The position numbers and the translations under genes were made by a program. A stretch of DNA of 40,702 nt from an uncultured Bacteroidales bacterium. GTDB taxonomy: Bacteria > Bacteroidota > Bacteroidia > Bacteroidales > Bacteroidaceae. Shown here piece by piece: positions 1 through 40,702 of this stretch. The notes under the pieces were generated by a model that was not told where the DNA came from, made no database searches, and saw only the letters and a list, made by a program, of their open reading frames with translations. The stretch spans positions 1 to 40,702 of the forward strand of contig CACXEH010000102.1 of the NCBI GenBank assembly GCA_902766625.1, in the 5' to 3' direction. Each line of letters begins with the position of its first letter. Position 1 is the stretch's first letter.

Positions 1-67
1 ATCGCGATGAAAATTTTCGTGTATCAAGGATAAAAGTTTTCATGTATCGCGATAAAAATTTCAAAGC
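1..67. repeat. Tandem array of ~22-bp units, cut by the window edge
   Basis: Three diverged units can be laid end to end at 1-22, 23-45 and 46-67. Each begins ATCGCGAT or ATCAAGGAT, followed by an A-rich stretch with AAAATTT or AAAGTTTT and, in the first two, a TGT end. Units 1 and 3 share ATCGCGAT; unit 2 is the variant. The array probably continues to the left of the window, so the true copy number is unknown. It lies upstream of the promoter of the first gene. Function is not known; similar short A/T-rich tandem arrays are common between genes in this phylum, so it may be a simple intergenic repeat. Confidence 0.6.
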
Positions 68-96
68 CGCCGAAACATCTTCACAAATAAATTGTA

Positions 97-104
97 TAAT
101 TTTG
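97..104 (+). promoter_or_regulatory. Bacteroidetes -7 element (TAATTTTG) for the cyclodeaminase-family gene
   Basis: TAATTTTG matches the TAnnTTTG -7 consensus of the phylum and lies 40 bp before the ATG at 145. No clear TTTG -33 element is visible at the usual spacing, so the call rests on the -7 motif and its position. Confidence 0.5.
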
Positions 105-144
105 TCATAATATATAAAAACATAACCGCTGAAGTCAAGACAAA

Positions 145-1110
145 ATGAAAATCATATCAGAACAAGCCATCAGGTCACTGAGCATCACGCCAAAGACATG
201 TGTAGACTGGATTTATGAAAGTTTCTCACTCAAACAGAGCGCACAACTCCCCACAAAGATAAGCGTACATCCTGCCGACACCGATTTTATTACTTCCATG
301 CCCTGCCTGCTGCCACCAAAATCAGGCGACAGTACGGTGCAATACTTCGGAGTAAAAGTAGTTCACCGCATCAAAGGTTCTGTGCCCAGTCTGGGCAGCG
401 ACATGCTGCTGTATAATGCCAAAAGCGGCGAGTTGCTGGCATTGCTTGACAGCGACTGGATTACCACGATGCGCACAGGAGCAGTCGCTGCTGTTTCCGC
501 CAAGGCATTACGCAAAAAAAATGCACACGTTTATGGTTTTATCGGTCTCGGCAATACAGCGAGAGCCGCTTTGCTCTGCATACTGGAAGCTGAGCCGGAG
601 CGGCAATTCCATGTCAAGCTGCTCAAGTATAAAAATCAGGCGGAATTATTTGCAGAGCGTTTTGCGGATTATACCAACGTGACGTTTGATATTATTGAGG
701 ACATCAACGAGATAGCCCGGACAGCGGATGTATTTATCAGCTGCATCACCAGTGCGGACGGCCTGCTGGTAGAGGATGAGAAGACATTCCAACCGGGTGT
801 GACCGTGATACCCGTCCATATGCGCGGATTACAGAATTGCGACACGACCTTTGACAGGGTGTTCGGTGATGACACGGACCACATCAAGAATTTCAAATAT
901 TTCCCCCAATACAAAGATTACAATGAAATAGGCGAGGTGCTTGCCGGCAGGGACCCTGGCAGGAAGTCGGAGACACAGCGCATCATTGACTACAATTACG
1001 GATTGGGACTGCATGATGTGCTGTATGCCTCGAAACTGTATGAAATGCTCAAGGACACACCTTGCGCGGAGGTGGACATTATAAAAGAATCTGAAAAATA
1101 TTGGGTTTAA
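145..1110 (+). CDS. Ornithine cyclodeaminase / mu-crystallin family protein
   Basis: A 321-residue cytosolic NAD(P)-dependent enzyme of the ornithine cyclodeaminase/mu-crystallin superfamily. Visible marks are the substrate-binding block around residues 68-113 (GVKVVHR with Lys71, later WITTMRTGA) and a Rossmann dinucleotide motif GFIGLGNTARAA at 131-142. Length is typical of the family. Members include ornithine cyclodeaminase, alanine dehydrogenase, ketimine reductases and SbnB-like enzymes, and the substrate cannot be chosen from sequence alone. No arginine or ornithine catabolic genes and no siderophore genes are next to it, so context does not help. It is probably transcribed alone: its own -7 element lies upstream and the next gene starts 143 bp later behind another promoter-like motif. 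The family call is firm, the reaction is open. Confidence 0.88.
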   Translation: MKIISEQAIRSLSITPKTCVDWIYESFSLKQSAQLPTKISVHPADTDFITSMPCLLPPKSGDSTVQYFGVKVVHRIKGSVPSLGSDMLLYNAKSGELLALLDSDWITTMRTGAVAAVSAKALRKKNAHVYGFIGLGNTARAALLCILEAEPERQFHVKLLKYKNQAELFAERFADYTNVTFDIIEDINEIARTADVFISCITSADGLLVEDEKTFQPGVTVIPVHMRGLQNCDTTFDRVFGDDTDHIKNFKYFPQYKDYNEIGEVLAGRDPGRKSETQRIIDYNYGLGLHDVLYASKLYEMLKDTPCAEVDIIKESEKYWV

Positions 1111-1223
1111 GTGCCTGGCAGCATACATCCATTCACATTACAGTTTTGAAAAACAACACGGCAAATCAATAAGTTAGCAATAAATATTACAGTCAGGAAA
1201 GGGTTTAGTATGCCAATTATTGC

Positions 1224-1231
1224 TATTTTTG
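1224..1231 (+). promoter_or_regulatory. Bacteroidetes -7 element (TATTTTTG)
   Basis: TATTTTTG lies 22 bp before the ATG at 1254 and would drive the secreted protein, DUF4250 and dcp run. A TTTA about 16 bp upstream is a poor -33 candidate. Confidence 0.5.
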
Positions 1232-1253
1232 CATTCAGATTTGGACCTGCAAA

Positions 1254-2186
1254 ATGAAAGTCGTATCTGTTTTACTGCTTGCTCTCTTCACAATCAGCAC
1301 CTTGCTTGAAGCAAAAGAGAACTATCTTGAACTGAAAAACGGAAAAATATGCTTGCGTCAGGACTTGACGCGAGGCGGGGCAATATGTTACATCTCCAAG
1401 ACGGGTGCAGACCGGAACATTGTCAACATCCACGACTTGGGGCGATATATCCAGCAGTCCTATTACGCAGGCAAATCCGTAAACCGGCGCCCAGAGGGTC
1501 AGGCCAAAGTGTGGTCACCCTGGTCGTGGAACCCCATTCAGGTAGGCGACCACAAAGGCAATCCGGCCATCATATTAGACTCCAAGAAGGAAGGAAACAC
1601 GCTGTATGTCAAGTGTATCCCTATGCAATGGGACATGACGGACAAGCCTGCAGAGGCTGTGATGGAGCAATGGACGACGCTGGAGGGAACGGTTATCAAA
1701 GTCAGAAACAGACTGACATGCCAGCGCACCGACACCATTTACGGCGAAGGCACACATAACTCGCAGGAGATACCGGCGGTGTATCCCATCTCTTCGCTTA
1801 ACCGCCTATACGGTTACTTTGGCGACGCGCCGTTTACCAACGAGGAAATAGATACCACAGAGGTACACGAAATCATTGTCGGCGACCCTGACCACTTCTG
1901 GGGAGTCTATAACCATGTCACGGAAAAATGGATGGCATTTGTAGATGACAGCGGCTGGGGTATTGGTGTATACAGTCCGAGCGCAACAGGCTTTCTGGCA
2001 GGCAGAGCAGGCTCAAGCAGACAAGGTGAGTCAGCCGATGCCGAGACATCCTACATTGCACCGACAAGAACACAGGTAATGATGAAAAATTCCGTTGTCG
2101 AATACGAGTATTATCTCATTGTAGACAACATTGACAAAATACGTAAACAAATATATAAAATACACACAAAATCTAAAAAATCATGA
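1254..2186 (+). CDS. Secreted protein of unknown function (probable beta-sandwich fold)
   Basis: A 310-residue protein with a signal peptide (MKVVSVLLLALFTISTLLEA, cleavage near residue 20) and no lipobox cysteine, so it is probably periplasmic. The mature part is rich in Trp, Tyr and Gly and holds phrases such as GGAICYISKTGADRNIVNIHD (start of the mature part), WSPWSWNPIQVGD near 84-96 and later QEIPAVYP. From memory, similar proteins in Bacteroidetes occur near carbohydrate-active or uncharacterised outer-membrane systems, and the alternating pattern suggests a galactose-mutarotase-like or concanavalin-like sandwich; this is inference. No catalytic residues can be assigned. Its stop overlaps the start of the next small gene (ATGA at 2183-2186), which implies translational coupling. 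Confidence 0.75.
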   Translation: MKVVSVLLLALFTISTLLEAKENYLELKNGKICLRQDLTRGGAICYISKTGADRNIVNIHDLGRYIQQSYYAGKSVNRRPEGQAKVWSPWSWNPIQVGDHKGNPAIILDSKKEGNTLYVKCIPMQWDMTDKPAEAVMEQWTTLEGTVIKVRNRLTCQRTDTIYGEGTHNSQEIPAVYPISSLNRLYGYFGDAPFTNEEIDTTEVHEIIVGDPDHFWGVYNHVTEKWMAFVDDSGWGIGVYSPSATGFLAGRAGSSRQGESADAETSYIAPTRTQVMMKNSVVEYEYYLIVDNIDKIRKQIYKIHTKSKKS

Positions 2187-2362
2187 CAGAACTACCTCAA
2201 GACCCTAACATGTTGTTGAGTTTCATCAACCTCAAGCTTCGTGACCAATATGCCACACTGGACGATTTGTGCGACGCATTAGACATAGACAAGAAGAAAC
2301 TATGCACGATTATGGCTTCAGGCGGCTATGTGTACAGCCCAAAGTACAACAAATTCTGGTAA
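2183..2362 (+). CDS. DUF4250 domain small protein (59 aa)
   Basis: This 59-residue reading frame starts MTELPQDPNMLLSFINLKLR and ends YSPKYNKFW. It matches the DUF4250 pattern from memory: a short N-terminal LPxDPxMLLSFxNxKLRD segment, then a predicted helix-turn-helix-like part (TLDDLCDALDIDKKKL) and a terminal Gly-Tyr-x-Tyr. The whole family is about 60 residues, so this is full length. The ATG overlaps the preceding stop by 4 bases, and dcp follows 24 bp after its stop, so the three genes are probably co-transcribed. The small helical domain might bind DNA, as the pattern resembles the start of a winged helix, but no function is established. Confidence 0.85.
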   Translation: MTELPQDPNMLLSFINLKLRDQYATLDDLCDALDIDKKKLCTIMASGGYVYSPKYNKFW

Positions 2363-2386
2363 GAAACACATTTATATAAAGACCAT

Positions 2387-4519
2387 ATGAAAAAACTTCT
2401 TGCATTGCTTATGGCAACATTGGCTTTTACAGCTTGCTCTCAACGAGAAAACCCATTATTGACAGAGTCAACAGCACCTTTCGGCGCGCCAGAATTCTCG
2501 CAGATTAAATCCACTGACTACCTTCCCGCTTTTGAAGAGGCCTTCAAACAGCAGAAGGCTGAATTTGACGAGATTGCCAACAATACAGAGGAGCCGACAT
2601 ACGCCAACGTGATTGACGCATTGGAATCGTCAGGCAAACTACTGAGCAAAGTCTCCGGCATATTCTACAACGTCAACGAAACAGACGCCGACGACATCAT
2701 GCGGGAAACAGAGAAAAAAGTCTCCACTATGGAAACAGATCACAGTGCATACATGACACAGAATGAAAAGCTCTTCCAAAGAGTCAAAGCCCTGTATGAC
2801 AATAAGGCCAATCTGAATCTGACACGCGAGCAAGAAATGGTATTGGACAAATACTATCGTATGTTCGTGCGCGGCGGTGCTCTGCTGGACGATGCCCAGA
2901 AGAAAAAACTCGTAGAACTTAACAAAGAGCTATCGTTAGCAACAATACAGTTTGGCGAAAACTCTCTTGCAGAGACAAATGCCTTCACCTTGCTGATAAC
3001 CGACAAGAAAGACTTGGCAGGACTACCCGACGACGTTATGAGCGCAGCACAGGAGCGCGCTGAGGCCGCAGGCAAAAAAGGATGGCTGTTCACATTGCAG
3101 AAACCATCATGGGAGCCTTTCCTGAAATATGCCGATAACAGGGAACTGCGCAAGCAAATGTATCTGGCATACACACATCGTGGCAACAACAATAACAACA
3201 ACGACAACAAAGCCGTCATCAAGAAAATCCTTGAGTTGCGCTTACAAATAGCCAAACTGTTTGGTTTCAACAATTTTGCCGAATATCAGTTGGAAGACAA
3301 AATGGCAAAGACTCCTGAGGCAGCCTATGATATGCTGATGAAAATATGGAAACCTGCCATAGAACAGGCAAAGAAAGAGCGCGATGACCTGCAGAAACTG
3401 ATGAACGAAAGCGGAGTGGAAGGCAAGCTGGAGGCTTGGGACTGGTGGTATTACGCAGAAAAACTGCGCCAACAGCGATTCGCATTTGACGAGGCTCAAA
3501 TCAAGCCCTATTTCTCATTGGAGAACGTCCGTAAAGGCGTCTTCATGGTAGCCAACAAATTGTACGGCGTGACATTCAAACCGCTGCGCCTGGCAGGCAC
3601 CATTGCCAAAGACAATGAGATGAAGAGCCAAATGCCTGACGTATACCATCCTGAAGTAAGTTGCTTTGAGGTACTTGACAGCGACGGAAAACATCTGGCA
3701 TTATACTACACCGACTACTTCCCGCGTGAAACCAAGCGCGCCGGCGCATGGATGAACAACATATATGAGGCAGGACATGTCGGAACATTAGACCAAGACC
3801 CCATGATTGTCAATGTGTGCAACTTCACGCCACCGACAGGCGACATGCCTTCACTACTGAACATTGACGAGGCACGCACACTGTTCCATGAGTTCGGACA
3901 CGCCACTCACGGATTCCTGACCAAATGCAAATATCCTTCTGTGAGCGGAACGAGCGTTGCACGCGACTTTGTCGAATTACCGTCACAAGTGCTTGAGCAC
4001 TGGGCTGTCGAGCCAGAAGTGATGAAACAATTTGCCTTCCACTATAAGACAGGCGAAGTAATACCCGATTCACTCATCACAAAAATGCAGGCAGCGTCTT
4101 CATTCAACACAGGTTTTGAAACAACAGAATTGGTTGCAGCCTCTTTGCTGGATTTGGAATACCACATGCAGAACAACTACACTAACTTTGAGGCGAACGC
4201 CTTTGAGCAATCTGTCGCAGACAAACTGGGCCTGATACCGGAAATAGCTTTCCGTTACAGAGGAACATACTTCAACCATATCTTCTCCGGCGGCTATGCG
4301 GCAGGATACTACAGTTACCTGTGGGCCGAGGTACTGGATGCTGACGCTTTTGAAGCATATAAGGAGAGTGGCAATGTAATGAATGAGGAAATAGGCCGCA
4401 GGTTCCGTACCAACATTCTTGAGAAAGGCGGCGGCGAAGACCCAATGGAACTCTATCGTGCCTTCAGAGGAGCTGACCCGAACCCGGACGCATTGCTAAA
4501 AGGACGCGGATTGAAATAA
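2387..4519 (+). CDS. dcp: Peptidyl-dipeptidase Dcp, M3 family metallopeptidase, lipoprotein
   Basis: A 710-residue zinc peptidase of family M3 (thimet oligopeptidase / Dcp). The catalytic zinc motif HEFGH lies at residues 501-505 in the context LFHEFGHATHG, with the downstream family block (VELPSQVLEHWA) following. The N-terminus MKKLLALLMATLAFTACSQ is a lipoprotein signal with Cys17 as the lipidation site, so the enzyme is membrane anchored in the envelope, unlike the cytoplasmic E. coli protein. Members remove C-terminal dipeptides from short peptides, fitting an asaccharolytic or peptide-using lifestyle. An intrinsic terminator follows at 4526-4559. An Asn-rich stretch near residues 268-273 is an unremarkable low-complexity loop. 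Confidence 0.95.
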   Translation: MKKLLALLMATLAFTACSQRENPLLTESTAPFGAPEFSQIKSTDYLPAFEEAFKQQKAEFDEIANNTEEPTYANVIDALESSGKLLSKVSGIFYNVNETDADDIMRETEKKVSTMETDHSAYMTQNEKLFQRVKALYDNKANLNLTREQEMVLDKYYRMFVRGGALLDDAQKKKLVELNKELSLATIQFGENSLAETNAFTLLITDKKDLAGLPDDVMSAAQERAEAAGKKGWLFTLQKPSWEPFLKYADNRELRKQMYLAYTHRGNNNNNNDNKAVIKKILELRLQIAKLFGFNNFAEYQLEDKMAKTPEAAYDMLMKIWKPAIEQAKKERDDLQKLMNESGVEGKLEAWDWWYYAEKLRQQRFAFDEAQIKPYFSLENVRKGVFMVANKLYGVTFKPLRLAGTIAKDNEMKSQMPDVYHPEVSCFEVLDSDGKHLALYYTDYFPRETKRAGAWMNNIYEAGHVGTLDQDPMIVNVCNFTPPTGDMPSLLNIDEARTLFHEFGHATHGFLTKCKYPSVSGTSVARDFVELPSQVLEHWAVEPEVMKQFAFHYKTGEVIPDSLITKMQAASSFNTGFETTELVAASLLDLEYHMQNNYTNFEANAFEQSVADKLGLIPEIAFRYRGTYFNHIFSGGYAAGYYSYLWAEVLDADAFEAYKESGNVMNEEIGRRFRTNILEKGGGEDPMELYRAFRGADPNPDALLKGRGLK

Positions 4520-4525
4520 ACACAC

Positions 4526-4559
4526 AAAAAAGGGCTTCACGCATGAAGTCCTTTTTTTG
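4526..4559 (+). terminator. Intrinsic terminator after dcp
   Basis: Stem GGGCTTCA / TGAAGTCC (one G-U pair) with a CGCA loop, flanked by A6 on the left and T7 on the right. It starts 7 bp after the dcp stop. Confidence 0.85.
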
Positions 4560-4614
4560 TTGGCATAACAAATTTATTTGACCCACATATAAAGTGTACT
4601 CAACGTAAATTTAC

Positions 4615-4622
4615 TATCTTTG
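4615..4622 (+). promoter_or_regulatory. Bacteroidetes -7 element (TATCTTTG) for dnaX
   Basis: TATCTTTG lies 21 bp before the dnaX ATG, just after the dcp terminator. No good -33 TTTG is seen at 19-20 bp upstream. Confidence 0.6.
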
Positions 4623-4643
4623 TAAATATATTCTCAGTTAAAG

Positions 4644-6467
4644 ATGGATGACTTTATAGTATCTGCGCGGAAGTACCGCCCTCGTCATTTTGATGACGTG
4701 ATAGGACAACAAGCTATCGCCAACACACTGAAACGGGCGATTGTTAATCACAAGTTAGCGGGAGCATATCTCTTTTGCGGTCCGCGGGGTGTCGGCAAAA
4801 CAACTTGTGCCCGCATTTTTGCAAAGGCAATCAATTGCCTCAACCCAAAAGAAGACGGAGAGGCTTGCAACGAATGTGAAAGCTGCAAATCGTTTGACGA
4901 CGGACGCAGCGTAAATGTTCAGGAACTCAATGCCGCCGCCAACAACTCCGTAGAAGATATTCGTGCTATTATTGACCAAGTGCGCATTCCGCCTCAACTG
5001 GGAAAATATAAGGTAATCATCCTTGACGAGGTACACATGCTCTCGCAAAGCGCCTCTAACGCATTGCTGAAAACACTGGAAGAACCGCCTTCGTATGTGA
5101 TTTTCATTTTGGCTACAACTGAGAAACAAAAGATTATACCAACAATATTGAGCCGCTGCCAGATATTTGACTTCAACCGTATGGAAATAGAAAATATCCT
5201 TACGGAGCTCAAGATGGTGGCAGAGAAAGAAGGTATAGAATATGAAGATGCGGCATTGAATGTCATCGCACAAAAAGCGGACGGCGGCATGCGCGACTCC
5301 CTGTCTATCTTTGACCAGGTGACAAGTTTCTCGGGTGGAAAAATCACACATGAAAGTGTCCTTCGGTGTCTTAATGTCTTGGATTATGATTATTACTTCA
5401 AGATGACAGACTATGTCTTACAACACGATGTCACAAATGTAATGTTGTTGTTTAACGATGTCGTTACCAAAGGTTTTGACGGAGGTGTGTTTATCGCAGG
5501 TCTGGCCTCTCATCTGCGGGATGTGCTGGTCAGCAAACATCAAGAGACGATATCTTTGCTGGACGTTTCCAATGATGTACGCACCCGTTACAGCGAACAG
5601 GCACAAAAGTGTCCGGCATCATTTTTATACAAAGCCATCCGTCTATGTGACCGCTGTGGTAATGAATACAAGTTTTCGTACAACAAACGTCTTTCCGTGG
5701 AAATAACTTTGATAGAAATCACGCAAATAGACGTTGCGGATAATAGCGATGACGACAGCGCGGGGCTTCGCCCTGCAAAGAAGATAAAACCCATATTCAA
5801 AGAGACTAACAAAAACATAAAGACTGTATCCACGCCTTCTGCGCCAAGCCCCGCAACAAAGACGGCTACGCCAGAAGCTCCTGAAAAAACAGCGAAAGCT
5901 AACCCTGTCAAGAAAAGCATTAACGCCGGACAAATAGACCCGTCTTTAATCCTAAAGAAATTAGGGTCAATATCCATCAATGACGCATTGGACAACGCAA
6001 CTAATCAATCTGCGCCACAACCGCCTCAGCCGGAAAAGACTGAAGACATTACCGACACAACCCATACCGATACCCCGACAGAAACCAAAGAAGAAATTGG
6101 AGACACGCCATTTACCGAAGCAGATTTAAACACACAATGGATACTGTTTGCAAGCAATCTTCCCCAAGAGCATAAAGATCTGCAAGGCAGAATGCAAGGT
6201 ATGACACTCAGTTTGGAAAAAGATAATAAAGTTGCAATTAACGTCGGCAGCAAAGATATTATAGAATATATGAAGCCTATTATACCTCAAATTGAGGCAT
6301 ATCTTCAGAAAGCTCTCGGCAACCGCAACATCTCTGTCGGTTTTGCAATGCAGGAAGAGGAGCAACAAAAAGTGTTGTATAATCCGAATAAGCTCTTCAA
6401 GCAGATGCTAAAAGAAAATCCGGCTTTAGAAGCATTAAACAGTCAGTTAGGACTGCGTATAGACTGA
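4644..6467 (+). CDS. dnaX: DNA polymerase III subunit gamma/tau
   Basis: A 607-residue clamp-loader ATPase of the replisome. Residues 1-360 hold the AAA+ module: RKYRP near 9-13, Walker A GPRGVGKTT at 46-54, four zinc-binding cysteines at 65, 75, 78 and 81, Walker B with DEVH, and the sensor ILSRCQ motif. A disordered Pro/Thr/Lys-rich linker (about 370-500) leads to a C-terminal tau-like domain that would touch the polymerase alpha subunit. It has its own promoter and is followed after only 12 bp by a convergent gene. An A6 run in the linker (around 5884-5889) is not in the frame of the E. coli slippery site, so production of a short gamma form cannot be claimed. Confidence 0.97.
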   Translation: MDDFIVSARKYRPRHFDDVIGQQAIANTLKRAIVNHKLAGAYLFCGPRGVGKTTCARIFAKAINCLNPKEDGEACNECESCKSFDDGRSVNVQELNAAANNSVEDIRAIIDQVRIPPQLGKYKVIILDEVHMLSQSASNALLKTLEEPPSYVIFILATTEKQKIIPTILSRCQIFDFNRMEIENILTELKMVAEKEGIEYEDAALNVIAQKADGGMRDSLSIFDQVTSFSGGKITHESVLRCLNVLDYDYYFKMTDYVLQHDVTNVMLLFNDVVTKGFDGGVFIAGLASHLRDVLVSKHQETISLLDVSNDVRTRYSEQAQKCPASFLYKAIRLCDRCGNEYKFSYNKRLSVEITLIEITQIDVADNSDDDSAGLRPAKKIKPIFKETNKNIKTVSTPSAPSPATKTATPEAPEKTAKANPVKKSINAGQIDPSLILKKLGSISINDALDNATNQSAPQPPQPEKTEDITDTTHTDTPTETKEEIGDTPFTEADLNTQWILFASNLPQEHKDLQGRMQGMTLSLEKDNKVAINVGSKDIIEYMKPIIPQIEAYLQKALGNRNISVGFAMQEEEQQKVLYNPNKLFKQMLKENPALEALNSQLGLRID

Positions 6468-6479
6468 CAACAGCATGTG

Positions 6480-7781
6480 CTAATCAAGTCGTGTTGCCTT
6501 GAAGTGCAACACACTCTCTACTGTCATAGCCTCATCCTTTGCTGAAAGAAGATTAATAGTGTAATCCTTTCCGTTAGGCTCTACGTTAAGAATGATGTGA
6601 CAGCCTTCGTATGTTGTTTTAGGAACATTGTTCATCCAATCTTTTCCTTTGTCCACTTCGCGACGCTCACGAGGCATAATTCCCGGACATATTACGCGCT
6701 CACCTGGATAAATGCTCTGATCGGAGAGACGAGCCATAACGGGGTCTACATTGTGAAGTTGATCCCATACACAACTGACATATACCTGTGACCGCAATGC
6801 CGCAACAAGCTTGGTCGGCATAGAGTAATGACCATGATGGTTGAGCTTAGCCACATGTGCATTGCCGCAAACATCAGCCATAAAATCTTCTATCTCCTTT
6901 TTAGTCCCGTCACTTTGTTTAAGTCTGTCGGAGAAATCTCCGGCAGTATAGAAGCGGAAATCGCCATATTGGAAAATCATACCGAGGCTCATACCGTTTT
7001 CGTTGAGCTTCTTAGGATGTTGGCTCGCTATATAATCCTTATAAATGTCAATGATTTTCCCGTCTGGACCGCATACACGACCGTTTGCGCTGATATTCCG
7101 GACAGTAAAATTCTTATATTTGTCAGGATGATGTATCAAAGCTATCTGATTAGTCTCTCCGAGCCGAAACTTTTCAATCTTCATACCTTGTCTCTGCATT
7201 TCAGCATAGAACTTCTTCATATGGGCAACCACTCTTGACCCGTCATCTACAAGAGGTATCGGATCATTGTAGTCAGGCCAGCAACGGTCTATTGCCTTGC
7301 CGAATGTCAGCCATTGGGCTGCCTGTGAAAAGCCGCTAAGATGGTATGGCGTCCCATTACGCTCGGTGACAGAAGCCGAAAATGTCTCACACCCGCCATG
7401 ATCGCTATGGTAATGGGAAAGCATCATATAGTCCACCTTAGTCTTAGAAGGGTTGACTCTCTTTACATAACGACTAATCCACTCGCCAGCATGTAAATCA
7501 GGTGACGGAAGAATCGGTACAGCTTTACTACCTCTGCCTATGGCATTATGATCACCGCAGTCCAACAACATGGTTGTCCCATCCGGGAAAATGTAAAACA
7601 TCGACTCCGACACACCTGTATAGATGAAATGTACTTGGAACTGTCCTTTTTTCCATCCCTTCCATGCTTTTCCTACGTTTTTATCTTGTCTGCCTATGGC
7701 GAAAGCCTTTTCCCAATCACCGAGCCACGCCAAACCCGCCACAGCGGCAGAAGTCTTGATAAAGTCTCTACGATCCATCAT
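6480..7781 (-). CDS. Twin-arginine-signal metallo-beta-lactamase-fold hydrolase
   Basis: A 433-residue protein. Its N-terminus MMDRRDFIKTSAAVAGLAWLG is a Tat-type signal (RRDFIK), implying export of a folded, metal-loaded enzyme. The metallo-beta-lactamase metal motif HYHSDH lies at 123-128, with LLDCGDHN near 72-79 and later histidines in KLNHHGHYS. This resembles the ComEC/Rec2-like branch of the superfamily, where many members act on phosphoesters, but the substrate is unknown. It is the last gene of a long minus-strand run, 34 bp after another Tat-signalled phosphoesterase gene, so the two are probably expressed and exported together. Its 3' end faces dnaX at 12 bp with no visible terminator between. 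Confidence 0.85.
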   Translation of the reverse strand: MMDRRDFIKTSAAVAGLAWLGDWEKAFAIGRQDKNVGKAWKGWKKGQFQVHFIYTGVSESMFYIFPDGTTMLLDCGDHNAIGRGSKAVPILPSPDLHAGEWISRYVKRVNPSKTKVDYMMLSHYHSDHGGCETFSASVTERNGTPYHLSGFSQAAQWLTFGKAIDRCWPDYNDPIPLVDDGSRVVAHMKKFYAEMQRQGMKIEKFRLGETNQIALIHHPDKYKNFTVRNISANGRVCGPDGKIIDIYKDYIASQHPKKLNENGMSLGMIFQYGDFRFYTAGDFSDRLKQSDGTKKEIEDFMADVCGNAHVAKLNHHGHYSMPTKLVAALRSQVYVSCVWDQLHNVDPVMARLSDQSIYPGERVICPGIMPRERREVDKGKDWMNNVPKTTYEGCHIILNVEPNGKDYTINLLSAKDEAMTVESVLHFKATRLD

Positions 7782-7815
7782 GAATTATGTAATTAGTATA
7801 TATTAAATCATTGTA

Positions 7816-8778
7816 CTAAGGTTCATAAACGAAATGATACTTTTGTCCGTTATGGTCAGCTGCGATATAATCCCATAAAGGTTTATGATCAACCGGCTTT
7901 ATCCCAGGATCCTTGGGAGGGAAGAAGAATTCATATTCCTTGAGCTCTGCCTCAGCATGGTCTTCATGCAAGCGCATAACGACATATCCTATGTCGCCCC
8001 AGTTTGATAAAGATGGAACACAAAGCGTCGGAATGATACGTGTATTATGGAATTCGCGACGCACCCAATCGTCAATCCAACGATGCAGATGGCCATAAAT
8101 ATAGCCACAGCAAGGGGAATCCATCAGCATCCTCATCTTCAGGTTCACCGCATCTTTAATCGGATGGTGCAAACACACGAAGAAGGGTTTTTTGTAATTC
8201 TTTACCTCCTCTGTCAACCATTTGGTCTGCGCATCGCTGATGATGCCGGCATCATTCCATTTATGAGTATCCTCCGTCTCGTTTAACGAGTCTAAGATAA
8301 TAAAGTCAGCGTGCGGTGTCTCTACTTTGAAGACCATATTGCCTGGGACGAGTGTCCGTGCAGCATATTGCGGAAACACTTCACTATAATTCTCACGACG
8401 GTCGTGATTACCTAATCCAAGCGTTAAATTGATACCGGCGTCTTCTATACGTTTAATATTCTCTTTCAAGAGCAAATAATTCTCTTTATAGCCGTAAAGA
8501 TGCGCCAGGTCACCCAGTGCTATAATGTTCCGTGGGAGCGGATTCATCTTCAGGATGTCTTCAAACGCACGTCTCTGACGTATTGGTTCGGGACCACTGT
8601 CACGCGTGTGCAAGTCTGAAATAAATACTACCAGATTGTCATCAAACTTTGCTTTCTTTCGGGAAGCAAGACGTGGCATATCCATTTTCATCTCTTGCGG
8701 ATTGGGCGTTGCTGCTTTCAGCATCAATCCTTGCGCACTAAGGGCGAGTATACTGCCCAGAAAATCTCTTCTTTTCAT
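7816..8778 (-). CDS. Twin-arginine-signal calcineurin-like metallophosphoesterase
   Basis: A 320-residue protein with a Tat-like signal MKRRDFLGSILALSAQGLMLKA. All metal-binding blocks of calcineurin-like phosphoesterases are present: DLH at 55-57, GDLAH at 89-93, GNHD at 123-126, HH at 204-205 and GHLH at 229-232. It therefore looks catalytically complete and should hydrolyse a phosphomonoester or diester outside the cytoplasm. The substrate cannot be read from the sequence. Its start overlaps the stop of the upstream epimerase gene by 4 bp (8775-8778), so translation is probably coupled to that sugar-nucleotide gene. Confidence 0.9.
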   Translation of the reverse strand: MKRRDFLGSILALSAQGLMLKAATPNPQEMKMDMPRLASRKKAKFDDNLVVFISDLHTRDSGPEPIRQRRAFEDILKMNPLPRNIIALGDLAHLYGYKENYLLLKENIKRIEDAGINLTLGLGNHDRRENYSEVFPQYAARTLVPGNMVFKVETPHADFIILDSLNETEDTHKWNDAGIISDAQTKWLTEEVKNYKKPFFVCLHHPIKDAVNLKMRMLMDSPCCGYIYGHLHRWIDDWVRREFHNTRIIPTLCVPSLSNWGDIGYVVMRLHEDHAEAELKEYEFFFPPKDPGIKPVDHKPLWDYIAADHNGQKYHFVYEP

Positions 8779-9698
8779 TCTGAAGGATTATTTGAATATT
8801 TTCTGATATAATAATCAATAGTTTCTGAAAGTCTTTGCTCAAAATCGGAAGTAACAATATTGTAAATATTTCTTCTCAAAGCAGTTGTGTCGCCTTCCAT
8901 ATACATAGATTGCCCATAGCGGTAAGGAAAAGCTCCAAAATTCAGTTTGAAGTCAGGCCTCACTTTATCACGAATACGGGCAACAAGTTCCTTCAAGGCT
9001 AAGGGATTGTCAGAACATATATTATACACACCACTGTGTCCGTCAACTGTAATCGCCGCCTTGATAGCCTTGGCACATTCACCGACATATAGATACGGCA
9101 GTTTCTGTTCTCCTGGAGTGAAATCCATTGACTCTTGCGTAAAGATGTTCTTGATAAGACTGGGAATAAGCCACTGATCCGACTCATGCGGGCCAAAGAG
9201 AGGGAAAAGACGGAACCAATACCATTCTATCTGATTTATCTCGCAAAACGCTCTCACAATATCCAATGCCGCAACCTTGGCAGCGGCATATGCAGACATA
9301 GGACAAACTGGATATGACTCGTCAATTTTGTTTTTAAAATTGCCATATTCTGCCTGAGAGCCGATACCTACATATTTCTTGCTACCCGCGGCGAGAGTTG
9401 CATCCAGCAATTCCTGTTGGAAGATAATATTGCCTATTTGCTTTTGCCATACAGAACGCTCCTTAGCCGTTACGCCATCCCAGGCGAGGTGATAGATTAT
9501 GTCAGGCTGAAATGCGACAAGAGATTCTTTCCAGTTATCCGTATTATCCACCCATCTGACCTTGCTGACATAGTCATCTAATTTGGAAAGATTGGAAGAG
9601 GGTCTTTTCAGACACAGCACCTCATGTCCTTCATCGATGAGAACCTTGACCAAATAAGAGCCTACGAAGCCACTGGCACCAGTAACAAAAGCTTTCAT
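8775..9698 (-). CDS. NAD-dependent epimerase/dehydratase (extended SDR), probably acting on a CDP-sugar
   Basis: A 307-residue extended short-chain dehydrogenase. The nucleotide-binding motif TGASGFVG is at 6-13, the catalytic Ser region at GIGSQAEYG (Ser114) and the YxxxK pair at Tyr137/Lys141. The gene follows rfbF by 18 bp in the same direction, so the natural guess is a CDP-hexose reductase, epimerase or dehydratase such as a CDP-paratose/abequose synthase-like enzyme. At 307 residues it is shorter than CDP-glucose 4,6-dehydratase (about 360), so a downstream step is favoured. No rfbG or rfbH partner lies in the window. Fold certain; reaction inferred from the neighbour. Confidence 0.85.
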   Translation of the reverse strand: MKAFVTGASGFVGSYLVKVLIDEGHEVLCLKRPSSNLSKLDDYVSKVRWVDNTDNWKESLVAFQPDIIYHLAWDGVTAKERSVWQKQIGNIIFQQELLDATLAAGSKKYVGIGSQAEYGNFKNKIDESYPVCPMSAYAAAKVAALDIVRAFCEINQIEWYWFRLFPLFGPHESDQWLIPSLIKNIFTQESMDFTPGEQKLPYLYVGECAKAIKAAITVDGHSGVYNICSDNPLALKELVARIRDKVRPDFKLNFGAFPYRYGQSMYMEGDTTALRRNIYNIVTSDFEQRLSETIDYYIRKYSNNPSE

Positions 9699-9716
9699 AA
9701 ACTTTTTGATGATAAA

Positions 9717-10493
9717 TTACCACTTCTTCCAAGGCGCGTTGCCTTCAGCAAGAAGTTTCTCCAGCATATTTTTTTCACGGATATTATCCATGCACTGCCA
9801 ATAACCAGTGTGGATATATGACATCAATTCGCCCTTTTCCGCAAGTTCAACAAGGGGTTGCTTTTCAAACACAGTATCATCATCTTTGAGATAGTCAAAA
9901 ATAGCCGGTTCAAGTACCATATAACCAGCATTGATAGGTGTACCGTCATTGATATTCTTCTCACGGAATGACTTTACCGCATTGTCACCGCCAATATTGA
10001 GTACGCCTTTTTCCTGCGCCATCTTGACGGCTGTCAGCGTTGCGATTTTGCCGTGTGATTGATGAAAAGCAACGAGTTTGTTGATGTCTACATCGCACAC
10101 ACCGTCACCATAAGTCATCATAAAGGTTTCCTTGCCTACATACTCCTGTACCCGTTTGATACGCCCGCCAGTCATTGTATTGTAACCTGTATCCACTACG
10201 GTTACCTTCCAAGGCTCCAAGTGACTGTGATGCACTGTCATTTCGTTTCTGCCCTGACGGAAATCAAAACTGACGTCACTGTTGTGAAGGAAATAATTGG
10301 CAAACCATTCCTTGATATATTCCTGTTTATAGCCGGCGCAAATGATAAATTCATTATGGCCGTAAAAGGAATACTCTTTCATTATATGCCAAAGAATAGG
10401 CATACCGCCTATCTTAATCATTGGTTTGGGCATAAATGCCGATTCTTCTGAAATGCGTGTACCGAAACCTCCGGCAAGTAATACAACTTTCAT
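9717..10493 (-). CDS. rfbF: Glucose-1-phosphate cytidylyltransferase
   Basis: A 258-residue nucleotidyltransferase making CDP-glucose from CTP and glucose-1-phosphate, the entry step to CDP-3,6-dideoxyhexoses used in O-antigen or capsule. The pyrophosphorylase signature LAGGFGTRISEE opens the protein (6-17), followed by PKPMIKIGGMPILWHIM and ICAGYKQEYIKEWF, which are characteristic of RfbF rather than of RmlA or GalU. Length matches the family (about 257). It lies 24 bp after folD and 18 bp before the epimerase gene on the minus strand, so it is part of the ffh run. The remaining CDP-sugar genes are not here, which is unusual because rfbF normally sits inside a polysaccharide cluster. Confidence 0.93.
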   Translation of the reverse strand: MKVVLLAGGFGTRISEESAFMPKPMIKIGGMPILWHIMKEYSFYGHNEFIICAGYKQEYIKEWFANYFLHNSDVSFDFRQGRNEMTVHHSHLEPWKVTVVDTGYNTMTGGRIKRVQEYVGKETFMMTYGDGVCDVDINKLVAFHQSHGKIATLTAVKMAQEKGVLNIGGDNAVKSFREKNINDGTPINAGYMVLEPAIFDYLKDDDTVFEKQPLVELAEKGELMSYIHTGYWQCMDNIREKNMLEKLLAEGNAPWKKW

Positions 10494-10517
10494 ATTTGAT
10501 ATATGTTTAATGGTGTG

Positions 10518-11390
10518 CTACCAGTTCTTTTCTACGGCAAGCAGTGTATTTTGCATCAGCATACTGATGGTCATCGGCCCCACTCCACCCGGGACGGGGG
10601 TTATGTGACTGCACAAGGGTGCCACATGCTCAAAGTCCACATCACCTTGCAGCCGGAACCCGCTTTTGCGCGTAGCATCGGGGACTCGCGTCGTGCCGAC
10701 ATCTATCACCGTGGCACCAGGTTTGACCATATCTGCAGTGACAAAAGCCGGACGGCCTATTGCGGCAATAAGTATATCTGCAGTACGGCATATTTCTTTC
10801 AGGTTCTCCGTATGACTGTGGCAGATTGTCACAGTACTGTCACCATATATTTTCTGTAGCATCAACTGCGCCATCGGCTTTCCTACGATATTACTTCTGC
10901 CTATTATAACACAGTGTTTTCCACTCGTCTGAATGTGATAGCGTTTCAGCAGTTCCATGATACCTTTTGGGGTCGCTGATATAAAACAGGGCAAACCTAT
11001 CGCCATCCTTCCCACATTGACAGGGGTAAAACCGTCTACATCCTTACGGTAGTCAATGGCCTCTATTATTTTCTGTTCATCAATATGTCGGGGCAACGGC
11101 AACTGTACAATAAAGCCGTCTATAGAGTCATCGTTGTTGAGTTCAATGACTTTGTCTATCAGTTCCTGCTCTGTGACGTCAGCCTCGTATCTGATTAACG
11201 TCGATTGGAAGCCGCAAACTTCACACGCCTTGACTTTATTGGCAACATACGTTTCACTGCCACCATCATGGCCGACCAATATCGCCGCCAGATGCGGACG
11301 CCTTCCTCCGTCAGCAAGTATTTGTCTGACACGTTGCGCTATCTCTTCCTTGATAGTCGCCGCTGTCGCCGTTCCGTCAATAAGTATCAT
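10518..11390 (-). CDS. folD: Bifunctional methylenetetrahydrofolate dehydrogenase / methenyltetrahydrofolate cyclohydrolase
   Basis: A 290-residue cytosolic enzyme interconverting 5,10-methylene-, methenyl- and 10-formyl-tetrahydrofolate with NADP. The active-site stretch [11 protein letters not shown] gives Tyr48 and Lys52; [22 protein letters not shown] and the Rossmann [14 protein letters not shown] follow in family order. The usual PCTP block reads ISATPKG, a variant I believe is common in Bacteroidetes. It starts 9 bp after the ffh stop. FolD supplies formyl donors to the purine pathway; purL is also in the window but far away and unlinked. Confidence 0.97.
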
Positions 11391-11399
11391 GTTCTTTCT

Positions 11400-12746
11400 T
11401 TATTTTGGCATGCCACCGGGCATATTACCTTGCATATTCTTCATCGCCGCAGAAAAACGTTTGTCACTCATCATCTTCATCATCTTGCGCGTCTGCTCAA
11501 ATTGTTTGATGAGACGGTTCACTTCCTGCAGCGTTGTACCAGAGCCTTTGGCGATACGCATCTTGCGACTGGTGTTAATCATTGCAGGATTAGATCTCTC
11601 AAAAGGTGTCATGGAGTAGATGATAGCCTCCACACTCTTGAAAGCATTGTCATCAATGTCCATATCTTTGACAGCCTTACCCACGCCTGGTATCATCGCC
11701 GCCAATTCCTTGATATTGCCCATCTTTTTGATTTGATGAATCTGATTCAGGAAGTCATTGAAGTCAAACTTGTTCTTGGCGATGCGTTTCTGCAGCCTGC
11801 TGGCTTCTTTTTCGTCATATACAGCCTGCGCTCTCTCCACAAGACTGACCACATCGCCCATACCGAGTATGCGGTTTGCCATGCGGTCGGGGTAGAATAC
11901 ATCCAACGCCTCCATCTTCTCACCCGTACCGATAAACTTAATCGGCTTATCCACAACAGTGCGTATGGAGAGCGCTGCTCCGCCTCGGGTATCACCGTCA
12001 AGCTTTGTCAGGACAATGCCGCTGAAATCCAGACGGTCATTAAACTCCTTAGCCGTATTGACTGCATCCTGACCCGTCATGGAGTCAACGACAAACAGCG
12101 TCTCATCAGGATGAAGGGCCTCCTTCAAAGCGGAAATCTCATTCATCATCTGCTCGTCAACAGCAAGACGACCGGCAGTATCTATAATGACAAGGTTGTA
12201 ATCCTTCTGCTTGGCCTCTTTAACGGCATTTTTGGCTATTTCAACAGGATTCATGTTCCCCGGCTCGGTGTATACTGGAACACCGACACTCTCGCCCACA
12301 ACCTGTAATTGGTTGATAGCAGCAGGACGATACACGTCACAAGCCACCAAGAGCGGATTGCGATGCTTCTGCGTCTTTTGCCAGTTTGCAAGTTTGCCGC
12401 TGAAGGTCGTCTTACCCGAACCTTGCAGACCGCTCATCAAGATAACAGCAGGCCTGTTTTCTAATTTAAGATCAGCCGCAGTGCTACCCATGAGCTCCAC
12501 CAACTCATCGTGGACAATCTTAACAAGCAACTGCCCTGGCTTGACGGCCGTGAGGACGTTTTGTCCCATCGCCTTTTCTTTAACCCTGTCTGTAAATGAT
12601 TTTGCAACTTTATAGTTGACATCGGCGTCTAACAATGCGCGACGGATGTCTTTCAGCGTTTCCGCTACATTAATGTCGGTGATTTTACCTTCACCTTTTA
12701 ATATCTTAAACGAACGTTCAAGCCTGTCGGATAGGTTTTCAAACAT
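11400..12746 (-). CDS. ffh: Signal recognition particle protein Ffh
   Basis: A 448-residue SRP GTPase that binds signal peptides and SRP RNA and hands ribosomes to FtsY. The N domain (1-95) is followed by the G domain with the P-loop GLQGSGKTT at 106-114, DTAGR and TKLDGD, and by a methionine-rich M domain ending MMKMMSDKRFSAAMKNM. Length is normal. It is the first gene of the minus-strand run, with a -7 element 23 bp upstream. No SRP RNA gene could be recognised in the window. Confidence 0.97.
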   Translation of the reverse strand: MFENLSDRLERSFKILKGEGKITDINVAETLKDIRRALLDADVNYKVAKSFTDRVKEKAMGQNVLTAVKPGQLLVKIVHDELVELMGSTAADLKLENRPAVILMSGLQGSGKTTFSGKLANWQKTQKHRNPLLVACDVYRPAAINQLQVVGESVGVPVYTEPGNMNPVEIAKNAVKEAKQKDYNLVIIDTAGRLAVDEQMMNEISALKEALHPDETLFVVDSMTGQDAVNTAKEFNDRLDFSGIVLTKLDGDTRGGAALSIRTVVDKPIKFIGTGEKMEALDVFYPDRMANRILGMGDVVSLVERAQAVYDEKEASRLQKRIAKNKFDFNDFLNQIHQIKKMGNIKELAAMIPGVGKAVKDMDIDDNAFKSVEAIIYSMTPFERSNPAMINTSRKMRIAKGSGTTLQEVNRLIKQFEQTRKMMKMMSDKRFSAAMKNMQGNMPGGMPK

Positions 12747-12769
12747 AATTATTTTCTTTATTTAAATGC

Positions 12770-12777
12770 AAAGATAA
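12770..12777 (-). promoter_or_regulatory. Bacteroidetes -7 element (TATCTTTG, minus strand) for the ffh run
   Basis: Read on the minus strand the site is TATCTTTG, 23 bp before the ffh ATG. It would drive ffh, folD, rfbF, the epimerase and possibly both Tat hydrolases. No convincing -33 element. Confidence 0.6.
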
Positions 12778-12941
12778 ATAAAAATACTGAAAACGACTTG
12801 ATGTATTCCTATGAATGAATCTGATATGGTGACTGACCATTATGCGACTATCAGTATGATTTACGGCGCAGATGTATGTTTTGTCACGACAAATGCGTAA
12901 TTTTACAATTGCAATCCATATGTATATAAGAGTATTTCATT

Positions 12942-13952
12942 ATGCGATGCATGAAACAACGTAAATTATTGGGGCTGTTTGCCGCCATCATCATAGGTAT
13001 CTGTGCCATGACCTCATGTACCGGCAAAGGCATGAATCCGCCGGCATCGGCCGACACGACAGTATACATCCCACAGGCGCCCGACTATGCCGACACGACG
13101 ATGTGGATAACCATGGACATGGACACGGAATGTACAGGGGCAGATATTTTCTATGTCGTCTCGACTTGGGAAAAAGACTGGACAACGGATGACGGACACC
13201 TCTGCCACTATGCCGATGTATGGAATCCCGGGCACCGCCAACGAATGGCGACGGAAATCAACCGCATAGCCAGCTATATGGCTCCGGGAAACCGATTTTA
13301 TGCACCTTACTACCGGCATACCACTATCGACGCATGGGTAACTCAGAATGAAGACACTATCCAGCAGCGCACTCGTCTGGCCATGGCCGACGTATGTGAT
13401 GCCTTTGATCGCTTTCAGGCACAGCGCGACACTCTGCGCCCGTTTATAATCGCTGGATTCAGTCAAGGTGGCATGGCTGTTGTAGAACTGTTGAAGCACA
13501 TGAGTGACGCGACATACAGCCAGATGGCTGCAGCCTATGTTTTGGGCTATAAAGTGACCGATGACGACATGGCGCAGTGCAGTCACATTCTCCCTGCCAA
13601 AGGTGAAAAGGACACGGGAGTCACCATCTGTTACAACACAGTGAAAGATGTGAAATATGTCAAGCCCCTTATCGCCAGCTCGTCCATATGTATCAACCCC
13701 GTAAACTGGTACACCGATGCCACACCGGCCAGACTGCATGACACCATCACCATTACCTTGTCGCCAAAGCATCACGTTCTCGTGGCCACAGGCTACAGCG
13801 CATCAGAGTACAAGCCTTACCGCGGCATCATCAACGTGGGCGATATCCACAGCTGCGAGCCATGGCTTTACAGCGAATGTCTGCAGAAGAACATCAATGT
13901 GAGAGCCCGCGAGTGGCGGAAGGGAGTCGGCCGCTACAGGCTTTCTGATTAG
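12942..13952 (+). CDS. DUF3089 family lipoprotein (alpha/beta-hydrolase fold)
   Basis: A 336-residue protein with a lipoprotein signal ending MTSC (Cys26 from the first ATG). A second ATG three codons later gives a tighter signal and may be the true start. The body shows the DUF3089 pattern: ADIFYVVSTWEKDW near 67-80, NRFYAPYYRH near 117-126, and a nucleophile elbow GFSQGG at 172-177 with Ser174 as probable catalytic serine. A late His (KHHVLVATGY) could complete a triad. It is likely an envelope-anchored esterase or lipase-like enzyme of unknown substrate. It is monocistronic, divergent from ffh and convergent with the fumarase gene, and followed by repeat copy A. No TAnnTTTG was found at its start. 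Confidence 0.85.
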   Translation: MRCMKQRKLLGLFAAIIIGICAMTSCTGKGMNPPASADTTVYIPQAPDYADTTMWITMDMDTECTGADIFYVVSTWEKDWTTDDGHLCHYADVWNPGHRQRMATEINRIASYMAPGNRFYAPYYRHTTIDAWVTQNEDTIQQRTRLAMADVCDAFDRFQAQRDTLRPFIIAGFSQGGMAVVELLKHMSDATYSQMAAAYVLGYKVTDDDMAQCSHILPAKGEKDTGVTICYNTVKDVKYVKPLIASSSICINPVNWYTDATPARLHDTITITLSPKHHVLVATGYSASEYKPYRGIINVGDIHSCEPWLYSECLQKNINVRAREWRKGVGRYRLSD

Positions 13953-13997
13953 CATTATACTGGAAGAAACAAACAAACCGTCACGACACTTTTTTCA

Positions 13998-14081
13998 TTC
14001 CATCCCACAGAACGTAAGTTCCGAACAATGGAACATACATTCCATCCTGTAGAATTTACGTTCCACCCGATGGAACGAAAA
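13998..14081 (+). repeat. Dispersed 4 x 21-bp palindromic repeat, copy A
   Basis: Four consecutive 21-bp units at 13998-14018, 14019-14039, 14040-14060 and 14061-14081. Each has TTC at unit positions 1-3 and GAA at 13-15, usually extended to TTCC...GGAA, so every unit is an imperfect palindrome. Unit 4 ends GGAACGAAAA and runs into a tail (CGGCAGAAAAAG) related to the tails of the other two copies. It lies between the convergent DUF3089 and fumarase genes. Any small open reading frames across it follow from the 21-bp period and are not called as genes. Confidence 0.92.
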
Positions 14082-14159
14082 TCGTATCGGCAGAAAAAGC
14101 GACATTTCTACCCTATACTAAAAAGGAATTTCAGCAAAGGGAAGAAAAAACGATTATAT

Positions 14160-14204
14160 CACGGCACAAAAATAATTGAGACGCCACTGTCGCAGCGTCT
14201 CAAT
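14160..14204 (-). terminator. Intrinsic terminator after the fumarase gene
   Basis: A perfect 10-bp inverted repeat, ATTGAGACGC at 14175-14184 and GCGTCTCAAT at 14195-14204, with a 10-nt loop. Read on the minus strand it is followed by ATTATTTTTGTG, a U-rich tract. It starts 31 bp past the fumarase stop. Confidence 0.85.
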
Positions 14205-14235
14205 ATACAATTGCTTTCTTGTCGGAAGGCTTTTT

Positions 14236-15885
14236 TTACTTAGAGCATTGCGGACACCAAGGCTTGAGCTGCTTGAAAAAGTCATTGCCTTTATCGTCCA
14301 CCAGAATGAAGGCAGGGAAGTCCTCAACAACAATTTTCCATATTGCCTCCATACCCAGCTCTGGATATTCAACACATTCAATGCTCTTAATAGAACTCTG
14401 TGACAATACCGCTGCCACACCGCCGATAGTGCCGAGATAAAAACCGCCATGCTTCTTGCAGGCATCAGTAACCTGCTGAGTGCGGTTGCCCTTGGCAATC
14501 ATCACGAGACTTGCCCCATTGTCCTGGAACTCATCCACATATGGATCCATACGGTTTGCCGTGGTCGGTCCCATAGAACCGCAAGGATAACCCTCGGGGG
14601 TCTTTGCAGGACCGGCATACAGAATAGGATGATTCTTGAAATAATCAGGCATACCCTCTCCGGCATCCAGACGGGCCTTCAGCTTGGCATGGGCGATATC
14701 GCGTGCCACAATAATGGTACCCTTCAGGTTGACACGTGTGCTGACAGGATATTTTGTCAATTCGGCACGGACAGCGTCTATGCCTTTGTCCAAATCTATC
14801 TCTATACCTTTAGGACCCTCACCGGGATTGCGCAATGCCTCAGGGATAAGTTCTGTAGGGTTATCATCCATCTTCTCAATCCAGATACCGTCCTCATTGA
14901 TTTTTGCCTTAATATTGCGGTCTGCCGAACAACTGACACCCATACCGATAGGGCAACTGGCGCCATGACGGGGCAGACGAATGACACGGATGTCGTGAGC
15001 AAGATATTTGCCTCCAAATTGTGCGCCAAGGCCTATCTTCTGCGCTTCCTTCAACAATTTCTCTTCCAAATCAATGTCACGGAAGGCGCGGCCTGTCTCG
15101 TCACCCGTTGTCGGCAGACTGTCATAATACTTGATGGAGGCCAGTTTAACCGTCAGCAGATTCTTCTCTGCGCTTGTGCCACCTATGACAAATGCAATAT
15201 GATAAGGAGGACAAGCCGCTGTGCCCAGATGCTTCATCTCCTCAACAAGGAACGGCAATAAAGTGCCCTCGTTTTGTATTGTGGCCTTGGTCATGGGATA
15301 GAAATATGTCTTATTGGCAGAGCCGCCTCCCTTTGCCACCATGACGAAGCGGTACTCAGCACCTTCAACAGCCTCGATATCAATCTGCGCAGGCAGGTTG
15401 CACCTTGTATTGACTTCGTCATACATATTCATGGGAGCGTTCTGGGAATAACGGAGATTGTCTTGCGTATAAGTATTGAATACGCCTCTGCTCAAAGCCT
15501 CTTCATCCTCAAAACCTGTCCAGACCTGCTGTCCTTTTTCGCCGTGAATAATGGCTGTGCCCGTATCCTGACAGAACGGAAGGATGCCTTTGACAGCAGT
15601 TTCGGCATTGCGCAGAAATTGCAATGCAACATATTTGTCGTTCTCGCTTGCCTCTGGGTCATGGAGTATTTTTGCCACCTGGAGATTGTGCTCGCGGCGC
15701 AACATAAACTCAACATCATGGAAGCACTGCTGCGACAGCAGAGTCAAAGCCTCCTTACTAACCTTGAGGATTTTCTTACCCTCAAACTCACCGACACTGA
15801 CGCCCTCCTTAGTCAGGAGACGATACTCGGTCTTGTCTTCGCCAAGTTGAAACATTGGCGCATACTTAAATTCCGGATTTGCCAT
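14236..15885 (-). CDS. Class I fumarate hydratase (iron-sulfur)
   Basis: A 549-residue oxygen-sensitive [4Fe-4S] fumarase converting fumarate and malate. Family marks are the N-terminal [18 protein letters not shown] with the first cluster cysteine, [17 protein letters not shown], the [20 protein letters not shown] block with further cysteines, and [15 protein letters not shown] near the C-terminus. Its length and unbroken alpha-beta arrangement match the single-chain FumA/FumB type. In Bacteroidales this enzyme works in the reductive branch from oxaloacetate to succinate. The gene is last in the rsmI-hflX run, 25 bp after the DUF4954 gene, and a strong terminator follows. Confidence 0.95.
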
Positions 15886-15910
15886 ATCTTTAGTTTATAT
15901 ATTTAAAATA

Positions 15911-17764
15911 TCAATTTTCAAAATCAATTTCATGGTCAAGCATGGAAGCAAAATCAGCCAACACGTCAGGCTCGACATCCCCCATGGCATATTCTTTTTC
16001 AGCATCCTTACGGATTTCGGCAATCCACGCCCTGCGTGCAGAAACATAATCCTCGTGAATTCGCTCACATAATTCATCCGTCAGTTCATTGCTGCCGTAA
16101 TAGTCCAAAATCATCCTGTATGTCCACGACCAGCGGTATTCCGCATAATGTTCATTGATGTCACTGAAACGCTCGAGCACATCTTGGATATTATCTATAG
16201 CACCATCCTTGATGTCATTTAACAAACGTTTCGCTTCGCTTTCCGGCAAGAGGAGTCCTGACAAGTCTATCCATCTTCCCGTGCCGACACTACAGGCCGG
16301 CTGACTGCAATAACCATCCTTCAAAGCCCTTTTCAACACTGCACCCATATAAACCCGCAAAGCAATGTCATAATATTTCAATCCTTTGCGTAATGAAGAT
16401 GCATTGATGACATATTCGTGGAAATTGTATGTTGACACATTGTCACCAGAAGCCTGACGCAACTGTTCCAAGATTTTCTTGCCTTCAATAATCTCGCCAA
16501 CGGTAAAAGGCGACAGCCAATCAAAATTGATGATAGACTTTCTGGAATGAGGCGCCCGCCTGTCACGCTTGGGCCATTTTTTGATATCACGATAGAGGCC
16601 CACAGTCGTTATGTTACGTCCCGGCACCAAATAGCAGTTGTCATTATACGAAATCAGATATGAGAAAGGCAAATTACGGGTATCCGGATGGTGCATCAAC
16701 TTACCGAAACATACAGAGAAGGCACCTATCGTAGCCGGCATTAGTATATAGGCACCACTTGCCGTCTTGGAGCCCCGCTCCAAAGTACCAAAATGCATCG
16801 GGCCCATCTTATACGCATGATTTGAGAAATTTGTGCAAGAACCTGCGTTGTAGAAAGAAAATTCTCCGCCTATAAGCAAACTTGACTTGTGGTGACTTGT
16901 TGAGAACGGACCGCAAAATGTTGCACATGCCTCACCATTTGCCATGTAGCTGTTAGCAAAGAAAACACTCGACTCGGCAGTAAAACCGTTTGTAATCTGA
17001 CAAGCTTCCCCGACGAAACAATTTTGCATCTTCACAGAATTGTTAATATCACATCCGTCACAGATGATGCTATTCTCACAGATAACACCCGTGCCGATAT
17101 AAACCGGAGCATCCTTGGAACTCATTATTGTGCATTCTGACAATCGCGAAACACCATTGATTTCGCAATCTCCCTTGATGACGGCATTAATGATGGCTTT
17201 GGTATTAATTATTCTCACATTGTTGCCTATAATACCTCGTTTAACGTGTGTTGACTGCAATTCAACTTTAATCAAGTGTTGGATGCGATTCCAAAAGATT
17301 GTATCTGATGCATGTTTCATCATAAACGCTGCCATCTGCGAGTTTAATGCACAGAAGAGAGTGACATTACCCTTGCCCATCTCATTAAGGACAGAAATCG
17401 TGGAACCCTCGCCGTAAGTGGCATTATCGGTTGTCTCAAGTGTACATATATTTGATATGTAACAGTCGTCGCCGATGACATAGTTGTTGATAAAATTTCC
17501 GACCTTTTCAATCAGGCAGTCATTGCCAACAGAAGTATTGCGAAGCGTAGCGTCATTAATACCGGAATGTTTCATAAATCCGAGGCTGACTTCTACTTGC
17601 TTGTCAAATTTACCCAAGATGATGTCACCATAGAAGACCACACGATGGAAATTGTAGGGCGAAAAATCTTGCGCAACCATAACACGTTGCCAGTCCTCAG
17701 CCCAGCAACCGTTTTTTTCCAGTGTGTCAATCTCTACCTGTGTCAGATGCCTATAACTATTCAT
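15911..17764 (-). CDS. DUF4954 family hexapeptide-repeat protein
   Basis: The reading frame is open further upstream (to 17878), but the recognisable protein begins MNSYRHLTQVEIDTLEKNGCWAEDW at 17764, giving 617 residues and an 8-bp overlap with the end of hflX. The longer frame would have an uncharacteristic N-terminus lying wholly inside hflX. Residues about 60-330 contain imperfect hexapeptide turns (for example IGNNVRIINTKAIINAVIKGDCEINGVSRL), as in left-handed beta-helix acyl- and nucleotidyl-transferases. The C-terminal third is helical. The domain is widespread in Bacteroidetes, but no activity is established. A sugar-nucleotide or acyl-transfer role is only suggested by the fold. Confidence 0.88.
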   Translation of the reverse strand: MNSYRHLTQVEIDTLEKNGCWAEDWQRVMVAQDFSPYNFHRVVFYGDIILGKFDKQVEVSLGFMKHSGINDATLRNTSVGNDCLIEKVGNFINNYVIGDDCYISNICTLETTDNATYGEGSTISVLNEMGKGNVTLFCALNSQMAAFMMKHASDTIFWNRIQHLIKVELQSTHVKRGIIGNNVRIINTKAIINAVIKGDCEINGVSRLSECTIMSSKDAPVYIGTGVICENSIICDGCDINNSVKMQNCFVGEACQITNGFTAESSVFFANSYMANGEACATFCGPFSTSHHKSSLLIGGEFSFYNAGSCTNFSNHAYKMGPMHFGTLERGSKTASGAYILMPATIGAFSVCFGKLMHHPDTRNLPFSYLISYNDNCYLVPGRNITTVGLYRDIKKWPKRDRRAPHSRKSIINFDWLSPFTVGEIIEGKKILEQLRQASGDNVSTYNFHEYVINASSLRKGLKYYDIALRVYMGAVLKRALKDGYCSQPACSVGTGRWIDLSGLLLPESEAKRLLNDIKDGAIDNIQDVLERFSDINEHYAEYRWSWTYRMILDYYGSNELTDELCERIHEDYVSARRAWIAEIRKDAEKEYAMGDVEPDVLADFASMLDHEIDFEN

Positions 17765-19004
17765 AATCTTGGTATAAGAAGTCATTGTATGGGTATTTCT
17801 GCACATGCAATTGGCGCACACGCTGATATAAAACCTTGCGCATCTGTTCAATATTGGTCTTTTGCTTTGCCGAGACAAACACGCAGTCGTTATTCAACTT
17901 AGCCATCCAGGTCTCTTCCATTTCCTCTAAAGTCCAGTTCTCTCTCGTGCGCTGCGTCAAGTCATCCGCGTCTTTTTGGACATAGGTATACGCGTCTATC
18001 TTATTAAAAATAATCATGCTCGGTTTTGAGCCTGCGCCTATATCTGCCAGTGTCTTCTCCACAACCTGCAGTTGTTCTTCGAAGTCTGGATGCGAGATAT
18101 CCACCACATGCAACAACAAATCAGCCTCGCGCACCTCATCTAACGTGCTTTTAAAGGAGTCAACCAAATCCGTTGGCAGTTTGCGTATAAATCCGACAGT
18201 ATCACTAAGCAAGAACGGCAGGTTGTCGATAGTCATCTTACGCACAGTCGTATCAAGCGTTGCAAATAGTTTGTTTTCTGCAAACACGTCACTCTTTGCC
18301 AGAAGATTCATCAACGTGGATTTGCCCACGTTGGTATAGCCTACAAGTGCCACACGGATAAGCCTCCCTCTGTTCTGGCGCTGTGTTGTCTTTTGTTTGT
18401 CTATTTCTGCCAAACGTTGCTTGAGCAAGGTAATGCGGTGCAAGATAATACGCCTGTCCATTTCCAACTGTGTCTCACCCGGACCACGCAATCCCACGCT
18501 TCCCTTTCCTCCACCCGAACCGGAGCCGCCACCCTGCCGTTCCAAGTGAGTCCACAAACGTTGCAGACGAGGCAGCATATAGCGGTATTGGGCCAGTTCA
18601 ACCTGCGTCTTCGCATTAGCCGTCTGCGCCCTCATCGCAAAGATATCCAGTATCAGAGTCGTGCGGTCAAGTATTTTTACCTTTAGTTCTGCTTCAATAT
18701 TGCGTATCTGTTTGGCAGAAAGTTCGTCATCAAATATAACCATTCCGATTTCACGCTCTGCCTCTTCCTCAGCCTTGATGAAGTCTCTTATTTCTTCCAA
18801 TTTGCCTTTTCCCACATATGTCGTCTGGCTCGGCCCGTTGACCTTCTGCGTAAAACGCTTAACAGTCACAGCTCCAGCAGTATCGGCGAGGAATTCCAAT
18901 TCATCAAGATACTCTTTGGTCTTAGCCTCGTTCTGCTCTTGGGTAATCAGTCCAACAAGAATGGCAGTCTCCGCTTTTACTTCAGAAATAACGAACTCTT
19001 TCAT
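17757..19004 (-). CDS. hflX: Ribosome-associated GTPase HflX
   Basis: A 415-residue translation-factor GTPase that splits stalled or stress-inactivated ribosomes. It has the HflX N-terminal domain (residues 1-155), a Gly/Ser-rich connector GGGSGSGGGKGSVGLRGPGETQLE (158-181) and the G domain with GYTNVGKST at 222-230, DTVGF and NKID. The stop is TAG at 17757-17759. It overlaps the upstream secreted-protein gene by 4 bp and the downstream DUF4954 gene by 8 bp, so all three are tightly coupled. Confidence 0.96.
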   Translation of the reverse strand: MKEFVISEVKAETAILVGLITQEQNEAKTKEYLDELEFLADTAGAVTVKRFTQKVNGPSQTTYVGKGKLEEIRDFIKAEEEAEREIGMVIFDDELSAKQIRNIEAELKVKILDRTTLILDIFAMRAQTANAKTQVELAQYRYMLPRLQRLWTHLERQGGGSGSGGGKGSVGLRGPGETQLEMDRRIILHRITLLKQRLAEIDKQKTTQRQNRGRLIRVALVGYTNVGKSTLMNLLAKSDVFAENKLFATLDTTVRKMTIDNLPFLLSDTVGFIRKLPTDLVDSFKSTLDEVREADLLLHVVDISHPDFEEQLQVVEKTLADIGAGSKPSMIIFNKIDAYTYVQKDADDLTQRTRENWTLEEMEETWMAKLNNDCVFVSAKQKTNIEQMRKVLYQRVRQLHVQKYPYNDFLYQDYE

Positions 19005-19945
19005 TTAAACGTAATCCTGTAAAGCCTTTTCTGCACCTGAATAATCAAATTGTTCTTATCATAAAACGCGCAGTCTTCCATCTCGTGAGGAATCTCTTTC
19101 TGAAGATTAATGGCATTGCGCATAACACGGTTTTTCAAATCCCAGATGTATAGTACCGACGGATTGCTTTTACTACCGACACCCCAAGGCAGATAGAGCA
19201 GGTTGTCACGGATAAACATACCTTGAATTACAGGTTGCCAATCGGGTTTCTTGTAGTAATCTTCCATGAAATACCTTTCAAGGACATCTTCATCTCTCAA
19301 TATTACGATGCTGTCTTGCGGTCCGTTGTATGCGGGTAATCTGAATTTAACAATCTGGTGGCGGTTACCGCTTTTCTCCTTTGAATTGCTCAATCCGTAC
19401 AACATGCCATTCTCCACATCCACGCACCACTGGGTCGTGTGCAGTGTCGTTAAAGTCCGGTCATCAAAGCTGATGGTCTGCACACATTCCGACGTCATCT
19501 TGACAGGGTCCACATGTTCAACAAAAAGGACTTGCTGCATACCCTTGCCATAGTTGCTTGCGTTGCAACGAGTAACGTATACCAACGGCAGTTTATCTCC
19601 CTTGTTCAGAAACTGCTTACTGAAGCTCGCCACGTTTGCATGGTTGGCCGTTTTCGGCTGGTCGTCAAAGGAGCCTAACTTGAAACGTCCTATCTTTTTG
19701 ATTGTCTTGCCGTTCGTCTTATACATTGTCGCCATACCGCAATGCTGCAGGCTTAAAAGGTATTTTTTATAAATCTCCATACCCTGAAAGCTGGACTTGA
19801 AACTCGTATCCAGATAACCTATTTGCGTCACCTTTAATGTATTGGTCTTACCTATGGGTAAACCTTCATACGTTACAGTCTGCTGGGCGAACACCACAAC
19901 CGGCAGAAGCAGAAAAATAAAGAGTAGTCTGTTCATTCTTATCAT
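19001..19945 (-). CDS. Secreted protein of unknown function in the hflX operon
   Basis: A 314-residue protein with a cleavable signal (MIRMNRLLFIFLLLPVVVFAQQ; the Met at position 4 could also start). The mature protein has a repeating pattern of short beta-strands with Asp/Asn turns, for example LYGLSNSKE, LLYLPWGVG, VLYIWDLKN and LIIQVQKRLYRITFK, which suggests a beta-propeller-like fold. No enzyme motif is visible. It directly abuts the coiled-coil lipoprotein gene (next base) and overlaps hflX by 4 bp (19001-19004). I do not recognise a named family. Confidence 0.75.
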   Translation of the reverse strand: MIRMNRLLFIFLLLPVVVFAQQTVTYEGLPIGKTNTLKVTQIGYLDTSFKSSFQGMEIYKKYLLSLQHCGMATMYKTNGKTIKKIGRFKLGSFDDQPKTANHANVASFSKQFLNKGDKLPLVYVTRCNASNYGKGMQQVLFVEHVDPVKMTSECVQTISFDDRTLTTLHTTQWCVDVENGMLYGLSNSKEKSGNRHQIVKFRLPAYNGPQDSIVILRDEDVLERYFMEDYYKKPDWQPVIQGMFIRDNLLYLPWGVGSKSNPSVLYIWDLKNRVMRNAINLQKEIPHEMEDCAFYDKNNLIIQVQKRLYRITFK

Positions 19946-20797
19946 TTATTTAACTTGGATAACTAAATACTTACTGACACTCCAGAAAACATCCGGATTT
20001 TTGATATATAGCGTATATTGTTTTTGTGCATCACGTTCCAAAACATACGAGTCTGCCGGATGTGAAGTCAGCAGAGAAGCACTCTTGGAATAGAGTTTAA
20101 TTGATTTCACCACACGGGTGTCTATTTTCGTAAAATAGTCTTTGTTGAAGTCAGAATCCCTCAGTACCTGGCTGCTCTTTACGATACCCTGTTCTTTCAG
20201 TTCCTTCTTCGTGCCGAACACATACCATGCAGTGTGCAATTCTCTGTCCTGACGGTTTACCGACTGCGTTTTCTGTTCGTTGGATGCAGTAAGTTCTGCC
20301 ACGTTTGTATTCAAGTCCTTAATCGTCTTGGTTTGCTCTTCAATTTGTATGTCTTTGGCCTTCAGCTGCGCTTCCAATTCTTGAATCTGCTTTTCTTTTT
20401 CTTCCATCTGACGGGACAATTCATCTATTGTCGATTTGAGTTTGTCTGCATTGATGGAGCTTGTCTTTAATTGCTGCTGCAAGCGTGCTATGCGCTCTCT
20501 ATTGAGTTGCATAGTGCGTTGGATGAATGTAATATTCTCCATGATGTCTTCTTTTGCCATCTTTTCGGAACCGGGCGCACTCAGGTTGACCCGACCTTGA
20601 GCCAGGTTAATCTCGCGGAACCCCTCTTGGATATCATTAAAAGTTCCCATGATATCGTTGAGTTCAGCATCCTTTTGGTTGATGACTTGCATCAGGGAGT
20701 CACGTACAACATCTGCACGTTTCTCCTGCTGTTTCAGTCCGTCGGTGCATGCAGTCACTGCTATTACACTTATTAATATCAAAACAATTTTCTTCAT
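19946..20797 (-). CDS. Coiled-coil lipoprotein
   Basis: The frame opens at 20818, but the Met seven codons in (20797) gives a clean lipoprotein signal MKKIVLILISVIAVTAC with Cys17 lipidated, so 283 residues is preferred. Residues about 75-190 are rich in Glu, Lys, Gln and Leu with heptad spacing (INADKLKSTIDELSRQ and what follows), a long coiled coil. A short globular C-terminal part includes WYVFGTKKELKEQGIV and VLERDAQKQYTLYIKNPDVFW. Proteins of this layout are common unnamed envelope lipoproteins in Bacteroidales; a scaffold or envelope-spacing role is a guess. It lies between rsmI and the secreted unknown gene in one transcription unit. Confidence 0.82.
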   Translation of the reverse strand: MKKIVLILISVIAVTACTDGLKQQEKRADVVRDSLMQVINQKDAELNDIMGTFNDIQEGFREINLAQGRVNLSAPGSEKMAKEDIMENITFIQRTMQLNRERIARLQQQLKTSSINADKLKSTIDELSRQMEEKEKQIQELEAQLKAKDIQIEEQTKTIKDLNTNVAELTASNEQKTQSVNRQDRELHTAWYVFGTKKELKEQGIVKSSQVLRDSDFNKDYFTKIDTRVVKSIKLYSKSASLLTSHPADSYVLERDAQKQYTLYIKNPDVFWSVSKYLVIQVK

Positions 20798-20850
20798 CTT
20801 TCGCAATATTTTTTTCATATCCTTTATCTCTGTATTTGTAACCTCTGAAT

Positions 20851-21522
20851 TTATTTTTCCGGCTTACCTGCCAGAACAATAACAAATTCTCCGCGCGGCT
20901 CATGTGCCGTAAAGTGAGCAATGGCTTCCGCCAGCGTACCCCTTACACACTCTTCGTGTATTTTGGAGATTTCACGACATACCGCCACGTGTCTGTCCGT
21001 ACCCATAACCTCTGCCAGCTGTGTCAGCGCTTTCACGATGCGATATGGCGACTCATAGAAAGCCATCGTCCGCGTCTCTTCACTTAGGGCGGCTATGCGC
21101 GATATCCGTCCTTTTTTCTGCGGCAGGAAACCTTCAAACACGAACCTGTCGCAAGGTATGCCCGACGCGACCAACGCCGGTATGACAGCCGTAGCACCCG
21201 GCAGGCACTGCACGTCTATACCCAGTCTGACACATTCCCTCACAATGAGGAAACCCGGGTCACTGATACCCGGCGTCCCCGCGTCGCTTATCAGCGCTAC
21301 CGTCTCGCCACCGCGCAAGCGGTTGGCTACACTTTCCAATTTGCCATGCTCATTATATTTATGATATGATTCCAACTGATTATGGATATCATAGTGGTTG
21401 AGCAGCACTCTGGATGTCCTGGTGTCTTCCGCCAGGATTAAATCAGCCTCCTTGAGCACTCTCAGTGCCCGGAGGGTAATATCTTCCAGATTTCCAACCG
21501 GAGTGGGTACAATATATAACAT
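20851..21522 (-). CDS. rsmI: 16S rRNA (cytidine-1402-2'-O)-methyltransferase
   Basis: A 223-residue SAM-dependent tetrapyrrole-methylase-fold enzyme that 2'-O-methylates C1402 in the decoding centre. The family opening MLYIVPTPVGNLEDITLRALRVL fixes the start at 21522. SDAGTPGISDPG and the downstream PGATAVIPALVASG are signature blocks. It heads the minus-strand run that includes hflX. The TAACTTTG promoter element ends only 7 bp before the ATG, so the transcript may be nearly leaderless. Confidence 0.96.
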   Translation of the reverse strand: MLYIVPTPVGNLEDITLRALRVLKEADLILAEDTRTSRVLLNHYDIHNQLESYHKYNEHGKLESVANRLRGGETVALISDAGTPGISDPGFLIVRECVRLGIDVQCLPGATAVIPALVASGIPCDRFVFEGFLPQKKGRISRIAALSEETRTMAFYESPYRIVKALTQLAEVMGTDRHVAVCREISKIHEECVRGTLAEAIAHFTAHEPRGEFVIVLAGKPEK

Positions 21523-21529
21523 AAGTACG

Positions 21530-21537
21530 CAAAGTTA
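21530..21537 (-). promoter_or_regulatory. Bacteroidetes -7 element (TAACTTTG, minus strand) before rsmI
   Basis: TAACTTTG on the minus strand ends 7 bp before the rsmI ATG. If used, transcription would begin within a few bases of the start codon. Confidence 0.5.
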
Positions 21538-21574
21538 CGAATAAATATTGACCTGTTAAAATCAATGCCTACAT

Positions 21575-21605
21575 TTCGTCAAACTACAATATTTTATTAC
21601 CTTTG
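21575..21605 (+). promoter_or_regulatory. Promoter of the AI-2E-family gene
   Basis: TACCTTTG at 21598-21605 with a TTCG at 21575-21578, 19 bp upstream, a near match to TTTG-N19-TAnnTTTG. It is divergent from the rsmI promoter and 29 bp before the ATG at 21635. Confidence 0.6.
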
Positions 21606-21634
21606 CCGAAACTAAATGCTATACGTTTTTTTGT

Positions 21635-22741
21635 ATGTTAGAGAAAGAAATAACATTTGATCGTTTTGTGCGCGGTCTTCTCGTCTTACTTGGAATAGGA
21701 CTTGCCATTGCCGTCATCAGTTATCTTAACAAGGTTCTTGTGCCTTTTTTCGTTGCATGGTTTTTAGCATACCTGCTGTTTCCCGTCGTAAAGTTTTTTC
21801 AGGACAAACTGCATTTTCACTACCGCATTCTGGCAATTGTCGCAACCCTTGTCGTCATCACCGGACTCGTCTACGGACTGGTTGCTGTCTGCATGCCTTC
21901 CGTCAATCACGAAATTGAACAGTTTAAGGAAGTAGTCACACGATTTGTCAAGAATGGTGCCGCCGACAACGAAAGCATACCCCAGCAAGTGCAGCAATTT
22001 GTCGAGAAAAACGCTCACAAACTACAACTGGAACAGTACCTGAACCAAGAAAACATCATCAAGGCAGTCAAAGAGGTCGCACCGAGAATATGGAATGTCA
22101 TTTACCAGACGGCCAACATCATACTGACCATCATCGGGTCTTTGATAGGATTACTCTATTTCTTTTTCATCCTGGTGGATTACGAGAAACTGTACAACGG
22201 CTTCATCCAGGCCATACCAGACAAGCAACGCGGATTTGTCGCCAGCCTGCTGGGCGATTTGAGTAAAGGCATGAACAGCTACTTCCGCGGGCAAGCCCTG
22301 ATAAGCCTCTGCGTCGGTATCCTCTTCTGCATCGGATTCATGATTATCGGTCTGCCGTTGGCTATTCCTCTCGGCATCGCCATAGGCATAATGAGCCTTG
22401 TACCCTACCTGCACGCTTTGGGACTTATCCCAGCCGTCTTGCTGAGCCTGATGAAAGCAGTGGATACCGGTGGAAACTTCTGGCTGATACTAACCATGAC
22501 ATTGGCAGTCTTCCTCATCGTGCAAGCCATTCAGGATCTTGTACTCACACCAAAGATAATGGGCAAGGCCATGTCGCTGCCACCCTTCCTCATTCTGCTC
22601 TCATTGTCTATCTGGGGCTATCTCTTAGGAATTATCGGCATGATTGTCGCCTTGCCAATAACCACGTTAATCATCTCATATTACAAGCGTTATGTGGTAA
22701 AAGAAATAAAAAAAGAAACAACTGACATAAAAAAAGATTAA
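21635..22741 (+). CDS. AI-2E / PerM-family inner-membrane protein
   Basis: A 368-residue polytopic membrane protein of the AI-2E transporter (PerM/YdiK/TqsA) family. Two N-terminal membrane segments (about 17-50) and another near 62-90 are followed by a soluble amphipathic region (about 92-150). The C-terminal half contains further membrane segments and the family phrase FFILVDYEKLYNGF, then FRGQALISLCVGILFCIGFMIIGLPLAIPLGI. Family members range from quorum-signal exporters to putative Na+/H+ antiporters, so the substrate is not assigned. The gene is probably monocistronic, and tRNA-Lys follows behind its own promoter. Confidence 0.9.
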   Translation: MLEKEITFDRFVRGLLVLLGIGLAIAVISYLNKVLVPFFVAWFLAYLLFPVVKFFQDKLHFHYRILAIVATLVVITGLVYGLVAVCMPSVNHEIEQFKEVVTRFVKNGAADNESIPQQVQQFVEKNAHKLQLEQYLNQENIIKAVKEVAPRIWNVIYQTANIILTIIGSLIGLLYFFFILVDYEKLYNGFIQAIPDKQRGFVASLLGDLSKGMNSYFRGQALISLCVGILFCIGFMIIGLPLAIPLGIAIGIMSLVPYLHALGLIPAVLLSLMKAVDTGGNFWLILTMTLAVFLIVQAIQDLVLTPKIMGKAMSLPPFLILLSLSIWGYLLGIIGMIVALPITTLIISYYKRYVVKEIKKETTDIKKD

Positions 22742-22747
22742 AAATTA

Positions 22748-22779
22748 TTTGGGTTATTTAATCAAAAGCAGTACTTTTG
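22748..22779 (+). promoter_or_regulatory. Promoter of tRNA-Lys
   Basis: TTTG at 22748-22751, a 20-bp spacer and TACTTTTG at 22772-22779, close to the phylum consensus. The tRNA begins 25 bp after the -7 element, leaving a short 5' leader for RNase P. Confidence 0.75.
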
Positions 22780-22804
22780 TACCCGCAAACGAAAAAACAA
22801 GGTC

Positions 22805-22877
22805 GATCCGCTAGCTCAGCTGGTAGAGCACAACACTTTTAATGTTGGGGTCTTGGGTTCGAGCCCCAAGCGGATCA
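22805..22877 (+). tRNA. tRNA-Lys (anticodon UUU)
   Basis: A 73-nt cloverleaf can be folded by eye. The acceptor arm GATCCGC pairs with GCGGATC and leaves discriminator A. The D arm is AGCTC/GAGC with the AGCTGGTA loop. The anticodon stem CAACA/TGTTG encloses CTTTTAA with anticodon TTT. The T arm TTGGG/CCCAA encloses TTCGAGC. CCA is not encoded. Confidence 0.97.
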
Positions 22878-22884
22878 CTTGAAG

Positions 22885-22916
22885 AAGGAACTCTCATGAG
22901 TTCCTTTATTTTTTTC
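22885..22916 (+). terminator. Intrinsic terminator after tRNA-Lys
   Basis: A perfect 9-bp stem AAGGAACTC / GAGTTCCTT with loop TCAT, then a T-rich tract. It starts 8 bp past the tRNA, and the prophage relic begins right behind it. Confidence 0.9.
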
Positions 22917-22929
22917 TGCAAACTTTTAA

Positions 22930-23523
22930 CCCATAACGCTTTGCGATAAGCATCCTTCGGCGCGCGGATGGCGCATGAAGCTCACGCTGCCCGTCGATGA
23001 TCCATTCTGGAACGAGCATCATCCTGGCGACCGCTGGAACTGCAAATGCTCTCTGGAGGCTACCGATGAGCCTGTAGTGCGTCCCGCTGACTTGGAGCCT
23101 ACACATCCACAACGCGGACTTGAAAACAATCCGGGCAAAGACGGACATACGTTCTCTGACAAACACCCGTATTTCCCCAGCGATTGCAACCGTTGTTTCG
23201 CTAACCGAGGATTGAAGAATAAACTCAAAGGTTTATTCCTAAATCAAGAGAAGAATTGCTATAGTTGCCCTCTCATCGATAACAAGATGAAGAAAGCAGC
23301 AGATAAAGTAAATTGGCTCTTCAACATCAGAAAGAAGCGAGCCATCAAGCAGGCTCAGCAGCTCGCCAACGAGCAACGCCGCAAGTTCTTAGTGCTCAAC
23401 TTCAAGGGCAAACCAACTGTCGTTTCCATGAAGCAGATTAAGTTCTGGATAAGCACCAAGCAGGTGAACAAAGATGCTGACTACTTCCGCGAAATGGCAC
23501 TCTTCACAGCCATGCCTAAGTAA
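22930..23523 (+). pseudogene. Truncated Mu-like phage head-morphogenesis (minor head, MuF-type) protein
   Basis: The ATG-started frame is 22975-23523 (182 aa), but the frame is open from 22930 and the family-like sequence begins before that ATG (DKHPSARGWRMKLTLPVDDPFW), so this is the C-terminal remainder of a longer gene. LPVDDPFWNEHHPGDRWNCKC is the typical C-terminal motif of Mu-like phage minor head proteins (x-DPFW-x-PP-xW-C-C). The following PTHPQRGLENNPGKDG and SDKHPYFPSDC are typical of Bacteroidetes Mu-like phages. A distal part with two CxxC pairs (CNRC, CYSC), a basic helix and VLNFKGKPTVVSMKQIKFWI may be an appended toxin-like or zinc domain. No other head gene survives upstream; the tRNA terminator abuts it. 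Confidence 0.75.
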
Positions 23524-23670
23524 TGCCTATGGATGCCAGGAACATAGAAAAACTGGTTATGAAAGCCAAAGATGACATCATCAAGGAAGTCCACGACCGA
23601 CTGCCTCGAAAGGTCGGGGTGGTGGCAGTAAACCACTTCAAGCAGAACTTCCGGGATGGGGTCGAGGATC
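23523..23670 (+). pseudogene. Fragment of a phage virion-morphogenesis (Mu gpG-like) protein
   Basis: Starting MPMDARNIEKLVMKAKDDII and reaching VVAVNHFKQNFRDG, this resembles the first ~50 residues of Mu-like gpG/virion morphogenesis proteins, in which AVNHFKxxFxxxGF is the conserved opening. Beyond about 23665 the resemblance stops. The open frame to 23885 only reads through a hairpin-like sequence and repeat copy B, so the rest of the gene is lost. The start overlaps the end of the head-protein fragment, keeping the phage gene order. Together the two fragments are a decayed prophage relic. Confidence 0.65.
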
Positions 23671-23681
23671 CTTTGCCGTAT

Positions 23682-23706
23682 GCCGATACTATCGGCTGTT
23701 TTTCTC
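23682..23706 (+). terminator. Possible intrinsic terminator at the edge of the prophage relic
   Basis: GCCGATA at 23682-23688 and TATCGGC at 23690-23696 form a perfect inverted repeat (a 5-bp stem with a 5-nt loop is the practical form), followed by TGTTTTTCT. It could stop plus-strand transcription. It may also be part of the outer tail of repeat copy B. Confidence 0.4.
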
Positions 23707-23714
23707 CGGCATCT

Positions 23715-23798
23715 TTTCCGTTCCAAAGGATGGAATGTAAATTCCATTGGGCAGAATATAAGTTCCACGGGATGGAACATACATTCCATCCCGTGGAA
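23715..23798 (-). repeat. Dispersed 4 x 21-bp palindromic repeat, copy B
   Basis: Read on the minus strand from 23798, four 21-bp units follow the TTC-N9-GAA plan; unit 4 ends GGAACGGAAA and is followed by a tail with CCGGAGAAAAA. The orientation is opposite to copies A and C. It lies between the gpG-like fragment and the 3' end of the convergent ABC permease gene (80 bp away). Confidence 0.92.
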
Positions 23799-23877
23799 CT
23801 GAAAACTTACAGCGACATTACCGCGCAATATTCCGCAGTAAAGGACGTTTTATCACAGGAGAGACACCCTCCAGCGT

Positions 23878-25179
23878 TTACTTGAATCTAATCCATCTTG
23901 CCATTTCCTTGAATGACGGCTTCTTGCCATACATCAAAATGCCGACACGGTAAATCTTCGCACTCAGCCATATCACGAGAATGGCTGTGGCATAAAGCAG
24001 CACCAAGGAAAGGATAAGTTGCCATACAGGCACGCTGAAAGGCAGACGCACCATCATGACGATGGGTGATGTCAGCGGGAAATAAGAGCACCACAGTGCC
24101 AAGGGACCGTCAGGATTCTCAATGCTGAACATGCCGGCATACAGTGCGAAAATCATGAGGATAACAATGGGCATCATAAACTGCGACGAGTCGGCCTGCT
24201 CGTTGATGGACGCACCTATCGCCGCAAAGAATGAGGCATACAGCAGATAACCGCCAATGAAATACAAGACGAACATAATGCTTATCTGCAACAGATTCAT
24301 ACCTTGAATAATCTGCAGGAACTCAGGCGTCTGCGCGTCGGGGATAGTCACGCCCTGCACACCTCCGGCCATAGCAGCAGCCTGAGACGGGTCGATATCG
24401 GATGACAATACGCCGGAAAGAGCCACCATGCCTATGGCTATCAATACACCCCATATAAGAAATTGGAACAAGCCGACGAGAGCCACGCCGATAATCTTTC
24501 CCATCATCATCTGGAACGGTTTGACGGAAGAGACCATAATCTCCATGATGCGATTGGTCTTTTCCTCCATCACGCCCTGCATGACCATACTGCCATAGGA
24601 CAAGACAAACATATAAATAAGCAGGGTAAACAACATGCCGACTAGTCCGGCTATCTTGAAATCTGACATTTTCTCACCGCCGTCATCGGTCCACTTGACT
24701 GTGCGAACTTCATAGCGGACATCGCTCTCGGCTATAATCCTGTCAATATCAGGAATGCCATACGATGCCATGCGCTCATTGCGGATATTGTCGCGGACGA
24801 CGCTGTTGAAATAGCGGGTTATCTCCACAGGAACTTCCTTACGGGAATAGATAGTGGCACCCAATGAGTCCTGTGACAAATCTTTGCTGATGACTATAAC
24901 TGCCGTATAAGGACTGTCTTCGCTGCGGAGTTCCTCAGCGAATTTTTTCTCCGGCATGAAATGTATTTTGCCGGTGTCCTTCAGGAGCGGCGCATATTTG
25001 CCCGTGTGGTCTATCAGGGCAACGTTGAATTTCTCATCGTTATCCATTGTGGACAACAGGACGGGAACGGTTATGACACCGACAAACAAGATTGGCATCA
25101 ATATGGTCAGTAAAATAAATGACTTCTTACGGACGCGTGTCATAAACTCACGCTCAATAACGATAAATATTTTGTTCAT
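23878..25179 (-). CDS. ABC-2 type transporter permease (NatB-like)
   Basis: A 433-residue inner-membrane protein. An N-terminal membrane segment (about 20-42, FILLTILMPILFVGVITVPVLL) is followed by a large extracytoplasmic domain (about 45-175) and a cluster of five or six membrane segments in the C-terminal half, the layout of NatB/YhaP-like ABC-2 permeases. The stretch MVMQGVMEEKTNRIMEIMVSSVKPFQMMMGKI is the typical coupling helix region. It pairs with the ATPase gene 21 bp upstream. Related systems export sodium, antibiotics or peptides, and the substrate is unknown here. It is the last gene of the murF run. Confidence 0.92.
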   Translation of the reverse strand: MNKIFIVIEREFMTRVRKKSFILLTILMPILFVGVITVPVLLSTMDNDEKFNVALIDHTGKYAPLLKDTGKIHFMPEKKFAEELRSEDSPYTAVIVISKDLSQDSLGATIYSRKEVPVEITRYFNSVVRDNIRNERMASYGIPDIDRIIAESDVRYEVRTVKWTDDGGEKMSDFKIAGLVGMLFTLLIYMFVLSYGSMVMQGVMEEKTNRIMEIMVSSVKPFQMMMGKIIGVALVGLFQFLIWGVLIAIGMVALSGVLSSDIDPSQAAAMAGGVQGVTIPDAQTPEFLQIIQGMNLLQISIMFVLYFIGGYLLYASFFAAIGASINEQADSSQFMMPIVILMIFALYAGMFSIENPDGPLALWCSYFPLTSPIVMMVRLPFSVPVWQLILSLVLLYATAILVIWLSAKIYRVGILMYGKKPSFKEMARWIRFK

Positions 25180-25200
25180 AGCCGTACTCTACCTTTAGGG

Positions 25201-26109
25201 TTATCTAATTTCGTCATTACCAACTACACGGAGGAACACCTCATTCATACTCGGCATACGCTCGGCAAAGCTAAGAATCTCAACTTGTCCGGCCAGGCGG
25301 GAAACAAACTGGCTGTTGGTTTCCTCGGCAGGTTTGCGCACAATGAGATTAAGTTTCTGACCTTTTTGTTCCTGAGAAATCACCTCAACATCACTCAAAA
25401 CAGCGTCGGAAGGAATTGTGAGATTATAAGTGTTATCCTTATAACGGTTTTTGATGTCATCCACTTCGCCACACAGCACGACCTTGGAATGGTTTATCAA
25501 GGCTATATTATCGCAAATCTCCTCTACGGATGCCATGTTATGGGTTGAAAACAATATGGTACTTCCCTGGTTGCGCAATTTGAGCATCTCCCTCTTAAGC
25601 AGTTCCACGTTCTCGGGGTCGAAACCGCTGAACGGCTCGTCAAAAATGAGCAACTGAGGGCGATGAAGGATGGTGATAATAAACTGTATCTTTTGCTGCA
25701 TACCCTTGGAGAGTTCCTCCAGTTTGCGATTCCACCACGGCATGATATCAAATTTCTCAAACCACTCCGTGAGTCTCTTCTTGGCCTCGATTGCCGACAG
25801 GCCTTTCAAACGTGCCAGATAGATGGCCTGTTCTCCCACTTTCATTTTTTTATACAGGCCACGTTCCTCCGGCAGATAACCTATATTATAAACATCCTGT
25901 TCACACAGCGGATGTCCGTCAAACATCACCGTGCCTGAATCTGCCATCGTGATATGGTTGACTATTCTTATCAGCGTAGTCTTACCGGCACCATTACGTC
26001 CGAGAAGGCCAAACACTTTACCTCGGGGTATATCCATGCTGACGTTGTCCAACGCGACATGATTGGAAAAACGCTTGCAGACATTAGAAATCTCCAAAAA
26101 ATTATCCAT
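25201..26109 (-). CDS. ABC transporter ATP-binding protein (NatA-like)
   Basis: A 302-residue ATPase. Walker A is GRNGAGKTT at 37-45, the signature is LSKGMQQKIQ, and Walker B is LLIFDEPFSGFD, followed by the switch His in STHNM. The roughly 80-residue C-terminal extension matches the DUF4162-type tail of NatA-like proteins. It starts 24 bp after the DUF4886 gene and precedes the permease gene by 21 bp, so the pair forms one exporter. Confidence 0.94.
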   Translation of the reverse strand: MDNFLEISNVCKRFSNHVALDNVSMDIPRGKVFGLLGRNGAGKTTLIRIVNHITMADSGTVMFDGHPLCEQDVYNIGYLPEERGLYKKMKVGEQAIYLARLKGLSAIEAKKRLTEWFEKFDIMPWWNRKLEELSKGMQQKIQFIITILHRPQLLIFDEPFSGFDPENVELLKREMLKLRNQGSTILFSTHNMASVEEICDNIALINHSKVVLCGEVDDIKNRYKDNTYNLTIPSDAVLSDVEVISQEQKGQKLNLIVRKPAEETNSQFVSRLAGQVEILSFAERMPSMNEVFLRVVGNDEIR

Positions 26110-26133
26110 AATAACACTAGTTCTAATTATTTC

Positions 26134-27525
26134 TTATTCATAGCGACACATGTGGAACAGCTCCTTCAGCATCTGATCACATTTCTGCCGGGTAGTACCG
26201 GCAAAGGACTGACGGATTTTACCATCCTTGTCCACCAGAATCATTGTCGGAAACTCCTTTATGTTAAGTTGTTTGATATATGTCTTGGCGGAAGTAACAT
26301 TGATCTCTGCCTGGGGGCATATCTTCTTCCACATCTCCAGTTCAGCTGTCTCGCACTCAGACAGCCGGCCTTTCTTCAGGACAAAGACAGAAGGCTTGCC
26401 TTTGATGCCTGCGTCATCGAGAGAAAAAGGAAATTCCTTTGAGTTAGTAATCTGATTAAACGCCGCCGGACCTTTAACGATTTTGGCGTTATCCTCCGTG
26501 CCGGCCAGCTGTTTCAAAAGAGCGGCATCCTTCACCTTAAACTCCGGTATGGCGTAGAAACGGTCTGCATCAGGCAGTTCTGCCGGAGTATTTATTGTCA
26601 TAATCTTCTTGCCGCCTGCCTTATGGCATTGCATGAGTTGATATTCCACACTTTGCGGACATTCTTTATAGAAATCGCCATTTATATAATAGACGGGCTC
26701 TATGTCCTGCGCCTTCTGCATCTCACTCGCCTCATGGGCAGACTTCTGCGCCACATAGGCCATCTGAGGCGTTATGCTCTCAGGATGATAAGGATTGCCC
26801 AGTACACTTTTACCCGTCAGGTACTCACACCAAGTACAGGCTGCGACATATCTGCCATAAGCTTTTTCCAAGTGAAAACCGTCGCGGGTAAGCGAATCGC
26901 CAAGAATGGCACGCGCGCGCTGTATGCTCACTGCACATGGGATAATGTCAGAAATATCCACCTTGCGCGTCTCAGAATAAACCGTATTAAGTATTGACTG
27001 ATACATCACAAACTGGCGATTCTGGTAATATTCCTTAAAACCTATACGGGTGCTCTCTTTGGAAAATGCCCATGTCTCATGATAAGCAAAACGGAAAGGC
27101 TTGTGGGCAGTAGTCTTCACATAATTCATCAATTCGCTCAAATGGGAAAAACTTGGCGGATAGCCACTGTAAGGACTGGCCTGCTGGACTGTGATGACAT
27201 CCCATTCGTCGTCCTGGATAATCTCCTTTAAAGTCACCTTATTCTTGGTTATCTTAACACCGCCTACGACTTTTCTGTAAGAGTAATCTGTCTTGCCATT
27301 ATACGTATTCTCCCAATGGCGGTCAATGGTACAGCCACCAATATAAGCGTTACCTATAACCAAACTGTCGCCTTGGGCATGAGCCAGTTCATATAAATTC
27401 TGCTCAATGGCATCAACTGAAAAACTATTGCCTATAGCCAAGACCTTGAGTACCTTCTGGGCTGGCAAAGAAACAACACAGACAATAAACAATAAGACAG
27501 TAATTAAACTTTTCATATTTCGCAT
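26134..27525 (-). CDS. Secreted DUF4886 (SGNH-like) hydrolase fused to a thioredoxin-like domain
   Basis: A 463-residue exported protein: signal peptide MRNMKSLITVLLFIVCVVSLPAQ, then DUF4886 from about 27 to 260 with the SGNH-type block I opening LAIGNSFSVDA (Ser in GNSFS), a GNAY segment and a late DGFHL (Asp/His pair), as in esterases. The C-terminal part (about 320-460) looks like a thioredoxin fold: GKPSVFVLKKG, an alpha segment and a cis-Pro strand FPTMILVDKDGKI. The usual CxxC is absent; SECETAE stands where the active site would be. It lies one base after murF and 24 bp before the ABC genes, suggesting co-expression in envelope functions. Substrate unknown. Confidence 0.82.
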   Translation of the reverse strand: MRNMKSLITVLLFIVCVVSLPAQKVLKVLAIGNSFSVDAIEQNLYELAHAQGDSLVIGNAYIGGCTIDRHWENTYNGKTDYSYRKVVGGVKITKNKVTLKEIIQDDEWDVITVQQASPYSGYPPSFSHLSELMNYVKTTAHKPFRFAYHETWAFSKESTRIGFKEYYQNRQFVMYQSILNTVYSETRKVDISDIIPCAVSIQRARAILGDSLTRDGFHLEKAYGRYVAACTWCEYLTGKSVLGNPYHPESITPQMAYVAQKSAHEASEMQKAQDIEPVYYINGDFYKECPQSVEYQLMQCHKAGGKKIMTINTPAELPDADRFYAIPEFKVKDAALLKQLAGTEDNAKIVKGPAAFNQITNSKEFPFSLDDAGIKGKPSVFVLKKGRLSECETAELEMWKKICPQAEINVTSAKTYIKQLNIKEFPTMILVDKDGKIRQSFAGTTRQKCDQMLKELFHMCRYE

Positions 27526-27526
27526 T

Positions 27527-28837
27527 TTACAACAATTCAGGTAACTGATAAAGGCGCGTGCCGTTGCTCCCTTTTACAAGTATCAAAAACCCTTCAACGG
27601 GAGACGCTTTAAGTGCATCCTTTACCTCTTCAACATTTTTAAAACATTTGTATGAGGATTTTGCTTTCTGGAAATTTTCTCCGACAAGCCACACTTGCTC
27701 CAAATCCTCCTGTCGCTCAAGCATTGAGATAATCTTCTGATGCTCCTCTTCAGAGACCGCGCCCAGTTCGCGCATATCGCCCAAGATGACCATTTTATGT
27801 TCTCCTTTCATCTGGGAAAAATTGGCGATAGCCGCCGACATACTTGACGGATTGGCATTATAGGCATCCACAATCAGGCGGTTCTTCTGCGTGATACGCA
27901 ACTCCGAACGGTCGTTTTTAGGTATATATCCCGCCACGGCCTCTGAAATGTCTTTTTCGGTAACTCCGTAACGTATACCTACACAGGCCGCCGCCAGAAC
28001 ATTTTGCAAATTATAAGCACCTATCAAATGGGTCTCAACTTTATGCCATATGCCTGAGGACCCTTTACGCCATCTCAAAGTCAAAAAAGGATTGCATGCC
28101 ATTACCTCGCCTTCCACCATCTTGTCTGCAGAGTCAGGTCTACCATAACGCAAAGTCACCAGACCATGAGCAATGTCTGACAGATAAGGGTTGTCAGCAT
28201 CAAGAAAGATAAAACTGTCATTCTTGCTGCGCAGGTAGTCGTACAATTCCCCTTTAGTTTTAACAACTCCCTCAAAGGAGCCAAAGCCTTCCAAGTGTGC
28301 ACGGCCCACGTTTGTAATCAACCCGCAGTCAGGATCAACAATATTGGCAAGGAACGCTATCTCCCCAGGATGATTGGCGCCTGTTTCAATGACGGCAATC
28401 TGATGAAAAAGAGGCTTTAGGCGCAATAACGTCTTTGGAACACCGATATGATTATTGAGATTTCCTTCAGTATAAAGTACATTATATTTCTTTGAAAGTA
28501 CCGTGGCAATGAGTTCTTTTGTAGTTGTTTTACCATTCGTTCCGGTCACCTCGATGACAGGACCGCGAAACTGCTCCCGATGAAAATGCGCCAACTCCTG
28601 TAATGTACTTAACACATCCGGAACAACAATATAACGCTCATCACCTTCAGGTACCACGTCAGGTTCATCAACAATCGCATATGCAGACCCCTGTTCCAAA
28701 GCTTTGCCTGCATAGAGGTTGCCATCAAAATTAGCTCCTTTCAAAGCGAAAAACAATGAACCCGTAGGGCAATCACGGCTGTCCGTGGTAACCTGCGGGT
28801 GAGTCAAAAATATCTGATATAATTCTTTTACACACAT
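27527..28837 (-). CDS. murF: UDP-N-acetylmuramoyl-tripeptide--D-alanyl-D-alanine ligase
   Basis: A Mur ligase that adds D-Ala-D-Ala to the UDP-MurNAc-tripeptide, the last cytosolic step of the peptidoglycan precursor. The frame opens at 28861, but the homologous region starts at MCVKELYQIFLTHPQVTTDSR, so 28837 is chosen (436 residues). TDSRDCPTGSLFFALKG is the N-terminal UDP-binding block, VTGTNGKTTTKEL the ATP loop, ETGANHPGEI the carbamylated-Lys/His region and DAYNANPSSM the central signature. It is the first gene of a run with the DUF4886 and ABC genes. No other mur genes are here, which is usual for MurF in this phylum when outside the dcw cluster. Confidence 0.95.
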   Translation of the reverse strand: MCVKELYQIFLTHPQVTTDSRDCPTGSLFFALKGANFDGNLYAGKALEQGSAYAIVDEPDVVPEGDERYIVVPDVLSTLQELAHFHREQFRGPVIEVTGTNGKTTTKELIATVLSKKYNVLYTEGNLNNHIGVPKTLLRLKPLFHQIAVIETGANHPGEIAFLANIVDPDCGLITNVGRAHLEGFGSFEGVVKTKGELYDYLRSKNDSFIFLDADNPYLSDIAHGLVTLRYGRPDSADKMVEGEVMACNPFLTLRWRKGSSGIWHKVETHLIGAYNLQNVLAAACVGIRYGVTEKDISEAVAGYIPKNDRSELRITQKNRLIVDAYNANPSSMSAAIANFSQMKGEHKMVILGDMRELGAVSEEEHQKIISMLERQEDLEQVWLVGENFQKAKSSYKCFKNVEEVKDALKASPVEGFLILVKGSNGTRLYQLPELL

Positions 28838-28864
28838 TTCCCTTAAAATGCCATAAAACAATAA

Positions 28865-28888
28865 GGGGACAAGTAAAACCCGTCCCTA
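28865..28888 (-). terminator. Weak hairpin between glsB-like gene and murF
   Basis: GGGAC at 28866-28870 and GTCCC at 28882-28886 form a short stem with an 11-nt loop. Read on the minus strand it is followed by TTATTGTTTT, a modest U tract. It may reduce read-through from the acyltransferase gene. Confidence 0.35.
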
Positions 28889-28899
28889 TATTCAAAAAA

Positions 28900-29883
28900 T
28901 TATTTCTTTTGCACTACAAGAAGTTTGCGCAACTCTTCCAATGACTCCGGATGAGAATCAGCAAACGAGTCAATGTATCTCTTGCGTTTAGAATCAAACA
29001 ACTCATCAATGTCTATCAATATTCCCGTTTCCTCAACCATACCGAATTCGTCATTAATTGCCGTGCCGAAAACTCTCATTGTCGGGCTCAGTCCCATATA
29101 CGCATTCACTAATGGCGGGATATTAAAGCCCAATTTCCGAACCTCGGTGTTTAATATGCGATAATCATTTTTAAATATGTCCTCCGTGAAAACTTCCGCC
29201 AACTGTTCAGGCGCAGTCTCAATCTTCAAGGGATTAATCGGATATATCAATTTGTCCTTGTCACCAAAATGTTTGTTCAAGAAATACAAAATCATATCAC
29301 GGCCATACTTACTAAAGCTTGGATACATGGTCATCTTGCCAAACAAATATTTAACATTAGGCATTACAACCGTCAAGGCACCTAAACCCTCCCAGAGATT
29401 ATCAAGCGCGAACAAACTCTTGGATAACTCATGACGCGTATTCTGATACTCCAGTGTCACAAAAGATCGTCCAAGCTCTACTGTCTGGTCCATGTAATTA
29501 GTCTTGAAATTGTCCGAAAAATGGAACATATGAGACGTTGCCAAGACGGGCTGGCCTTCTGGACTGATTTCAACTTCGTTTAGAGGAAAAAAACGATAGC
29601 CACCCAGGATTTCTTCGGATTCAGGATTCCAAACAATCAGCTGACGGTATGGGTTCTCACATAAATCAAATTCATCCAAGTCCATACTCTTACCCGTACC
29701 TCCACCAGATGTACGAAATGCAATTTCCCGCAAACGACCAATCTCTTTAACCACATTAGGACAGTCTTGCCATGTAACAACATATATGTCATTATTACTT
29801 TTACTGGTATGCCTTAACCTGTGTGCTGGAGTAAGCTCTGCTTTCAAGACCTTGCGGTCAATGGGTTGAATAATTTCTTCCAT
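28900..29883 (-). CDS. glsB: GNAT-fold N-acyltransferase, probable glycine-lipid synthase GlsB
   Basis: A 327-residue protein of the hemolysin/OlsB-like GNAT acyltransferase family. Motifs are RLREIAFRTSGGGTGKSMDLDEFD (about 49-72), YRFFPLNEV, and VELGRSFVTLEYQN (about 135-148), as in bacterial enzymes that transfer a 3-hydroxy-acyl group to an amino acid. In Bacteroides, GlsB makes N-acylglycine, the first step of glycine lipids, and GlsA adds the second acyl chain. Here the partner-type gene is next to it (gap 100 bp), which supports that assignment. It has its own -7 element 33 bp upstream. The choice of amino acid (glycine or ornithine) cannot be read from sequence. Confidence 0.8.
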   Translation of the reverse strand: MEEIIQPIDRKVLKAELTPAHRLRHTSKSNNDIYVVTWQDCPNVVKEIGRLREIAFRTSGGGTGKSMDLDEFDLCENPYRQLIVWNPESEEILGGYRFFPLNEVEISPEGQPVLATSHMFHFSDNFKTNYMDQTVELGRSFVTLEYQNTRHELSKSLFALDNLWEGLGALTVVMPNVKYLFGKMTMYPSFSKYGRDMILYFLNKHFGDKDKLIYPINPLKIETAPEQLAEVFTEDIFKNDYRILNTEVRKLGFNIPPLVNAYMGLSPTMRVFGTAINDEFGMVEETGILIDIDELFDSKRKRYIDSFADSHPESLEELRKLLVVQKK

Positions 29884-29916
29884 ATATGTTTCTTAATGCA
29901 AGATTAATATTAAATG

Positions 29917-29924
29917 CAAAAATA
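29917..29924 (-). promoter_or_regulatory. Bacteroidetes -7 element (TATTTTTG, minus strand) for the glsB-like gene
   Basis: TATTTTTG on the minus strand, 33 bp before the ATG at 29883. It lies in the 100-bp gap after the glsA-like gene. No -33 TTTG is seen. Confidence 0.45.
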
Positions 29925-29983
29925 TAATTTTTGTCGTTAAGATTTGACAGAAAACAAAATTATTTTGGGATATTTTTAAGACG

Positions 29984-30808
29984 CTACAACTTGTAGACGA
30001 TATCTCTCACATATTGCGCCCACTCGTTAGTTGTATGAGATTTGTCAAATGTCTGCCACGGAATAGGCTTGCCTATACTTACCTCGACATCCTTACCTTT
30101 GTTCTTATACATCTCGTCAACAAGAAACAGCATGGCGAAATTAATTTTAGAATGCAACAATGCGCACAAGTTGGCTATACGATAAAAGCGATTGGAATTA
30201 TGACCGCTGAAGTGTATCGGTACTATGTCACGTTGTGTTTCTATGCTCTTTGCGATAAACGTCTTTTTCCAGGGCAAGTCAGCGATAACACCATTTTTCT
30301 TGCGAGAACAGAGCCCTGCAGGAAAAAGCAGTAACTGGTGCTCTGACTGAAAACCTGCCTCGACCATTTGGGGCAGGTTACGACTCTGCGCACCTGTTTT
30401 GTTGATGGGAATACCTAACTTTTTTAAAGGTGGTAAATTCGTCAATAAGTCATTTAGCAAATAACGTATGTTGCCATGGTAATGTTCTCCGATGATAGAA
30501 CCTAAAATCACACCATCAGCACCACCCAAAGGATGATTAGAGACAAATGTATATTTCTTACCGTCATCAGCGGGAAGGTTTTCCTGTCCCTTCACGTTAA
30601 CTTTCATTTCCAGATATTCTACACACTGCTTCAACCATTCCACACCTTCAGCACCCGAACTCTGCGCCATGAAAGCATTAACATCATCTTCATGAATTAA
30701 ACGGCGCAACCATTCTATCAACATCTTTGGTATAAACTTGGCCTTGCTACCAGCCTTTTCTTGAATGATGCGCTCTATTTCTATCAGTCTATGTTGGCTA
30801 TCGTCCAT
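29984..30808 (-). CDS. glsA: PlsC-like O-acyltransferase, probable glycine-lipid synthase GlsA
   Basis: A 274-residue 1-acylglycerol-phosphate-acyltransferase-like protein. Motif I reads NHPLGGAD with His92 and Asp98, i.e. H-x5-D in place of the usual H-x4-D of PlsC; this NHPLGG form is typical of the GlsA/OlsA-like branch in Bacteroidetes. FPAGLCSRKKNG stands at motif III (FPEG-like) and IVPIHFSGHNSNRFYR at motif IV. It would esterify the 3-hydroxyl of an N-acyl amino acid. The product of the next gene supplies that N-acyl substrate. It is divergent from the POT transporter gene with a -7 element 20 bp upstream. Confidence 0.8.
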   Translation of the reverse strand: MDDSQHRLIEIERIIQEKAGSKAKFIPKMLIEWLRRLIHEDDVNAFMAQSSGAEGVEWLKQCVEYLEMKVNVKGQENLPADDGKKYTFVSNHPLGGADGVILGSIIGEHYHGNIRYLLNDLLTNLPPLKKLGIPINKTGAQSRNLPQMVEAGFQSEHQLLLFPAGLCSRKKNGVIADLPWKKTFIAKSIETQRDIVPIHFSGHNSNRFYRIANLCALLHSKINFAMLFLVDEMYKNKGKDVEVSIGKPIPWQTFDKSHTTNEWAQYVRDIVYKL

Positions 30809-30827
30809 AAATTTTCTTTTGATTACA

Positions 30828-30835
30828 CAAAATTA
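30828..30835 (-). promoter_or_regulatory. Bacteroidetes -7 element (TAATTTTG, minus strand) for the glsA-like gene
   Basis: TAATTTTG on the minus strand ends 19 bp before the ATG at 30808. A TTG at 30851-30853 is closer than the normal 19-20 bp. Confidence 0.45.
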
Positions 30836-30856
30836 CAAAACAATTGTGAACAAAAA

Positions 30857-30887
30857 GTTGGGAAAAGATAAATATTGATTATTTTTG
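30857..30887 (+). promoter_or_regulatory. Promoter of the POT transporter gene
   Basis: GTTG at 30857-30860, a 19-bp spacer, and TATTTTTG at 30880-30887. Because the -7 element overlaps the first possible ATG (30875), the true start must be the downstream ATG at 30917. Confidence 0.75.
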
Positions 30888-30916
30888 TAATCAAATTAAT
30901 CAAAAAAGTAAAAATT

Positions 30917-32428
30917 ATGTTTGAAGGACAACCCAAAGGCCTATGGGCATTGGCTTTTGCCAACACGGGCGAGCGTTTTGGTTATTATACCATGCTTGCT
31001 GTATTTGCACTCTTCCTCGGAGAAAATTTTGGTTTTTCCGCAGGAACAGCATCTGAGATTTACACATGGTTCCTAACCCTTGTATATTTTCTTCCACTTA
31101 TCGGCGGTATGGCTGCCGACAAATGGGGATACAGTAAGATGGTTGTTATCGGAATCTTTATTATGTTTATCGGCTACCTCATGCTTTCCTTCCCTCTCGG
31201 CGGAGGAACCGTGGCAGCATTATTCATGGGTGCAGCGCTACTGTTTGTGAGTGTAGGAACAGGACTTTTCAAAGGCAATCTGCAAGTTATGGTTGGCGAT
31301 CTTTATAACGATCCTCAATATGCCAATAAACGTGATGCAGGCTTCTCCCTCTTCTATATGCTTATCAACGTAGGCGCTCTTTTTGCACCGACCGCTGCCA
31401 TCAAAATTATGGATTGGGCACAGCAATCTTTAGGATACACCAAAGCTGACTCTTACCACTTCGCTTTCGCGGTGGCATGTGTTTCAGTCATTGCATCAAT
31501 TCTTATATATTATTTAGGTAAGAGTACCTTCCAACACGTAATCTCTGCAAGAAACACCGCTGGCAAAACCTCTGAGAAAACGGCGGAGACAAATAGCACT
31601 GAAGAAATGAGTCCGGCCGAGACCCGCGAACGCATCATCTGTTTAGTACTGGTATTTGCCGTCGTCATCTTCTTTTGGATGGCATTCCACCAAAATGGTC
31701 TTACACTCACATGGTTTGCCGATGAATTTACTGCGACGACAGCTACCGGTGCCCAGGCTATGCTTTTTGATGTAACCAATCTGCTACTTGCTATCATTAT
31801 TGTATTTGGCATATTCAATATCGGCGGAGCTTCCCCCAAAGGCAAAACCATTTGGGGTATCGTCATGGCCGCATCAGCCGCCCTATTGTATTACAAATAC
31901 ACTACCACTGGCGAGGTAAACATCGCTGCTCCTATCTTCCAACACTTTAACCCGTGCTTTGTTGTCATGCTTACACCTGTGAGCATCGCACTCTTTGGAT
32001 GGTTGGCAAAAAAAGGCAAAGAACCAAAAGCACCTACCAAGATTGGTTTGGGAATGCTCGTTGCGGCTGTAGCTTACCTACTTATGACAGTTTTCTCTAT
32101 CGGCCTGCCTGCTACAGACCATCCTAACCATGTGGCAGATGTCACACCAAATCTATTGGTATCAACCTATCTTATTCTCACTTTCGCCGAGTTACTCCTC
32201 TCACCTATCGGAATCTCTTTCGTAACAAAAGTGGCACCACCAAAATATCGTGGCATGATGATGGGCGGCTGGTTCGTGGCTACCGCATTAGGAAACAAAC
32301 TGGTCAGTATTCCCGGCCATATGTGGGACCAAGACCTCTCCATCGTATGGGGAACACTGATGTGCATCTGCATAGTTGCAGCAGTCTTTATTTTCTCTAT
32401 CATCAAAAAGCTGAATAAAGTTGCTTAA
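30917..32428 (+). CDS. POT-family proton-coupled oligopeptide transporter
   Basis: A 503-residue major-facilitator protein importing di- and tripeptides with protons. The start at 30917 (MFEGQPKGLWALAFANTGERFGYY) is chosen because the promoter lies over the upstream ATG and the protein opens with the family ExxER motif (TGERFGYYTM). Twelve or more membrane segments can be seen, with the POT cytosolic signature (KGNLQVMVGDLYNDPQ, RDAGFSLFYMLINVGALFAP) near residues 120-165 and a loop of about 30 hydrophilic residues after helix 6. Peptide uptake fits the envelope-bound dipeptidase Dcp in the window, though the genes are not linked. Confidence 0.94.
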   Translation: MFEGQPKGLWALAFANTGERFGYYTMLAVFALFLGENFGFSAGTASEIYTWFLTLVYFLPLIGGMAADKWGYSKMVVIGIFIMFIGYLMLSFPLGGGTVAALFMGAALLFVSVGTGLFKGNLQVMVGDLYNDPQYANKRDAGFSLFYMLINVGALFAPTAAIKIMDWAQQSLGYTKADSYHFAFAVACVSVIASILIYYLGKSTFQHVISARNTAGKTSEKTAETNSTEEMSPAETRERIICLVLVFAVVIFFWMAFHQNGLTLTWFADEFTATTATGAQAMLFDVTNLLLAIIIVFGIFNIGGASPKGKTIWGIVMAASAALLYYKYTTTGEVNIAAPIFQHFNPCFVVMLTPVSIALFGWLAKKGKEPKAPTKIGLGMLVAAVAYLLMTVFSIGLPATDHPNHVADVTPNLLVSTYLILTFAELLLSPIGISFVTKVAPPKYRGMMMGGWFVATALGNKLVSIPGHMWDQDLSIVWGTLMCICIVAAVFIFSIIKKLNKVA

Positions 32429-32501
32429 TCACTCTATAAACAGCCATCTCTTGAAGACAAAAAGAAAAGAGAAAAACTTTATTCCTTTAACATTATTTAT
32501 G

Positions 32502-32509
32502 TAATTTTG
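32502..32509 (+). promoter_or_regulatory. Bacteroidetes -7 element (TAATTTTG) for the SLC13-type gene
   Basis: TAATTTTG lies 47 bp before the ATG at 32557. A CTTT about 21 bp upstream is a weak -33 candidate. Confidence 0.5.
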
Positions 32510-32556
32510 CATCGTTTTTTGAACATAACAACTATTTTATACATAACTATTTTGTA

Positions 32557-34128
32557 ATGGAAAAAACAAAAAATGCAGAAGAAGTGCAGCAGGAAAATGT
32601 CAAACCTGTTGAAACTCCGATGAAACCCGTTTCATCGTTTGATCAGAAGCGTCACCTCGTCGGTGCCATTTTCGGTCCCCTGTGCGCGTTACTTATTTGG
32701 TTTACACCAATTGAGGCTCTATCACCTGAAGCCCACCATCTGCTTGCCATTATGTCTTTGGTAGCTATTTGGTGGATCTGTGAACCGGTACCCATACCTG
32801 TAACCTCTTTGGTTGGTCCTACACTATGTGTAGTTTTGGGTGTCGTACCCATGAAGACAGCCTTTGCAGCATTTGCTAACCCTATGATTTTCCTTTTCAT
32901 GGGCGGATTTATTATTGCAAAAGCTATGATGGTAAACGGATTAGACAAACGTATTGCTTATGGCATTATGTCAATGAAATGGGTTGGAGACTCCCCACGT
33001 CGTATATTCCTTGCTATCGGTTTGGCATGCATGATTTGCTCAGGTTGGATTAGCAACACTGCTACCGCGGCTATGATGTTCCCTATCGCTTTAGGTCTTC
33101 TGGAAGCTATCCGCGAGATGATGGCAAGCAAAGGTAAGGTCATAGACCTTTCTAATTACAAATATGCAACCGGTCTGATGTTAATGACAGCATACGCTTG
33201 CTCTATCGGTGGTGTATTGACTCCTATCGGGACTCCTCCCAACATCATCATGCTTGGCTTCCTGGACGAGATGTCACACATCCATATTTCATTCTTTGAC
33301 TGGATGGTATGGGGCTTCGTAGCTATGGTTTGCTATTTCGCTATTGCCTACGTTGTATTATCTAAATTGTTTCCTTCAGACGTAGATCACATTGAAGGCG
33401 CTCAGGAGTTTATTGGAGAGAAAGTACGTTCTCTCGGCAAATGGACAAAAGCACAGAAGAACACACTCGTATGCTTCATCGTTGCAGTAGTATTATGGGT
33501 AACACCGGGTATACTGAGTGTTATTTACGGTTCAGATGCTGCCATCCTGAAGACATACAACAAATATTTCCCTGAGGCTACTGCTGCAATGGTAGGCGCA
33601 TTACTTTTGTTCTTCCTTCCTGTTAAAAAAGGCAAGATGACCTTGGAGTGGAAAGAAGCTGTCGCTGGCGTTGAATGGGGCACTTTGCTTCTCTTCGGCG
33701 GTGGTCTGGCTATGGGTGGTCTGATGTACACCACAGGACTTTCCGAGTGGATCGGTGAAGCTATCAAATCAATGCTGGGTGGCAATCCGTCAGAAATTGT
33801 CTTTGTGGCCATCTTCTGTATTGCAGCACTGTTGCTTTCTGAGCTTACATCTCACACTGCAGCCACCAACCTTATCGGTCCAATTGCTATTGGTACAGCC
33901 CTGTCTTTAGGTTTCAATCCAATACCTGTTGCCATCGGTATCGCTCTGTCTTCTTCACTTGGATTCATGATGCCTGTATCTACTCCTCCAAACGCCATCG
34001 TTTATGCCAGCGGATACATTCCCATCACCAAGATGATCAAGTCTGGTGTTATCATTGACTTTATCGGTATATTCCTTGTTACCATCCCTGTAGTTTTATT
34101 ACTCGTTAAGATGATTCTGGGCGTATAA
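32557..34128 (+). CDS. DASS/SLC13-family anion:Na+ symporter
   Basis: A 523-residue membrane protein of the divalent anion:sodium symporter family. A charged 30-residue N-terminal tail leads to about 11 membrane segments and two re-entrant hairpins. The two family blocks are visible: GWISNTATAAMMFPIALG (about 165-182, the first Ser-Asn-Thr motif) and SELTSHTAATNLIGPIAIG (about 428-446, with SHTAATN replacing the usual second SNT). GGVLTPIGTPPNIIMLG and MMPVSTPPNAIVYASGYI complete the fold. It probably imports dicarboxylates such as succinate, malate or fumarate; sulfate or phosphate are alternatives. A terminator follows. Confidence 0.92.
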   Translation: MEKTKNAEEVQQENVKPVETPMKPVSSFDQKRHLVGAIFGPLCALLIWFTPIEALSPEAHHLLAIMSLVAIWWICEPVPIPVTSLVGPTLCVVLGVVPMKTAFAAFANPMIFLFMGGFIIAKAMMVNGLDKRIAYGIMSMKWVGDSPRRIFLAIGLACMICSGWISNTATAAMMFPIALGLLEAIREMMASKGKVIDLSNYKYATGLMLMTAYACSIGGVLTPIGTPPNIIMLGFLDEMSHIHISFFDWMVWGFVAMVCYFAIAYVVLSKLFPSDVDHIEGAQEFIGEKVRSLGKWTKAQKNTLVCFIVAVVLWVTPGILSVIYGSDAAILKTYNKYFPEATAAMVGALLLFFLPVKKGKMTLEWKEAVAGVEWGTLLLFGGGLAMGGLMYTTGLSEWIGEAIKSMLGGNPSEIVFVAIFCIAALLLSELTSHTAATNLIGPIAIGTALSLGFNPIPVAIGIALSSSLGFMMPVSTPPNAIVYASGYIPITKMIKSGVIIDFIGIFLVTIPVVLLLVKMILGV

Positions 34129-34150
34129 CTTCTTACCCACAATTTATAGA

Positions 34151-34191
34151 ACAGACACTGGAATTCAAATTTCAGTGTCTGTTTTGTTTTT
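34151..34191 (+). terminator. Intrinsic terminator after the SLC13-type gene
   Basis: A perfect 10-bp stem, ACAGACACTG at 34151-34160 and CAGTGTCTGT at 34173-34182, followed by TTTGTTTTT. Confidence 0.9.
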
Positions 34192-34211
34192 AACAAAATT
34201 TTAACTGAATA

Positions 34212-34243
34212 TTTGGCTCATCACATCACTTTTGTTACCTTTG
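34212..34243 (+). promoter_or_regulatory. Promoter of nhaD
   Basis: TTTG at 34212-34215, a 20-bp spacer and TACCTTTG at 34236-34243. One of the best promoter matches here; the leader before the ATG at 34299 would be about 50 nt. Confidence 0.75.
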
Positions 34244-34298
34244 CAGCCGATTTATAAACTAAAATTAGTCTATACGATAAAAACGTGATCATTTATTT

Positions 34299-35588
34299 AT
34301 GACAACTCTAATCATCATCGTCTTTCTTTTAGGCTATCTACTTATAGCTACAGAGAGCTTTACTAAAATCAACAAAGCGGCTTTTGCATTGCTGATGTGT
34401 GTGATATGTTGGGTCTTATATTCTGCTGGAGACTATGCTGACGAAACACTGACAGATGTATTACAACACAATTTAGGCGAAGCCAGCACAACAATTTTCT
34501 TCCTTATGGGCGCTATGACCATCGTAGAGATTGTAGATCAATACGGCGGTTTCAATTTTGTTCGCGACACATTACAGACAACATCCAAACGCGCACTTCT
34601 GTGGCGGATGTCCTTTATAACTGCTTTTTTAAGTGCCGTATTAGACAACCTGACCACAACTATTGTGATGCTGATGATTTTGCACAAATTAGTAAGCAAT
34701 CATCAAGACCGTGTCATTTACGCCTCTATGATAGTTATCGCAGCCAATGCCGGCGGAGCTTTCTCTCCTATAGGTGACGTGACAACCATTATGCTGTGGA
34801 ATGGCAAAATGGTTACCTCGCTTGGCGTATTAAAGGAGATTTTCATTCCTTCAATAGTTAGTTTCATTATACCATGTTTCATACTTCAGTATAAACTTAA
34901 AGGCGAATTACCCATTCCGCAAACTATAGACACGCAGATTTCTGCACAGGAGGAGCAAAGTCACTTCCGACGTCGCACAGTGTTTATCTTTGGCGTTGGA
35001 GGCCTATGTTTCGTTCCAATATTCCATTCGCTCACCAGTCTGCCACCTTTTATGGGTATTCTTCTTGCTTTGAGTATGGTATGGATAATCACAGAATTAT
35101 TCTATCGTCATACAGAAACCGCCAATAAACGCGTAGTAAATATGCTACGACGCATTGACATGGCAACAATCCTTTTCTTCCTTGGTATCCTGATGTCTGT
35201 CAGTGTCCTTGCTGAGATTGGTGTGTTATCCGCAGTCGGGAAATGGCTTGAAGGAAACATACACAATCACTATCTTGTCACAGGTATCATTGGAGTCCTG
35301 TCATCCATCGTGGACAATGTTCCTCTTGTGGCGGGCGCAATGAAGATGTATCCGATAATGCCTACAGGTGACATGGCAACTGACGGTATCTTCTGGCAAT
35401 TGTTGGCATATTGTGCCGGTGTAGGTGGCTCAATGCTCATCATTGGTTCTGCAGCAGGTGTAGTCACCATGGGAATCGAAAAGATTACTTTCGGATGGTA
35501 CATGAAACACATTACATGGATTGCTGCCATCGGTTATTTGGCTGGTATTATCGTATATTGGTTTGAGAAAACAGTCTTAGGAATGTAA
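34299..35588 (+). CDS. nhaD: NhaD-type Na+/H+ antiporter
   Basis: A 429-residue ion-transporter-superfamily membrane protein. About 11 to 13 membrane segments are visible. Diagnostic parts are MGAMTIVEIVDQYGGF, FLSAVLDNLTTTIVMLMIL (about 108-126), NAGGAFSPIGDVTTIMLW (about 150-167) and the second-half SSIVDNVPLVAGAMKMYP, with the paired Asp-Asn residues typical of NhaD. It exports Na+ (or Li+) in exchange for protons. As its own promoter and the preceding terminator show, it is transcribed separately from the SLC13-type gene, even though a sodium symporter next to a sodium exporter makes physiological sense. Confidence 0.93.
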   Translation: MTTLIIIVFLLGYLLIATESFTKINKAAFALLMCVICWVLYSAGDYADETLTDVLQHNLGEASTTIFFLMGAMTIVEIVDQYGGFNFVRDTLQTTSKRALLWRMSFITAFLSAVLDNLTTTIVMLMILHKLVSNHQDRVIYASMIVIAANAGGAFSPIGDVTTIMLWNGKMVTSLGVLKEIFIPSIVSFIIPCFILQYKLKGELPIPQTIDTQISAQEEQSHFRRRTVFIFGVGGLCFVPIFHSLTSLPPFMGILLALSMVWIITELFYRHTETANKRVVNMLRRIDMATILFFLGILMSVSVLAEIGVLSAVGKWLEGNIHNHYLVTGIIGVLSSIVDNVPLVAGAMKMYPIMPTGDMATDGIFWQLLAYCAGVGGSMLIIGSAAGVVTMGIEKITFGWYMKHITWIAAIGYLAGIIVYWFEKTVLGM

Positions 35589-35608
35589 TCTCGTTGCATA
35601 TAAACTAT

Positions 35609-35641
35609 ACGGGGCAAATCCTTATTCAGGATTTGCCCCGT
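35609..35641. terminator. Bidirectional terminator between nhaD and the NUDIX gene
   Basis: A perfect 13-bp inverted repeat (35609-35621 and 35629-35641) around loop TTATTCA, with the core GGGGCAAATCC. The genes on both sides converge on it (20 and 23 bp away). The flanks are A/T-rich but no long U run is present. Confidence 0.8.
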
Positions 35642-35663
35642 ACTTATATTGGACTCTTTTTCT

Positions 35664-36215
35664 CTATCTATCTTCAGAAAAGTATTTCCATAGCGGTGCA
35701 ACCATCATCGCTTGCATAAAATCACCGCGCTTCAACATCTCAAAGACTTCTTCCTTGGATTTTAAAAATACTTCTAAGTCTTCCGTCCTGTCCAGATGTG
35801 TCCCAGAAGTCTTTTCAACGCCCTCTGCCAAAAAGCAATAACACAGATTATCAGCTGCTCCCGAGTTGGGGGCTATAACCATCAGTTCCGTCCATTTCCC
35901 GCCAGTATATCCAGTTTCTTCCAACAACTCACGTTGTGCCCCTTCAAGCGGTGTCTCACCCTTTTCCACACAACCAGCCACAAGTTCCGTAGACACTATG
36001 CCCATGGCATGACGATATTGCCGTTCTAGAATAATTTTTCCTTCTTTAGTTATTGCTATGATATTGGCAAATGTCGGATAATGTAACGTGTAGTAATCGT
36101 CATATACTGTACCATTGGGAAGCCTTACATGCTCACGCGTAACATTAAGCCATGGGTGACTGAACAACTGCTCAGTCTTCAAGACCTCCCATTTCATTTC
36201 CTGATCAGTCCGCAT
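35664..36215 (-). CDS. NUDIX hydrolase (ADP-ribose pyrophosphatase-like)
   Basis: A 183-residue hydrolase with a complete Nudix box: Gly81, Glu87, Arg95-Glu96 and Glu99-Glu100 in GCVEKGETPLEGAQRELLEETG, the pattern GX5EX7REUXEEXGU. The upstream ERQYRHAMG and ELVAG blocks are those of the ADP-ribose pyrophosphatase branch. It would cleave ADP-ribose or related nucleoside diphosphate derivatives. A second Met at residue 7 could also start translation (MKWEVLKTEQLF). It begins 2 bp after the purL stop and is presumably co-transcribed with it. Confidence 0.93.
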   Translation of the reverse strand: MRTDQEMKWEVLKTEQLFSHPWLNVTREHVRLPNGTVYDDYYTLHYPTFANIIAITKEGKIILERQYRHAMGIVSTELVAGCVEKGETPLEGAQRELLEETGYTGGKWTELMVIAPNSGAADNLCYCFLAEGVEKTSGTHLDRTEDLEVFLKSKEEVFEMLKRGDFMQAMMVAPLWKYFSEDR

Positions 36216-36217
36216 GA

Positions 36218-39200
36218 TTACCTGAAGTTTTCAATCCATCTGCGCGCATTGACAAATGCCTCTATCCAAGGTGTAACTTCATCCATACGTCGGCTGAGAG
36301 GGTACCATGCATTCTGCCACGGGAAGATAGCCCTCTCCAGATGTGGCATCATGGCCAAATGACGACCGTCAGAACTACATATACCTGCTACGTCAAAATC
36401 AGATCCGTTAGGATTTGCCGGATACTCTGAATAGTTATATTTTGCAACAATGTTATATGCACCCTCGCCTTTAGGCAGTGAGAACTTTCCTTCTCCGTGT
36501 GCAACCCATAGTCCCAGTTTAGAACCACTCAGGCTTCCGAACATCACGCTGTCGTTCTGAGGAATTTGCAAGGAAACAAATTCACTTTCAAACTTATGAC
36601 TGTCATTGTGAAGCATCTTGCTGCCGTTGTTGCCTGTGAGGCCAAGTTCTACCATCAACTGACAGCCGTTGCAAATACCGAGCGACAATGTATCATTGCG
36701 TGCATAGAACTTATCCAATGATTCTTTTGCCTTTTGGTTATAAAGAAATGCACCTGCCCATCCTTTAGCTGAACCCAATACGTCAGAATTGGAGAAGCCG
36801 CCGCAGAATACAATCATATTGATATCCTCCAATGTCTCACGGCCACTGATGAGGTCGGTCATCATGACATCTTTGACATCAAATCCTGCAAGATATAACG
36901 AGTATGCCATTTCACGCTCGCCGTTTGTTCCTTTCTCTCGTATAATAGCCGCCTTGACTCCCATCTCCTTGCGCCGGTCTGCCGAAATGCCGTATTGCGC
37001 CAATGTACCCTTGAAACTTGGTTTGAACTTCATTTCCAAAGGTTGTTTTTTATAATTGTCACGGCGCATTTCAGCACGGCCGTTGGCAGTCTGCCGACGC
37101 TCCAACAAATATGACGTATTATACCACACATCTCTCCAATGGTCTATGTCAAGGACTTTCTCTTCTGTGCCATTCTTAATGGTAAGCGTGCGTGCGTTAG
37201 GTACGGAATAGCCTATCTTTGCATATGCCACCCCTGCATCTTCCATTATTTTTTTGAATTCATCCTTGTCTTTGTCGGCTATCTCTATTACGACACCCGG
37301 ATTCTCTGCAAAGAGGGTCTTAACGATATCATCACTGTGCAGGTCATGCAGGTTAACGTGGAGTCCGCCTGTTGTGTTGGCAAATGTCATTTCAAGCAGC
37401 GTGGTAATTAGTCCACCGGCTGAAATATCATGTCCTGCCATGACAAGGCCCTTGTTGATAAGTGTCTGTACAACATCAAACGCCTGGGCGAAATATTCAG
37501 GTTCTTTGACTGTCGGCACATCACTGCCTACTTTCCCGAGAGCCTGCGCAAACGCAGAGCCACCGAGACGCTGCGCATCAAAACTGAAGTCAATATGATA
37601 AATCGAACTGTTCTTATCATTCACCAGCACAGGACTAACCACTTTACGGATATCCTTCACTTCGCCACCACTGGAGACGATGACCGTTCCCGGGGCAATG
37701 ATCTTTTCGCCATTAGGATATTTCTGTGTCATGGACAGAGAGTCCTTGCCTGTTGGCACATTGATGTGCAGGGCACAACAGAAGTCCGACAAGGCCTGCA
37801 CAGCACTGTAGAGGCGTGCATCCTCTCCTTTCTGGCTACGGCAGGGCCACATCCAATTGGCACTGAGGCTTACACTGCTGAGCCCTTCTGTCAGTGGAGC
37901 CCAAACGATGTTGGTCAACGACTCTGCAACCGACAACACTGAACCGGCCTCCGGTGACGCCAGTCCTGCCTGTGGAGCATGCCCCAACGCCGTTGCGATA
38001 CCTTTGCGCCCACGGTAATCCAATGCTACGACACCACAGTCTGACAAAGGTAACTGTATCTCACCCTGACACTGCTGACGGGCAATCTTACCTGTCACCG
38101 AACGGTCTACCTTGTTGGTCAGCCAGTCTTTGCAAGCCACAGCCTCCAACCGTAGGACTTTATCCAAATATTCTTCTAACTTATCAGCGGAATATGTCAC
38201 ATCTTCATATTTGCGCTCTACTGTCTCATCGTGCATATATGTCACAGGCGAGTGACCAAACATCTGCTTGACATCCAAGTCAAACGGTTTAATGCCATCA
38301 CCTTGCCTGAAACTGAAATGAGCGTCACCTGTTGTCTCACCTACAACATAGAGTGGCGCCCGCTCACGCTCAGCTATTTTGCGTACATGTTCAATATGCT
38401 TTTCGTCAATGAGCAAACCCATGCGCTCCTGACTTTCATTGGCGATAATTTCCTTACTGGAGAGAGTCTTATCTCCTATCGGGAGTTTTGTCATATCTAT
38501 CTCTCCGCCACATTCCTCTACTAATTCCGACAGGCAATTCACATGTCCCGCTGAACCATGATCATGAATTGAAACGACAGGATTGACATCCTCTTCACAG
38601 AGTGCGCGAACCAGATTGTAAGCACGTTTCTGCATTTCCGGGTTTGCACGCTGCACGGCATTCAACTCTATGCCATTGGAGTAACGACCCGTATCAACCG
38701 ATGACACCGAACCGCCACCGAGGCCGATACGATAGTTATCACCGCCTACGACCACAATCTTATTATCTTTTTGCGGTTTCTTTTTCAGGCAATCACGCTT
38801 TGTACCATAACCCACACCGCCTGCCAGCATAATAACCTTGTCGTAGGCATACTTCTCCTGCCCCTCTTCGTGCTCAAAGGTCAGGACTGAGCCGGCGATG
38901 AGCGGCTGGCCAAACTTGTTGCCGAAATCCGACGCTCCGTTAGAAGCCTTGATGAGTATCTGCTCCGGCGTCTGATACAACCACTTACGTACAGGCAGGA
39001 TATTCTCCCACGACTGAACACCGTTTTCCTTACGGGGATACGATGTCATATAGACAGCCGTTCCGGCTATAGGCCACGAGCCGGTGCCTCCACCCATACG
39101 GTCACGTATTTCACCGCCCGTACCTGTTGCAGCACCATTGAAAGGCTCTACAGTCGTCGGGAAATTATGCGTTTCCGCTTTCAGTGAGATAACGCTCTCT

Positions 39201-39913
39201 ATGTCTTTTATCTTGAAGTAATCACTCGTACTTTGGTCTGACGGTGCAAATTGTTCCACCACAGGACCTTGCGCAAAAGCAACGTTATCCTTATATGCGG
39301 AGAGTATCTTGTTGGGATTCTCCTGCGTCGTCTTTTTGATAAGGGAGAACAGGCTGCTCTCCTTCTCTTCGCCGTCAATGATAAACACGCCGCCGAAAAT
39401 CTTATGCCGACAATGCTCAGAGTTGATTTGTGCAAAACCGAATATCTCGGAGTCGGTCAGCGGACGGCCTAATTCCTTCTCTATCTTGTGCAGATATTCT
39501 ATCTCCTCCGGCGAAAGCGCCAAGCCCTCCTGCTCATTATACTCTTCGATATTCTCAATATGCTTAATAGGCTCAGGCTGGATATCGACCGTGAATATCT
39601 CCTGATCCAATCCTTCGTACAGGCGTTGCAACATATAGTCATATTTAGCGTCAGCACCACTGACAGGGAAATATTCCTCAATACGCGCAACCCCCTGGAT
39701 ACCCATATTTTGAGTTATCTCCACGGCGTTGGTACTCCACGGAGTAATCATTTCGCGGCGCGGACCAACAAAACAGCCGCCAATCTCTTCACTGTTAACC
39801 ATACCGGCATTGCCAAACAGCCAGCATAAAGCATCAAACTGCTCTCCTGAAAGTTCATTGGTCAGACCTACCGCAATGATGCTCCCGGAAGTTGTCTTAA
39901 AAAATTTTATCAT
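36218..39913 (-). CDS. purL: Phosphoribosylformylglycinamidine synthase, large single-chain PurL
   Basis: A 1231-residue enzyme of purine synthesis converting FGAR to FGAM with ATP and glutamine. It is the long form with the linker, synthetase and amidotransferase in one chain. Visible blocks are INSEHCRHK near 168-176, KAETHNFPTTVEPFNGAATGTGGEIRD (about 250-276), and the second half-synthetase (GHDISAGGLITTLLEM). The C-terminal glutaminase has LGICNGCQLM with catalytic Cys1084, AHGEGKF and the His1191-x-Glu1193 pair in MPHLER. It is apparently intact. A -7 element lies 29 bp upstream and the NUDIX gene follows. Confidence 0.98.
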   Translation of the reverse strand: MIKFFKTTSGSIIAVGLTNELSGEQFDALCWLFGNAGMVNSEEIGGCFVGPRREMITPWSTNAVEITQNMGIQGVARIEEYFPVSGADAKYDYMLQRLYEGLDQEIFTVDIQPEPIKHIENIEEYNEQEGLALSPEEIEYLHKIEKELGRPLTDSEIFGFAQINSEHCRHKIFGGVFIIDGEEKESSLFSLIKKTTQENPNKILSAYKDNVAFAQGPVVEQFAPSDQSTSDYFKIKDIESVISLKAETHNFPTTVEPFNGAATGTGGEIRDRMGGGTGSWPIAGTAVYMTSYPRKENGVQSWENILPVRKWLYQTPEQILIKASNGASDFGNKFGQPLIAGSVLTFEHEEGQEKYAYDKVIMLAGGVGYGTKRDCLKKKPQKDNKIVVVGGDNYRIGLGGGSVSSVDTGRYSNGIELNAVQRANPEMQKRAYNLVRALCEEDVNPVVSIHDHGSAGHVNCLSELVEECGGEIDMTKLPIGDKTLSSKEIIANESQERMGLLIDEKHIEHVRKIAERERAPLYVVGETTGDAHFSFRQGDGIKPFDLDVKQMFGHSPVTYMHDETVERKYEDVTYSADKLEEYLDKVLRLEAVACKDWLTNKVDRSVTGKIARQQCQGEIQLPLSDCGVVALDYRGRKGIATALGHAPQAGLASPEAGSVLSVAESLTNIVWAPLTEGLSSVSLSANWMWPCRSQKGEDARLYSAVQALSDFCCALHINVPTGKDSLSMTQKYPNGEKIIAPGTVIVSSGGEVKDIRKVVSPVLVNDKNSSIYHIDFSFDAQRLGGSAFAQALGKVGSDVPTVKEPEYFAQAFDVVQTLINKGLVMAGHDISAGGLITTLLEMTFANTTGGLHVNLHDLHSDDIVKTLFAENPGVVIEIADKDKDEFKKIMEDAGVAYAKIGYSVPNARTLTIKNGTEEKVLDIDHWRDVWYNTSYLLERRQTANGRAEMRRDNYKKQPLEMKFKPSFKGTLAQYGISADRRKEMGVKAAIIREKGTNGEREMAYSLYLAGFDVKDVMMTDLISGRETLEDINMIVFCGGFSNSDVLGSAKGWAGAFLYNQKAKESLDKFYARNDTLSLGICNGCQLMVELGLTGNNGSKMLHNDSHKFESEFVSLQIPQNDSVMFGSLSGSKLGLWVAHGEGKFSLPKGEGAYNIVAKYNYSEYPANPNGSDFDVAGICSSDGRHLAMMPHLERAIFPWQNAWYPLSRRMDEVTPWIEAFVNARRWIENFR

Positions 39914-39942
39914 AGGGAATTCCTGTTATCTCATTTATATTA

Positions 39943-39950
39943 CAAAGTTA
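39943..39950 (-). promoter_or_regulatory. Bacteroidetes -7 element (TAACTTTG, minus strand) for purL
   Basis: TAACTTTG on the minus strand, 29 bp before the purL ATG. No purine-riboswitch fold could be recognised in the short leader. Confidence 0.6.
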
Positions 39951-40239
39951 CTCTTTTTCATGTATAAAATTCTCCTTGAGACTAAGAAACATTTTATTTT
40001 TACATATGATTTTTCACATCATAATTATTCACGCGACTAAGTTTTATTCGTTTTTCGCCGTTCATAACGCTCTTCCCTGCAAGAAGCGCAACCGGTCACA
40101 GTGCAAATCACAACCTCAGCTTCTTATTATATATGTAATAGGAGGCAGATTGGGCACATCTCACCTTTGCGTGAACTATGCCATATCCTGACCGGATAGC
40201 GGAGGAGCAACATATCACTTCAAGTCGACAAGTGGTCCA

Positions 40240-40323
40240 TTCCAAAGGCTGGAACATACATTCCATCAGCCGGAACTTACGTTCCATACCATAGAACCTA
40301 CATTCCATCCCGCGGAACGGAAA
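40240..40323 (+). repeat. Dispersed 4 x 21-bp palindromic repeat, copy C
   Basis: Four units at 40240-40260, 40261-40281, 40282-40302 and 40303-40323, all with TTC at unit positions 1-3 and GAA at 13-15. Unit 4 ends GGAACGGAAA and runs into a tail with CGGGAAAAAC, as in copies A and B. It lies about 325 bp upstream of purL, with no gene known on its other side. Confidence 0.92.
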
Positions 40324-40391
40324 ACATAGCGGGAAAAACTTCAACGCCTAACGGGGATAGCACGACAAAGAATCCTCCAGACAAGCATAGG

Positions 40392-40420
40392 CAAAGCTAT
40401 CCTCATCGTATATACAGCAA
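40392..40420 (-). promoter_or_regulatory. Possible leftward promoter facing repeat copy C
   Basis: Minus strand TTG at 40418-40420, an 18-bp spacer and TAGCTTTG at 40392-40399. If active it would transcribe leftward through repeat copy C. A chance match is possible in a non-coding region. Confidence 0.3.
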
Positions 40421-40702
40421 CTGAAAATCTGAAAAGAAATGCCGGACGGAAGGAAATTTAATTCAAACGACTACTCTAATCAACACTTCCAACTGATTTA
40501 TACACTTAACCGGACTTCAACTTTCACCAATCTCCAGCAATAGAAACGGCAATGAAAGGCCACGACAATTCATTATAATAATGTTGCATACAAAACATCG
40601 CAAAAGCGATTCGCACTTAAAACAAACGCACCGGCACGAATTTCAGGAACTTTTAGCGGATAAAAAATAAAAAATATTTAGAAAAAACTTGGCTGATTGA
40701 AT

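What the first reader, a model, noticed from the sequence alone, without database searches (positions are those of the whole stretch)
13998..14081. A dispersed repeat family built as exactly four 21-bp palindromic units, three copies in the window
Copies A (13998-14081, +), B (23715-23798, -) and C (40240-40323, +) each have four and only four units. Across the 12 units TTC (unit 1-3) and GAA (unit 13-15) are invariant, C at position 4 is present in 11 and G at 12 in 9, while the middle is free. Unit 4 is special in all copies (GGAACG then A-rich), and a tail with CGG and five A's follows. A fixed copy number, a fixed end unit and a shared tail point to a defined element rather than random tandem slippage. 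I know of no named family that matches.
Basis: seen in the sequence. Interest (0 to 1): 0.75.

Follow-up and report, generated by a model that had tools for sequence, protein, structure and literature searches.

The report
DNA sites for a bacterial chromatin-like protein
The repeat is one of about 100 copies in this gut-type bacterium of a four-part DNA docking array which, by strong but indirect evidence, is the binding site of a little-studied chromatin-type protein (an HU domain joined to a second DNA-reading domain), and related species each seem to pair their own version of the protein with their own version of the array, a pairing for which I found no published description.

Summary
In detail: three arrays of four 21-bp units (TTCC-N7-GGAA-YNTANR). 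The genome holds about 100, always intergenic, with 3-4 units as a rule; both ends carry the same inverted boundary motif. "Exactly four" holds in Phocaeicola (30/32), not here (52/80). Compensatory changes are absent, so it acts as DNA, not an RNA hairpin; the arms are constrained (3/288 changes against 150/1350 in the tails).
The key finding lies outside the window. The genome's only HU-HIG protein with a C-terminal winged-helix-like part (HU-wHTH) has this array in its own promoter. Sixteen of 18 HU-wHTH genes, against 1 of 12 HU-HIG genes without that part, have an array of 21-22-bp palindromic units upstream, the sequence differing between paralogs. In an independent set it was 9 of 11, against 4% of ordinary genes (p=6e-11). 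Three of those arrays recur as dispersed families confined to their own species or genus.
Best explanation: the arrays are cooperative binding sites of a self-regulating HU-wHTH protein, scattered by MITE-like copying. Binding itself is untested; the role is inferred. REP/RAYT, BrickBuilt and terminator readings fail tested features.

The parts
13998..14075 (.). Array A: four 21-bp-spaced units TTCC-N7-GGAA between a DUF3089 gene (12942-13952 +) and fumarase (14236-15885 -)
13958..13997 (.). Left boundary motif of A (inverted copy of the right one; degenerate)
14076..14115 (.). Right boundary motif of A (CGAAAATCGTATCGGC...)
23721..23798 (.). Array B: four units, between ORF 22975-23523 (+) and an ABC-2 transporter gene (23878-25179 -)
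23681..23720 (.). Boundary motif of B on the low-coordinate side
23799..23838 (.). Boundary motif of B on the high-coordinate side
40240..40317 (.). Array C: four units, upstream of purL-like FGAR amidotransferase (36218-39913 -)
40174..40239 (.). Left boundary motif of C, recognisable to about 65 bp outwards
40318..40357 (.). Right boundary motif of C (CGGAAAACATAGCGGG...)

Best explanation
The element is a dyad-symmetric array of (three to) four palindromic binding sites, spaced two helical turns apart on one face of the DNA, for a protein with an N-terminal HU-type domain (Pfam HU-HIG, PF18291) and a C-terminal winged-helix-like DNA-reading part (called HU-wHTH here). Shown: the constrained DNA-level array, its dispersal, and the near-universal presence of an array of matching architecture in HU-wHTH promoters, with dispersed arrays of the same sequence in the same genomes. 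Inferred: that HU-wHTH dimers bind the units cooperatively; that the promoter array, lying just downstream of a -7 box, lets the protein repress its own gene; that the roughly 100 dispersed arrays are docking sites through which it shapes the chromosome and/or nearby promoters; and that they were scattered by MITE-like copying with unidentified machinery, the array being kept by selection while the tails decay.
For: About 100 arrays in G000, always intergenic. G000 has one HU-HIG gene with the C-terminal part (C103:14060-14680), and a four-unit TTCC array ends 63 bp upstream of it. 16/18 HU-wHTH genes against 1/12 HU-HIG genes without that part have an upstream 21-22-bp palindromic array, p=1.5e-5. 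Independent PLSDB genes: 9/11 against 21/539 ordinary ORFs, p=6e-11, including Parabacteroides (another family). Promoter and dispersed arrays share sequence in G000, G014, G300, Prevotella sp. P5-92, P. massiliensis, P. distasonis and B. finegoldii. In Phocaeicola the TTCC-type HU-wHTH gene is in 5/7 genomes with TTCC arrays and 0-2/54 without. -7 box TAnnTTTG 8-39 bp before the array in 14/23 (3.4% expected). DNA-level site: no covariation, mirror orientation of outer units, core complementarity avoided. Constraint: arms 3/288, TA 0/54, tails 150/1350.
Against: No binding data; the pairing is genomic association. The wHTH part rests on Pfam's description of HU-HIG and weak HTH matches (HTH_DeoR E=0.0025); the single-sequence fold failed (pLDDT 32). 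The with/without-wHTH split in the discovery set was made by eye after the loci were seen. 2 of 18 and 2 of 11 HU-wHTH genes lack a detected array (one of the latter has an unclear start), four phage-collection contigs gave none by the detector, and one HU-HIG gene without the C-terminal part has one. Two genomes with few TTCC arrays lack the TTCC-type gene. The 23%-identical HU-wHTH proteins of G000 and Phocaeicola both go with TTCC arms, so protein-arm matching is not simple.
Confidence: 0.75

Rival explanations
1. Non-autonomous mobile element (MITE) whose array serves chiefly its own transposition; HU-wHTH, if it binds, is an accessory architectural protein of that transposition.
For: In Prevotella (about 284 bp) and P. 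massiliensis (about 330-400 bp) the arrays sit in nearly identical elements with sharp edges at unrelated sites; patchy distribution; G300 (probably P. salanitronis) has loci where close relatives lack the array.
Against: No transposase partner or clear target duplication found; in G000 the tails decay while arms stay about 95% intact even in tail-selected copies; HU promoters share only the array, not the tails, so the array has a use outside the element.
Confidence: 0.25
2. REP/REPIN elements with a RAYT (Y1) transposase.
For: Dispersed, intergenic, palindromic, species-specific, paired with a protein gene.
Against: Y1_Tnp (PF01797) absent from G000 (99.99% complete) and from G014, G176, G150, G427; no fixed GTAG/CGTC tag; no pairing covariation.
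Confidence: 0.02
3. Transcribed hairpins: bidirectional terminators or mRNA stabilisers.
For: Five of six strands of A-C fold better than shuffles (z -5 to -6.8), as any palindromic array would.
Against: No compensatory change (AT160 AC33 GT20 GC5); A-C and G-T units mixed within one element; complementary cores avoided; many copies lie between divergent genes (17/30 in Phocaeicola, 25/73 here).
Confidence: 0.04
4. Operators of a conventional regulon: the arrays mainly switch the flanking genes.
For: Enriched between divergent genes in Phocaeicola; promoter arrays just downstream of -7 boxes.
Against: Flanking genes are mixed housekeeping genes with no theme; in G000 arrays lie a median 205 bp from starts and some sit between convergent genes.
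Confidence: 0.2

Closest known systems
REP/REPIN - RAYT systems
   Same: Dispersed species-specific intergenic palindromes that appear to co-vary with a partner protein gene
   Different: Partner is an HU-type DNA-binding protein, not a Y1 transposase; tandem double-strand sites at 21-22 bp, no GTAG/CGTC tag, no stem covariation
BrickBuilt MITE of Porphyromonas gingivalis (PMC4596501)
   Same: Bacteroidales, tandem 23-nt repeats with flanking segments, always intergenic, species-restricted; one copy lies beside a gene annotated DNA-binding protein PF00216
   Different: 1 to 22.8 repeats, different leader and tail, IS5-like TIR GAGACCTTTGCA; no partner protein described in the sections read
HU-HIG / HU_rel proteins (PF18291, TIGR01201)
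   Same: The partner protein belongs here (for TIGR01201 the Phocaeicola protein is just over the cut-off, the G000 protein below it)
   Different: No papers on a DNA target, an operator or a paired repeat family were found in the library searched
One-protein, many-site chromosome organisers (e.g. MatP-matS)
   Same: One protein with many dispersed chromosomal sites (from memory, not tested)
   Different: Here arrays of 3-4 sites, several families per genome, sequence changing between species

Membership tests
REP/RAYT | Y1 (tyrosine HUH) transposase in the genome | tested here: not met
   PF01797: none in G000
REP/RAYT | GTAG or CGTC tag beside the stem | tested here: not met
   Junction between units is YNTANR with free positions
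REP/RAYT | Base-paired stem kept by compensatory change | tested here: not met
BrickBuilt MITE | 23-nt repeats with GAGACC-type TIR | tested here: not met
   21-bp units and a different boundary motif (PMC4596501)
MITE | Terminal inverted repeats and sharp edges at unrelated sites | tested here: inconclusive
   Prevotella and P. massiliensis versions have sharp edges at unrelated sites, with only a short imperfect TIR in Prevotella; in G000 inverted tails but fuzzy edges
MITE | Target-site duplication | tested here: inconclusive
   None evident in the element edges read
MITE | Autonomous partner element sharing the termini | tested here: inconclusive
   Tail search in G000: nearly all sampled hits lay beside arrays; nearby IS3-like copies end outside the element
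Intrinsic terminator | Downstream of genes, directional stem and T-run | tested here: not met
   Contexts include many divergent pairs; no direction
HU-HIG protein family PF18291 (partner protein) | Score above the curated cut-off | tested here: met
   G000 protein 53.5 bits against cut-off 26.2
HU-HIG protein family PF18291 (partner protein) | C-terminal winged helix | tested here: inconclusive
   Weak HTH matches, alignment, failed fold
Sequence-specific target of HU-wHTH | Direct binding | not testable with these tools
   Needs EMSA, DAP-seq or ChIP-seq

The most novel reading that the evidence does not exclude
Bacteroidales run a fast-diverging, sequence-specific chromatin-like system: each lineage's HU-wHTH proteins dock on their own dispersed palindromic arrays (up to about 100 per genome), self-limit their expression through the same array, and organise the chromosome; protein and array sequence change together between species.
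Probability: 0.4. Interest if true: 0.93.

Novelty: categorically new. Interest (0 to 1): 0.87.

Why it matters
Bacteroidales genomes carry numerous HU-HIG genes (3-19 hits in each of the 11 genomes tested) whose targets I found described nowhere. If the pairing holds, it gives a target sequence to a whole subfamily of chromatin-type proteins at once, predicts binding sites genome-wide from sequence alone, explains a class of unclassified repeats in common gut bacteria, and offers a natural series of protein-DNA specificity changes. It makes directly testable what these proteins do.

Tried and rejected
RNA hairpin or terminator (no covariation). REP/RAYT (no Y1 transposase in G000). BrickBuilt (different unit, TIR and copy behaviour). 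Virus-borne element: 0 of 2.9 million viral contigs. Autonomous transposon partner: an IS3-like element beside some Phocaeicola arrays ends outside the element. Empty site for copy A in congeners: neighbour gene not conserved, uninformative. Empty sites in G176: real but nested with other repeats. Strict TTCC pattern suggested absence in congeners; this was misleading, since G014 uses TTCA-type arms and others use different arrays. Structure prediction of an HU-wHTH from single sequence failed. Paper searches for HU-HIG/PF18291/TIGR01201 gave nothing relevant in title or abstract; one B. vulgatus paper (PMC11035120) holds the string HU-HIG once and was not read.

Full report
OBSERVATION. Three arrays at 13998-14075, 23721-23798 and 40240-40317 each hold four units TTCC-N7-GGAA with 6-bp junctions YNTANR at an exact 21-bp period. 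The genome (G000, 2.29 Mb, 138 contigs) has 126+116 exact hits of a 25-base pattern and none of its reversed control; from the fraction seen in 80 fetched arrays I estimate about 98-114 arrays in all. A generic detector (tandem period 19-25 plus self-complementarity) finds none in shuffled sequence.

ANATOMY. Unit number is 4 in 52, 3 in 25, 2 in two and 5 in one of 80 arrays. Of copies found through the boundary motif alone, 8 have four units, 9 three, one two and one one. In Phocaeicola 30 of 32 have four. The tail is a boundary motif present in inverted form at both ends (CGGAAAACTTGTCGGGCTAAAGCGACAC... outwards). The outer units are mirror images (first unit GG-type 40:8, last unit CC-type 29:10, p=7e-8), so the whole has dyad symmetry and no direction. 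Arrays are intergenic in every orientation, with an excess between divergent genes, strong in Phocaeicola (17/30) and mild here (25/73).

DNA, NOT RNA. Units fold well as RNA because they are palindromes, but there are no compensatory changes: positions 5/11 are AT160 AC33 GT20 GC5 with GC expected 4.4, A-C and G-T units mix in one element, left and right tails vary independently, and complementary cores within an element are avoided. In nine orthologous or duplicated pairs the arms changed at 3/288 and the TA at 0/54 positions, against 150/1350 in the tails (p=5e-10 for arms against tails).

DISTRIBUTION. The exact TTCC family is patchy: G000, several Phocaeicola including P. intestinalis Sa1CVN1 and An322, and Prevotella; none in viral contigs. 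G300 is probably P. salanitronis, judged from its 4,242,803-bp chromosome and my memory of that genome. Loosening the arms shows the same design with other letters in G014 (a congener), G263, G181, G332 and G392, and the generic detector finds further 21-22-bp palindromic arrays of unrelated sequence in several genera.

THE PARTNER. An array in five Phocaeicola lies next to a gene whose product matches HU-HIG, 'HU domain fused to wHTH, Ig or Glycine-rich motif'. That gene is found in 5 of 7 Phocaeicola genomes with TTCC arrays and in none (strictly) or two (weakly) of 54 without. Searching HU-HIG in 11 genomes and reading the upstream DNA showed arrays upstream of 16 of 18 proteins with the C-terminal winged-helix-like part, ending 35-130 bp before the start codon in 14 (the other two have a doubtful start codon), against 1 of 12 without it (p=1.5e-5). 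The array sequence differs between paralogs. In G000 there is a single such gene (C103:14060-14680), and its upstream array is of the TTCC type that is dispersed in this genome. In P5-92 and G014 the promoter array likewise matches the dispersed family. The with/without split was made after seeing the loci, so I tested a fresh set: homologs found by protein search in PLSDB records of B. finegoldii, P. massiliensis and Parabacteroides distasonis. Nine of 11 had an upstream array, against 21 of 539 ordinary ORFs at the same settings (p=6e-11); three of the nine arrays are weaker (about three units). Four contigs in the phage collection with homologs gave no array by the detector, though two show palindromes by eye. 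Three of the nine arrays were used as queries: they recur at 50, 17 and 6 places, confined to Phocaeicola massiliensis, Parabacteroides and B. finegoldii respectively.

MECHANISM. Promoter arrays share only the array, not the tails, with dispersed elements in the two genomes compared, and begin 8-39 bp after a TAnnTTTG -7 box in most of the 14 of 23 that have one (p=2e-15; the box consensus is general knowledge of Bacteroides promoters). This is the place for a roadblock operator, so I infer autorepression. The 21-22-bp period is two helical turns, so I infer cooperative binding on one face. Dispersed copies in Prevotella and P. massiliensis lie in nearly identical elements with sharp edges at unrelated sites, so I infer MITE-like spread by machinery not identified here; no target duplication was seen. 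In G000 arms outlast tails (about 95% intact in tail-selected copies), so I infer selection on the array itself. Flanking genes show no common theme, which makes chromosome architecture somewhat more likely than a classical regulon, but this is the weakest step.

CAVEATS. No binding experiment; the C-terminal fold is supported only by Pfam's text and weak HTH matches, and the structure prediction failed. The literature library is open-access only; I recall a 2017 analysis of the HU superfamily by the Aravind group, which could not be found there, and one B. vulgatus paper that contains the string HU-HIG (PMC11035120) was not read. The 'categorically new' label rests on that limited search.

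Noticed in passing
L043, L119, L042, L046 (G300, probably P. salanitronis): An IS3-like element (OrfA HTH, OrfB rve; about 1.56 kb) or its 110-bp end lies about 17-36 bp from the array, same end facing it, at 4 of about 12 loci: the array flank looks like a preferred target.
   Followed up: partly
L117:2049-2242: A roughly 195-bp repeat, 94-99% identical, with dozens of copies in G300 and G176; identity unknown.
   Followed up: no
L042:1923-2108: Another roughly 190-bp repeat family with many copies in G300 and G176, nested next to the array.
   Followed up: no
window 1-61; also L081 and L141 contig ends: A 23-bp tandem repeat (ATCGCGATGAAAATTTTCGTGT-like) at contig ends, next to array tails at two of them; probably a repeat that broke the assembly.
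   Followed up: no
L170, L175, L177, L182 (Phocaeicola, upstream of glnS): An AT-rich four-to-five-unit array (TAAATACAACTTGTATTTA) upstream of glnS in four species; L180 looks like the same site with the array deleted.
   Followed up: partly
L052/L116 unit 4; L043/L118 unit 2: Between related copies one unit core (or unit with junctions) is replaced by its reverse complement, as if flipped between the palindromic arms.
   Followed up: partly
L123:2226-2614 (G176): A truncated HU-wHTH gene copy with its array, a 390-bp duplicate of the glnS-side locus.
   Followed up: partly
L294:3297-4658: A 1.36-kb insertion with a 9-bp duplication inside the left tail of an element (probable IS).
   Followed up: no
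L336 (G263): A 5.5-unit ATACGTAT-type array upstream of an HU-HIG gene that lacks the wHTH part: the single exception.
   Followed up: no
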